46,161 bases of DNA from a virus. Under the pieces are notes generated by a model. That model was not told where the DNA came from, ran no database searches, and saw only the letters and a list, made by a program, of their open reading frames with translations. Both the position numbers and the translations under genes were made by a program. The stretch is from IMG/VR virus record IMGVR_UViG_3300009428_000014, positions 1 to 46,161 of that record. The stretch is one strand, 5' to 3'. Of the stretch, positions 1 to 46,161 are shown piece by piece (position 1 is the stretch's first letter; each line of letters starts with the position of its first letter).

Positions 1-3000
1 GCACTATCTGCGTTCGCTCTAGCGGTTTGCTCGGTCTGAATTGCGGCAGCATTTTGAGTCGCTTTAGTATTGGCTGCAGTGGCACTAGCTTGTACTGTTG
101 TGATGTTTTGCGCTAAGGCACTGTCAGCATCAGTTCGAGCTATTTGCTCATTTTTTATTAACGCAGCATTTTGGTTAGTTATGGCAAAAACTGTCGATAT
201 TTGACTTGCCAGTGATTCATCAGCCGTTACTCGTGCGTTTTTTTCGATCGTAATTGCCGCTTGATTATTAACTAACGTCGCTGAAACAAAATCAATACTA
301 GTAGCTAACGCTTCATCTGCAGAAGCGCGAGCATATTGCTCTGACCAAACCCCGGCAAGTACTTCAGTGGTTCCAGCATCCCAACTCATATCACCAGAAA
401 GAGGCGGATTAACTTGAGCAAAAATACCATCCACTCTAGCGGCTTGCGAAACGAGTTTATCGTCTATGGTATCAATTGACGTTTCCACAGTATCAAGACG
501 CACAGTTAAAGCAGATACTGCTTCACCGAGCGAAGAATACTCACCAATTTTCGTCCAGTATGTTGTGTTGGTTGGTAACGTCCCTGCTGGTACGGTTTGT
601 TTTGCTGAATATAACTTACCCTGATATTTAACTAACTGCCCAGATAAATATGAGGCTGTATTATCCCATTCTCCCGCGCCACTTATATCGGCGATTTCTG
701 CCTGCATTTGCGATATTTGTGACTGTGTTTGAACTAGCGACGTTTCAATATCTGGTATTTTGTCAGATTCAATCTTTATGATGGGGATGAGCTCTATTTC
801 ACTTAGTAGTTCTTGACCCAGTGCTGATGACGTTATCCGTTTGCTAAAGTAATCATCATATTCTGTTTGATCTGTTGATGATTTACCGCTGACAAAATTT
901 GACCATGGACCTACATTACCTGAGCGATCAACCAAGCGAGCCCTGAACCAAAAGCTAGAACCAGCACTTAAGCCTGTCATTGTATGAGTAGCAATTGGGT
1001 ATGCAAAATCACCGAGCTTGATCATACCGAGGTCGCTGTTATTGGGCCCGTATTCAAGCTCGGTTCTAAGCGTATCTTCTGCACCTGCAGGAAATAGCCA
1101 GTTAAGACTAATACCAAAAACCAAAGGCATAGCTGTAAAAGATGCAACTGCAGGGGGCAACCCCACTTTACCTGTAATGTTAGTTAGCGCGGATGACTTT
1201 GGTACCGACGAGACATCAACTGAATTGATAGCGCGGACTCGAGCAATATACTGTCCAGTGTAAACCCCGCGAATATCAATAGATGTACTGCTCGTTTTTG
1301 GTAATTTTATCCATTCACCACTGTCTTTTCGCCATTCAACATCATAAGCCACAGCATTTTTGGCAGACTCCCATTGAATTGTCATAGTAGTGACAGCAAG
1401 CGTTTGCTCAGTAAAAACTGACTGAGAAATGGTAACGCTTGCAGGTGCTTCTTGTGCTCCAACGGGTAGCTTACTGATTGGCCTTTCTTCTAATCTTGCC
1501 CCTGTATCGATGTAAGGATATTTACTGGGATTATGCTCTACAGCCGTGATCTCATATTCAATACTATCGCTGTCGGCTTTGCCCACGCGCAGCACTCTAA
1601 ATTGTTGCAAATTTAGCTCGTCAGACTCAACAGACCACAAAAGTTGAGGCAATGGCGTTTCACTGTATTCAGTAGAGACTGTTACGATGCGCCCATTAAC
1701 CGATTCAATCGTTCTTGCTTCAGCTTTTCCCGCTGGCAGGTTAATAATAAGTCTATCGTTAACAGCAATATTTGCAGCACGGTCTAACGTAATCTCTTTT
1801 CCACTTACAGCCGAAATTCGGCCACCAATACGACTTCCTGCAATAAGCTGATCGGCAACCCCAATAACAAAGCCAGGCAACGGAATATTGCCGTCCATTC
1901 CTACTTTAAAGTTGACTGCACGGTCGTTGTTATTAGTATAAATGGCCCACTTGCCACGACGCTGTGCCTCAGATTCTCTGGTGCAACCTAATGCTGACAA
2001 TTCAACAACGTTATCACCATAACGGCGTTGCAATGCTTGGTCTGATACTGAGGTGACATCAGATTCGAATGCATTATCAGGATTATCCCAGCTGATCAGT
2101 GCGCGGGTATATTTTACCTTTTCACTACTTGATGAATAGCTAAACTTACCATCAATAACATTGGCATTATTGTAGGTGAAATCCATATCTCGCGGCATAT
2201 CTGCAACAGAATACATCTGCCCATTAGACCAATAGGTCATCCCGCGGTAAATCGATGCCAAATCACGTAATACCTGCCATGCTTCTGTCGCTTGTTGAAT
2301 ATAAATATTACAGATATAACGAGGCTCTGTGCCTCCTTTGCCATCGGGTACCAACTGATCACAATATTGAGCGATATTGTAAAGCTCCCACTTATCCACC
2401 AGCGCTGCAGTTATTCTTCTGCCAGTACCAAAGCGATCATCCAGTATAATGTCGTAACTCACCCATGCAGGGTTATCAGTCCACTCAACTTTAAATGACC
2501 CATCCCACACACCAGAGTAAGTTCTAGTCGGTGGGTTATAATTTGTCGGCACTTTTACCTTGCGCATATTAGGTTCGCACGACACCACTGGAATATTCTG
2601 GAATTGGCTAGCGTCAAACTCAACATAAAGCAAAGCGGTATTAGGGTACTTAAGCTTACGATCAATAACATCAGTGATCGCAGAAATCTGCATGGTATCG
2701 GCTACGCGATTATTATTTTGATTGGCAGTTAACCGGCGTAGACGGATCTGCCAACTATTACCCACAGGCAAGTCAATACGATGGCTTCTTTCATAAGCTT
2801 GTGTCGTTTTTCCATCAACAGCCGTATTTAGCACTGTTTGATAACTTCCTCCATCAGTCGAAATATCAATTGCATAAGTAATGCGATACCCGGTCACATC
2901 ACCATTATCAAGTTGCTTTTGTAATGCAGGCCAACGAAAGCGCACTCGCACAGCAGAAAGTAATGAGTTAGTAATGGCGCGGGTATAAGGCTGATCTGAT

Positions 3001-3326
3001 TTTAACTCAATACCTAAGGCAACTTCATTTTCAACGGATGGAAGCCCTGGGATATAAGTTTGATGGACCGAGCCTGGGCGGAAGTCCCAAATAACACCCG
3101 GGAAGTTTTCTACATCATTAGCATCTAGCAAGGGGGTGCCATCAAGAAACACATTTTGACCCGATAACTGCCCGTCAAATTCGCCTTCACCAATTGCGAG
3201 TAATATTTTAGCTTTAGCGATAGAACGTAAATCATCAGGAGATTCTACTGGAGTACGTTGATCGGACTCTCCACCTTTAGCGCCATTAATAGTCAATTGA
3301 CGTTCTGTTATTGCTGGTATGCCCAT
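1..3326 (-). CDS. J: Tail tip / host specificity protein J (partial)
   Basis: Open from an ATG at 3326 to the left edge, giving about 1,108 residues; the C-terminus lies outside the window. Homologues form the central tail tip of lambda-like siphophages and bind the receptor with their C-terminal part. The N-terminus (MGIPAITERQLTINGAKGG) and the order K-I-J fit gpJ. The middle has tip-attachment and fibronectin-III-like stretches (for example APASVTISQSVF). The last 150 or so visible residues are repetitive and coiled-coil-like, with a recurring pattern of A-R-x-x-A-D-x-x-L-A followed by N-x-A-A-I-x-x-E, typical of fibre stalks. A GGAG lies about 11 nt before the start, and the gap to gene I is only 5 nt. 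Confidence 0.93.
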   Translation of the reverse strand, partial: MGIPAITERQLTINGAKGGESDQRTPVESPDDLRSIAKAKILLAIGEGEFDGQLSGQNVFLDGTPLLDANDVENFPGVIWDFRPGSVHQTYIPGLPSVENEVALGIELKSDQPYTRAITNSLLSAVRVRFRWPALQKQLDNGDVTGYRITYAIDISTDGGSYQTVLNTAVDGKTTQAYERSHRIDLPVGNSWQIRLRRLTANQNNNRVADTMQISAITDVIDRKLKYPNTALLYVEFDASQFQNIPVVSCEPNMRKVKVPTNYNPPTRTYSGVWDGSFKVEWTDNPAWVSYDIILDDRFGTGRRITAALVDKWELYNIAQYCDQLVPDGKGGTEPRYICNIYIQQATEAWQVLRDLASIYRGMTYWSNGQMYSVADMPRDMDFTYNNANVIDGKFSYSSSSEKVKYTRALISWDNPDNAFESDVTSVSDQALQRRYGDNVVELSALGCTRESEAQRRGKWAIYTNNNDRAVNFKVGMDGNIPLPGFVIGVADQLIAGSRIGGRISAVSGKEITLDRAANIAVNDRLIINLPAGKAEARTIESVNGRIVTVSTEYSETPLPQLLWSVESDELNLQQFRVLRVGKADSDSIEYEITAVEHNPSKYPYIDTGARLEERPISKLPVGAQEAPASVTISQSVFTEQTLAVTTMTIQWESAKNAVAYDVEWRKDSGEWIKLPKTSSTSIDIRGVYTGQYIARVRAINSVDVSSVPKSSALTNITGKVGLPPAVASFTAMPLVFGISLNWLFPAGAEDTLRTELEYGPNNSDLGMIKLGDFAYPIATHTMTGLSAGSSFWFRARLVDRSGNVGPWSNFVSGKSSTDQTEYDDYFSKRITSSALGQELLSEIELIPIIKIESDKIPDIETSLVQTQSQISQMQAEIADISGAGEWDNTASYLSGQLVKYQGKLYSAKQTVPAGTLPTNTTYWTKIGEYSSLGEAVSALTVRLDTVETSIDTIDDKLVSQAARVDGIFAQVNPPLSGDMSWDAGTTEVLAGVWSEQYARASADEALATSIDFVSATLVNNQAAITIEKNARVTADESLASQISTVFAITNQNAALIKNEQIARTDADSALAQNITTVQASATAANTKATQNAAAIQTEQTARANADS

Positions 3327-3331
3327 ATTAT

Positions 3332-3967
3332 TTACGGCTCCTGTTGTCCGTTACTTCCGCCACTGCCACCACTGGTTTGCACTGGGCGCTTTGAAACTGT
3401 GATGTCTTCAGCATAAATACCAGCGCTGATAATGGCGCCACCAATCCGGCGCTTGCCATAACCAATACCAACAGGGTTACCCGCTGCGGTAGTATTAACG
3501 GCACCACCAAAGGCATAACTAGGGGCGTTGTCACTAGCCTCTCGCCCTTTCAACCCTTTAGCCTGAGGACTGAGCATTTGCACAACGCCACCAGCGACCA
3601 TTGCAATTCCCGGAGCCATTAGCGCCCCAAACCCAGGGATAAATGATGCAACAATAAGTACTGCACCTAATATTGTTTGTAGAATACCGCCACGTTTGCT
3701 GCCTCCAACAACAGGTACAATACGGATTTCATTTGTGCCACTTAAATCAAATTCATCTTGGCCAGTGTTTTTACCATTTCGAAATATCGCATAACGCAAA
3801 CCTAACTTTGCCTGTTCTCTAATAAACTGCTCAAACCCTTGAAGCGTATTTTTGATGGCACTAAAGGCTTCTGATGTAGTGCCCGTTTCGAGCAATCGCT
3901 TATGTTCGCGGCCAAACCTCTTGGCCAATGAGCCAGATAATTTAATCGTAGTGAATTTAGTGCTCAT
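3332..3967 (-). CDS. I: Tail assembly protein I
   Basis: 211 residues, matching the lambda gpI family, which helps build the tail tip and is thought to be removed or processed during assembly. The N-terminal half is a small beta-grasp-like domain ending in NEIRIVPVVGGSKRGG. It is followed by a glycine/alanine-rich hydrophobic stretch (about residues 95-130) that resembles a membrane segment and is usual in this family. It lies directly upstream of J. In lambda I is adjacent to K, but here about 3 kb of accessory genes separate them. Confidence 0.88.
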   Translation of the reverse strand: MSTKFTTIKLSGSLAKRFGREHKRLLETGTTSEAFSAIKNTLQGFEQFIREQAKLGLRYAIFRNGKNTGQDEFDLSGTNEIRIVPVVGGSKRGGILQTILGAVLIVASFIPGFGALMAPGIAMVAGGVVQMLSPQAKGLKGREASDNAPSYAFGGAVNTTAAGNPVGIGYGKRRIGGAIISAGIYAEDITVSKRPVQTSGGSGGSNGQQEP

Positions 3968-3991
3968 AATTACTCTCGGATTTTAGATAAA

Positions 3992-4011
3992 AAGCCACCT
4001 TTCGGTGGCTT
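3992..4011 (-). terminator. Intrinsic terminator closing the antirepressor operon
   Basis: An 8-bp stem (AAGCCACC / GGTGGCTT) with a TTTC loop is followed, reading leftward, by a run of U residues. It lies just past the end of the Rha-type gene and before gene I. A nearly identical hairpin occurs at 6370-6387; both belong to a 21-bp direct repeat. Confidence 0.8.
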
Positions 4012-4059
4012 ATGGCTCGTATTGATGTTCTATATTATTGCAACGTTAAGGAATAACGA

Positions 4060-4953
4060 TTATATCGAAAGTGGTTTTAACGGACTTTTCGCTTCAATCT
4101 CTGTCATATTGCGACGTACATTCACTGAAAATGAAAAACCGTCACGTATATGGTCTATCATTTTGGTGCCTGCTGGCGAGTTAAGTAAGCTAAAAACCTC
4201 GTACAACTTATATTGATCAAAATACTTTTTTAGATATTCCATATGGGTACACAGCGCTTTAATGTTATGGATTTCATATTGATTAAGCTGTTGTGGTAAT
4301 AACACTTCAGCCTTGGCAGCGGGTAAATACTCGCCATCCAATGCTAACTTATGCACATATTCTACTGCTTGAGTTAATTGCGCTTTATCTAATTGATCAA
4401 GATGCTCAATATTAAATCTTTGGTGGATCATGCTGTAAGCATCTGGATACATCAGGCCTTTTTTTGACACCAACAAGTTAACGGCATTACGTAGCGGTGT
4501 GCGTTCATCGGTGGTGGTCTTTTTGTAAATTGTGCCGCTGAGTTGCTTTGCCATCCAATTAAAGGCATTGATATAGGCCTCTTTGATCATCGCGGCCTTC
4601 TTGCCCGTAAAGCCCATTACCAGAAACATAAAGCCGTCTTTGGTCATTTTATACATAGGCAGATTACGGCCTGTTGAGTCTTTATATTCACTGGGCGTAA
4701 AATTGCGCTCAGTGAAATCTTTAGAACAATCAATACATTCAAGCTTACGCAGCACATCCTTGTGCAACTTTCCAAAAGCTTCTGCAACATTAATTGACGT
4801 AGTTATTAATGCGCCATCTTGGGCTAACACTAGATGATTTAATGATTGAATTGTGCTAACGTAATTCATGTTCGATTCCTTGCTTGGTACGGACGTTGTT
4901 AAAGAGGCCTCAACTGTTCTAGCAGTTGGGGCTTCATTCTTTATGACGGTCAT
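4060..4953 (-). CDS. Rha-family antirepressor with P22AR-type C-terminus
   Basis: 297 residues. Residues about 40-135 match the phage Rha regulatory domain (LITTSINVAEAFGKLHKDVL, then a KMTKDGFMFLVMGFTGKKA motif). The C-terminal part (about 200-290, LNQYEIHNIKALCTHMEYLK) resembles the P22 antirepressor C-terminal domain. Such proteins counter phage repressors or interfere with host regulation during lytic growth. The start overlaps the stop of the upstream Ant-like gene as ATGA, so the two are translationally coupled. With the Arc-like gene it forms a minus-strand operon resembling P22 immI. The repressor target is not visible. Confidence 0.78.
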   Translation of the reverse strand: MTVIKNEAPTARTVEASLTTSVPSKESNMNYVSTIQSLNHLVLAQDGALITTSINVAEAFGKLHKDVLRKLECIDCSKDFTERNFTPSEYKDSTGRNLPMYKMTKDGFMFLVMGFTGKKAAMIKEAYINAFNWMAKQLSGTIYKKTTTDERTPLRNAVNLLVSKKGLMYPDAYSMIHQRFNIEHLDQLDKAQLTQAVEYVHKLALDGEYLPAAKAEVLLPQQLNQYEIHNIKALCTHMEYLKKYFDQYKLYEVFSLLNSPAGTKMIDHIRDGFSFSVNVRRNMTEIEAKSPLKPLSI

Positions 4954-5624
4954 GCGGCTACCCCTTCACTCACTAACTTCTCACAAATCCACGCCTCACC
5001 CACTGGGGTAAACATGGCCTGTGAATAACCTTGGTCTGTTTGGCGTAGCTTTCCAAAGCCTTTATCAATAAACCACTGTTGAAACACTCTGCCGCGTTTA
5101 ATGGCGTGGCTATAAACGTCATGCTCATCCAAAAACTTATTTAGGCGGACGGCTGACAAGTTATGCTTTTGAGCCACTTGGCTTGCATTCATTAACGTGT
5201 CACGCACCACCAGCCGATCGAAAAACTCCACTTTAGGCGCTTGTTGCTCAAGCAACTTAGCTTGGTTAGCGGCGAGTTGCAGTGCTTCTGAAAATGAATG
5301 CGGAATCTGCGAGTAAAGCTTAGAATGCTTTGCTTCCAACTCTTGCCAGCGATCCACCAGCCTCGCGGTAAACTCAGGTGAAAGCTGAGCAACAACGATG
5401 ATGCTATCGCGCTTGCCTTTCTCGCCGGAGAATACATAGTGTTTTGACTTCGAATTTTTGCTTAAGCTGTTGATGTTCTCGAAAACCCCCATTGGGGGAA
5501 GTTGAATTGCCCCATTTTTTGCCAAGCGTTCGATAGACTGCTTTACTTTGTCATGACGAGATCCAACTAGGTTGGAAATCTCTCCACTGGTCATGGTCAA
5601 TTGGTTACCGGTTATTAAGTTCAT
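4950..5624 (-). CDS. ant: Phage antirepressor (Rha-like N-terminus plus ANT/KilAC domain)
   Basis: 224 residues from the ATG at 5624, chosen because AGGAGG lies four bases upstream and because it overlaps the stop of the Arc-like gene as ATGA. The N-terminal part (MTSGEISNLVGSRHDKVKQS) looks like a Rha-type DNA-binding domain. The C-terminal part (MNASQVAQKHNLSAVRLNKF then RVFQQWFIDKG) is a typical ANT/KilAC domain. In P22, Ant inactivates c2 repressors and is held off by Mnt and Arc. The same gene order here suggests the same role, with the cI product at 39.4 kb as the obvious target; that is an inference. Confidence 0.82.
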   Translation of the reverse strand: MNLITGNQLTMTSGEISNLVGSRHDKVKQSIERLAKNGAIQLPPMGVFENINSLSKNSKSKHYVFSGEKGKRDSIIVVAQLSPEFTARLVDRWQELEAKHSKLYSQIPHSFSEALQLAANQAKLLEQQAPKVEFFDRLVVRDTLMNASQVAQKHNLSAVRLNKFLDEHDVYSHAIKRGRVFQQWFIDKGFGKLRQTDQGYSQAMFTPVGEAWICEKLVSEGVAA

Positions 5625-5785
5625 GCTGCCTCCTGATTTTTCCCTTTTAACCCGTATGCTTTTTCTAGCTGGTGACAAACTTCACTGTTCATTGTTCTGT
5701 TACTTAAATCTGCGGCTTTCAATAACAACAATTTTAATTCTGGGCTAAGCCTAAATTTAATCTGCGGGTAATCACGTACTTTCAT
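5621..5785 (-). CDS. Arc-type ribbon-helix-helix repressor
   Basis: 54 residues from the ATG at 5785, preceded by GGAGG five bases upstream; an upstream extension lacks a ribosome site. The sequence (YPQIKFRLSPELKLLLLKAA, then NRTMNSEVCHQLEKAY) matches the Arc/Mnt ribbon-helix-helix fold: a beta strand that contacts DNA followed by two helices. It is the first gene of the antirepressor operon and presumably binds the inverted-repeat operator just upstream, as P22 Arc represses ant. Confidence 0.82.
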   Translation of the reverse strand: MKVRDYPQIKFRLSPELKLLLLKAADLSNRTMNSEVCHQLEKAYGLKGKNQEAA

Positions 5786-5802
5786 ATATTCCTCCAAAGC
5801 GA

Positions 5803-5871
5803 ATGGCGCACGGTGCGACATGCTAAGTATGCGCACGGTGGGGCATTGAAGTCAACCCCACCGTGCGCCAT
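5803..5871. promoter_or_regulatory. Divergent operator/promoter region between the Arc-type genes
   Basis: The core GCGCACGGTG occurs at 5806-5815 and 5831-5840 and, inverted, at 5859-5868. A perfect 13-bp inverted repeat (5831-5843 with 5856-5868) is separated by 12 bp. The first copy also forms a perfect 13-bp inverted pair with 5859-5871. The region is GC-rich and lies between the two divergent ribbon-helix-helix genes, as the P22 mnt/arc operators do. It is the most likely binding site for one or both proteins. Promoter boxes were not clear. Confidence 0.8.
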
Positions 5872-5891
5872 AATATAAAAAAGAGGTGAAT

Positions 5892-6362
5892 ATGCGCGAA
5901 CATCCACAATTAAGATTAAGAGTTGCACCTGAGCTTAAAGAGCAAATAGATCAGTCAGCTAAGATGAACGGTAGGTCGATGAATGCCGACATAGTGCATC
6001 GATTAGAGATGAGTTTTGTTGTAGAGCAAAACCCAGCAGCTGCCAGTTTGTTACATGACGACGCATTGGGAAATTTATTAGCCCCAACACTACCTGCCTC
6101 TATTGCAGGCAAGATTGCTAGGCAAAATACTGATTCTGGTATTGCTTTAGCATCAATTTTTGTCGATGAGATTAACGAGCTGATCAATAGCGCAATTGTT
6201 ATAGGGAAGCGCAAAATAGAGCTAGATACAACAAAACTAACTTGCACAATGCCAGCAACCGATACTGAAATATTCAGTGCATTAACATTAGTTGAAAAAG
6301 TATTTGATGAGGCTGGCTACATTATTGAATTAGTTAACGGGGTGATTACCATATCGTATTAA
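5892..6362 (+). CDS. Mnt/Arc-family repressor with long C-terminal extension
   Basis: 156 residues from the ATG at 5892, preceded by GAGGTG; a GTG two codons earlier is less well placed. Residues 1-45 (HPQLRLRVAPELKEQIDQSA, then NGRSMNADIVHRLEM) are an Arc-type ribbon-helix-helix domain similar to the divergent 54-residue protein. The remaining 110 residues have no recognised domain and may oligomerise or bind a partner; Mnt itself is a short protein (about 80 residues). Divergent orientation from the arc-ant operon over a shared operator argues for the maintenance repressor of this second immunity module. Confidence 0.78.
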   Translation: MREHPQLRLRVAPELKEQIDQSAKMNGRSMNADIVHRLEMSFVVEQNPAAASLLHDDALGNLLAPTLPASIAGKIARQNTDSGIALASIFVDEINELINSAIVIGKRKIELDTTKLTCTMPATDTEIFSALTLVEKVFDEAGYIIELVNGVITISY

Positions 6363-6369
6363 CAAAAAG

Positions 6370-6387
6370 GCCACCTTTCGGTGGCTT
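6370..6387 (-). terminator. Intrinsic terminator, nearly identical to 3992-4011
   Basis: A 6-bp GCCACC / GGTGGC stem with a TTTC loop. Reading leftward it is followed by CTTTTTG, so it mainly ends transcripts from the secreted-protein gene at 6402-6974. In the plus direction the U tract is poor, but it may also slow transcripts from the Mnt-like gene. Confidence 0.75.
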
Positions 6388-6401
6388 ATGCAAACTATAT
6401 T

Positions 6402-6974
6402 TTACAATTTTTCAGATTCCAGAATGATACTTGTACCTTCTAAATGTTTTTTAGCCGCATCATTATCTAAGCGCTCCCGTTCAGAGACGGTTAAACGATA
6501 AGAAATCATGATCGATTTATTCTCATATTGTGGAACAAGCGTTATGCTTAAAGCATTAACATCCCACTGAATCCAAAAAGGCTTGTTTTCAGTTGCAACC
6601 TCAAGTGGATCTTCAGTTTTGGTAGAGTTGCCATACTTCGAGTGAAGTGCATCAATTAAAAAATCTTCTGTTGATTTTGCATCAGCATCATTCAATAAAG
6701 ATTTTGATTTTATAATTACTTGGTACAATCCATTTTGATCAAAATAAAGTATGGCTTCAAATGGTCTTTTTGCCAAATCCACAGGCACTAGAACTAATGC
6801 TTTCAGTGATGATCCAAGCTTACTAAGCTCATCTTCCGTAGTTGGTTTTTCATGTTGTGGAAATAACGCTAATACTTTTTCAACGCTATCACCATACATG
6901 GCTCCTTTCCATAGCTCTTGTGCATTTAAAAAAAATGAACTAAAGCTCAATAGAATAAGAAAAATCACTCTCAT
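6402..6974 (-). CDS. Secreted (periplasmic) protein of unknown function
   Basis: 190 residues. The N-terminus (MRVIFLILLSFSSFFLNAQE) is a clear signal peptide with likely cleavage after NA; no lipobox cysteine follows. The rest is a soluble alpha/beta-like domain with no motif I recognise. AAGGA precedes the start. It sits between K and the immI-like module with its own terminator, so it looks like a moron that could be expressed outside the late programme. A role in altering the lysogen envelope is possible but unsupported by motif. Confidence 0.7.
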   Translation of the reverse strand: MRVIFLILLSFSSFFLNAQELWKGAMYGDSVEKVLALFPQHEKPTTEDELSKLGSSLKALVLVPVDLAKRPFEAILYFDQNGLYQVIIKSKSLLNDADAKSTEDFLIDALHSKYGNSTKTEDPLEVATENKPFWIQWDVNALSITLVPQYENKSIMISYRLTVSERERLDNDAAKKHLEGTSIILESEKL

Positions 6975-7044
6975 ATTATATCCTTATCACACTAAAAATA
7001 TTAACTTTACCACTATGCCAACGACCTAACAGGCTGTAAAGAAC

Positions 7045-7755
7045 TTAATCTTTATCACCTACATGCCTTACAATCATTCGAGTATTACGCTGCCAGTAAC
7101 CACCGTAAACATCATTGCGACTTAAGCGTCCATATAGATGGTGTAAAACTTTTCCATCACCCACATACACAGCGGCGTGATTCACACGCTTACTTTGTAT
7201 TTGCATTAAAAATACATCCCCGACTTGCAATTGGTCATTAACCTCAGCAAATCCAGCTTTAGCAAAATTATCCAAATACAGTTCTTCCTCACCCTCCCAC
7301 CATCCGTCTTTACGTTCAAAGTTTGGCAATATGATATGTTTGGTTTCTTTATACCAGTCTCGTACGCAGCTGTAGCAATCCCATACTCCATGCACAAAAG
7401 GCCGACCTATTAACGGAGGGGCTTCACCGGTTGGTACTATTGAACGCAAATCACCTTCCGGCCAACTCATAATATGCCAAGGTAGCGAACTTGCCTCACA
7501 CATAGCGATATCACGCTGACTAGGTTTACTCGTTGTATCTGGATGACTGTGACAAATACCGATGATATCGCCGCGGTCTTCAGCTGCTGCATATTCTTGG
7601 GCGGATATTTCAAACTGATCGACTTTGTTTACTGCCACATTATTGCATGGCATGTAGTGAGCTTTATTGCCTATGTTGATGATTAATCCACACGCCTCGT
7701 TTGGATAGCAGCTGATTGTATGCTGCTTAAATGCATGTAACAGTATTGGGTGCAT
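7045..7755 (-). CDS. K: Tail tip protein K (JAMM plus NlpC/P60 peptidase)
   Basis: 236 residues with the two gpK domains. The N-terminal Mov34/JAMM metallopeptidase-like domain shows NEACGLI and the metal motif HSHPDTTSKPSQRD. The C-terminal NlpC/P60 domain shows the catalytic cysteine in VWDCYSCVRDWYK and the histidine region VNHAAVYVGDGKVLHH. Such proteins are thought to cut peptidoglycan during DNA entry and to act in tip assembly. It follows L as in lambda. Confidence 0.92.
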   Translation of the reverse strand: MHPILLHAFKQHTISCYPNEACGLIINIGNKAHYMPCNNVAVNKVDQFEISAQEYAAAEDRGDIIGICHSHPDTTSKPSQRDIAMCEASSLPWHIMSWPEGDLRSIVPTGEAPPLIGRPFVHGVWDCYSCVRDWYKETKHIILPNFERKDGWWEGEEELYLDNFAKAGFAEVNDQLQVGDVFLMQIQSKRVNHAAVYVGDGKVLHHLYGRLSRNDVYGGYWQRNTRMIVRHVGDKD

Positions 7756-7811
7756 AATAACCTACTTGGATAAACCATTTTTTGTGTCAGGATAATGGTT
7801 GTCGCTTATGT

Positions 7812-8537
7812 TTAACGGATAAGGCGAACACTTGGGAAACCGCCGTGGGGTAGTTCTTCGTTTTCGCCAAAGCGTTTAGTGCAACCGGCGATGGTGCCAG
7901 AACACTGATCTAGAGCAGGATTATCAGTTGGTAAATCTTCATCGGTAAACATAGCTGCACCGGTATAACTACAATCGGCACCACGGTATTCACCTCTTTG
8001 GCACCAGAAACAATAAGCGGTCATTTGCCGCCCAATTTTGTATCCTGAAAGATCTGCTGGGTTTGATAATTCAAACGATACGGTTTCGTTATCTTCGTTT
8101 ACTTTTTTATCAATGTACCAAATTTCTATTGCTTCTTGAGTTGGATCCGCGTCCACGTTACCAATTTGAAAATTAGCCTCATCAAGATACTTTGACAGAG
8201 TTCTGTGAATAGTCACCTTGGCTTGCTCCATATTTTGAAAATACAAGCACATTGCACTAATACTCCCGTCTACGTTAGCGACCGTCAGCATTGGAGTACT
8301 TGGTGAACCATCTGAATTAACTTCTAGCCCTTCTAGTTGTGTAGGCCAGGCACTATATTCTTCACCTTGCCACCAAATTATCCGTGCGGGTAAGTCTGGT
8401 TGTGACATCTCAGTCTGGCTATATGGAATAGTGTGTGAATGAAATCTCAGGATATCAGCACCAAAAGCGGTACCGTCTATTTCATAAAGAATAACTTCAT
8501 TACCAGGTTCTAACGTTTGAATGTCCGCGCTAAGCAT
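7812..8537 (-). CDS. L: Minor tail protein L
   Basis: 241 residues, matching gpL. The C-terminal half carries the family's cysteines (CFWCQRGEYRGADCSY, then CSGTIAGCTKRFG), which hold an iron-sulfur cluster in lambda gpL. It ends in the usual HGGFPSVRLIR. It precedes K. The fibre-chaperone gene and a strong terminator lie just upstream, breaking the lambda M-L junction. Confidence 0.92.
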   Translation of the reverse strand: MLSADIQTLEPGNEVILYEIDGTAFGADILRFHSHTIPYSQTEMSQPDLPARIIWWQGEEYSAWPTQLEGLEVNSDGSPSTPMLTVANVDGSISAMCLYFQNMEQAKVTIHRTLSKYLDEANFQIGNVDADPTQEAIEIWYIDKKVNEDNETVSFELSNPADLSGYKIGRQMTAYCFWCQRGEYRGADCSYTGAAMFTDEDLPTDNPALDQCSGTIAGCTKRFGENEELPHGGFPSVRLIR

Positions 8538-8575
8538 TAACTGCCCCTTAAATTTTATCTGGGAACTAAAACAAA

Positions 8576-8604
8576 AACGGCCAGAGCTTTTGGCTCTGGC
8601 CGTT
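8576..8604 (-). terminator. Strong intrinsic terminator after the fibre cassette
   Basis: A 12-bp perfect stem (AACGGCCAGAGC / GCTCTGGCCGTT) with a 5-nt loop is followed, reading leftward, by UUUUGU. It lies between the fibre-chaperone gene and L, inside the late operon, so full late transcription should need antitermination. Confidence 0.85.
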
Positions 8605-8624
8605 ATCTAATAGTTGTTTATTTA

Positions 8625-9320
8625 TTAAGTTTGGCTGGTTGCAGTAAAAAAACTCATTCTAAATGGAACCCATATAGCTTGAAACTCATCGATGTTTGCA
8701 GGAGTAAGCAATAATGTTTCTCCGCTGTCAAAGTTAAAGTTAATCGGTGTTCCACTTCGTACCAATGCCTCTACACTTGATAGCCCCCACATATCTTCTT
8801 TCGTTGCTGAACACTTCACACCATTAAACTCAATTCCCTCTAGCTTTTTGATTGTATCAATCTCAGCTTTAGGCTTTGGCTCAGTATCATGTACTCTGTT
8901 AATGATAAATAAATCATCATCAATAGTATCAACAAAAGTAGCTAACGGGTTTTCTATGTTGCTAATGGGGGCAATGATCACCTGGTAATACTTTCTGTAG
9001 CTTTCGATATCGATAACAGGACGAGTAGGTTTAGTTGATGGCTGGTATTCTTCATTGCCTTCATTATTGAGCTGCTCTTGTTCCCATAAGGCAAGTTCAT
9101 CAACCCAAGATAAATAACCATCATGGTTAACAGCGAAATAGTCCCACTCAATAGCCTTGAGTAAAGCAGCATCGATTACAGCTCGTGAATGGCGTAAGCT
9201 TATCGACTGCATTACATCATCAAATAAAACCTTGTCACACTCGATTAATGAAACCGAATTTTCAACCAATTCATAAAATTCACGAATTTCAACGGGTACA
9301 TCTTCTAGTGATTGATACAT
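8625..9320 (-). CDS. Putative tail-fibre assembly/accessory protein (DUF4376-like C-terminus)
   Basis: 231 residues. The C-terminal 70 residues (GIEFNGVKCSATKEDMWGLS, then a region ending in ANIDEFQAIW) resemble the DUF4376-type domain that follows many phage fibre genes. The first 150 residues are acidic and unrecognised. It follows the large fibre gene by 33 bp, across a small hairpin, and no good Shine-Dalgarno is visible before its ATG. A chaperone or fibre-tip role is inferred from domain and position. Confidence 0.65.
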   Translation of the reverse strand: MYQSLEDVPVEIREFYELVENSVSLIECDKVLFDDVMQSISLRHSRAVIDAALLKAIEWDYFAVNHDGYLSWVDELALWEQEQLNNEGNEEYQPSTKPTRPVIDIESYRKYYQVIIAPISNIENPLATFVDTIDDDLFIINRVHDTEPKPKAEIDTIKKLEGIEFNGVKCSATKEDMWGLSSVEALVRSGTPINFNFDSGETLLLTPANIDEFQAIWVPFRMSFFTATSQT

Positions 9321-9329
9321 AAAGTTAAA

Positions 9330-9345
9330 AGGGGATCGCTCCCCT
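9330..9345 (-). terminator. Possible short terminator or attenuator after the fibre gene
   Basis: A 6-bp stem (AGGGGA / TCCCCT) with a TCGC loop and a short following U run lies between the fibre gene and its accessory gene. It could lower expression of the downstream gene relative to the fibre. Confidence 0.5.
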
Positions 9346-9353
9346 AATCTCCA

Positions 9354-11927
9354 TTAGATAGTGTTTTTAATCCAGCCGATTGGCTCTTTAAGTTTGTGAG
9401 TTACGACTTTGACAGTATTGCCGTTCAGGTCGGTTAATACATTCTCGTTATCTACAATGTGGATTCTAGAATCATCACCCCAATCAGTGCCATCGTGTTT
9501 AAGCTCAGTAGCAACGTATTGCTTAAATGCCTGTTGATTAATACTGACATTGTAGTCTAAAGCCTTACATCCACTAGCCCCAGCAACCCCTAAAATACCT
9601 ATCTGGCTATGTGTAGGTGAATTTATTCCAGCACGATTAAGCTTTCCATCTCCACCTGTAGCACCGTATGTTGACAATGGTATTGTGGTATTTGTAGGTG
9701 ACAGGTTAGTTTTATTAATAACACCTAGTAAACCCTCAGAAAAAATCGACCCATACTCACCGTCGTAATAACTGCATAGTAGCACTCCACCTATCCCCAC
9801 ATAGCCACCATACACAGCAGCATTAACTGTTGGCTCAGTTTGCTTTGCAAATGCTTGGTATTGATAAAGTCTTATTCCATTAGTTGGGTTTGCGGTTGTA
9901 TAGGTGTTTAAGGTCTGACTAACAGGAACACTATTGGTGACCCCCCATGAAGCACCATTGCTTTCAGTATTAACTATTGTAATAGTTGATAGTAAACATT
10001 TCCTTACAAGGTTATAACCCTTGCTTGTGCCATCAGGAATTTGTGGAATCCAACTTCCTTCCCACCCATCCTTCAAAGCATTAGTGAGTAGGATATTAGC
10101 AGGGTCACCAATAACATCAGTTTGTAAGAATGAGCCGCCTTCAGAAACGTCCACATCCTCAACTTTAGCTAGATACCAAGGGTTTGTGGTGTCATTGCCA
10201 AAAAGGCCGGAGGTATGAACCGCTTGACCCCTTCTTGAACTTAAAGTAGATACTCTCACATACCCATTAGCAGCTGAAATAACCCCGTATAGGGTTTTGC
10301 CAGTTGCAGGTTGCCACATTATAATAGGAGAATACGCAGTAAGCCCATTTTCATACATATCTAGGCCTCCATCAGCACCTCCAGCTGAGTAAGTCATAAG
10401 TGCATTACCAGCATTTTCAGCGGCATAGTAAGCTTTATATGCATTACTAAAAAACGTTGTTTTAACCGGCTTTTCAAATCCCCGATAAGTGCCGTTCTTA
10501 ACTTTCAAATCTGCTTCAGCAAACTTTTCTAGTGTTGTGTGATTAGCTGAATAACGCATATCACGACAAACACCGCCTTGTCCTGAATCGTAGATAGCAT
10601 CGTAGAAACGACCATCAGGTCTTCCTGATACATTGGCTGAAATATCCCCTCGATAAGCAAAACCTGCTAACCCTGCATTTGGATAACTTCCAACAATAAA
10701 TAGCTGGCTAGTGCTGGTAACTTCTTTGCGTCCTAAGTCATACCAGTAACCAAAGTTAGTCTCTTGTGTAGCAGAGAATAACCTAGCTGTACCGCTAGGA
10801 TTAAAGCTAGGATGATAAGCCCCTTGATTAAGCCGGTTAACTGTTCCGCACACTAGGAAATAGCATTCTCCATTAATTGCCACGCTGCTAGCGCTATTGA
10901 TGGTGCCGAATATGCCACTTCCGAAATAGTCAGCATCCCTACGCATTAACCCAGAAGATGTAGCGTTGCCATAAAGCGATACAGATTCGTTTTTCCCTTG
11001 CAGTATCAATGAATTATTTGGCCATGAAAAATGTATATTCGAAGCTGCACCGCCAGCCTCAATACCAGACCAATCACCATTTCCAGCACCAGCAAACGAA
11101 CGACCACGAACACGCCATTGAACTAATCGACCATCATCTAAGAAATAAAGATTATTCTTATGGTTAGCTAATACCTTTCTTTTTTGCGCGTCAGTAAGCG
11201 TAAAGTAATTAACGCCTTTACCCTTGCTTCCGGTGTCACCAGCAAACCAAGCGTAGTAAGTAATAGGGCGATTACTTGCGCTAGTAGTTATACCATCCAT
11301 GGTTGTTGCTAAAGATTGGATTAGGCCGTTAGGATAAACGTAGGGGTTAGTTGCACTTACTTCTTCAAGAAATGATTCAAAACCCCACATATCAACACGG
11401 TCAGTAACCACTTCCGCATTTACATCAACAGCTGCAGCATTAAAAGCGGCGGTAGTTGTGGCATAGACAACATTGGCACCGGTAGATTTATTGTAAGTGG
11501 TTTTGCCATCTGGTGCAGAATGGAGCTTAATATCAAGATAACTAAAAGCACTGCTATTAGCTTTAATATCAAAAATAACCCCTGCAATATTTATTTCAGG
11601 ATAATCAGTTTTAGATAACCCTCCTGCATTTTGTATATCCGGCCTTCCCAACCTCATATGATTAACCAAAACAGGGTTTATATATAAACCTTGGTTTACA
11701 GCTACATCACCAGAACCTTGACCATGCTTACCAAAATGAACAAAACCACTAGCCGCATACCTTTCATTGTTTTGAGCTCGAATAGCTTCAAACTGAGCTT
11801 GCGACATAGATGAAGCTAACACCTCTGCAGTAATGAAGTTTTTATTTACCTTTTCAAATGCTGAACGTGCAGTGTCGCCACCAGTACCAGTTGGCTGATT
11901 GCCAAGATTAATTGTTTCGAATGGCAT
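9354..11927 (-). CDS. Large tail fibre / receptor-binding protein
   Basis: 857 residues. The N-terminus (MPFETINLGNQPTGTGGDTA) is a virion-attachment type start seen in marine phage tail proteins. The remainder is rich in glycine, serine, asparagine and aromatic residues with repeated beta-strand-like segments, as expected for a fibre or spike. No catalytic motif or autoprotease domain is evident. It is inserted between M and L, with an accessory gene and terminators downstream. Two receptor-binding candidates, this one and J, are therefore present. Confidence 0.78.
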   Translation of the reverse strand: MPFETINLGNQPTGTGGDTARSAFEKVNKNFITAEVLASSMSQAQFEAIRAQNNERYAASGFVHFGKHGQGSGDVAVNQGLYINPVLVNHMRLGRPDIQNAGGLSKTDYPEINIAGVIFDIKANSSAFSYLDIKLHSAPDGKTTYNKSTGANVVYATTTAAFNAAAVDVNAEVVTDRVDMWGFESFLEEVSATNPYVYPNGLIQSLATTMDGITTSASNRPITYYAWFAGDTGSKGKGVNYFTLTDAQKRKVLANHKNNLYFLDDGRLVQWRVRGRSFAGAGNGDWSGIEAGGAASNIHFSWPNNSLILQGKNESVSLYGNATSSGLMRRDADYFGSGIFGTINSASSVAINGECYFLVCGTVNRLNQGAYHPSFNPSGTARLFSATQETNFGYWYDLGRKEVTSTSQLFIVGSYPNAGLAGFAYRGDISANVSGRPDGRFYDAIYDSGQGGVCRDMRYSANHTTLEKFAEADLKVKNGTYRGFEKPVKTTFFSNAYKAYYAAENAGNALMTYSAGGADGGLDMYENGLTAYSPIIMWQPATGKTLYGVISAANGYVRVSTLSSRRGQAVHTSGLFGNDTTNPWYLAKVEDVDVSEGGSFLQTDVIGDPANILLTNALKDGWEGSWIPQIPDGTSKGYNLVRKCLLSTITIVNTESNGASWGVTNSVPVSQTLNTYTTANPTNGIRLYQYQAFAKQTEPTVNAAVYGGYVGIGGVLLCSYYDGEYGSIFSEGLLGVINKTNLSPTNTTIPLSTYGATGGDGKLNRAGINSPTHSQIGILGVAGASGCKALDYNVSINQQAFKQYVATELKHDGTDWGDDSRIHIVDNENVLTDLNGNTVKVVTHKLKEPIGWIKNTI

Positions 11928-11950
11928 GAGTAATTCCAGTAGCAGAATGA

Positions 11951-12289
11951 TTAAGGATGAAATGCTTGTTCAAAGGTGGCGGTAATACGGTACATACCGC
12001 CACCAAGAGGTGTATTGGTTATCTGTATTGCTTTGAATAAAGATGCTGTACCTAAAGGGGGCAGCCATTGAAATGATTTTGAACCGTGATGATTATCTAA
12101 AAATTCCACTATGGCCTCAGATTCAGATTTGTTTTTTGTAAATGACAATGGCCAGCTTTGAATTTTATTATTGATACCATCCCCGACATTCTGAGTATAG
12201 CCATCACCAAACTGCACCATTCTGGTTCGATATTTGACTTCGCCAGTGGCACCGTTGTCTGGTGTCCATGTAAACACTTGTGCTGCCAT
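11951..12289 (-). CDS. M: Minor tail protein M
   Basis: 112 residues matching the gpM family: FTWTPDNGATGEVKYRTRMV near the start, QFGDGYTQNVGDGIN in the middle and RITATFEQAF at the end. In lambda, gpM acts late in tail-tip initiation. It starts where the tape measure stops, which is the usual H-M order. Confidence 0.92.
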   Translation of the reverse strand: MAAQVFTWTPDNGATGEVKYRTRMVQFGDGYTQNVGDGINNKIQSWPLSFTKNKSESEAIVEFLDNHHGSKSFQWLPPLGTASLFKAIQITNTPLGGGMYRITATFEQAFHP

Positions 12290-15066
12290 TAGCGGTATCC
12301 TCCAGCCATACTTCGACCAATTTGTCCGTTGGGACGTAAGTCTTTTGCCAGCAACTCTCGATATTTTTGCTCAACAAATTTACCGATTTCTGAGCCAAAC
12401 TGATTTAACGCTGGCGTATCTGAAGTGGTCGTCGCATTACCGCTTTTTTCAATATTAATTTGAACAATTACACCACTGGAACCAGTCATTGCAGCAGGAA
12501 TGCCCTTAAAAGTTGAACCGCCTACAACGCCACCTTCAGCATAACCAGTGTGGCCTTTTCGCATTGCTTCTACTGTCGCAACACCACCAGCGAGGGCAAC
12601 ATCACGCTGAGACCAAACAACTTCACCTTTATGTACTATCCCTGCAGGTTGATACTTGCCACCCGCGCCAGTATAACCACCAGAAGAGAAGCCTGTGGCT
12701 TTTCCGTCTACAACCCCGCCGTCAGCATAACCTCCGAACAGGCTACCGACTAAACCCGCAACAGCTTTTTGTATCGCTATTTTTGCGATATCCGCCAATA
12801 TTGATTTAGCCAGCCCGGCAAAATCTGCTTTACCAGTAGTCACAAAATCGGTAAGCGCGTCTGTCATTCCGCCAAATGCACCATCCATTAATGTTTTAGT
12901 TTGTCCAGCCATGTCGGCTGCTGCATCAATGTAGTTTTGCATTGATGAACGGGCGCCATTAGTCCAGTCGGCCTGTTTGGCATCGAGTGCTGAATAGTAT
13001 TCATCTTGGACAGCCAATCGCGCCGAAAGGTTATTTTCCAGCATAGCCAGCTGTTGCTGATATTCTTCGTCGGTAGTTCTGCCAGCGATGTTATCTGATA
13101 ACGCCTTACCTTGAGCTCGTTCAACATCATGCTCAATCCCTTGGCGATCACCTAGACGCTGCTGTGCTTTGTCGCCAAGACCAAAGGTGGCGAGTTTATC
13201 AGCGTTGCGCTGTTGTTCTGCGGCGAGGTTAGCCGTGAGATTGGCACTGTAGCTTTGCAGGCGGATTGATTCATTGCGCTTTTGAATTTCGTCATCGAGA
13301 GCAACGTTTTTTTCGAGTTGGGCACGGATTACTGATTGTTCTGCCAACAAACTTTTCTGTTGGGCGGTTAGCACATCTTTATTTTTAATATCTGCAACTT
13401 GCTGTTCAAATTTAACTAATTCTTTTTGCGACTGAGTGAGTTTGATATTTGACTCTAGCTGACCTTGCAAGCCTGCTTGAGTTTCGCGTAAACGCATGAG
13501 GTACGTGGTAGCAGCATCGTCCGCAAAGGCTTTGGTCGTTTTAGCGGTGTCTTTAAACTTTTCTTCTATCGATGCCAGGTCACGTTTGATTTTTTCAGGA
13601 TCAAGCAAGGCGCTATTAGCATCACCTTTTCGCACCTTTTCGATATTGTCGTTATATTCTTTTATTGCTTTAGTGCGCTTTTGCTCATTAGTGAGGGTTT
13701 CATTGGTGACTTTAGCAATCGCACGTTGAGCCTCAATGGACTCCTTAGTTAACTTGGCTCGTTCAGCTTGGCTTGCGGCTATTTTTTCAGCTGATTGTAT
13801 TTGCTTAACTAGCTCATTACCTTCTGCTTGCAATTTTGCAAGTAGGTTTTCGCGGCGAGTGGCTTCACCGCGGGATCCTTTACCAAGTGATATAAGCTCA
13901 TTTATTTCTTTAGAATTTGCAGCTAGCTTTTCCTTAAGCGTATCCATTCTGCCAACATTAAGAATCTGATCCCAAGATATAGACGCTCCAGTTTTAAGAG
14001 CTTTCCACGCTTTTTCAATGCTTCCTAAATTACTGGTGATTTCTGTTGTTCTGTCATTGATTGCATCACTGTATGTCTTAAATGCCAGGTCCGCTGCTTC
14101 TGTTGATTTACCTGATTCTTTAAGCGATACGATCTGTTCATAAACCGCGGCAGTTAGGAAGTTATATTTTTTATTAAGTTCTTCGACAGCCTTTACTGGA
14201 TCATCGGCTAATTTGGCAAACTCAGCGACAGTATCAGCAACGGCCTTTCCCGTTACATTCTCCATTTGCACGGCAGCTAAACCGACCAACTCTATTTGAT
14301 TGGCTGTAAATTTACCGGAGCTAGCCACTTCCGCTAATGCAGCAGCAGCTTGTCGCTGACTACCGCTAATACCATCGATACGTTTGGCGGCATCCATTAG
14401 TTGATCGGAGGTTGTGCCAGCTGAATTACCAGTAAGAATAAGCGCATTACGAAGTCGATCAGCTTCGATACTTCCTTGATAATAAGCAAGGGTTAATACC
14501 GCTACTGCAGCTGCACCAATAGTGAATGGGTTTACCATGCCGGCAACGTAACTTCCCATGGCTTTGGCGGCTGGACCTATCCCGCCAAACATATCTTTTA
14601 ACTGGCCACCTTGTTGCAAAAATACTGTTAATGGATTTTGTCCACCTTGAAGCGATACGGCAATGTCGGTAAATTGTGCTGGTAAGCCACGCGTTGCAAA
14701 TGCCATTTGCTTGGCAGATAGGCCTGCTTTATTGAACTGGATATCTGTTTTATTAAGCTGAGCACCTGTTCTACCTAGCTCACTCCGCATTTGTGAAAGT
14801 CGTTTTGAATATTGATCATATTCACTTCCGGCTAATGTTCCTGCTTCTCGATGTTTTTGAAGCTGTCGCTCCATTTTATCTAGCTTGGCGTATTCTGCGA
14901 CAAGTGGATCTATCTGCCCCATTAATCGGACTAAATCATTTTTCTGCTTTGCCGCTGCTCTAGAAACTTTATCTAGTGACCGCTCAGCTTTATCCATTCC
15001 AGCATTGAAGCTGCCTGTTTCAGCGATCATATTTAGCGTTAGCGTACTTAACGACCGATTAGACAT
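12289..15066 (-). CDS. H: Tail tape measure protein
   Basis: 925 residues. The length, long coiled-coil regions, an N-terminal lambda-H-like segment (LNMIAETGSFNAGMDKAERS) and central hydrophobic stretches (about residues 165-200) identify the tape measure, which sets tail length and passes into the host envelope at DNA entry. The C-terminal part contains a glycine-rich portion (GLVGSLFGGYADGGV) typical of lambdoid tape measures. It lies between the G/T chaperones and M. Confidence 0.95.
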   Translation of the reverse strand: MSNRSLSTLTLNMIAETGSFNAGMDKAERSLDKVSRAAAKQKNDLVRLMGQIDPLVAEYAKLDKMERQLQKHREAGTLAGSEYDQYSKRLSQMRSELGRTGAQLNKTDIQFNKAGLSAKQMAFATRGLPAQFTDIAVSLQGGQNPLTVFLQQGGQLKDMFGGIGPAAKAMGSYVAGMVNPFTIGAAAVAVLTLAYYQGSIEADRLRNALILTGNSAGTTSDQLMDAAKRIDGISGSQRQAAAALAEVASSGKFTANQIELVGLAAVQMENVTGKAVADTVAEFAKLADDPVKAVEELNKKYNFLTAAVYEQIVSLKESGKSTEAADLAFKTYSDAINDRTTEITSNLGSIEKAWKALKTGASISWDQILNVGRMDTLKEKLAANSKEINELISLGKGSRGEATRRENLLAKLQAEGNELVKQIQSAEKIAASQAERAKLTKESIEAQRAIAKVTNETLTNEQKRTKAIKEYNDNIEKVRKGDANSALLDPEKIKRDLASIEEKFKDTAKTTKAFADDAATTYLMRLRETQAGLQGQLESNIKLTQSQKELVKFEQQVADIKNKDVLTAQQKSLLAEQSVIRAQLEKNVALDDEIQKRNESIRLQSYSANLTANLAAEQQRNADKLATFGLGDKAQQRLGDRQGIEHDVERAQGKALSDNIAGRTTDEEYQQQLAMLENNLSARLAVQDEYYSALDAKQADWTNGARSSMQNYIDAAADMAGQTKTLMDGAFGGMTDALTDFVTTGKADFAGLAKSILADIAKIAIQKAVAGLVGSLFGGYADGGVVDGKATGFSSGGYTGAGGKYQPAGIVHKGEVVWSQRDVALAGGVATVEAMRKGHTGYAEGGVVGGSTFKGIPAAMTGSSGVIVQINIEKSGNATTTSDTPALNQFGSEIGKFVEQKYRELLAKDLRPNGQIGRSMAGGYR

Positions 15067-15104
15067 TAACTTGCTCCGAGATTGATATTAAGCCATCCGT
15101 GGCG

Positions 15105-15428
15105 TTATTTTTTGATTGCACTGGCTTGAAGCATGACGAGTACATCATCAATGCTGGCTTCTTGAGGTTGTTGGTCTTCTACTTGGCTGAATAGCATGAA
15201 CATAGATAGCTCGGCTTTACCGCCATATATGGTGTTCATGTGATGCATTTGAGCTGCCGAGATGCGTTCTTGGCGTAATTGAACACTTAAAGGACCATAC
15301 TTTTCGCGATACGCCATCCAGTAGACAACTTCTTTGTGGGTTAGGTTTTGCTTGGCATGTTCAACGGTTCTTCCACCAACGCCGGCGAGGACGAGCTCGT
15401 GCCAGAATTCGTCGTCGGCGGTAAGGAT
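15105..15428 (-). CDS. T: T domain of the GT tail assembly chaperone (made by -1 frameshift)
   Basis: This frame has no good start of its own. It stays open upstream to a slippery heptamer at 15428-15434 within G. Read after the shift it begins ILTADDEFWHELVLAGVG and continues through NLTHKEVVYWMAYREKYGPL, a well-known T-domain signature, for 107 residues. A GT fusion of about 225 residues would recruit tail tube protein to the tape measure, as lambda gpGT does. An internal ATG at 15317 would give only the last 70 residues and is unlikely to be the true start. Confidence 0.88.
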   Translation of the reverse strand: MLTADDEFWHELVLAGVGGRTVEHAKQNLTHKEVVYWMAYREKYGPLSVQLRQERISAAQMHHMNTIYGGKAELSMFMLFSQVEDQQPQEASIDDVLVMLQASAIKK

Positions 15429-15781
15429 TTTGGGTCAGGTTTGAGCCCTATCCCATTCACTTCATTTATGGCGCCAATCAATGCCATACCGAGCGAGTCA
15501 CAAATTGGTCCGTGAGCAGCATTACCCATAATGTCGTCAACACTAAATAATGGCGTGCCCTCTTCATCAACAATGCTTGAAACAATGCGTGAAGTAAGCG
15601 AATCAACACCAGTGTTGTAGTGATTAGCTTCTATATTTGCAGTAGAAAATGATTTTTTACGTACAAAAATAACGGCGCTGACAGTTTCGCCTTTATCGTT
15701 AAACCACGATATTTCTCGTTGTTCAGGATTAACAGGAGAAAATGAGCCAGATTGGATTAGGCTAGCAACACTTAATTTCAT
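15341..15781 (-). CDS. G: Tail assembly chaperone G
   Basis: 146 residues from the ATG at 15781, which has AAGGA upstream; longer starts lack one. The protein begins MKLSVASLIQSGSF and ends in a serine/proline-rich tail after the frameshift site. It is the zero-frame product of the G/GT pair: G coats the tape measure and most ribosomes terminate at 15341. It lies between the tail tube and tape measure genes, as in lambda. Confidence 0.87.
   Translation of the reverse strand: MKLSVASLIQSGSFSPVNPEQREISWFNDKGETVSAVIFVRKKSFSTANIEANHYNTGVDSLTSRIVSSIVDEEGTPLFSVDDIMGNAAHGPICDSLGMALIGAINEVNGIGLKPDPKSLPPTTNSGTSSSSPALVEEPLNMPSKT
15428..15434 (-). other. -1 programmed frameshift slippery site (CCCAAAA)
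   Basis: On the minus strand the G frame reads GAC CCA AAA TCC, containing the X-XXY-YYZ heptamer CCCAAAA. A -1 slip joins G codon 118 to the T frame. Lambda uses GGGAAAG at the same point. I saw no obvious strong downstream pseudoknot by eye. Confidence 0.85.
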
Positions 15782-15805
15782 AGTATTTCCTTGGTGTATA
15801 AAAAT

Positions 15806-15827
15806 GCCCAAAGGGTAACCAATGGGC
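15806..15827 (-). terminator. Likely terminator after the tail tube gene
   Basis: An interrupted stem (GCCCA / TGGGC with two inner pairs) is followed, reading leftward, by AUUUUUA. It lies between the tail tube gene and G and may limit expression of the downstream genes. Confidence 0.55.
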
Positions 15828-15841
15828 TATCTAGCATAAGC

Positions 15842-16306
15842 TTATGTTTTAGGTACCAAGATTGGGTCACCGGAAACTTGAATGCCTACCGTTGATTTAA
15901 CAACGTCGTTTTGTGTAAAGCCAAATGGGTAAGCAGTCATAAAGCCTTCGAACGTTATCCATGTTCTGGTTGGTGGTAATACAAAATCATCGGTTAAGAA
16001 TGTTGGCGGCGTACCGACTGCATCAGACCAACCAAGTGCCCATTTAAGTGTGGTACCCGCTGTTTTTAATTGGTGCAAACGTAAGTGGCTAGGGTTTTTT
16101 GGATCAACGTTAATACCAAACGTTGCCGCACCTGGCGATTTGAGGCCTGATACAAACTCACGCGCCAACGCTTCTAATGGGGTGGTTTCGATTGAATCAA
16201 CGGCACTATCAATACCGTCGATACTCGTGACGGCAGTAATGACTAAAACGGAATCATCTTCCGGATCGATTGCATAGAGCTGGGTGCCCTGTGTTTTCAT
16301 ACTCAT
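15842..16306 (-). CDS. V: Major tail tube protein (gpV-like)
   Basis: 154 residues from the ATG at 16306, with AGGAG eight bases upstream; an ATG two codons later is also possible. The sequence (TQLYAIDPEDDSVLVITAVT, LEALAREFVSGLKSPG, then WITFEGFMTAYPFGF) and the position before G identify the lambda-V-type tube subunit. It is shorter than lambda gpV (246 residues) and lacks the C-terminal Ig-like domain. Terminators on both sides of the gene suggest a separately tuned dose. Confidence 0.88.
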   Translation of the reverse strand: MSMKTQGTQLYAIDPEDDSVLVITAVTSIDGIDSAVDSIETTPLEALAREFVSGLKSPGAATFGINVDPKNPSHLRLHQLKTAGTTLKWALGWSDAVGTPPTFLTDDFVLPPTRTWITFEGFMTAYPFGFTQNDVVKSTVGIQVSGDPILVPKT

Positions 16307-16347
16307 GTGTTTTGCTCCTAACAATAAACCTTGAGGCAGATACAAAA

Positions 16348-16371
16348 AAGCCTCTGCGGTTGCAGAGGCTT
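16348..16371 (-). terminator. Intrinsic terminator upstream of the tail tube gene
   Basis: A 10-bp perfect stem (AAGCCTCTGC / GCAGAGGCTT) with a 4-nt loop is followed by UUUUUU reading leftward. It lies between the tail terminator-like gene and the tube gene, inside the late operon. Confidence 0.85.
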
Positions 16372-16395
16372 GGGGTAAATAAAGAGTTAATTTTA

Positions 16396-16764
16396 TTAAC
16401 GGCTAACTATCCAGTCCACATCAAAACTATGGCGATAATGGCCAGTTTGTTCGTCTCGACTATCACCGTTAAAGTTTGTCGTGTAAGCATCTAATTCAAT
16501 GGCTGTTCGTATTGCGTCACCCACATTTGATGCTGATGAACCTGACTCGGCATATACATCGACTTGCAAACTGAACGTGTCCGTATCTGGTCTTCCTGAT
16601 ACGTAGTTTTCAGGACTACCGCCAATGACTTGCCAAACCGCATAAGGTTTGACCACATTTTGTGGCGCTTGTCCAAATGGATACAGCCGAGTAGGATTTG
16701 TACCTAACAATTGCGTGACAGCTACACTTGCGGCGCAAACTGAAAATATGGGCACTAGACTCAT
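16396..16764 (-). CDS. Tail terminator/completion protein (DUF3168-like)
   Basis: 122 residues. The sequence (LYPFGQAPQNVVKPYAVWQV, then FSLQVDVYAESGSSASNVGD) matches the DUF3168 family, the usual equivalent of lambda gpU, which caps the tail tube. Its start overlaps the previous gene by 4 bp, and it is followed by a strong terminator. Confidence 0.82.
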   Translation of the reverse strand: MSLVPIFSVCAASVAVTQLLGTNPTRLYPFGQAPQNVVKPYAVWQVIGGSPENYVSGRPDTDTFSLQVDVYAESGSSASNVGDAIRTAIELDAYTTNFNGDSRDEQTGHYRHSFDVDWIVSR

Positions 16765-17225
16765 GACAATGCCTTATCAAGTTCTTTGTTGAACTCGTTG
16801 ATAAACTTATCTGTTACTTGGTTAACGTTGTTAGCTAGAGCGGGGCGCATAAATGGTTGAGCAGCAGCTCGTTCGGTACCGAGTTCAACTAAGTGCCAGT
16901 GCGGAGTATTACCTTTAGCACCTTGGTCAGTATTTGGAGTAGGAATACGGCCGCGATTAGTGGCGACACCAACACGATACATAATTACCCCTTTTTGACG
17001 ATAAAGTTTGCTGGCAAACTGCAAGGTGACGTTATCACGGATACGTCGACCCGTTTTGGGGTCATCAACTGCGAGTGCGTTTTGTTGAGCCGCTTTTTTT
17101 ACTATGCCAGCCGCTTTGCGTAATGCAGTGCGGGTGCCAGTATCATTAACGGTTTGGCTGACCTTATTCATTTTTGCTTTGACGTTTTTTACGCCAAGCA
17201 AACTAAACTCAAACGATGCTGACAT
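16761..17225 (-). CDS. HK97 gp10-like tail/neck protein
   Basis: 154 residues matching the HK97-gp10 family: LRKAAGIVKKAAQQNALAVD near the N-terminus and HWHLVELGTERAAAQPFMRP toward the end. Proteins of this family sit at the head-tail joint or tail completion point. Its position between the head closure protein and DUF3168 is the standard one. Confidence 0.88.
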   Translation of the reverse strand: MSASFEFSLLGVKNVKAKMNKVSQTVNDTGTRTALRKAAGIVKKAAQQNALAVDDPKTGRRIRDNVTLQFASKLYRQKGVIMYRVGVATNRGRIPTPNTDQGAKGNTPHWHLVELGTERAAAQPFMRPALANNVNQVTDKFINEFNKELDKALS

Positions 17226-17235
17226 ATTAATAACC

Positions 17236-17595
17236 TTAGTTCACACCATCTTTGCAACGAAGTCGCCACTCTTGACGCCCTGTTATATCGGTTTCAACTG
17301 AATGGATGTCATACACCCTGCCATCCCACAATATGCGGCACTGATAAAATAGGCTGATATCGACTGGAAACCAGCGGATGTTAATTCTTGCAGTTGTTTC
17401 GGATTGCTTGGCATCGGCAGCAATAAATTCACGACCAGCACCGGTTAACACTTCAGCTGGCACGTTATTGAGTGGCTTTAGGCCAAGATAAAGCGTTTGC
17501 CATCCTGCAATTTCTTCGCCTGTTTGCGGATCTTGTGTTTTTTCATTTTCAGGCTGCTGTATATGAATCCGATGGCGTAATCGATGAGATAACAT
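17236..17595 (-). CDS. Head closure (head-tail joining) protein
   Basis: 119 residues of the SPP1 gp16 / phage head-tail adaptor type: LRHRIHIQQPENEKTQDP at the N-terminus, then REFIAADAKQSETTARINIR and IHSVETDITGRQEWRLRCKD. It closes the connector after packaging. The start overlaps the upstream connector gene by one base. Confidence 0.87.
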   Translation of the reverse strand: MLSHRLRHRIHIQQPENEKTQDPQTGEEIAGWQTLYLGLKPLNNVPAEVLTGAGREFIAADAKQSETTARINIRWFPVDISLFYQCRILWDGRVYDIHSVETDITGRQEWRLRCKDGVN

Positions 17596-17891
17596 TAAAT
17601 ACCCCAGCCTATTCGATATGGCGTTAATTTTATTTCAGCAGCAAGACGTAATTTTGGCACATCATCTGGAGCAGCTTGATAGTTTGCTTGTAGCAATATC
17701 ATCACTCCCATTGTCACGCTGGGTGGCAGCTTGCCAGTTGCTTCAACAACCAAAATAGACAGGGATTCCCTTCCCAAGAATTGGCAGGCTTCATCTTCAG
17801 CGGCATCGAGCAAAAGTTGTAGCTTGTCATCATCTTCATCATGAATGACATCGAGGTACGGCTTTGCTTGGATTAATGTTATAAGGCCCAC
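17595..17891 (-). CDS. Head-tail connector (HK97 gp6-like adaptor)
   Basis: 98 residues. TLIQAKPYLDVIHDEDDDKL followed by LLLDAAEDEACQFLGRE is the helical pattern of the HK97 gp6 adaptor, which forms a ring below the portal. It lies upstream of the head closure gene as expected. Confidence 0.88.
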   Translation of the reverse strand: MGLITLIQAKPYLDVIHDEDDDKLQLLLDAAEDEACQFLGRESLSILVVEATGKLPPSVTMGVMILLQANYQAAPDDVPKLRLAAEIKLTPYRIGWGI

Positions 17892-17914
17892 TGATGACTC
17901 CTACTCACTATTTT

Positions 17915-18136
17915 TTATGCTTTAGTCTTTTTGCTGGTATCAGCTTTAGCCTTTAATGCTGCTTCTTCAGCCTTAGCCTTTAAAGCAGCTTCATCGTCTG
18001 GGGCATGATCTACCATTCCAAGCGCTTTTAGTTCATTGAAGTTGTGCTGTTCAACCTCAAATGGTTTTGATTGTTTTGTTTTCACTTCTTTTACGAAATA
18101 AAACGATTTAAGTGCAATAGCCATAACAATAGCCAT
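17915..18136 (-). CDS. Small head-region protein of unknown function
   Basis: 73 residues. The first 45 form a compact domain (SFYFVKEVKTKQSKPFEVEQ, then LKALGMVDHAPDDE). The C-terminus holds two tandem copies of AALKAKA and a lysine-rich end. Such small genes are common between capsid and connector. A good ribosome site (GGAG) precedes the ATG. A DUF7210-like assignment is possible but not certain. Confidence 0.6.
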   Translation of the reverse strand: MAIVMAIALKSFYFVKEVKTKQSKPFEVEQHNFNELKALGMVDHAPDDEAALKAKAEEAALKAKADTSKKTKA

Positions 18137-18160
18137 GGGAGTTCTCCTATAAAAAACAAT

Positions 18161-18184
18161 AAAGGCTGAACATTGTCAGCCTTT
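18161..18184 (-). terminator. Intrinsic terminator after the major capsid gene
   Basis: A 9-bp perfect stem (AAAGGCTGA / TCAGCCTTT) with a 6-nt loop is followed leftward by a U-rich stretch. It lies just past the capsid gene and would separate capsid from connector expression unless read through. Confidence 0.78.
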
Positions 18185-18234
18185 AATTGATTTACTTATC
18201 AGTTAAGTGATTTGATTACTTTGGGCATATTCAC

Positions 18235-19425
18235 TTATACGAAGGTAAAGTCACCCGTTACAAATGCTTCTGGACGATATACCGCTAACGCTAATCGCTC
18301 TTCTGCACGAATACTGACCATATTGTTTTCAAAGTCTTTGTCGTTCTCGGTTGAGATTAAGACTTCAATATCCATGCGGTCATAAATTTGTGCACCCATT
18401 TGAAATGCACCCACTAAGAACTCGTTTTGAACAATAGACTGAGTTTCAACCACTGGACGGTTCCAAAGCGTTGGTGAGGTTTGGCCTTGTGGCTTGCCGA
18501 TTAAGTAATTTTTATTACTGTCTTTAAGCATTTCAATAACAGCCCAATCAATTGGGTTGAGCACAATACCGTCTGCCGCATACTCAGCTAATGCTGCTTG
18601 CAGTAATGCAAGACGAATACGGTCAATATGCTGCTCAGTATCGACGTTTGCACCAGTTGGCTTAACGTAAGTACTAGCCTGCGGGATAATGCCGTGTAAG
18701 TTTGCACCGGTGTTATTGCCATAAAGTAGTTGTAACTCTTCTTTAAGCATTAACCCGTATTTTGCACGAGCATTGATAAAGCTTTGTAATTGTTTTGCAT
18801 CGTCTAATATTTGACGACTGCCTTTAAACATATGAGCAATAGTGCGAACGGCATTGTTAACTAAACCAAAAGTGATGTCTGAATAGGGTTTACCGGTGTT
18901 TTCTGCTACGGGCGCAGCATTGTTAGTAAAGCCTGTTTCTTTGACGTATTCAACGCTGTTACTTTCTGTTTCACCTGGTGCAATTAAGTCACGAATAGTT
19001 AAGCGGCGCTCTGGGCCAGCCACAATACCAGCCATACGATCTGGTCGAACTAATGCGCCACCTGAACCACCTGCAGAGGTAATAGCAGAACGTGGCATAC
19101 CAACACGACGACTACCACGGAATGAGCTATTAACACCTTCCATCTCTTTGTCATTAGCTACCCGCTCGCCAATTGACATTTCGTGCTCTTCTTCGCGACT
19201 TTCAGGACCTTTTAACAGTTTTTGTTCTGCTTCTTGTAAGCGAGATTGTAAGGCCCCTTGCTCTAACAGCAGCTTATCGACTTTATCACGCGTTTCAGCA
19301 TGCATTTCACCAGAAGCCTTGATCTGCTTGTTGGTTTCTTCTGCTGCTGATTTAATTTGATCACCAATCTTGGTCAGATTAGTCCCTAGTTCTTCAACTT
19401 GTTTTTCAAAATTTGGGTTTGGCAT
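18235..19425 (-). CDS. Major capsid protein (HK97 fold)
   Basis: 396 residues. About 95 N-terminal residues are a charged coiled coil, the scaffolding-like delta domain that the neighbouring protease removes in HK97. The mature part shows typical features (TRDLI-like RLTIRDLIAPGETESNSVEY, MFKGSRQILDDAKQLQSFI, ADGIVLNPIDWAVIEMLKDS). GGAGGCGACA precedes the ATG. Order protease-capsid and length fit the HK97 gp5 family; whether this capsid crosslinks is not visible. Confidence 0.95.
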   Translation of the reverse strand: MPNPNFEKQVEELGTNLTKIGDQIKSAAEETNKQIKASGEMHAETRDKVDKLLLEQGALQSRLQEAEQKLLKGPESREEEHEMSIGERVANDKEMEGVNSSFRGSRRVGMPRSAITSAGGSGGALVRPDRMAGIVAGPERRLTIRDLIAPGETESNSVEYVKETGFTNNAAPVAENTGKPYSDITFGLVNNAVRTIAHMFKGSRQILDDAKQLQSFINARAKYGLMLKEELQLLYGNNTGANLHGIIPQASTYVKPTGANVDTEQHIDRIRLALLQAALAEYAADGIVLNPIDWAVIEMLKDSNKNYLIGKPQGQTSPTLWNRPVVETQSIVQNEFLVGAFQMGAQIYDRMDIEVLISTENDKDFENNMVSIRAEERLALAVYRPEAFVTGDFTFV

Positions 19426-19437
19426 TGTCGCCTCCAG

Positions 19438-20292
19438 TTATTTAATTAAGATAGTTTTTGACGCGCTAATTAACGCGCTTAGATCAGGGGCGACAGCGTT
19501 TTGCGTATCGGACACACCAGCACCTGGCTTGATGCCGCCAACAGCGCTCGGCGTGCTGGACTTTAAATCTTGTAATAGTTGGCGGCGCTCACTGCGCGGA
19601 ACGCCTGCTTTTGCCATGGCCGCATCCACTTTACGGAGCGAGTTTGCATTGGCGTTGTCGGTAGACTCGCCAATTTCATCGGTAGATAACGTGCCTGATG
19701 CAAAACCTAACTCGACGGCTTTTTTGCCACGAATAAAGGTTTCTTCATCCATCATTTTGGTAATGGCTTTTTCGCTCTGGTCACTACCGTCTACATATAA
19801 ATCGACCATGGCAGCGTCAAACTCCTCCATATCATCAGCAACGTTTCTTAATGCATGGCGGTTACCGACTGTGTACACCCAACAGTTGTGGATCATCAGG
19901 AAAGCTGAGCTTGCAATAAAACGCGCATCATCAGCTCCAGCCATATAAATAACGGATGCAGCAGAAGCCGCCAGACCGAGCACTTTGGTAGTGACTTTGC
20001 CTTTGTGCTCAAGAAAGCGATTGTAAATAGCAATACCTTCAAACATATCGCCGCCAGGTGAATTGATATAAACAGTGACATCGTTATCGTTGCCAATACT
20101 GCGCAATGCGGCATCGATACGCTTTAACGTGACACCATCACCGTACCAGTCTTCGCCAATGATGCCGTAAACAGTAATAGTCGATTCCGTGTTTTCAACA
20201 GCGGCTTGAATGGCTGGGTTCCACAGTTCTTGCGCACGCGGAGATATATCGCAGCGCACTCCGCTCTGCGTAAAACTTTTTGGAAATGGCAT
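19438..20292 (-). CDS. Head maturation protease (ClpP/S14 type)
   Basis: 284 residues. The ClpP-like domain shows the oxyanion segment INSPGGDMFEGIAIYNR, the nucleophile region LAASAASVIYMAG and the histidine region AFLMIHNCW. It cleaves the capsid delta domain and itself during head maturation. About 80 C-terminal residues extend beyond the core. GCAGGAG precedes the ATG, and portal lies directly upstream as in HK97. Confidence 0.93.
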   Translation of the reverse strand: MPFPKSFTQSGVRCDISPRAQELWNPAIQAAVENTESTITVYGIIGEDWYGDGVTLKRIDAALRSIGNDNDVTVYINSPGGDMFEGIAIYNRFLEHKGKVTTKVLGLAASAASVIYMAGADDARFIASSAFLMIHNCWVYTVGNRHALRNVADDMEEFDAAMVDLYVDGSDQSEKAITKMMDEETFIRGKKAVELGFASGTLSTDEIGESTDNANANSLRKVDAAMAKAGVPRSERRQLLQDLKSSTPSAVGGIKPGAGVSDTQNAVAPDLSALISASKTILIK

Positions 20293-20295
20293 GGT

Positions 20296-21606
20296 TTACT
20301 CCTGCTTGTCTTTGTCTTGGTTAAGCCAGTTCATTAACGCAGATTTCGCTTTGTCTGATTCTGATTGGCTACCTAGCTGATCGATTGGTGATAAGTTTGT
20401 TTGAACGGTTAGCACATCGGCATTACCACCACGACGCGGTAAGTTTTCTTTAACACGACAATCATCACGGGTGTAAATGCCGTTTTGGGTCATTTTGCTG
20501 TAGAACTCAGCACGCGATCCGCTATCACCACGAAGCAATGCTTCAAGGTTATATTGGGCGTATTGGTTTTGGCGCTGTGCAGGGGTGAGCAAGTTGATGT
20601 AAATTGATTGCTCTATGCGACGTATCCACGACGATAGTGTCAGGGTAACAAAGCCGATCATCTTTTGTTCTAAGCCTGTGCCCCAGTTACTGTCTTTACC
20701 CCCAACGCCAATCAATGATGGATCAACTAAAAACCAGCGGCAGATTTCTTCCACACTATGATTTCGTGATTCAAGTAATTGAGCATCAATAGGGTTTATG
20801 CCGATGAGTTCAGGCTTTACTCCTTGTTCCAATATGGGAGATTTTCCCGCGTTCATGGCACCAGTGATGGTTTTGACATATTCACGAAATTCGTCACGCT
20901 GTTCTTTTTTTAGAATTCGGTCTACAGAGAATGCGACTGTCTTGGTCATGCCATTTTTAAAGGTATTAGCACTAACATCTTCAGCAGACATTGCACCACC
21001 AAATACATTGGCCCCATATGAAATAGTTGATAACCCCATTAAGCCATCTAGTGAGAATGCAGGGATATGCATCATATTTTGCTTAAGAATTTGTCGTTTT
21101 CTACCTTTGCGGGGCGTATACCAGTAGATCAAACTGCCGTTATCGGCTAAATCAACATCCATTCTGTTCGGCATTAAAAAATCGAGCGCAATAATGTCGC
21201 TACCTGAACGATGTATTTCGATAAAGGCATTACCTTTCAATAGCAGTGACGCTAAAACTGCTTCCCAAAACTGCATTGATGTCATGTCAGCATTAGGGCG
21301 ATGGCTTAGCACATTAGATAAACTGCTCTGGACTTGGACCCGCCCACCGTCTTTTTGGCGTTCGTACAAACCGAGCGGCAACATGGCAACGGTTTCAGAG
21401 ATACGTCTAACGCATGCCCACACAGCAGCAAGCTGCATTGCGGTATTAACATTAACTGTTTTACCGCTTTTTGATGTGGCCATTAACTGTGACCAAAAGT
21501 CACCATCTGTTAGGCGCAATGTTGTTCCCATAAAGCCGCCTATTGATGCAAATGGCTGGTTCGCGGCCTTGGCTATAATACTTGTTAGTGAATTTGATGG
21601 TTTCAC
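20296..21606 (-). CDS. Portal protein (HK97 gp3 family)
   Basis: 436 residues from a GTG at 21606 with AAAGGA upstream. Family features include AMQLAAVWACVRRISETVAM, GLMGLSTISYGANVFGGAMS and RNHSVEEICRWFLVDPSLIG. It forms the dodecameric DNA channel at the head vertex. The start overlaps the stop of the small membrane protein gene, showing tight coupling with terminase. Confidence 0.94.
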   Translation of the reverse strand: MKPSNSLTSIIAKAANQPFASIGGFMGTTLRLTDGDFWSQLMATSKSGKTVNVNTAMQLAAVWACVRRISETVAMLPLGLYERQKDGGRVQVQSSLSNVLSHRPNADMTSMQFWEAVLASLLLKGNAFIEIHRSGSDIIALDFLMPNRMDVDLADNGSLIYWYTPRKGRKRQILKQNMMHIPAFSLDGLMGLSTISYGANVFGGAMSAEDVSANTFKNGMTKTVAFSVDRILKKEQRDEFREYVKTITGAMNAGKSPILEQGVKPELIGINPIDAQLLESRNHSVEEICRWFLVDPSLIGVGGKDSNWGTGLEQKMIGFVTLTLSSWIRRIEQSIYINLLTPAQRQNQYAQYNLEALLRGDSGSRAEFYSKMTQNGIYTRDDCRVKENLPRRGGNADVLTVQTNLSPIDQLGSQSESDKAKSALMNWLNQDKDKQE

Positions 21607-21764
21607 GCTGTCATTCCTTTACGTAAAAATGAAGCGCCAGCAAATGAAAATACCGAGGCCGCAACTAACGACCAGCCAAGGCCGAATAATATGTAAGCGC
21701 CAGCAACGGCCAGTAATGAACCTGAAAGCGCTAATAAAATGAATAGTGCGAGTGGTAAGGTCAT
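21603..21764 (-). CDS. Small hydrophobic membrane protein between terminase and portal
   Basis: 53 residues from the ATG at 21764, which overlaps the terminase stop codon. A longer reading from a start inside terL is less likely. Two transmembrane segments (PLALFILLALSGSLLAVAGA and an ILFGLGWSLVAASVFSFAGA stretch) end in a basic tail. Tiny membrane genes at this place are found in related phages; function is unknown. The segments are holin-like in size, but a class II holin is already present in the lysis cluster. Confidence 0.6.
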   Translation of the reverse strand: MTLPLALFILLALSGSLLAVAGAYILFGLGWSLVAASVFSFAGASFLRKGMTA

Positions 21765-23509
21765 TAGTAAATTGGGTCCCGTATTGCTTCTAACCAATCT
21801 TCATCGTCATCAATGCCTTCAGACTCTAAGGCTGTTCCCACTGCCATTGCTGCAGCAACCACACCATCGATGCGACCTGTTGATTTTTTCTTGGTGAATA
21901 TTCGATTGTCTTTGGCATCCGCTTCAAGCACTGCGCTTGCTGCATTCCACCTAAGACAAGGATTGATTTTTATTTTGATTTCTTTATCGGTGATCAGCTT
22001 TTCAAATAGTTCGATTGACCGCGGCATCCAAAGGTTTGATTCAGATGCTTTGTAGTAACCTTGCCCGTGTTTAACCAGTGGAATATAGACGTTTGCTTCA
22101 ACCAATACAGGCTCGAGGTAATTAATGCGATATTGGTCGAAACCAATGCATTTAATGTCGAACTGTGCGGATAAATCGGCTATTCGCTCAGCAACAAAGC
22201 TGTAATCTACTGCATGACCCGGTGGCGCATGGATAAAACCTTGTTTTTCCCATAATGAATACGGCACATTGTCGGTGCGTTCGCGGTCTAAAAGCGTATC
22301 TTTTGGTGTCCAAAACTCTACTAACAAGGTTTTAACCCGTGGAAAGTAAAGCCCTAGTGCGGTTAAATCCCTGGTACCCGATAAATCTAAGCCGCCGTAA
22401 CACTCTTCACCGGCGAGTTCGTTAATATCGATGTCATCTTCGCAGTCTGTCCACGTATCTGACGATAACCAAGGTGATGCAGAATCAACCCACTGACAAA
22501 AGTTAAGCCGGCGAACAATACTTTCTTTGGCTGGCATGCCTTTAGCTTGAGTAACTTGCTCTCTCAAGTATTTATGATTGAATGTATGCCCAAGTGATGG
22601 GTTAGCCTTTGGCCAACAGCTCTCATCATTTATGGGGTCGTCGCCTTCATCTAACGAGCAGATAAAAGCAAAGAAGGAATCATCTTCTTTGGTACCAGCA
22701 CAAATTGATTTACCGTATTCATGATATGAGTAACAAACGCTGGTACGGTCATGGCCTGAGTTGGTGATCATGAAGATCAACGCTTGTTTGCGGCCTTTGG
22801 TACCGGCTCGCATCATTTCTACAACGTTGTTGTTTTTGTGTTCGTGCACTTCGTCAATCAGGGCCATGTGTGGCCGCGGACCAGATTGACCGTTATCTGA
22901 ACTAATCGGTCTAAAAAAAGAGTTTTTAGCGATATACGCTAGGTTCCAAACACTTTGCCCTGTACCTGACTTTTTAAGTCTTGAGCTTAATTGAGGCGAT
23001 TGATTGACCATTGAAACCGCATCGCGGAACAAAATCATAGCTTGGTCTTTTTTGGTCGCAGCGGCATAAACCTCTGCTGACGCCTCTTTATCAGCGACTA
23101 ACCCATACAGCCCAATACCCGCTGCAAGTGGAGATTTACCGGAGCCTTTACCACTTTCGACATAACACATACGAAAACGACGCGTGTGATCTTCAGCTTT
23201 CCACCCAAACAATGAACCAACGATAAATGCTTGCCAGTCGAGCAGCTGAAACGGTTTCCCTTCGTGATCACCACCACTTAATCGTAATACTTTTGGGAAG
23301 AATGATATCGCACGATTTGCTGCTTCTAAGTCAAAATAAAGACCACGTTCGTGGCCTGTTTCTAAATCTTTTAGGTGCCGTTTGCAGGCGTTGCGAATGT
23401 CTGGTCCCGCTAAAAACTCACCTGATACCACTTCCTTTGCCCAGCGTGTAACATGGTCTTGATGTTTATCCGAAGAACTCGTCGATTTCCTCTTTTTCCT
23501 TACTACCAT
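21764..23509 (-). CDS. terL: Terminase large subunit
   Basis: 581 residues of the HK97-type terminase family. The ATPase part has the Walker A segment VESGKGSGKSPLAAG, Walker B region MALIDEVHEH and the coupling motif MITNSGHD. The nuclease part shows acidic residues in GGLDLSGTRDLTALGLYF and near the C-terminus. It cuts concatemeric DNA and drives packaging. It overlaps TerS by 44 bp. The C-terminal VVAAAMAVGTA is typical. Confidence 0.96.
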   Translation of the reverse strand: MVVRKKRKSTSSSDKHQDHVTRWAKEVVSGEFLAGPDIRNACKRHLKDLETGHERGLYFDLEAANRAISFFPKVLRLSGGDHEGKPFQLLDWQAFIVGSLFGWKAEDHTRRFRMCYVESGKGSGKSPLAAGIGLYGLVADKEASAEVYAAATKKDQAMILFRDAVSMVNQSPQLSSRLKKSGTGQSVWNLAYIAKNSFFRPISSDNGQSGPRPHMALIDEVHEHKNNNVVEMMRAGTKGRKQALIFMITNSGHDRTSVCYSYHEYGKSICAGTKEDDSFFAFICSLDEGDDPINDESCWPKANPSLGHTFNHKYLREQVTQAKGMPAKESIVRRLNFCQWVDSASPWLSSDTWTDCEDDIDINELAGEECYGGLDLSGTRDLTALGLYFPRVKTLLVEFWTPKDTLLDRERTDNVPYSLWEKQGFIHAPPGHAVDYSFVAERIADLSAQFDIKCIGFDQYRINYLEPVLVEANVYIPLVKHGQGYYKASESNLWMPRSIELFEKLITDKEIKIKINPCLRWNAASAVLEADAKDNRIFTKKKSTGRIDGVVAAAMAVGTALESEGIDDDEDWLEAIRDPIY

Positions 23510-23978
23510 CAGTTACCTGTACTTTGCTTCTTGCGGAAGGGGTTAATCCAAATTCAACGAGATAGCCTTTAAAGCGCCGATCGGCATCTGCTAGCATTTG
23601 TACTGCAGGATTCGCTTTCATTAACATTTGCTCGACTTGGGTAAACTCTTTAGTTTCTTCATCGACGTTTTCACCAATGATTTTTACGCTTTGATATGTT
23701 CTGCCGTTTTTCTTGATTTCATCCCTTAATTCAAGAATTTCGGCGTAGACATCACATAAACGCTCAAGTGCCATACCATCGGCTAAGGTAAGAACGCCCA
23801 TATCTTTAAGTAGTTTGGTCAGCTTTTTCCAAGCTGCTTTTGCGCGTGGGCTTAAATGAGATGGCATTCTAGGAATACCAGGCGCTAATTTGGGCTCTTT
23901 TTTATTAAGTGCACGTTTGCCCGGGTTACCAGTGACTAGCTTGAGCGCGGTGGGTGTAGCTTTTCTGCCAGCCGCCAC
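23466..23978 (-). CDS. terS: Terminase small subunit (P27 family)
   Basis: 170 residues from a GTG with GAGG five bases upstream. The start (AAGRKATPTALKLVTGNPGK) and the middle (LSPRAKAAWKKLTKLLKDMG) are characteristic of P27-type small terminases, which recognise the packaging site. HNH lies 11 bp upstream and TerL overlaps downstream, the usual trio for cos-type HK97-like phages. Confidence 0.94.
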   Translation of the reverse strand: MAAGRKATPTALKLVTGNPGKRALNKKEPKLAPGIPRMPSHLSPRAKAAWKKLTKLLKDMGVLTLADGMALERLCDVYAEILELRDEIKKNGRTYQSVKIIGENVDEETKEFTQVEQMLMKANPAVQMLADADRRFKGYLVEFGLTPSARSKVQVTDGSKEKEEIDEFFG

Positions 23979-23989
23979 TTTAACCTCGC

Positions 23990-24322
23990 TTATTTATTCC
24001 AATGATGATTAGGATCTGTTGGTTTGCCGTTTTCATCAGCGCCAAGCCTAATGCCTCGGTTCTCCATTATTTTCTTAGTGCTATCATGACAAGGTTTACA
24101 AAGGGGTTGCCAGTTATCGGTATCCCAAAACAGGGCTTGATTGCCTTGATGCGGTTTAATATGGTCAACAACGGATGCCGCTACAATTTTGTTTTCCTGT
24201 TCACAGAAACAACAAAGTGGATTGCGCTTTAAAAATGTTTCTCTGGCCTTCTGCCATTTGCCACCATATCCACGCTCTGCCGTTTTACGTTTGTCATCAC
24301 GCCAGCTAATGTCTTTACTCAT
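23990..24322 (-). CDS. HNH endonuclease of the packaging module
   Basis: 110 residues. The HNH motif is seen as VVDHIKPHQG, then DTDNWQPLCKPCHDSTK, with a zinc-type CCFC pair upstream. In HK97 and related phages a similar HNH next to TerS stimulates terminase cleavage at cos. Only 11 bp separate it from TerS. Confidence 0.93.
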   Translation of the reverse strand: MSKDISWRDDKRKTAERGYGGKWQKARETFLKRNPLCCFCEQENKIVAASVVDHIKPHQGNQALFWDTDNWQPLCKPCHDSTKKIMENRGIRLGADENGKPTDPNHHWNK

Positions 24323-24498
24323 AGTTCATCTGGTTGATCTAAATAGTTTGGTGTTGCTGCTTGTTCAGAATCAGCAGCCATAAGTTGATCCATAATATCT
24401 AGATTACTATTAACCAATTGGCTAATAGCCGTTGTTTGCTGATTAAGCGCTTCAGTTTGGGCTTTCAACGCATCTATCAAGGCATCTATTTTACTCAT
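24319..24498 (-). CDS. Small coiled-coil protein
   Basis: 59 residues from the ATG at 24498. Residues 1-40 form a predicted helix with heptad spacing (IDALIDALKAQTEALNQQTT); the C-terminus is acidic. It overlaps both the holin gene upstream and HNH downstream, so it is co-translated with them. No family recognised. Confidence 0.55.
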   Translation of the reverse strand: MSKIDALIDALKAQTEALNQQTTAISQLVNSNLDIMDQLMAADSEQAATPNYLDQPDEL

Positions 24499-24751
24499 CA
24501 CTACACCCTGATTTAGATGTGACTTTTAACGCTGCCATTCTAGCTTTATGATATTCAAGATCGCGTATCTCTGATGACTGAGTTCGGCGGTATTGAACAA
24601 TAAAGAGGGCTATTGTTGATGCAATACCGAGCAATAGCGCAATATTACTTAACGATAAGAAACCGCCTATCGCAGTCGAAATAGAAGCAATATAGCTCCC
24701 AGTTTGAACAGTTTTATCCATAATTGGCGTCGTCATAGTTTTGTTAATCAT
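24491..24751 (-). CDS. Class II-type holin
   Basis: 86 residues from the ATG at 24751, preceded by GGAGG seven bases away. Two hydrophobic segments (SYIASISTAIGGFLSLSNIA and a following ALLLGIASTIALFIV) are followed by a basic tail (RRTQSSEIRDLEYHKARMAA) that matches class II phage holins. It would form or enable membrane lesions that trigger lysis and, with a SAR endolysin, could act as a pinholin. It adjoins the spanin genes. Confidence 0.8.
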   Translation of the reverse strand: MINKTMTTPIMDKTVQTGSYIASISTAIGGFLSLSNIALLLGIASTIALFIVQYRRTQSSEIRDLEYHKARMAALKVTSKSGCSDE

Positions 24752-24765
24752 ATTTTCGCCTCCGA

Positions 24766-25053
24766 TCACTCGGTAGACAGCTTTGATTTCTGATCACGGA
24801 TCCAGTTATCTAACGTGACCCAATCAAGGTCACAGAGTGATATAACTTCAATTAGTGAGTTGGTGTAATTAGAAAGTTCTTGGTTTGTTTGGCTGGAGTA
24901 CTCCGGAACCAAACATTTGCTTATCAGTTCCGCTGGAGGGAACACATAGACTGTCTTTGTTACGGTAACGGTTCGCACATTTGGCGGAATGCTCGAGCAC
25001 CCGACTAATATCATTTGGGATATTAGCAGCACCCCAAGAAATCGTTTTTTCAT
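24766..25053 (-). CDS. Rz1: Outer-membrane spanin lipoprotein (Rz1-like)
   Basis: 95 residues with a lipoprotein signal (MKKRFLGVLLISQMILVGC), cysteine 19 being the lipidation site. It starts inside the Rz gene in another frame and runs past its end, the overlapped Rz/Rz1 arrangement. The mature protein is longer than lambda Rz1 and only modestly proline-rich. It would pair with Rz to fuse inner and outer membranes. Confidence 0.8.
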   Translation of the reverse strand: MKKRFLGVLLISQMILVGCSSIPPNVRTVTVTKTVYVFPPAELISKCLVPEYSSQTNQELSNYTNSLIEVISLCDLDWVTLDNWIRDQKSKLSTE

Positions 25054-25393
25054 CAGTTATCCCGTCAAAAATCTGTAGCAGCTTTTTATTGCTGACGGCA
25101 AAATTCGTTTTTATTTCAGCTCGATTTAACTCGCGCTCGCTAAATGTCTTAGCCAGCAATATCAAACTTTCTCGCAACTTAATCTTATCTAATTCAGCGA
25201 CTTCCAACTCATTTGTGATAGAAGTCAAATCCCTTTCTAAGTATTCCCGGTTTTGCTCTGAAGTAGCAAGATCGCTCTTTAGTAGTGCTATTTGCCCCTG
25301 ATTTACTTTAAAAAGCGCCATTAAACCGATGGTTAAGATAATCAGTAAACTGATAACTAACGTAATGATTTTATTCTTTAATGTGCTGAACAT
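24869..25393 (-). CDS. Rz: Inner-membrane spanin (Rz-like)
   Basis: 174 residues: one N-terminal transmembrane anchor (IITLVISLLIILTIGLMALF), then a long charged coiled coil (about residues 30-95) as in i-spanins. The C-terminal 60 residues overlap Rz1 in another frame. It lies between endolysin and holin genes. Confidence 0.82.
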   Translation of the reverse strand: MFSTLKNKIITLVISLLIILTIGLMALFKVNQGQIALLKSDLATSEQNREYLERDLTSITNELEVAELDKIKLRESLILLAKTFSERELNRAEIKTNFAVSNKKLLQIFDGITDEKTISWGAANIPNDISRVLEHSAKCANRYRNKDSLCVPSSGTDKQMFGSGVLQPNKPRTF

Positions 25394-25551
25394 TTAGGTG
25401 ATTCCCTCGCTCCAGAAAAAAAGGTCTCATTTCGCGGTTCTGTATAAACATGGGAGCGAACGGTCAGGGAACTGACGTGCCACAGGTTTCGACCCGCCCT
25501 ACCCCTTACCATAATGCCGCAACGGGTTCACATGGATTGATTTCATGGATT
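25394..25551. other. Intergenic segment with GC-rich patch (possible cos region)
   Basis: No gene is seen here. Around 25450-25510 the DNA is GC-rich for this genome and holds a small inverted repeat (GTCAG-GGAA-CTGAC). A non-coding gap between lysis and terminase genes is the area where cos would be expected in a lambda-like phage, but no cosN-like site can be proven by eye. Confidence 0.25.
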
Positions 25552-25701
25552 TTATTCAATGATTTGACTGCCGACATCAAGATTTAAAACTCTTCTGTAA
25601 TCGATTGCTATTGCGTTGAGTTGGATGTTGATCGGGTAATAGCTATCTTTGTGAATCAATGCATCGTTGATGTCGGTCTTGTGCTCGAGTCCAAACGCCA
25701 T
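25552..25701 (-). CDS. Possible small ORF overlapping the endolysin 3' end
   Basis: 49 residues if started at the ATG at 25701. The sequence after the endolysin stop (SYYPINIQLNAIAIDYRRVL) looks protein-like, but the first 20 residues are in an alternative frame of the endolysin gene and the ribosome site is poor. It could be a real short gene or a fragment of a formerly longer reading frame. Confidence 0.3.
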   Translation of the reverse strand: MAFGLEHKTDINDALIHKDSYYPINIQLNAIAIDYRRVLNLDVGSQIIE

Positions 25702-26161
25702 AACATCTTTTGTTCCCTGGCGTTGAGCAGTCATACCCAGCGACGGTTCGATACTGAGGCAGCAATAAAGCATCACATGCCTGGACATATTCACCATCGT
25801 ATAAATGAGTTCGCATGGGTGATGCTATCCATCGGCCAATACCATATTGATACACCCAATCGATATACAGATCATATTCAGCCTGAGTGAGCTCAACACC
25901 AGATAAGCTCTTACGAAATCGTTGTTCATCAGCTGATATATGAGACTGAGCAGTCTGCAATCCTTTAATTGGTGTAATGGTTTCACCCAACTTAACTTGG
26001 TTACCATTAGGATGGTAAGTCGAACCGAAGCCGACAGTGGGTCGATCACCTTGAACGGGAACGGTTGCAGTCGGAGAGAAACCTTCTGACACAATAAGAG
26101 TAATGAATGCAGCGGCTGAAAGACTAAGCCCAGCTACTCCTATTCTGTTGCGCATGCTCAT
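25643..26161 (-). CDS. SAR endolysin (GH24 lysozyme)
   Basis: 172 residues. The N-terminal segment RIGVAGLSLSAAAFITLIVS is a weakly hydrophobic signal-arrest-release anchor. Next comes the lysozyme core with the catalytic glutamate in SEGF and the T4-lysozyme-like GDRPTVGFGSTY motif. It degrades peptidoglycan once released from the membrane, which fits a class II holin. The C-terminal RAQDRHQRCI region is typical of this lysozyme group. Confidence 0.92.
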   Translation of the reverse strand: MSMRNRIGVAGLSLSAAAFITLIVSEGFSPTATVPVQGDRPTVGFGSTYHPNGNQVKLGETITPIKGLQTAQSHISADEQRFRKSLSGVELTQAEYDLYIDWVYQYGIGRWIASPMRTHLYDGEYVQACDALLLPQYRTVAGYDCSTPGNKRCYGVWTRAQDRHQRCIDSQR

Positions 26162-26424
26162 TATTTACCAATCCTTGGTGTTCCAGATGGGCCAGCATCT
26201 GGACACTTTGCTGCCATTAGCTTGAAGCTAGTCCGCTGTAACCGCTCTGCATTAGATAGATGCAAAACAATTGCACGATTATGATCCTTTACTAACTCAG
26301 CTAACTCGCTCGTGTCATTAGCTACACGCGCAGTCTTCTCTTCGACTTCAAGCTGTAATTGCTTCAACAGTTCTTCAAGCTTGAACCCCTGAGGATTATC
26401 AACACTCATTAGGACTTTATTCAT
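26161..26424 (-). CDS. Small coiled-coil protein at the head of the lysis operon
   Basis: 87 residues from the ATG at 26424. Residues 10-70 are helical and heptad-like (FKLEELLKQLQLEVEEKTAR). It ends one base from the endolysin start, so it is part of the lysis operon. I do not recognise a family; regulation of lysis timing is only a positional guess. Confidence 0.6.
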   Translation of the reverse strand: MNKVLMSVDNPQGFKLEELLKQLQLEVEEKTARVANDTSELAELVKDHNRAIVLHLSNAERLQRTSFKLMAAKCPDAGPSGTPRIGK

Positions 26425-26443
26425 TTTTATCACCCAAAACAAA

Positions 26444-26467
26444 AAGCCCCAGCAGATGCTGAGGCTT
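26444..26467 (-). terminator. Intrinsic terminator upstream of the lysis genes
   Basis: A 10-bp stem with one mismatched pair (AAGCC-CAGCA / TGCTG-GGCTT) has a 2-nt apex and is followed leftward by UUUUUG. It sits directly before the lysis operon, the position of the lambda tR' terminator downstream of pR'. Confidence 0.72.
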
Positions 26468-26602
26468 GAAAGTATTTAGTAGTTAATCGCTGATTGATTC
26501 ATTAACGGGGCGCGAACCCGAACTGCGTCATGTCGTTATCTAATAAAGAAAGAGCGACTTCTTTTCGCTGACTGCGTTGACTGGTGAACGGTAGAAAGCA
26601 AA
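26468..26602. other. Gene-free leader region between two terminators
   Basis: About 135 bp without a plausible gene. It contains a short GC-rich patch at 26507-26529 (GGGGCGCGAACCCG). Reading leftward it ends in the lysis-operon terminator, so it could hold the late promoter and Q-utilisation signals, but I could not identify convincing promoter boxes. Confidence 0.3.
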
Positions 26603-26625
26603 AAACCACCGATAAGTGGTGGTTT
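26603..26625 (-). terminator. Intrinsic terminator after the AT-rich three-gene operon
   Basis: An 8-bp stem (AAACCACC / GGTGGTTT) with a 7-nt loop is followed leftward by a short U run. It lies past the end of the cysteine-protease-like gene and isolates that operon from the lysis genes. Confidence 0.7.
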
Positions 26626-26681
26626 GATATAAGCATAGTTTTCACAGCTTGGGAAAATCATAGACGAAATTAAAAAAGTAT

Positions 26682-27107
26682 TCAACTTATATTATTTAAT
26701 ATCTTTAAATAATCACCCTCCAATTTCTCACGTTCTTCTTCATCGAAGTGAGTCATCTTGGTATTGGGAGTATGACTATCATATATATGAAACCTCCAGT
26801 GCCATTCGCTTCCTTTATCACAAAACACCGTTTTACTTGTTGATGAGAATTGATTTGCTGTTATATCAATGTCGTAACCTAAAGCCTTCAACCATACGTG
26901 TCGCTGCTCTTTCTTATGCCGGTTGTACCCATGCACCATTAAAATGTTATCAATGTTTAATTCTTCAACTAGATACTTTGCAAGTAGATATGATGTAAAT
27001 TCACAACAGTTAACGGGAAATCTTTCAAATAAAGTGAATGAATACTGGCACGGTTCAACTTTCAAAAATGCTTTTCTGAACTGTTTTACGTACGAATATA
27101 TTTCCAT
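26682..27107 (-). CDS. Transglutaminase/cysteine-protease-like accessory protein
   Basis: 141 residues. The pattern cysteine (FPVNCCEFTSYLLAKYL), histidine (RHVWLKALGYDIDITANQF) and the aspartates following it resembles the C-H-D triad of transglutaminase-like or papain-fold enzymes. No closer family is recognised and the activity is untested. It starts 12 bp after the LPO_1073-like gene without a clear ribosome site, suggesting coupling. DNA is AT-rich relative to the phage core. Confidence 0.55.
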   Translation of the reverse strand: MEIYSYVKQFRKAFLKVEPCQYSFTLFERFPVNCCEFTSYLLAKYLVEELNIDNILMVHGYNRHKKEQRHVWLKALGYDIDITANQFSSTSKTVFCDKGSEWHWRFHIYDSHTPNTKMTHFDEEEREKLEGDYLKILNNIS

Positions 27108-27119
27108 AGAACATTAGCT

Positions 27120-28004
27120 TCATTCAGGTAAAAAGTGCTTTAGTGGATAATTATTATTAGTTTTTAAATTATAATTACTTAAAGCTATCGCCTTACCAAC
27201 AGGAGTCAATTTCATAGTAGAAACCTGCTTAACTTTACAAAAGGCTTCGAGATCTTCAAATCTTCTAATATTCGCTGATAGATACGAAAAAACCTCTACA
27301 CTACTCATCAAACTTTTATCAAATAAATGAGGATAATATCTCAAAAAAAGGTTACCTAGATTAGTTAATACTGAAGTTTCACTAAACCGTAAACAACCAG
27401 TGTATTCTAGATATTGTAAGGAACTTGAATTCATACCCCAAGAAGAGTTTTCCGGTAAAAATAAAGAAATCATATTAGAAAAATAATTATAGAGCTGATT
27501 AATGCTATTAAAAGATAAGCTTACATCTTGCAGGACAAAGTTCATTGTTATTGCATCAATTTGCTGTTGAGTCATTTTACTGACAACAGTGATTGATTCG
27601 TCCAAAACTATTTGATGAATTGATCTTTCCGTGAGACTAGAGCGGTCAACCAATATTTTTACTAAAATATTCTCTAAGCTGTCGTCTCCAGATTTAGCAT
27701 ACTGCTGTTGCGCTTCATATAATGAAGCTTGCATAGAAGGGGATTTTAAGTTTTCAGTTAAGCTATTAGCATTTTCTTTAAATTTATTTAAAAAATCATT
27801 TAAAAGCTCATTAGCTCTATCAAAAGCGACCTCATATGCATCCCCTCTTAACTTTATAAAGTTATCATTGAATACATTTTGAGCAGTCAATTTAGATAGT
27901 TCAATAATGCTTTCTAAGCTAGGTCCATGAATGTGCATTTCTTTTGCTTGGTAGTTTGTGCTCTCGCTACCGGCGATCATTTCTTGATTAGATCTATTTA
28001 TCAT
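27120..28004 (-). CDS. LPO_1073/Vpar_1526-family-like protein
   Basis: About 294 residues from the ATG at 28004; ATGs at 28010 and 28013 overlap the upstream gene and are equally possible. The N-terminal ESTNYQAKEMHIHGPS, the segment KLRGDAYEVAFDRANELLND and the region YEAQQQYAKSGDDSLENILV resemble the LPO_1073/Vpar_1526 family, recalled by pattern and without a search. Function is unestablished. It is in an AT-rich operon with a small membrane protein upstream and a cysteine-protease-like protein downstream, typical of prophage accessory or defence cargo. Confidence 0.62.
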   Translation of the reverse strand: MINRSNQEMIAGSESTNYQAKEMHIHGPSLESIIELSKLTAQNVFNDNFIKLRGDAYEVAFDRANELLNDFLNKFKENANSLTENLKSPSMQASLYEAQQQYAKSGDDSLENILVKILVDRSSLTERSIHQIVLDESITVVSKMTQQQIDAITMNFVLQDVSLSFNSINQLYNYFSNMISLFLPENSSWGMNSSSLQYLEYTGCLRFSETSVLTNLGNLFLRYYPHLFDKSLMSSVEVFSYLSANIRRFEDLEAFCKVKQVSTMKLTPVGKAIALSNYNLKTNNNYPLKHFLPE

Positions 28005-28239
28005 TATCATCATCTCTAACAGAATGAGCAGCGCGATGCTCATTATTGATAATTATTGAGCTGCCAGATTGATACACAGTAGATTTATCACCTGTTACAA
28101 CCTTTTGAGAGATCACGGGTTGAGCCTGAACTTTTCTTTTTTGATAGAAATGCCTCCATACCCCCCCCACAATCCACAGTCCAGCTCCAGAAAAAAGTGT
28201 GGTAAATATCAATTGATGTTCTGAAATAAATGCAATCAT
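27994..28239 (-). CDS. Small membrane-anchored protein of the accessory operon
   Basis: 81 residues: one N-terminal transmembrane helix (LIFTTLFSGAGLWIVGGVW), a basic stretch, then a tail with YQSGSSIIINNE and an acidic end. A run of eight G residues encodes part of the helix (around 28161-28168). It overlaps the start of the LPO_1073-like gene, so both are co-translated. It may anchor or regulate that protein. Confidence 0.55.
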   Translation of the reverse strand: MIAFISEHQLIFTTLFSGAGLWIVGGVWRHFYQKRKVQAQPVISQKVVTGDKSTVYQSGSSIIINNEHRAAHSVRDDDNDK

Positions 28240-28269
28240 TTTTTACCTAAGAGTATGAACCATAGCTAC

Positions 28270-28297
28270 ATACTACCTTTATTTATACCTTAAACAA
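28270..28297 (-). promoter_or_regulatory. Putative promoter of the three-gene accessory operon
   Basis: Reading leftward, TTGTTT and TAGTAT are separated by 16 bp, about 30 bp upstream of the small membrane protein start. The surrounding DNA is AT-rich. It would allow expression in the lysogen. Confidence 0.45.
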
Positions 28298-28560
28298 TAA
28301 TTGAAATTAGGAAGTTAGATTTTGAACCACATACTCATACGTGAGAGCTATTTATCAACTTAGCGTGTAGTGGAATAGGCCGAGTATCCATTAAAAAATG
28401 CTACAAACAATATTGTTCAAAATCGATAAAATATCTTCCTGTTTGGAAGATTCACAAAATAGCTAAAACTATATAAGTAACAGTAACTTTAATTGTTTAG
28501 AAAGAAATTGCCGTCTTGGCAGTGTCTTGGTTGAGTAATTGAGCTTAGTAAATTTTTCTA
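28298..28560. other. Gene-free segment with integrase-end-like sequence
   Basis: No gene is seen in this AT-rich gap. At 28497-28544 the minus strand reads like a short degenerate copy of the end of the integrase gene: LNQDTAKTAISF then stop, compared with FNQDSTETGNNL then stop for the real gene. This may be an old recombination scar or an attachment-type repeat. Confidence 0.35.
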
Positions 28561-28562
28561 TG

Positions 28563-28589
28563 AAAAGAGAGCCCTTTGGAGAGCTCTTT
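28563..28589 (-). terminator. Terminator after the XRE-ImmA gene
   Basis: An interrupted stem (AAAGAG / CTCTTT with inner pairs) followed leftward by a short U run lies about 55 bp past the end of the XRE-ImmA gene. Confidence 0.5.
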
Positions 28590-28643
28590 GTATTTAGGGT
28601 GAATCAATTTATTGATGTTCTCATTAGCCTTAAAAGTCTAGTG

Positions 28644-29846
28644 TTATCTTCCGAGTTCAAAAATGTTGTTTGACGTCCCAACTATTTTCTTATCACTTGT
28701 ACTTTTAACTACTGATTTTGTTCTGAATTGTAACAAATTATCATTTGCCATAGAATCATCAAAAAAACCTTTGGGTAAGCAACACAAGCTCTCAACTAAA
28801 CTAGCTGGCAGACCTAGCTGATCAAGTAAATCATTTTTATTTATTCCAGCGGCTATAAGCATATTAGCAGCCCTAGATAAAAGTCGAGGAGACTCGGGGA
28901 TAAGCTGGTCATCATAAGGCTCCTTCAACCTCCAACCTTTCGAGGAAAGATTTTTATATAAGTTAGCTTTTTGGAGATCATTAATTAGATCAAGCTGGTG
29001 AGCTCTAAATATCATTGCTGCAATTGATACTTTCCAGCGAGGTTTCAGAGTTAGAAACGTCTCAAGTGTAGGTCTTCGAATATCTTTAGCAAATGATTCA
29101 GCTGGCATAAGTAATGAACCAGCAAATAAATCTGCTTGTCGCTCAATTTCTTTATGATTAGTACTATTAAGTGATTCAATTAATATGTTTTTATGCAGAA
29201 TCATGTGACCTAATTCATGAGCTAAATCGAAACGACTACGAATAGCGTTCTGTTTATCAGAGGAAAGTAATATATATGCTCGATTGAAACCATGCTGCCA
29301 GTTAGACAAACCGTCAAGCTTGTCAAAGCCAATTTCACTACGAGCACAAACAATACCTGCACTTTCAACTGCAAGTGTTAAATCTTTTATTGGACCAGTT
29401 CCCAAGTTCATATTTACTCTAAAATCTTGAGCAATTAACTCAATATCTATATCAGAGAGGGAATTGAACTGTTTCGACGAATTTGGAAGGTTAATTGCTG
29501 GCCAATCAACATATTTTTGAAAAACATTAGAAAGCTCAATTAACCAATTTAGCTTTGTTTTAGTTGCAATTCTTCCTGTTTTTGTAGCAGAAGAAAGAGA
29601 ACGATAAAAATATGGGGTATGATCTAATGTTGTTGATTCTCTCAAAAACCAATGTGTTGATTGCCCTAAAGAAGTCGCCAATGATTGGAGCTTATCCTCT
29701 TGAGGGTTTTGACTACCGTTTTCCCATTGAGTAACAGTCGCACCAGATACATTTACGAGAGTAGCCAGCGCAACCTTAGTTAAACCAAGCGCTTCTCTAG
29801 CTTGAGTTAATCTAAATGATTGAAATCCACCTACACCTGTTTTCAT
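28644..29846 (-). CDS. XRE-family regulator fused to ImmA/IrrE metallopeptidase
   Basis: 400 residues. An N-terminal helix-turn-helix (LTQAREALGLTKVALATLVN, then ATVTQWENGSQNPQEDKL) is followed by an ImmA/IrrE-type zinc peptidase with the HELGH motif (FDLAHELGHMILH) and the downstream glutamate region EIERQADLFAGSLLMP. Such fusions act as self-controlled repressors that respond to stress by cleavage, or as antitoxins. It is 3 bp from the end of an unrecognised partner gene, forming a two-gene operon with its own promoter and terminator. Confidence 0.85.
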   Translation of the reverse strand: MKTGVGGFQSFRLTQAREALGLTKVALATLVNVSGATVTQWENGSQNPQEDKLQSLATSLGQSTHWFLRESTTLDHTPYFYRSLSSATKTGRIATKTKLNWLIELSNVFQKYVDWPAINLPNSSKQFNSLSDIDIELIAQDFRVNMNLGTGPIKDLTLAVESAGIVCARSEIGFDKLDGLSNWQHGFNRAYILLSSDKQNAIRSRFDLAHELGHMILHKNILIESLNSTNHKEIERQADLFAGSLLMPAESFAKDIRRPTLETFLTLKPRWKVSIAAMIFRAHQLDLINDLQKANLYKNLSSKGWRLKEPYDDQLIPESPRLLSRAANMLIAAGINKNDLLDQLGLPASLVESLCCLPKGFFDDSMANDNLLQFRTKSVVKSTSDKKIVGTSNNIFELGR

Positions 29847-29849
29847 TAT

Positions 29850-30497
29850 TTATTCACCATTACTAGTTTTATTTTCAAACTGTTCAAGAGCAACTTTAAG
29901 AGTTGGCCAAGCTAAGTCGCTCTCATACATTTCTTCAGAATTGTACATCTCTAACAGCTCATTAAAATGAAGCAGCGCATGGTAGTCTTTCCAGTTGGAA
30001 AATGGAACCGCTACAAAAATTTCTTGGGGAGAGCTCTGTTGTTCATCCTTAATTTTGGGGTGAACTATCATTACAACAATGTGTAGTTTTTGCTCCAACT
30101 CTAGTTGTTTAGAGTCAAAGAAATCAAGCTGTAAAGGTTCAAGTGCCTTATTTCCCATAGAGAGTAATTTTCTATGTGCTGCGTCACGAACTTTAGCACC
30201 TGAACTATTCACTTCTATGTGGGTCAATATGATGTTATTCGTCTCGATGGAAACGTAATGCTCACCTTTGGGGATTGTATAGTTTATTTGACCATTGACA
30301 GCAGTAAATGCCTCATCAATGAGATAGCGTCTCATTTGCGATCTGAGTCTTGGTTTCGGAGATAGCAGTAGGTTTTCTTCTAAAAAATTCTCAGTCACAC
30401 CATATTTAATAAGTATTTGGGCTTCTAAATCTTGAAATATTTCCTTCTCAATATTACCCACAATATAGGAATAAAGTTTTTTTTGAAGATCGTCCAT
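29850..30497 (-). CDS. Unrecognised partner of the XRE-ImmA protein
   Basis: 215 residues from the ATG at 30497, preceded by GGGT; a GTG further up is less likely. The protein looks soluble and mixed alpha/beta, with a basic early region (KPRLRSQMRRYLIDEAF) and no motif I can name. As the first gene of a tight two-gene operon with an XRE-ImmA fusion it could be a toxin, effector or sensor controlled by the second gene. That role is inferred from arrangement only. Confidence 0.55.
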   Translation of the reverse strand: MDDLQKKLYSYIVGNIEKEIFQDLEAQILIKYGVTENFLEENLLLSPKPRLRSQMRRYLIDEAFTAVNGQINYTIPKGEHYVSIETNNIILTHIEVNSSGAKVRDAAHRKLLSMGNKALEPLQLDFFDSKQLELEQKLHIVVMIVHPKIKDEQQSSPQEIFVAVPFSNWKDYHALLHFNELLEMYNSEEMYESDLAWPTLKVALEQFENKTSNGE

Positions 30498-30523
30498 TGC
30501 ATTTACCCTCGACACACACATTT

Positions 30524-30529
30524 AGTATA
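30524..30529 (-). promoter_or_regulatory. Putative -10 box of the XRE-ImmA operon
   Basis: TATACT on the minus strand about 27 bp before the start of the partner gene, with GGC directly upstream; a convincing -35 was not found. It lies in a gap of about 100 bp between the early genes and this operon. Confidence 0.35.
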
Positions 30530-30586
30530 GCCGAATTATACATGTAAATCTTAAGTTATAAAGCTTTTACTTTTAGAAACACCACC

Positions 30587-30621
30587 GAACAGCTCATATT
30601 TTATACACTAAAGAGCTGTTC
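30587..30621. repeat. 9-bp inverted repeat at the end of the early gene group
   Basis: GAACAGCTC and GAGCTGTTC flank a 17-nt AT-rich loop, immediately past the stop of the DUF4406-type gene. The U tract is weak, so it may be a modest terminator, an RNA-stabilising hairpin or an operator of the adjacent operon. Confidence 0.5.
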
Positions 30622-30623
30622 AT

Positions 30624-30926
30624 CTAACAATCACCGAATATTAATGTCACATCAACAATCTTAACCCCTATCTTCTTAGCATAGTAATACTCAGCAGTTG
30701 CACCGGCTGATTTACGCCAACCTGGTAACATTACCATCTCATTGCATGCACGGATCATGGCATAGCATATATCCATGTACTGAGGTTCGGTTAATCCGGC
30801 GGGTAAACTAGCTGAATGCAATACTATGCGGTCATTTGATTGCAATAGCTCCGCAGCACTAAAGAACGCCTGCTTGTTGCTATTAATATTACCGCTAATA
30901 GGGCCTGCTATGTATGTCGCTATCAT
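30624..30926 (-). CDS. DUF4406 (nucleoside deoxyribosyltransferase-like) protein
   Basis: 100 residues. YIAGPISGN at the start, YMDICYAMIRACNEMVMLPG in the middle and WRKSAGATAEYYYAKKIGVK toward the end are the DUF4406 signatures, a family related to nucleoside 2-deoxyribosyltransferases. It may act in nucleotide metabolism during infection. It follows the exonuclease gene without a gap. Confidence 0.85.
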   Translation of the reverse strand: MIATYIAGPISGNINSNKQAFFSAAELLQSNDRIVLHSASLPAGLTEPQYMDICYAMIRACNEMVMLPGWRKSAGATAEYYYAKKIGVKIVDVTLIFGDC

Positions 30927-31523
30927 CTAGTGTTTGCTACCAAACAACGCATCCTTATAACACTTAAGCTCTGCAATCGATTCTCGAATATCAGCCAGCG
31001 CTTCATGCTTGTACTGCTTCATGCCTACCGCTTTCTTCTCCAGTTCAGGCGCCCATGCTCTTGCCGCTAATGCGATAGCAGAAATGTCCAACTGACGATA
31101 ATGCAAGAATTCATGTAAGCGTGGCATTTGGCATAAGATGTACGACCGGTCAAACATGATTGAGTTACCAGCGAAAATAACGCCCTCTTTGGTTTCTCGG
31201 TTATAAGGCGCAATACCCATAGCTTTTAAGTGATCTAATATCTGCTGCTCACATTCTGCTAATGAATAAACACCTGATCTAACCTCATCAAGCAAGCCGC
31301 TTTTGGTATGCGCATCAATAGCCCACTGACTGGAGTGGTTGATAATGTCATCACTTTGATGGACAACAACCCTAAGCGCACTACCTACCTGGTTAAGGTC
31401 TTTATCGGTAACTACAATGGCTAGCTCAAAAATAGGGTAATACTCCATCCCTAGCTGACCATTGGCTAAACGTCCATTCAAACCACCTGTTTCTATATCA
31501 CCAAACAAAAAGTAATTGTTCAT
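30927..31523 (-). CDS. DEDD-type 3'-5' exonuclease (oligoribonuclease-like)
   Basis: 198 residues. Motif I is FGDIETGGL, motif II lies around IFAGNSIMFDRSYILCQMPR, and motif III is YKHEALADIRESIAEL. This is close in pattern to oligoribonuclease and phage 3'-5' exonucleases that degrade short RNA or DNA. A role in nucleotide recycling or DNA metabolism is likely. It is in the small early gene group downstream of integrase. Confidence 0.86.
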   Translation of the reverse strand: MNNYFLFGDIETGGLNGRLANGQLGMEYYPIFELAIVVTDKDLNQVGSALRVVVHQSDDIINHSSQWAIDAHTKSGLLDEVRSGVYSLAECEQQILDHLKAMGIAPYNRETKEGVIFAGNSIMFDRSYILCQMPRLHEFLHYRQLDISAIALAARAWAPELEKKAVGMKQYKHEALADIRESIAELKCYKDALFGSKH

Positions 31524-31538
31524 TAAAATATCCCTTAA

Positions 31539-31799
31539 TTAATATGGCCATCTTTTATAGCGAGGCGGAGGCGGCGTTGGTGGTGGAGGTTTATCAACCT
31601 TGTGTTCTGTATCACCTTCAATTGCCTTTGTTACAGCACTTGGATACTCACCAACAAGCAATTCACTGCCATCACTAAAATAGATATTTGTTCCATAATC
31701 GCTATTAGATGAGTACTCCTCAAAATGCAATATTTTAGAAAGCACTACATGTTGAGGACCAGATCGGCCATAACCACGAAAACAAGCTGTCTTACTCAT
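31539..31799 (-). CDS. Small protein with proline-rich C-terminus
   Basis: 86 residues from the ATG at 31799, chosen because GGAGAG lies just upstream directly after the preceding stop. The sequence has a short beta-type domain (VVLSKILHFEEYSSNSDYGT, then IYFSDGSELLVGEYP) and ends in a proline-rich tail. Unknown function. Confidence 0.55.
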   Translation of the reverse strand: MSKTACFRGYGRSGPQHVVLSKILHFEEYSSNSDYGTNIYFSDGSELLVGEYPSAVTKAIEGDTEHKVDKPPPPTPPPPRYKRWPY

Positions 31800-31809
31800 A
31801 TTCTCTCCA

Positions 31810-31962
31810 CTATTTAGATTGCTTATAGTCATCACACTTAACAATCTTGAAGTTAGACACCTTGCAGTGCTCAATGACTTTCATCTTGTGAAATGGCAAA
31901 TGACCACATCTACGCTCTCGGTGAACGCATAACACACATGCCGCCCTTTGGCGCAAACGCAA
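31810..31962 (-). CDS. Small cysteine/histidine-rich (zinc-type) protein, TTG start
   Basis: 50 residues from a TTG at 31962 with TAGG shortly upstream. Cysteines at 9, 12, 19, 33 and 43 and several histidines (ACVLCVHRERRCGHLPFHK) suggest a zinc-binding fold. The frame opens just upstream, and its stop is followed at once by the ribosome site of the next gene, so it fits the operon. A competing ATG frame gives only 22 residues. Confidence 0.55.
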   Translation of the reverse strand: MRLRQRAACVLCVHRERRCGHLPFHKMKVIEHCKVSNFKIVKCDDYKQSK

Positions 31963-31985
31963 AGTTACCTACTGTCATAAATCAC

Positions 31986-32558
31986 CTATGCATGCTGATA
32001 TTTGTTTGCGAAATGATTTAGCTCAATGCCTTTTTCGAGAGCTCTACGCATAATCTCAACGGTTATTATCAACTCGCTTCTGCAATGCTTAGTTCTTACG
32101 TCTTGTTGAAAGTGAAGATATTCAGCTAAATCACAATTCAAATACTCTGGAAGTAATATTGTCCATGGAACGTTGGGGTTTGACTCCCTCGTCATTTTTT
32201 TGCCTTTTATTATTTTTATTACCGGCTTATTTTTACCGTGGATCTCCCAAAGCATCCAGCCATAGGGAATCTCACTTGGCTTAAGCAAACCCTTTGGGGT
32301 TACATACACTCTAAAATCCCCCATACCGGAACCAGGTTGACGCCAAGGTTTCTTTTTATCTGCCAAAAAATCGCTTCTAGATACCTTTACTTCAGCAAGT
32401 AAACTCTCACCACAAAGAGACACCCCAAGAACATCAGGTTGCTCACCAACATTAGCGGAAGTGATATTGGAAAATGAAAGTGGGTAATTCATTTTCCTTA
32501 ATCTTAGGGCAACAAAATCAGCTATTTCATCGTGAGTCATTTCATCAACTAACTTCAT
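31986..32558 (-). CDS. PD-(D/E)XK nuclease-like phage protein
   Basis: 190 residues from the ATG at 32558, which has GAGG six bases upstream. The segment EQPDVLGVSLCGESLLAEVK followed by VSRSDFLADKKKPWR has the D...ExK arrangement of PD-(D/E)XK nucleases. Homologues in phages are often named 'adenylosuccinate synthase' without support. It probably acts on DNA, but substrate is unknown. Confidence 0.62.
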   Translation of the reverse strand: MKLVDEMTHDEIADFVALRLRKMNYPLSFSNITSANVGEQPDVLGVSLCGESLLAEVKVSRSDFLADKKKPWRQPGSGMGDFRVYVTPKGLLKPSEIPYGWMLWEIHGKNKPVIKIIKGKKMTRESNPNVPWTILLPEYLNCDLAEYLHFQQDVRTKHCRSELIITVEIMRRALEKGIELNHFANKYQHA

Positions 32559-32572
32559 ACTCACCTCAGTAT

Positions 32573-32983
32573 TTAAATTATTGAATTTATGAAAGCATTG
32601 CTGCTATTCATTTTGATCAGCGCCGCTTGTAAATCGGCTAGTTCTTGCTTTTTAGTCTTCCGTAACTTAGGCAAATCTTTAAGCCACTGCTCACCTTTCA
32701 GAATATTCAACTCCAATACTTGGGTGGTCGATATTGGTTGCGAATGACTTCCGAACGATGAAACAGCACCAACCTCATATTCACATTCATGCAGCCCCCA
32801 CGCCCTATTCTCATCTTCATGGTGGCAACCATTTTCGCCGCCAGTAAGCTTAAGCCCACACCAAGGGCAATAATATTTAAGTGAACTGTAATCAAAGCAT
32901 TCTGCCATTGCTAACGAGTCGCCTAGCTTTTTTAAAGCAATTTTTTCATCATCACTTATCTTTAATTTGAGTGATTTACTCAT
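32573..32983 (-). CDS. Small protein with zinc-type motif
   Basis: 136 residues. A central CPWCGLKL pair with C/H residues downstream (ENGCHHEDENRAWGLHECEY) suggests a zinc-binding module resembling restriction-alleviation or Lar-like small phage proteins. The C-terminal part is helical. It lies just downstream of integrase on the same strand. Confidence 0.55.
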   Translation of the reverse strand: MSKSLKLKISDDEKIALKKLGDSLAMAECFDYSSLKYYCPWCGLKLTGGENGCHHEDENRAWGLHECEYEVGAVSSFGSHSQPISTTQVLELNILKGEQWLKDLPKLRKTKKQELADLQAALIKMNSSNAFINSII

Positions 32984-33052
32984 TAAATATCTTCCCTTTG
33001 TGAAGATGCATAAACTAACCTGTAAATACCGCCCAGATTGAGTTTAGACTGT

Positions 33053-34279
33053 TTATAAATTGTTTCCTGTCTCGGTACTGTCTTGATTAAATCGACAAAC
33101 GAAAGGATTAAATACGTCCATTAAATGACTATGCCAGAGCTCAATAGCTGCCCTCTTCTGATCGGCTAAGTAAGTGTGAATATAGGCTTGGTCTAACTTG
33201 GTCATAGAGTGGTTTAACATCTGCTCTGCTACCATATAATCAATGCCTAAGTCAGCCCAACACGACCTGGCAAGCTTACGCAAATCATGCGCAGTCCATT
33301 CACCATTGCTAACTTGTTTTACCATGCTATTAGCCGAACGTTCATCCAACCCGCCGGCACGATATTTATGAGGAAATAAATACACACCGCGATACCCATC
33401 AGCTAATTGATTACGCTTATGCCAATTCAATACAGTAGACATCAAAGGAGTAATAGGGATAGTTAACTGGGCTTGAGTCTTAGTAATATCTGCTGGAATA
33501 ACCAGTTTGGTATTTGCCTCATCGTAATACGCCCACTTTAATAACCTAGTTTCACCAATACGAGTACCATAGGCCAACATGATAAATATCAGCACTGCAG
33601 CGTCGTCTTTAGCATTGCCAATGTTCGTCAGCAGCGGCAATAAATCAGTGGCCTGTAACTTAGGTGGTTTAGTTGCTATGGGGGTTGAGATAAAATCAGT
33701 AAAACTCAATGATGATAATGGATCATCACTTATCAGCTTAAGTACCGTCGCCTGCTTAAATGCCTTACGTAAAATTGCGTAGTACTGACGAACGCTGCCG
33801 ATGGCGTATCGCGACTGCAGTGGCCAGATTAATAGCTCATCAACTTTATGGTGGTTTAACTCACTTAACAGTACATCGCCAAGCACAGGTAATAAATGCT
33901 TACTAATAGCACATTTGATATTACGCTTTCGTTTAATAGACAAGCTGGTATCAGATTGCGATCGAGTTAAATACCACTGCAACAAACCGCTACAACTGAG
34001 CCAGTTATTTACTTTTATATTATTGTCCTGTCTATGCTGAATACTCATTGATGGCAATCCATCCAGTATCACTTTAGCACCAACAAGCGGCCAACTCGCA
34101 ACCTTCTCCCACCTGTCCTTACCATCTTTATACGTCACTAAGTGCCAGCTTCCTCGATTATGCAAACGAGATAAACGAAGCCTAAGCGGAAAGCGTGGGT
34201 CCCTTAATTCAGTGACAGACTTATCAGCCAGCGCCCGTTTTATTGCTGAGTCGGTAAATTGGATTGTGGCAACTGTCAT
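33053..34279 (-). CDS. int: Tyrosine-recombinase integrase
   Basis: 408 residues from the ATG at 34279. The catalytic region shows the first arginine in AYGTRIGETRLLKW, the HxxR box in TAHDLRKLARSCW and the tyrosine in LNHSMTKLDQAYIHTYL. The N-terminal half carries arm-binding and core-binding regions. It would catalyse integration and excision. Its start overlaps the stop of a Q-like gene, so it is embedded in the minus-strand operon. No excisionase is recognised nearby. The end of the gene contains an attachment-like repeat. Confidence 0.93.
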   Translation of the reverse strand: MTVATIQFTDSAIKRALADKSVTELRDPRFPLRLRLSRLHNRGSWHLVTYKDGKDRWEKVASWPLVGAKVILDGLPSMSIQHRQDNNIKVNNWLSCSGLLQWYLTRSQSDTSLSIKRKRNIKCAISKHLLPVLGDVLLSELNHHKVDELLIWPLQSRYAIGSVRQYYAILRKAFKQATVLKLISDDPLSSLSFTDFISTPIATKPPKLQATDLLPLLTNIGNAKDDAAVLIFIMLAYGTRIGETRLLKWAYYDEANTKLVIPADITKTQAQLTIPITPLMSTVLNWHKRNQLADGYRGVYLFPHKYRAGGLDERSANSMVKQVSNGEWTAHDLRKLARSCWADLGIDYMVAEQMLNHSMTKLDQAYIHTYLADQKRAAIELWHSHLMDVFNPFVCRFNQDSTETGNNL

Positions 34280-34878
34280 CAATCTAACCTTAGGTTATTG
34301 GCACTATTGTCGTAAAAGTTTGCAACGGATAGAGCAGCTCTATCTGCATCGGCTAATCCACATTTAAACAGAGCAGCAACTAGCTTTTCAATCAAATCGA
34401 ACTCCCCATGAATAATGGCTTGCTGTAAGTGTACTAGCTCTGTGGTATTGGCTAAATTAATACCGGTACCGCCGCAAGAGTCACATTCATAAACATAAAA
34501 CAGCGGCTTAGTATTACCCGCCCCATTACATACCAGGCAACGTGGTAAAAGCCTTATTTTTGTTTTAATGGCTTTATTACTTTGCACCAGTTGGTGAAAT
34601 TGTGATGTAGATAAAACGCCCTCTTTGCAGTAATTATCAAACCGTTGCATGGCTGTTGACTGACGAGCCAGAGCGTTTATTAATCTAGTATTCAATCGCT
34701 CTAACGGTTCAATTCTATGACTATCGGCATTGCCAATAGCGCTATGATCATCAAGCTCATCCTGAATAACTCTAATCGATGAATGCACCCCACAAGCAGC
34801 CTCATGACAGCCAATAGACTCAAGCTGCTCAGCCTCTACGTTAAGTCGAACAACAAGGTCCTTAACAGTATTAATCAT
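34279..34878 (-). CDS. Second Q-like zinc protein (antiterminator family)
   Basis: 199 residues from the ATG at 34878, which overlaps the end of the upstream gene. It has two CxxCxGxG knuckles (RCLVCNGAGNTKP, then CDSCGGTGINL) like the adjacent gene and phage 82-type Q proteins. The N-terminal part differs and is helical. It may be a diverged duplicate of Q with a regulatory function; the assignment rests on the zinc motif and position. Confidence 0.55.
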   Translation of the reverse strand: MINTVKDLVVRLNVEAEQLESIGCHEAACGVHSSIRVIQDELDDHSAIGNADSHRIEPLERLNTRLINALARQSTAMQRFDNYCKEGVLSTSQFHQLVQSNKAIKTKIRLLPRCLVCNGAGNTKPLFYVYECDSCGGTGINLANTTELVHLQQAIIHGEFDLIEKLVAALFKCGLADADRAALSVANFYDNSANNLRLD

Positions 34879-35464
34879 TACTAGCGACTCCAAAATGCTC
34901 ATTTTTAATAATGTTCAGTATTTGGTACCCATAGCGCTCAGCGGCATTCACTTGGTTATACAAATCATCAACAGCATCCATATATAGATCATAAAACACT
35001 TTGCTAAATTGCTCCTGGGTAACCAAAACATTCACCATTGACGAAAACGTACCGGCTAGATTATTTGTCGTGTTTAATCTCACACCGGTGCCAGCACAAT
35101 TAGGGCAGCCACTGTATGCATCATAACGACGAGGTAATCGGTACCCAGTGCCATTACACGCTTTGCAGGTTCTTGAATTACATACTTCGGCAATAACCAT
35201 CAACGCCAAGGCATTCGCCGCTTTTGGCTTTAAGTTTTCAGTAACAAACCTTGCCGACAATGCTGAAATCAGAGTGTTTTTCATATCAATATCATCATTC
35301 ACTCTGGTTTCTAATACTCTGGCACCAATCGGAAATTTACCTTGGATCATAGCAATAACCCCTATTGCGTCATCTTTACTAAACACACCAAACCCACCCA
35401 TAACGGCCGCGATATCGAGCGACTTAGGTGAAATCAAACAAAATAATCGCTCAATTGATACCAT
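34871..35464 (-). CDS. Q: Late antitermination protein (phage 82 Q-like)
   Basis: 197 residues, with AAGGA seven bases before the ATG. The N-terminus (LISPKSLDIAAVMGGFG, then AIGVIAMIQGKFPIGARVLE) resembles phage 82 Q. The centre has two CxxCxGxG knuckles (CKACNGTGYRLPRR, CPNCAGTGVRL). Q proteins modify RNA polymerase at the late promoter to read through terminators, which suits the multiple terminators within the late genes. Confidence 0.72.
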   Translation of the reverse strand: MVSIERLFCLISPKSLDIAAVMGGFGVFSKDDAIGVIAMIQGKFPIGARVLETRVNDDIDMKNTLISALSARFVTENLKPKAANALALMVIAEVCNSRTCKACNGTGYRLPRRYDAYSGCPNCAGTGVRLNTTNNLAGTFSSMVNVLVTQEQFSKVFYDLYMDAVDDLYNQVNAAERYGYQILNIIKNEHFGVASND

Positions 35465-35512
35465 CTAAAAATCCTTATTAAGCACAAGCTTTAGCGTTGA
35501 AATAACAGATAA

Positions 35513-36010
35513 CTAGCCGAACAATGCAATCAATGCTGCATCACGGGTATCTTCATTACTGCGCCCAGTCCAACCTGTTATCTTATTAAAATAGGCACTA
35601 TTCTTTTTGGCTGCTTTTATAGGCCCACGCAGTGGTTTAACTAGCTTTACCGTTACACCATTATCTTCTAGCAGTTCTTTTATTAATCTGGCAGTGGCTT
35701 TCACTTTGCCCAGGTCTTCTGCAATGCTCATATTCACTCTAGCCTCGGACCCGCTTTGGCTGGGTGCGTGGCCAACAAACTGCAACAATGGGCTTTGTCC
35801 CTTATTAGCCTGCTTTAGCCGCTTAGGGAAAACAGGCTTTTTGTTATCCACATCCTCAAGTAGTACCGTCACCAAGCCTTGTTGATTATCTAAACCCACC
35901 ACATAAGCAATCAATTCACCAAACCCAAGACTCTTAAGAAATACAATTTTTCCATTAACCACTAAGGCCACACCACTTTTCGTCAAATCAGGGTCTATAC
36001 CTATTTTCAT
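35513..36010 (-). CDS. RuvC-like Holliday junction resolvase
   Basis: 165 residues. MKIGIDPDLTKSGVAL gives the first catalytic aspartate, VTVLLEDVDNKKPVFP the glutamate, and SNEDTRDAALIALFG the C-terminal aspartates of the RuvC RNase-H fold. It probably resolves branched DNA during replication or packaging, occupying the place of lambda nin-region RusA (Rap). Confidence 0.85.
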   Translation of the reverse strand: MKIGIDPDLTKSGVALVVNGKIVFLKSLGFGELIAYVVGLDNQQGLVTVLLEDVDNKKPVFPKRLKQANKGQSPLLQFVGHAPSQSGSEARVNMSIAEDLGKVKATARLIKELLEDNGVTVKLVKPLRGPIKAAKKNSAYFNKITGWTGRSNEDTRDAALIALFG

Positions 36011-36013
36011 AAA

Positions 36014-36328
36014 CTAAACACCCCTGAACTTATTGGCTATATCATGTAAATACGTGTTGGCTAATTTTCTACCATTCACTTTGTCGCTTAAAAATAATGA
36101 CTCATACTTTTCTGAAACTTGATGCTTCATCGATGCGGGGATAACCCGCATTTTCTTTAATATCCAAACAATATCTGTTTTGCCTTCGGCATTTTTCTCA
36201 CCACTCCAAAACAACGGGTAATCCTTACGCTCTAACCTATGCGGTTCTTTTTTTGGTGTAGACGATTTAACTTCTTTAATCCCACTGTAAAAATCAGGGG
36301 AATCTTCGCTGAGTTGTTTAAGCGCCAT
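36014..36328 (-). CDS. Small basic protein of the replication operon
   Basis: 104 residues from the ATG at 36328, which follows a GGGGG/GTAAG region and overlaps the DnaC-like gene end. The protein is basic with a tryptophan-rich middle (YPLFWSGEKNAEGKTDIVWI). No family recognised. Confidence 0.55.
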   Translation of the reverse strand: MALKQLSEDSPDFYSGIKEVKSSTPKKEPHRLERKDYPLFWSGEKNAEGKTDIVWILKKMRVIPASMKHQVSEKYESLFLSDKVNGRKLANTYLHDIANKFRGV

Positions 36329-37064
36329 TTTTCTTACGCCCCCTGTAACTAGGCCAGTTAAATGGCACTGCAACACTCACCGCATCTTGAACACGTTGGT
36401 AACCACGTTCACCTAGCAGCTCGTGCAACGCCTTTTGGTTTAGGTTGGTAATAAACCCTGTTGGTCTACGACCGTATAAGCGTTTATCGATAATCCGCGT
36501 TAACCAAAGCACTTCATCGGCGCTACCACGTTGTAAGCCAAGCTCATCAATTACCAGTAGCTGGGGTTTCATAAATTCAGCAATCAGCTTTTCCTCGGTT
36601 AACGATTTATCGCTGTAAGACATACGCAACCGGGCAAACAAATCCATAACGCTGATCAACACCACAGAGTAACGTCTGCGCATTAGCGCATTGGCCATCG
36701 CGCTGGCTAAATGATTTTTTCCCGTGCCTGGCGTACCCAAAAACAAAAAGCCTTTTCCGGTTGCCAATAACTCATCAAACTTATCAACATAACGCTTGGC
36801 GATATCAACGACCCGGCGCTGTTCATCATTTTCAATCACATAATTATCAAACGAGCATTCTAAAAAATGAGTATTCAACCCACTCGAACCCATCAACTTT
36901 TCAATGACACGTTGCTGGTGAGCAGCAGCAGAAGCAATCTCAGACTGTCGTTTCTCAGCAGCAATAAGCTCGCGATCAAACGGTTTAACATTTTCTGGGC
37001 AGCCCATTTTTTTTAATAAACGGTGTAGCTCAGTTGACACTGAAGGCATCGAATTCATGTTCAT
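36318..37064 (-). CDS. DnaC-like helicase loader
   Basis: 248 residues (242 if started at the better spaced ATG at 37058). The AAA+ core has Walker A FLGTPGTGKNHLASA, Walker B QLLVIDELGLQRG and the arginine-type region TGFITNLNQKALHELLGERG. DnaC/IstB-type proteins load the host replicative helicase. The gene overlaps the O-type gene end as ATGA, the common O-P arrangement. Confidence 0.92.
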   Translation of the reverse strand: MNMNSMPSVSTELHRLLKKMGCPENVKPFDRELIAAEKRQSEIASAAAHQQRVIEKLMGSSGLNTHFLECSFDNYVIENDEQRRVVDIAKRYVDKFDELLATGKGFLFLGTPGTGKNHLASAMANALMRRRYSVVLISVMDLFARLRMSYSDKSLTEEKLIAEFMKPQLLVIDELGLQRGSADEVLWLTRIIDKRLYGRRPTGFITNLNQKALHELLGERGYQRVQDAVSVAVPFNWPSYRGRKKNGA

Positions 37065-37978
37065 AGCTCCGTATTAAAATCATTAGCAAAGTCAGCGTAT
37101 GGATTGTGATCAACACTATGTGCAGGAGTGTGCAAAGGGTTAGCTTGTCGATTAACAACTTGAGGAAGTGGCGTCAGCCATGTTTTAGCTCTAATAAACT
37201 TAGTGACACCGAGTACGAATTGACCTGAAGCATTAACGCCCCAGCTTGGGTCCCGCTGTGCTGCTTGGGCTAACCACTCAATGGCGGTTTTACAATCTTG
37301 ATCAGTTAGTTTTTCAGATTTCCATGCAGTCCAAGCGGCTGAATCAGACCCACCCTTGCGGTGAATGGGATATGCTTTAAAAAAGTCATTAAACGACGAT
37401 TTAGCACAAATATCTTTTTGTCTTTCTTTTGTAGTATTGTCTTTCTTTTGTGGGGGTCTAGATTGACATATTTTACTGTCTAAACTGACAGTGCCATTGT
37501 TCAGATTGACAGGTTTTACTGTCTGTTTAGACAGGTCGGATATGTTAGCGAGTTTAGGTTTTTTAGTGAATTCAGGTTTACCTTCCCACTCTGACACAAT
37601 GTTATTAATACCTAACTTCTTACCCTCTTTAATTAAAATATTACGCTTTAAAAGGCCACCAGCAATACGAGAAATATTGTTTGCATCAATGCCTGTCATC
37701 TCTTCAATTTGGCTATACGATATCCAATCAAGCGCTTTACCAAAGCCATAGGTTCTGCGTATCACTGATAGCAATACACGGCTTTCTCTATCGCTCAATT
37801 TTGTCATGCAGAGCTTGTCCACCAGCGTGTTAGACAGTCGTAAATAACCATCATCCAAGTCTGCTTTCACAACGACACCCCGCTCACACTCATTATTACT
37901 ATCAGCAACTGGCCTAAACGGCACAACATTGCTATTCACATCGCTATTGACGCAATCAGCTGTTTTTTGTAACATCAT
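37061..37978 (-). CDS. O-type replication initiator
   Basis: 305 residues. Residues about 40-135 match the phage replication protein O N-terminal winged-helix domain (DGYLRLSNTLVDKLCMTKLS, RESRVLLSVIRRTYGFGKAL, then IDANNISRIAGGLLKRNIL). A C-terminal part (FFKAYPIHRKGGSDSAAWTA) resembles primosomal or DnaT-like domains. It would bind an origin and recruit the DnaC-like protein. Iteron-like repeats are found within the gene, as lambda ori is within O. Confidence 0.88.
   Translation of the reverse strand: MMLQKTADCVNSDVNSNVVPFRPVADSNNECERGVVVKADLDDGYLRLSNTLVDKLCMTKLSDRESRVLLSVIRRTYGFGKALDWISYSQIEEMTGIDANNISRIAGGLLKRNILIKEGKKLGINNIVSEWEGKPEFTKKPKLANISDLSKQTVKPVNLNNGTVSLDSKICQSRPPQKKDNTTKERQKDICAKSSFNDFFKAYPIHRKGGSDSAAWTAWKSEKLTDQDCKTAIEWLAQAAQRDPSWGVNASGQFVLGVTKFIRAKTWLTPLPQVVNRQANPLHTPAHSVDHNPYADFANDFNTEL
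37418..37534. repeat. Iteron-like repeats: candidate replication origin
   Basis: Two 32-bp imperfect direct repeats lie at 37460-37491 and 37503-37534, both with AGATTGACA, then TTTTACTGTCT and a final GACAG. Next to them, a 15-bp pyrimidine-rich sequence (TTGTCTTTCTTTTGT) occurs exactly twice at 37418-37432 and 37437-37451. All are inside the O-type gene, in line with a lambda-style origin of iterons next to an easily melted tract. Confidence 0.65.
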
Positions 37979-38016
37979 TAAACCTCTACGGTATTAAGCC
38001 CACGGCCTCCACAGCT

Positions 38017-38223
38017 CTAGTGGGCTTTCTTATTTTGTATACTTAATAAATCGATTGAACATCCCGCCTCAACTAACAGAACTGCAATACCAGTTGAACT
38101 GGTTGTGGGGCACGTCCTCACCACTGCGGCTATGGCATCTATTTGCTGCTGACGCGATATACGGTCAAATGCTTCTTTTTCTTCTGGTGTTTCAATCAAA
38201 CTGTTATCACTTAATTGAGCCAT
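38017..38223 (-). CDS. Small early protein, unrecognised
   Basis: 68 residues with an acidic N-terminus (LIETPEEKEAFDRISRQQQI) and a mildly hydrophobic C-terminal part. GGAT lies a few bases before the ATG. No family recognised. Confidence 0.5.
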   Translation of the reverse strand: MAQLSDNSLIETPEEKEAFDRISRQQQIDAIAAVVRTCPTTSSTGIAVLLVEAGCSIDLLSIQNKKAH

Positions 38224-38289
38224 TACGTTTTATCCTTTAATGTAGGCAGTGATACCGGCCTTAAAGTTGTAAGCTAGCCTTACAGGTTG

Positions 38290-38330
38290 CTCATTTAATG
38301 TTTTACTTATCACTTAAGTGATTTAAGTTG
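38290..38330. repeat. Palindromic motif shared with 18187-18212
   Basis: The site around 38305-38327 contains CACTTAAGTG within TTTACTTATCA-(C/G)-TTAAGTGATTT. A near-identical copy with one mismatch lies past the capsid gene at 18190-18212. Neither is coding. It may be a binding site for a host or phage protein. Confidence 0.4.
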
Positions 38331-38331
38331 A

Positions 38332-38529
38332 TCATCGCAGTTTCCCGTTTATCACTAATCGTTCATGGTCATGACGGCAATCGGCATCACAAAAATGACT
38401 ATTAGGCCCAACAGGCTCAATGCAGTAATGACAAAACCCATTAAATGGCAATACAGGCTTACGCACTTGTAATGCCGCAGCAAAATGAAGATCGGCTTCT
38501 TTAGCGGCATCATCGGCAGCATCACTCAT
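38332..38529 (-). CDS. Small zinc-finger-type protein
   Basis: 65 residues. Cysteines and histidines (GFCHYCIEPVGPNSHFCDAD, then CRHDHERLV) suggest a treble-clef zinc knuckle found in small phage proteins. The start overlaps the stop of the CII-family gene (ATGA). Confidence 0.6.
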   Translation of the reverse strand: MSDAADDAAKEADLHFAAALQVRKPVLPFNGFCHYCIEPVGPNSHFCDADCRHDHERLVINGKLR

Positions 38530-39092
38530 GCGGTCACCTTGACTGAAACATCTGAATTAATGCCGGGGTTGAATTTCACGGTATTGAGTTTTGCGGTAGT
38601 CGCTTGGTTAGATGTTGGCAATTCACGCACTTGGCTGCTTACTACTGCCTTTAGTGACAACACCTCACGAACGGTATTGGTTAACTCACGCCCAATAGAT
38701 TCAAATTCATCATGAGTAATAACACCATCAGCCCGTGATGCTCTAATTTCAGCTAACGCCATGCCCATTTGCTCACTAATTTTAAGCAGCTGATCACTTA
38801 ACTCTTCATCGCAATTAACGGCCTCTGGTAGCTTTACAAATACCCCGCCACGCTGGCTACACCACGCACTTAATATGCGGTCATCATTAGCAATCTCGGT
38901 GAGGTGAACAGCATCACGCAAGTACAAATGATTGCTGTCGTTCTCTGGGTTTAATTTGTTGTACATAACACCAGGTTGTTGAAACAGCGTGTTAGCTAAC
39001 TTATCAACACCAAACTCATGACCCAGCGCATGGGCCGCATAGAGAGGATCAGTACATGAAAGGGTTTTGCGCTTTAATGTGCGAGTTGTCAT
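38526..39092 (-). CDS. CII-family phage regulatory protein (CP76-like)
   Basis: 188 residues from the ATG at 39092. DPLYAAHALGHEFGVDKLAN followed by PGVMYNKLNPENDSNHLYLR and an N-terminal helix-turn-helix-like pattern match the phage_CII_2 (CP76) regulator family. It follows cro directly, as cII does in lambda, and probably influences the lysis-lysogeny choice. The C-terminal half is helical. Confidence 0.8.
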   Translation of the reverse strand: MTTRTLKRKTLSCTDPLYAAHALGHEFGVDKLANTLFQQPGVMYNKLNPENDSNHLYLRDAVHLTEIANDDRILSAWCSQRGGVFVKLPEAVNCDEELSDQLLKISEQMGMALAEIRASRADGVITHDEFESIGRELTNTVREVLSLKAVVSSQVRELPTSNQATTAKLNTVKFNPGINSDVSVKVTA

Positions 39093-39109
39093 CAGTGTGT
39101 ATATCCTTC

Positions 39110-39328
39110 TTAACAACGACTAGAAACGTCAATTTTTTGAGACAAAGGTGGTTCAATAACTTTGTTAGGATGAACTGTTAACTGGCCCTTAGTTAATAGC
39201 TCAATTTGAAATGCGCGTAACTCAGGAACGTCTTCGCCCCATTGAGATATTGATGACTTATGAAGTCCTAACGCATTAGCTAACTTTGTGCTTGAACCAA
39301 AATAGTTGATAGCAACTTTCTTTTTCAT
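39110..39328 (-). CDS. cro: Cro-like repressor
   Basis: 72 residues from the ATG at 39328, with GAGG close upstream; longer starts add a non-conserved leader. The N-terminal helix-turn-helix (VAINYFGSSTKLANALGLHK, then SSISQWGEDVPELRAFQ) is the Cro/YdaS type. It is divergent from cI across the operator region and would repress cI for lytic growth. Confidence 0.87.
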   Translation of the reverse strand: MKKKVAINYFGSSTKLANALGLHKSSISQWGEDVPELRAFQIELLTKGQLTVHPNKVIEPPLSQKIDVSSRC

Positions 39329-39349
39329 AATTAACCTCAAAAACCCACA

Positions 39350-39432
39350 GTTTACATAATTAGACAAAAGTTTAGATCAATAAACTTATCTTGTACAGGA
39401 CTTTAAACTTAAAAAGGTTTAGATTGCTTAAC
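39350..39432. promoter_or_regulatory. cI-cro operator region (oR-like, three sites)
   Basis: The site AAGTTTA-N6-TAAACTT is perfect at 39368-39387. Weaker copies of GTTTA-N6-TAAAC lie at 39350-39365 (GTTTA/TAGAC) and 39417-39432 (GTTTA/TTAAC), the last ending directly before the cI start. A leftward promoter for cro is suggested by TTGATC and TATGTA separated by 16 bp. A rightward -10 (TAAACT at 39404-39409) could serve cI, giving a short leader. This is lambda oR logic. Confidence 0.75.
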
Positions 39433-40149
39433 ATGAACATATCCGAACGAATTAAAAAACAGATGAAAGCCTTAGGTTTAAAATCTGTAGACTTAGTAAA
39501 ACAAACAGGTGCATCTAAAGGTGCTATTAGCAATTGGGTAAATGGAACAACTAATCCATCCGGTGAAAACCTAATTAACTTAGCTAAATGTCTAAAACGA
39601 TCACCATCATGGCTTCTAAATGGCGAAGAAGATAAGCAGAAAAATACTGAACGAGATTCGAATGCAGACTGGCATGCTGGTTTTGAACTATGGGATAGCA
39701 ATACCTTATTAAGAGATGATGAAGTAGCCCTGCCTTTCTTTAGAGAAGTTGAATTGGCCGCAGGTAATGGTTCTAGCTTTGTGCAAGAAAATGGTGGTTA
39801 TAAGTTACGATTTGCTAAATCAACGCTTAAAAAAAGCAATGTCGAACCGGAGAACGCCGCATGTGTAACCGTGTCAGGTAATAGTATGCTGCCAGTGTTA
39901 CGCCCTGGTACAACCGTAGGAATAGATACCAGTAAAAAAATGATCATGGATGGAGAAATGTATGCAATTGATCATGATGGCATGCTACGGGTTAAAATGC
40001 TTTACCGAGTACCAGGTGGCGGCATTCGTATCAAAAGTTATAACAACGATGAGTTTCCAGACGAGTTTGTTTCATTAGATGAAATGAAACACATTAAAGT
40101 AATAGGTTGGGTTTTTTGGTGGTCTGTGCTAAATGTTTGGAACAATTAA
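39433..40149 (+). CDS. cI: CI-like repressor (HTH plus S24 peptidase)
   Basis: 238 residues from the ATG at 39433, where homology begins. The helix-turn-helix is SVDLVKQTGASKGAISNWVN. The C-terminal LexA/CI peptidase has the serine in VSGNSMLPVLRPG and the lysine in MLRVKMLYR; ELAAGNGSSF holds a likely Ala-Gly cleavage point. It would maintain lysogeny and be inactivated through RecA. No Shine-Dalgarno is visible and the leader is short, as for lambda cI mRNA from pRM. Confidence 0.94.
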   Translation: MNISERIKKQMKALGLKSVDLVKQTGASKGAISNWVNGTTNPSGENLINLAKCLKRSPSWLLNGEEDKQKNTERDSNADWHAGFELWDSNTLLRDDEVALPFFREVELAAGNGSSFVQENGGYKLRFAKSTLKKSNVEPENAACVTVSGNSMLPVLRPGTTVGIDTSKKMIMDGEMYAIDHDGMLRVKMLYRVPGGGIRIKSYNNDEFPDEFVSLDEMKHIKVIGWVFWWSVLNVWNN

Positions 40150-40173
40150 TAGTTATATGTATGGGGTTAAACA

Positions 40174-40596
40174 ATGAGACTACTCGTATTATCAATAATA
40201 CTGTTTATGATCAGCGGTTGTGCAACATCACAAGTTAGCTTCAATAAAGCCAAAAGCGTTCCAGAAGATAGAATATTATTAAAAACAGAAGGTAAATATC
40301 AATTTACCGTTATCCGAGATGAGGGTTGGACTGGCAGCGGCTGTTATGCAGACCTTTATATCGATGAACAACTTGCTGCTAAATTTGAGTCAGGTGAAAA
40401 AGCAACGTTTATGACAAATGAGAATAGAGTCATGCTAAAAGTGGCTAACTCAGGCGCGGCACTTTGCTCATTTGATGGAGGTACAAACTACTACGAAGCC
40501 TTTCTTGAAGTAGATAATCATAAAATATACAGAATTCATATCAACTATGACGGTGCAGGACTACAAATATTAGCTGGCGGTATTTATAAAAACTAA
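40174..40596 (+). CDS. Small lipoprotein downstream of cI
   Basis: 140 residues. MRLLVLSIILFMISGC is a lipoprotein signal with the lipobox ISGC. The mature domain is beta-rich (YQFTVIRDEGWTGSGCYADL, then ILAGGIYKN at the end). It follows cI by 24 bp and could be expressed in the lysogen. Surface lipoproteins from prophages often mask receptors or block injection, but the family here is not recognised as such. Confidence 0.68.
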   Translation: MRLLVLSIILFMISGCATSQVSFNKAKSVPEDRILLKTEGKYQFTVIRDEGWTGSGCYADLYIDEQLAAKFESGEKATFMTNENRVMLKVANSGAALCSFDGGTNYYEAFLEVDNHKIYRIHINYDGAGLQILAGGIYKN

Positions 40597-40611
40597 AGGA
40601 ATAACCATAAC

Positions 40612-40932
40612 ATGGACGATAAAAAAATCTATCTTGAGATCACTGATTCTCAGTATCAAGCATTAGCCAAAAAGAAACTTGCTGACGTTATTACACTATA
40701 CGATGCTGTTAATAGCTTAAAAGATACATATCCAGACAAAGCGGCTTTTTTGGATAAATTCCTCTCAAATGAAACTGTAGACATTATCTATCATGGCGGT
40801 TCAACCCCTGGTTCCACACGTAGGGTTATTTTGCAAAAAATTAACCTTAACGGGTCTTTTAGTGCCTTTTGTATCGAATCTGATGCGTCTAAATCCTTTA
40901 AATTAGAAAGGGCTGAGCTTGTAGGACAATAA
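40612..40932 (+). CDS. Small protein with WYL-like C-terminal region
   Basis: 106 residues, with AAGGA before the ATG. The C-terminal half (STRRVILQKINLNGSFSAFC, then KSFKLERAELV) has the strand order and spacing of the ligand-binding part of WYL domains. There is no helix-turn-helix. It may bind a small ligand or nucleic acid; assignment is tentative. Confidence 0.5.
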   Translation: MDDKKIYLEITDSQYQALAKKKLADVITLYDAVNSLKDTYPDKAAFLDKFLSNETVDIIYHGGSTPGSTRRVILQKINLNGSFSAFCIESDASKSFKLERAELVGQ

Positions 40933-40987
40933 ATAAGATTTGCGACTTAATGAATCAGAATACTAGTTTATTACAATAAGAGAAAGC

Positions 40988-41851
40988 ATGGTTATGGAAA
41001 ACAAAACAAAGTACGCTTTTCAAATTTCTTACGACACTCTCGAAACAGCAAACCACACCATCGATGCTGAAAAGCTAGGTGAATCTATTGTTAGTATGTC
41101 TAAAGTACTTAAAAACACTAACAAACTATTAAATGGTGAAGAATCAGAATTAAGCCTTGAAGTTAAAGCACATACTGAAGGTTCATTTGTTATTGAGTTT
41201 GTTTCATATTTATCTTCTGTCGATATCAACCCAATGTCTATACTTGGGTTTATGGGCGCAACAGGCCCAGCAATAACAGTTATAGGTGCATTAAAACAGT
41301 TACGTTCAAGAAAAATTATCATGGTGGAGCAAGCTGAAGGTGGCATGTCAGTTTTAAAACTCAGTGACGATACAAATTTAACACTACCGTCTGCAGTCGC
41401 GGAATTAGTAGCAAACAAGCATGTTCGCGACGGTTTTGACACTATCATTAAAGCGCCTTTAGAGGGGACGACGAATGCTAAGTTTATAATTAATGATGAA
41501 CAAGGCATTGAGATTGAAACTGTAACTGACGAGGAATCTCAAGACTTTAAAACTATAGCTAAAAATGTGATCGAAGAAGTTACCGAAGAAACTGAACGAA
41601 AAGAGGTTTATTTTACCAAAGTTAATTTCGAAAGTTCAACCGGTTGGCAAATCCGCTTGCCTGATGATTCACTTGTTGCCGTTACAATGAAAGATGAACG
41701 ATTTACCGAGCGAGTGAATAAACAAGACGAGAAATTTTCCAAAACTGCATTATTTTCTGTAAGATTAAAAACAATTAAAACACATCGACACGGCACATCT
41801 CCGACATACAAACGAGAGCTGCTAGAGGTCGTAAGACAACGCAGCAAGTAG
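40988..41851 (+). CDS. Cytosolic accessory protein in rex-like position
   Basis: 287 residues; an ATG two codons in is equally possible. The N-terminus (YAFQISYDTLETANHTIDAE, LGESIVSMSKVL) resembles DUF7946-type proteins. A hydrophobic or glycine-rich stretch (SILGFMGATGPAITVIGALK) is near residue 90; the C-terminal part is soluble. Two short membrane-protein genes follow, giving a soluble-plus-membrane set at the place of lambda rexAB. Function unknown. Confidence 0.55.
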   Translation: MVMENKTKYAFQISYDTLETANHTIDAEKLGESIVSMSKVLKNTNKLLNGEESELSLEVKAHTEGSFVIEFVSYLSSVDINPMSILGFMGATGPAITVIGALKQLRSRKIIMVEQAEGGMSVLKLSDDTNLTLPSAVAELVANKHVRDGFDTIIKAPLEGTTNAKFIINDEQGIEIETVTDEESQDFKTIAKNVIEEVTEETERKEVYFTKVNFESSTGWQIRLPDDSLVAVTMKDERFTERVNKQDEKFSKTALFSVRLKTIKTHRHGTSPTYKRELLEVVRQRSK

Positions 41852-41872
41852 TATTACTGTATTGGACACAAA

Positions 41873-42118
41873 ATGACAGACTATGAAGCGTACATCAAAT
41901 TATTGATGATGTTAGGTTTAATACTCTCTATGCCGTTTTTTTATCGTTTATGTTTTTTGCTCGGGAAATTATTTATTATCAAATTTTTCCCACCCAAATT
42001 CTTAACTATTGAAGTAGAACATATCGATGGCTCTATTGAACTTAAAAAAGTAAGAATTGCAGATAACGAAGCACTTGTGAATGCCATACTTCACTCAACA
42101 GGAAGGCGGTACTCATGA
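41873..42118 (+). CDS. Small membrane protein
   Basis: 81 residues. Two close hydrophobic segments (LLMMLGLILSMPFFYRLCFL and the following KLFIIKFF) are followed by a soluble tail (IEVEHIDGSIELKKVRIADN). It overlaps the next gene as ATGA, so the two are coupled. Confidence 0.58.
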   Translation: MTDYEAYIKLLMMLGLILSMPFFYRLCFLLGKLFIIKFFPPKFLTIEVEHIDGSIELKKVRIADNEALVNAILHSTGRRYS

Positions 42119-42492
42119 GTGAAGTTGATTCGAATAAAATTGATTCACCAACAATTGCGACAGCGGGTTTATCGGCTGTTGCAGTTGCGTTGGTGCAATT
42201 AGGTTTTCCAAATGATGCAGATGCTGCAATCAGAGGCATTTTATCTACCGGAGTACCTCTATGCGTTGGAGCCATTGTCTACATGGCGCAATGGGTATTC
42301 GTTCGCTGGGGCTTCAAGCCCATAAAAGTAATGGAAGCTGAGAAAAACTTAATTAGCTCCATTTCCTTTCTAGAAGAACAAATTGCTAACGCTAAGAAAG
42401 CAAAAAGAGATTCCACAACTTTAGAAAGTAAACTGACCAATACAATCCTTGCCAGAGCCAACCTTTATGAGAATGGGATCGGTAAAAAGTAA
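42115..42492 (+). CDS. Membrane protein with coiled-coil tail
   Basis: 125 residues. Two hydrophobic segments (AGLSAVAVALVQLGF; GVPLCVGAIVYMAQWVFVRW) are followed by a charged helix (KNLISSISFLEEQIANAKKA). This is a holin-like topology, but its place in the cI operon speaks for a lysogen function such as an exclusion channel or scaffold. AGGAAGGCGG lies upstream of the ATG. Confidence 0.6.
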   Translation: MSEVDSNKIDSPTIATAGLSAVAVALVQLGFPNDADAAIRGILSTGVPLCVGAIVYMAQWVFVRWGFKPIKVMEAEKNLISSISFLEEQIANAKKAKRDSTTLESKLTNTILARANLYENGIGKK

Positions 42493-42508
42493 AAGTAAAA
42501 GTATATTT

Positions 42509-42527
42509 ACCGCTTCGGCGGTTTTTT
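42509..42527 (+). terminator. Intrinsic terminator ending the cI-side operon
   Basis: A 5-bp GC-rich stem (ACCGC / GCGGT) with a TTCG tetraloop is followed by UUUUU. It ends the plus-strand genes 40174-42492 before the pL-like promoter. Confidence 0.85.
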
Positions 42528-42666
42528 ATGCCTGAAAACTTGCTGTCACAGCCTGTAATTCCTCCCAGACATATACGCCCCCCAAAGAATACACTCCCCA
42601 CTCTATTCATTTATAACCCACACCCTCATTTAATCATTTAAACAATTTATCATATGAAACTAGAAA

Positions 42667-42719
42667 AAGTTTAGATAAATAAACTTTATTGTTGACATAA
42701 AAGTTTATATGTCTAAACT
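42667..42719 (+). promoter_or_regulatory. pL-like promoter with two cI-type operators
   Basis: AAGTTTA-N6-TAAACTT at 42667-42686 is identical to the central cI-cro operator except for one spacer base. A second copy, AGTTTA-N6-TAAACT, is at 42702-42719. TTGACA (42692-42697) lies between them and a -10 (TAAACT, 42714-42719) is inside the second site. Repressor bound here would block the rightward early transcript, as at lambda oL/pL. The gap 42528-42666 before it holds nothing I recognise. Confidence 0.82.
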
Positions 42720-42732
42720 AAATCAAATCAAT

Positions 42733-42745
42733 CGCTCTTTAACAA
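42733..42745 (+). promoter_or_regulatory. boxA antitermination element
   Basis: CGCTCTTTAACAA differs from the rRNA operon boxA TGCTCTTTAACAA of E. coli only at the first base. It lies about 15-20 nt after the likely start of the pL-like transcript. BoxA RNA recruits NusB and NusE, so this transcript is probably antiterminated. Confidence 0.75.
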
Positions 42746-42772
42746 TCAGAACCATGAACGACTAAACACTGG

Positions 42773-43165
42773 TTGGTACCGTAATCAATTCGTTACCAAG
42801 ACAGTACTAGGTCACTCCAAGTGCCAGCGATGGAGGACAGAAATTCGCTGAAATAGACTTGTACGCCTCTTGCGGCGACCAGGTATCAGATTGCTCAGAT
42901 AGGCAACCAACGAGGGATAAACCCTGCGGCTGATAAGGGACATGATCCCGCCCCGAGCGCATGACCCGCAACGCGAACAACCCCGCCAACCATCGGCGGT
43001 GAGGTAGATGGACAAAGCCCCTGACTTAAAAACAGGGCGCATTGGGAAGCAGTTTGCACAATCGGTTAAATAGCGCATTTTTTAATGCGCTGAGTTACGG
43101 CGTTACAAAGCGTCAGTTTATGGCGAAAGCTCGGAAGGCCGTACACAAACTGCTTCACCAATGCG
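42773..43165 (+). ncRNA. Candidate structured leader or non-coding RNA of the pL transcript
   Basis: There is no convincing ORF on either strand across about 400 bp that are more GC-rich than the neighbours, and many hairpins occur in a row. Examples: 42773-42799 (TTGGTA..TACCAA), 42811-42838, 42864-42877, 42913-42925, 42937-42949, 42983-42999 (CCGCC/GGCGG), 43017-43038. A 3' domain is closed by a helix of up to 19 bp with a single bulge (43038-43056 with 43146-43165). It encloses an 8-bp TTTT hairpin (43072-43091) and a helix 43096-43101/43138-43143 with a GAAA tetraloop inside. I cannot match it to a named RNA family. Confidence 0.68.
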
Positions 43166-43197
43166 AATAAAGCCAATTAATACATAGGGTGTGCGTA

Positions 43198-43422
43198 ATG
43201 CGAGTTAAATATTGCCTAATATCAGGGTGGGTGTTGTTTTCAATCCATATCGTTTTGTATACCGCTTACTTTATTGCTGTGCAGTTCGAGAGCTTTTTGG
43301 TGTTCGGCCTTAAGCCTTCTAATACGATTGACCTGCTCTCGGTAGCGATTTACAGCAGTTATTTGTTGCTTGTATTTTTTTACGTCCTTGGTAATAGAAA
43401 AAAACAGAATGCCCATAAATAG
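43198..43422 (+). CDS. Possible small two-helix membrane protein (plus-strand alternative)
   Basis: 74 residues from the ATG at 43198 (GTG at 43189 possible); GGGTG lies six bases upstream. Two hydrophobic segments (ISGWVLFSIHIVLYTAYFIA; LSVAIYSSYLLLVFFYVLG) and a basic end. It is in the direction of the pL-like transcript, but it lies opposite a minus-strand frame whose lysine/glutamate-rich coiled coil would automatically give phenylalanine-rich antisense. Confidence 0.35.
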   Translation: MRVKYCLISGWVLFSIHIVLYTAYFIAVQFESFLVFGLKPSNTIDLLSVAIYSSYLLLVFFYVLGNRKKQNAHK

Positions 43423-43617
43423 CAAAGCTAAAGCCGAAAAGATGTAAATCAACACCAGCGAGCCATCATTAATCAGTAGTTTTCTTATGCCTAATACTAT
43501 TGGTGATAAAACTCCCAACGCGATAAATGAATATCTGTAGCGCCTAGATAGATGCCTAATCCTGCCTTTAATTTTATTAAATATGATGCCGTTTCTCGAT
43601 TGGATGTGTAGGAGCAT
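43240..43617 (-). CDS. Possible membrane protein with coiled coil (minus-strand alternative)
   Basis: About 125 residues from an ATG at 43617 (TTG slightly upstream). Two hydrophobic helices (SFIALGVLSPIVLGIRKLL; LVLIYIFSALALLFMGILFF) are followed by a heptad-patterned tail (YREQVNRIRRLKAEHQKALE). The architecture looks protein-like, but no ribosome site or promoter is evident and it opposes the early transcript. Either this or the plus-strand frame, not both, is likely genuine. Confidence 0.4.
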   Translation of the reverse strand: MLLHIQSRNGIIFNKIKGRIRHLSRRYRYSFIALGVLSPIVLGIRKLLINDGSLVLIYIFSALALLFMGILFFSITKDVKKYKQQITAVNRYREQVNRIRRLKAEHQKALELHSNKVSGIQNDMD

Positions 43618-43650
43618 CAATCGTAACACGAAGCCCAACGTGGCAAAAAA

Positions 43651-43806
43651 ATGGGCACATATTCAATATTACCAACTGTTCGGAATAACCGAATAGCTCA
43701 ATTTATCCCAACTGCATGGAGTTTCGCTATGCAATCACAGCAACCCGATTTTATCGACTTAATTATTCAACTTATTGCCAAATTAATCCCATTCGATTTG
43801 TTCTAA
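43651..43806 (+). CDS. Possible micro-ORF with hydrophobic C-terminus
   Basis: 51 residues from 43651, or 25 residues from the in-frame ATG at 43729, which has GGAG seven bases upstream. The 25-residue version (MQSQQPDFIDLIIQLIAKLI ending in PFDLF) is a short amphipathic or hydrophobic peptide. The segment 43423-43650 before it has no other plus-strand gene that I can support. Confidence 0.35.
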   Translation: MGTYSILPTVRNNRIAQFIPTAWSFAMQSQQPDFIDLIIQLIAKLIPFDLF

Positions 43807-43830
43807 CTAACCATTTAATGCGAGGAATGT

Positions 43831-44187
43831 ATGGAAACTAACTATCAAGAAAGTAAATCAGTAACAGAAGCAAAACTGATAATGAATCTTGGCATGGCGT
43901 GTCGCCTCGCATTAATGCCGAATCTAATGAAATGCCCTACCGTTCGCCAACGTGCAACAGAGCTTGAGCACTACTTAAAGAGCAACACATGCACAGAGGT
44001 GTTCAAAATAAACTTTATTGAGTTCACCGGTCAGTTAAATGAAATAAGCAGCATGAGAGTGAATTGCGTGAATAAAGTGCTTTTATTCAGATTAAAACAG
44101 CAAGAAAAGCCAGTGATACACATCAGTAACAGAATAAGCGACTGGAAGAATAGACAACTTATTGCAGCAGAGGTGGGTCATGAGTAA
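43831..44187 (+). CDS. Early gene of unknown function
   Basis: 118 residues with GAGGA before the ATG. The protein is helical with scattered cysteines (LGMACRLALMPNLMKCPTVR). Overlaps the next gene by 8 bp. It is the first well-supported gene after the structured leader. Confidence 0.65.
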   Translation: METNYQESKSVTEAKLIMNLGMACRLALMPNLMKCPTVRQRATELEHYLKSNTCTEVFKINFIEFTGQLNEISSMRVNCVNKVLLFRLKQQEKPVIHISNRISDWKNRQLIAAEVGHE

Positions 44188-44365
44188 ACAACCCGCAACG
44201 TTGGAATGGTGCGACAAGAAGCTAGCTGAAATGGAGCAGATGATCAGCGACTTTCCTGAACATCGAAACCGACTAATAAGATTAAAGTCAGGTTTTATGG
44301 TGACCAAAACGCGATTAACTGCAATCCACCAGCAACATCAATCGTCGCGGTTAATGAGGGCTTAG
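44180..44365 (+). CDS. Small helical early protein
   Basis: 61 residues from the ATG at 44180 (GAGGTGGG upstream). It looks like a helical, charged protein (LEWCDKKLAEMEQMISDFPE). No family recognised; it is in a tightly spaced plus-strand operon. Confidence 0.58.
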   Translation: MSKQPATLEWCDKKLAEMEQMISDFPEHRNRLIRLKSGFMVTKTRLTAIHQQHQSSRLMRA

Positions 44366-44367
44366 CT

Positions 44368-44703
44368 ATGTTTTTTGTATTCGGAGTAAGCGAAACATTA
44401 GTTAAAAAAGCAGCAGATAAAAAATGCAGCAGATTCACAGGTACTTATCCAAATAGACGAGAGCTAACTATTGATGAATACCAAAAAAAGCTAGCGAAAA
44501 CCCGTGATGAACTGTTTGCCAAAATGAAAGCACAAAAGCTAAGTCACAGCTTATCGACCCCACGTTTAGCTAAGCAATACGCAGAGCTAACCAAGGCACA
44601 AGAACAGTGCCGCGATATTGAAATTAGATACAGAAAGCCAACAGGCGCCATTAACCCAAAAACGAAGAAAGAAGTTTTGGAATGGTCAACTTACATAGGC
44701 TAA
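44368..44703 (+). CDS. Basic early protein of unknown function
   Basis: 111 residues, strongly basic and helical (DEYQKKLAKTRDELFAKMKA, then RYRKPTGAINPKTKKEVLEW). It lies 2 bp after the preceding gene. No domain recognised. Confidence 0.6.
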   Translation: MFFVFGVSETLVKKAADKKCSRFTGTYPNRRELTIDEYQKKLAKTRDELFAKMKAQKLSHSLSTPRLAKQYAELTKAQEQCRDIEIRYRKPTGAINPKTKKEVLEWSTYIG

Positions 44704-44724
44704 CAATCGAAGAGAGCAGCGATT

Positions 44725-45249
44725 ATGAGTTACTTTAAAATTACCAACGATAAAGCAGTACAAGCATTCAAATCATTTGAAGCAAGCAAAGTAGAGTTGA
44801 TTGAACAAGCAACTAAATTGGCGGCTCACTTTGGCGGGGCACCTATTTTTAGCAGTAGAACTGATTGTGTTTCATTTGCAGGTATCAAATTCCACAACTT
44901 TAACCAACTTGAAAATAATCATCTATGGATGAAGCCTAAAGCGGCAAATTGTTTTGCTTCATCACCTAAATACGGTAAACCGAAAACAGCAGACCGCGAA
45001 GCGCTAGAGGCTATCAAAGCTAAATATAACGAAATGATGCCAGAAGAAGTTTCACGCGAACCGCTTCTAAAAGCTATCGGCACCGACTGGGGTAACTGTT
45101 TGTTCTCACCTCTTTCGCTGTTTCTTCACAATGACGTTATTTATCTTAATACCCGCCTTAGCCTTATAGATGCAACTGAGATTTTTGGCAGTGAGTACGA
45201 CGCAGCTAAACGCGCTCATGAAGCAGCTAAAGTTCAGGTGGCAGCATGA
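44725..45249 (+). CDS. Early protein of unknown function
   Basis: 174 residues. A helical start (MSYFKITNDKAVQAFKSFEA) leads to a soluble domain with FGGAPIFSSRTDCVSFAGIK and PLSLFLHNDVIYLNTRLSL. It resembles phage early-operon proteins of unknown role. The end overlaps the next gene as ATGA. Confidence 0.62.
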   Translation: MSYFKITNDKAVQAFKSFEASKVELIEQATKLAAHFGGAPIFSSRTDCVSFAGIKFHNFNQLENNHLWMKPKAANCFASSPKYGKPKTADREALEAIKAKYNEMMPEEVSREPLLKAIGTDWGNCLFSPLSLFLHNDVIYLNTRLSLIDATEIFGSEYDAAKRAHEAAKVQVAA

Positions 45250-45887
45250 GCTATCCAAAACTAATCAATGACCCTCGTTTAGATGGGTACACCCAAAGAA
45301 TGCGCAATGGAAGCACTCAGACATTTTATCACGGTAGCGACCATCGCGACTTTGAACGTTACCGTGCTGAGGGTGGTCCATCAAACCATGCGATAAAAAT
45401 GCACGACAAACCCGACACTATCTATATAGAACCGCCTGAAAAGCACATTTACGCAGATCTTATAGATGGCCAATGGTACTGGGTGAACGGTTGCGTCCAA
45501 TGTGACGGTAAACCTCGTGATTGGATGACATATATTGAATGCGAAAAACACAATGTATGCGCCAGCTGCGGCTGTAGTAGAGCGCAACTAGCAGAGGCAC
45601 CTTGGGGGCGTAAAAATGGTTGGGTTTGCAAACCATGCGCAGATAAAGAGGATGCTGCTAGAAAAGCAGAAGCTCTCGAGAGAGTGGCAGATTATGAATA
45701 TGACGAGTGGGATTTTGATAGTAATGATGAAATCACCTGCCCTCACTGTAAAGCAATTATAGAATCAGACAGTGATGATTATGAGTGTAAAGATGATGAA
45801 CGCGAGTGCCATGACTGCGGCAATACCTTTGAACTAACAGCAGTTCACACTGTTACATGGACTACTAAGCGCAAGGAGGAAGCATGA
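45246..45887 (+). CDS. Early protein with two zinc-ribbon regions
   Basis: 213 residues. The first cysteine set is in ECEKHNVCASCGCSRAQL and WVCKPCADKEDAARK. The second is TCPHCKAIIESDSDDYECKD with ECHDCGNTFEL. Two zinc-binding modules joined by an acidic linker suggest nucleic-acid or protein binding. Start and end overlap neighbours by 4 bp. Confidence 0.7.
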   Translation: MSYPKLINDPRLDGYTQRMRNGSTQTFYHGSDHRDFERYRAEGGPSNHAIKMHDKPDTIYIEPPEKHIYADLIDGQWYWVNGCVQCDGKPRDWMTYIECEKHNVCASCGCSRAQLAEAPWGRKNGWVCKPCADKEDAARKAEALERVADYEYDEWDFDSNDEITCPHCKAIIESDSDDYECKDDERECHDCGNTFELTAVHTVTWTTKRKEEA

Positions 45888-46161
45888 GCCAACTCACCCA
45901 AAAGCAAATAGCAGCGCGAGCCTACTACCAGGCGAACCGTGAGCGGATCCTCGAGCAAAAGCGCGGAACATATCAGCCTAAATGCAAAAAGCCTGCCGTG
46001 TTGAAAGTCACTAATTCAAAACCTGCTGTGCAACAACCAACAGTGACCAAAGCAGATATCGAATGGGATGGCCAACTAAAAAGTCGCAATGGCTTCAATG
46101 GCATCATCAACGACGACACTGAATACCGCGACCGCAAAGCAATCAATAAAGCCATTAGTGA
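45884..46161 (+). CDS. Early protein, partial at right edge
   Basis: 92 codons are visible from the ATG at 45884, which has AGGAGG just upstream and overlaps the previous stop. The start (MSQLTQKQIAARAYYQANRE) is basic and helical. The 3' end is outside the window and no family is recognised. Confidence 0.68.
   Translation, partial: MSQLTQKQIAARAYYQANRERILEQKRGTYQPKCKKPAVLKVTNSKPAVQQPTVTKADIEWDGQLKSRNGFNGIINDDTEYRDRKAINKAIS

Follow-up and report, generated by a model that had tools for sequence, protein, structure and literature searches.

Bacterial amyloid signalling has been described as pairs of an NLR and a Bell effector that carry BASS motifs, found mainly in multicellular bacteria (PMC7889193, PMC8086366). 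In the BASS architecture, the receptor carries the motif N-terminally and the adjacent TM-bearing effector carries it C-terminally (PMC7889193), and the core of a further motif, the RHIM, is G-[IV]-Q-[IV]-G (PMC7885112). Here, we describe a prophage locus in which a small membrane protein and a protein of the LPO_1073 family carry a similar motif in these two positions. The two genes are a probable minimal sensor-and-killer defence pair, because they share the motif in the layout of a prion-like switch and because relatives of the pair lie beside anti-phage systems.

Gene content of the AT-rich slot

The window (the whole stretch of DNA analysed, 46,161 nt) is a contig of a temperate tailed phage with a terminase, an endolysin, an integrase, a DnaC-like loader and a CI-like repressor. 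The original prediction placed an AT-rich unit of three coupled genes in an accessory slot of a prophage that separates the early genes from lysis, and such a slot, holding the membrane protein and its helical partner, is supported. The slot is indeed AT-rich (34.5% GC versus 41.5% for the whole window), but its extent had been understated, as it runs from about 26600 to 30530 and holds two units, RosmerTA upstream (28644-30521) and the three-gene unit downstream. The three genes also differ from the phage core in base composition, as had been claimed, with a GC content (33.0% versus 41.5%) that was equally low in only 5 of 445 windows of the same size. The three minus-strand ORFs encode 81, 294-307 and 141 aa, the second starting at 28004 or 28043 (Table 1). 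Their predicted coupling was borne out: read from its likely start, the ATG at 28004, LPO_1073 shares 11 nt with the end of gene 1, and its stop codon lies 12 nt before the start of gene 3. The predicted terminator corresponds to a hairpin at 26625-26603. A promoter of its own, however, could not be confirmed for the unit: the promoter scan found no sigma-70-like site directly upstream of 28239 on the minus strand, and promoter-like sites were fewer overall than in shuffled sequence.

Table 1. Features of the two gene units and of the shared motif, listed along the minus strand
Feature	Position	Strand	Basis
RmrT toxin of RosmerTA, neighbour	29850..30521	-	PADLOC RmrT, E 2.1e-46
RmrA, HTH + ImmA/IrrE protease antitoxin of RosmerTA, neighbour	28644..29846	-	PADLOC RmrA, E 4.4e-142
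Terminator-like hairpin that ends the upstream (RosmerTA) operon, ahead of the pair	28568..28587	-	hairpin scan
Gene 1, 81-aa membrane protein, one predicted TM and polar C-terminal tail	27994..28239	-	ORF, hydropathy
Predicted TM segment of gene 1, about residues 10-28	28156..28212	-	Kyte-Doolittle 1.61
Shared motif, gene 1 tail: QKVVTGDKSTVYQSGSSIIIN	28045..28107	-	own-pair score 37, shuffle mean 19.7, p=0.0025
Gene 2, LPO_1073/Vpar_1526 family, 294 aa from likely start (longest ORF from 28043)	27120..28004	-	NCBIfam NF045477
Shared motif, gene 2 N-terminus: QEMIAGSESTNYQAKEMHIHG	27924..27986	-	motif scoring; low-pLDDT region
Gene 3, 141-aa papain/transglutaminase-like Cys-His-Asp enzyme candidate	26682..27107	-	invariant residues, AF2 fold match
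Intrinsic-terminator-like hairpin, 8-bp stem, closes three-gene unit	26603..26625	-	hairpin scan

Gene 2 certainly belongs to the LPO_1073 family, matching NF045477 over residues 53-304 with 206.8 bits (curated cut-off, 45 bits). Its AF2 model (pLDDT 72.6) is mostly helical beyond residues 1-27, the only stretch below 50, and the large helical LPO_1073-like protein of the original prediction is recovered by both the family match and the modelled helices. No recognisable NTPase was found in LPO_1073, the window protein being free of NB-ARC and NACHT domains, and no PDB or BFVD (viral model) fold matched it below E 0.001. Two sequence-profile matches in the PDB, to a spore germination protein (0.0018) and Alba (0.016), covered about 40 residues each and were taken as chance. 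The NF045477 model bears no functional name, no literature naming the LPO_1073/Vpar_1526 family was found, and a PADLOC search of genes 1-3 matched no known defence profile.

The product of gene 1 has a TM segment that barely passes the hydropathy threshold, and the corresponding segments of two relatives (L025 and L026) fall below it. Relatives are 58-102 aa long, their polar tail being preceded by one or two hydrophobic segments; a one-TM class comprises the window, L025-L028, L031 and L069-L071, many of whose members carry an NKEW-FSG signature, and a two-segment class comprises E. coli, L011, L021, L022, L029, L038 and L040. Neither gene 1 nor its relatives gave a Pfam match above cut-off. 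The NKEW-FSG TM domain also heads larger proteins of 188-204 aa (plus strand; L072, 2989-3603; L075, 2998-3564; L076, 2989-3564), that of L075 having an SNVQIGK stretch beyond the TM segment.

Gene 3 represents a family of about 120-160 aa with the blocks FPxGCCGDxS, HAWLE and IDITADQF. Its C35, H70 and D81 are invariant across eight aligned homologues, in keeping with the Cys-His-Asp enzyme candidate predicted earlier. The best PDB fold match of its AF2 model (pLDDT 85.7) was the SseI catalytic domain (prob 0.85, E 0.035, TM-score 0.38), followed by vasohibins, and on this modelled fold gene 3 is a candidate papain/transglutaminase-like cysteine enzyme.

Conserved pairing and a shared motif

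LPO_1073 homologues were gathered from viral contigs, plasmids, phages, genome contigs and sampled Pseudomonadota genomes. In all 21 distinct readable LPO_1073 loci, an ORF for a 58-102-aa membrane protein lies immediately upstream on the same strand, usually overlapping or separated by a few nucleotides. These loci range from P2-like prophages of E. coli to a gut phage; locus L001 matches the window base for base over 9,958 nt, and L003 and L044 come from the same viral contig, so these were not treated as independent evidence. The family is rare, being present in three of 398 genomes of a phylum sample, including the genome at the centre of that sample, and the E. coli pair was found in 6 of 5,426 complete E. 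coli genomes at 80% coverage. Searches by tblastn with the window LPO_1073 protein against phages (1e-5) and with that of L026 against plasmids and phages (1e-6) returned nothing. The association between LPO_1073 and a small TM partner appears to be new.

The third gene does not share this distribution. No ORF in 23 LPO_1073 locus records matched the gene-3 profile, and none in 10 gene-3 locus records matched the LPO_1073 profile. The proposal that the three genes act as one unit was therefore rejected, and the co-occurrence of the trio was looked for in these records and found to be absent: only genes 1 and 2 travel together, and only these two form a system. Because it is missing from all other LPO_1073 loci searched, gene 3 is probably separate accessory cargo that shares the transcription unit of the pair in the window. 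Its homologues occur singly, in unrelated phage slots. One of them, in a Vibrio anguillarum phage (L020, 3896-6372, plus strand), follows a KAP-type NTPase with a match to PADLOC PDC-S20, another possible enzyme-NTPase pair.

The strongest clue to the relationship between genes 1 and 2, overlooked in the original prediction, is a motif common to the tail of the former and the start of the latter. In the window, the gene 1 tail reads SQKVVTGDKSTVYQS and the LPO_1073 N-terminus NQEMIAGSESTNYQA; the corresponding sequences are QVQKGGIGSKNIQ and QIQKGGIGSTNIQ in L028, and QTVSDSSVGVQAGRDVNI and QSTEGGSAAIQAGRDINI in L021. Among the first 18 LPO_1073 pairs scored, 17 reached p<=0.005 against shuffled N-termini, the exception being L030. 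Tails scored a mean of 48.1 against their own N-terminus (17 pairs) versus 16.9, and at most 32, against other 34-aa stretches of the same LPO_1073 protein. A [IVLM]Q[AVI]G pattern was present in 12 of the 18 tails and in 8 of the 18 N-termini, where 0.08 would be expected. This relaxed form alone is enriched, the exact RHIM core G[IV]Q[IV]G being present in none of the 18 tails or 18 N-termini, and a search of the PDB with the motif profile matched neither RHIM nor any other solved amyloid.

The motif is also partner specific in statistical terms. Over 22 pairs, the own-pair mean was 50.7, compared with 33.7 for non-cognate combinations, and none of 50,000 permutations reached the observed mean. 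Swapping in the partner of the nearest relative by TM sequence lowered the score by a mean of 7.1 (Wilcoxon p=0.006, with some reciprocal pairs counted twice), and the own partner, which is not always the top scorer, had a median rank of 2 of 22 (rank 5 for the window). Short-term co-variation was not seen in E. coli, where tails vary (STAVQARGD versus SIGVQAGGD) and the LPO_1073 N-terminus is constant; these tail variants occur in L033-L037, which are E. coli-type P2-like prophages.

Partner exchange and defence neighbourhood

The small membrane protein is also found with partners other than LPO_1073. In G184 (locus L067), a genome with no LPO_1073 match that was found by the small-protein profile, a small protein whose TM part resembles those of L031 and L028 carries the motif NFQVGGENSTNYQSKGD, and its partner, an unrelated protein of 461 aa, carries the near-identical motif NFQVGGDNATNYQAAGD (score 80, shuffle mean 22); the same small-protein motif scored at most 46 against any LPO_1073 N-terminus. 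The gene pair sits between consecutive attC-like repeats of an integron-type array. As the 461-aa protein has no known family, this TM and 461-aa cassette (5503-7078, minus strand) is a candidate new two-gene system. On a viral contig (L077, 2986-5793, plus strand; also L078), a 59-aa TM protein, KQNQKIGNNSKGIQVGGNI, is followed by an 871-aa protein that starts KQNQKVGDNSTAIQVNGDL and contains NB-ARC (E 1.5e-6) and TPR repeats, and the TM tail matches the N-terminus of this protein with a score of 67 (z 9.8). In L073 (2989-5099, plus strand), an NB-ARC protein likewise follows a related TM protein; no matching N-terminal motif was found at the start taken. A bolder reading, to which we give slightly less than an even chance, is that a membrane effector of 60-100 aa with a templating tail forms a minimal mobile prion-like immune switch. 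Evolution would have joined this effector to three or more unrelated receptors (LPO_1073, an NB-ARC/TPR NLR and the 461-aa protein), and in unicellular bacteria the switch would travel on prophages, integron cassettes and conjugative elements.

The genomic association of the pair with defence systems is strong, and the defence context foreseen for the membrane protein and its helical partner was encountered as RosmerTA, Thoeris, Rst_3HP, type I RM and the gpA-gpQ hotspot. ThsA and ThsB of Thoeris adjoin the pair in L028, hsdM/hsdS (type I RM) lies beside it in L059, and the pair is located in an integron with IntI (E 1.7e-126) in L056 and between a relaxase and TraG in L022. In E. coli, the pair lies between gpA and gpQ of a P2-like prophage and adjoins Hp1-Hp3 (PADLOC), which we take, by name, to be Rst_3HP. 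Rst_3HP is mostly prophage-borne (PMC9090908), and the gpA-gpQ slot of P2 is a hotspot carrying antiviral systems (PMC9122126); the L011 pair occupies this slot in a different P2-like phage. The window pair adjoins RosmerTA, identified by an RmrA HTH-ImmA antitoxin beside RmrT; RosmerTA is a toxin-antitoxin defence family, and the RmrT of a Gordonia phage depolarises membranes (PMC10440598). Several other loci had no known defence system nearby within the scanned region. Two further arrangements were observed: a prophage defence cluster of a 372-aa protein, the LPO_1073 pair, ThsB and ThsA (L028, 1554-6528, plus strand), and a 326-aa protein with a partial-length PADLOC ApeA match (E 1.7e-9) upstream of the pair in L038 (1470-2450, plus strand).

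Possible mechanism and relation to known systems

The most economical reading of these data is a receptor-effector pair that signals through a homotypic, probably amyloid-like motif. Specifically, we consider it moderately likely that genes 1 and 2 constitute a two-component, prophage-borne anti-phage suicide switch, in which LPO_1073 would be the sensor or receptor, the 81-aa membrane protein the effector, and homotypic contact of the short beta-prone motif the link between them. A phage cue would cause LPO_1073 to oligomerise, and the clustered N-terminal motifs, by analogy with BASS and HET-S/NWD2, could nucleate a cross-beta, amyloid-like assembly. This assembly would recruit the tail motifs of the membrane protein, a contact suggested by the statistical match of the motifs, and the clustered TM helices might then disrupt the inner membrane, so that the infected cell dies. 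The defence role is suggested by sequence and gene neighbourhood. A sensing role for LPO_1073 is proposed from its position and by analogy, because the protein showed neither an NTPase nor a fold match in the PDB or among viral models. As the putative outcome, we favour abortive infection over superinfection exclusion.

Toxin-antitoxin pairs, too, typically have adjacent, overlapping genes, and in a defence pair the shared motif could simply make a conventional small heteromeric beta contact, such as a beta-arch or solenoid cap, which would hold LPO_1073 at the membrane without building a templated polymer; LPO_1073 might then be the effector or an antitoxin-like restraint on the membrane protein. 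Motif co-variation speaks for association and not for polymerisation, and the absence of the exact RHIM core is in line with such a contact. However, possession of the same motif by both partners is a signature of homotypic assembly, and the NB-ARC/TPR partner of related TM proteins recalls amyloid signalosomes; we regard a non-polymer contact as unlikely, although it deserves serious weight.

Proteases are part of some bacterial death systems, and the 12-nt spacing, the single terminator past gene 3, the invariant Cys-His-Asp residues and the papain/transglutaminase-like model would all suit a three-gene system in which the enzyme, as a protease or transglutaminase, activates the pair or acts downstream of it as an executioner, in a caspase-like manner. 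This is improbable given the empty reciprocal profile searches and the solitary homologues of gene 3 in unrelated phage slots. Exclusion factors, for their part, are commonly small membrane proteins, and the prophage location close to the lysis genes would fit a membrane protein that stops the incoming DNA of related phages at the envelope, with LPO_1073 as its regulator or chaperone. Superinfection exclusion of this kind is very unlikely, however, as pairs were found outside prophages too (integron cassettes, a conjugative element, a type I RM locus), and related TM proteins have non-LPO_1073 partners, among them an NB-ARC protein.

Descriptions of bacterial amyloid immune signalling have centred on NLRs and come mostly from multicellular bacteria. 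If the suicide switch proposed here is correct, a two-gene version of 1.2 kb exists in prophages of tractable bacteria, including E. coli, and would make prion-like immunity testable against phages; the LPO_1073 family would gain a function, and the receptor of the switch would be exchangeable while the membrane killer and the logic of the motif persist.

Compared with its neighbours RosmerTA (in the window) and Rst_3HP (in the E. coli P2 slot), the pair forms a separate gene unit, and no sequence relation to either was found. It resembles BASS systems in its adjacent or overlapping genes, in the similar motif at the receptor N-terminus and effector C-terminus in the window, and in the NB-ARC/TPR (bacterial NLR) partner of its relative in L077. 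It differs from them in that the window receptor is an LPO_1073 protein and not an NLR (an NB-ARC/NACHT STAND NTPase was found as motif-bearing partner only in L077), in that the effector is a one- or two-TM protein of 58-102 aa, and in its occurrence in phages, integrons and unicellular Proteobacteria. With the fungal HET-S/NWD2 and HELLP/PNT1 systems and the mammalian RHIM, it shares an N-terminal receptor motif and a membrane-targeting effector, the templating being presumed here, as well as the [IVLM]-Q-[AVI]-G core of most tails; it differs from this group in that the exact RHIM core is never present, no HeLo or HELL domain was found, and its amyloid character is putative. We do not class the pair as a BASS or HET-S member, because the window has no NLR receptor and the amyloid property is putative; by analogy, it would nonetheless operate like a BASS or HET-S system in which LPO_1073 replaces the NLR.
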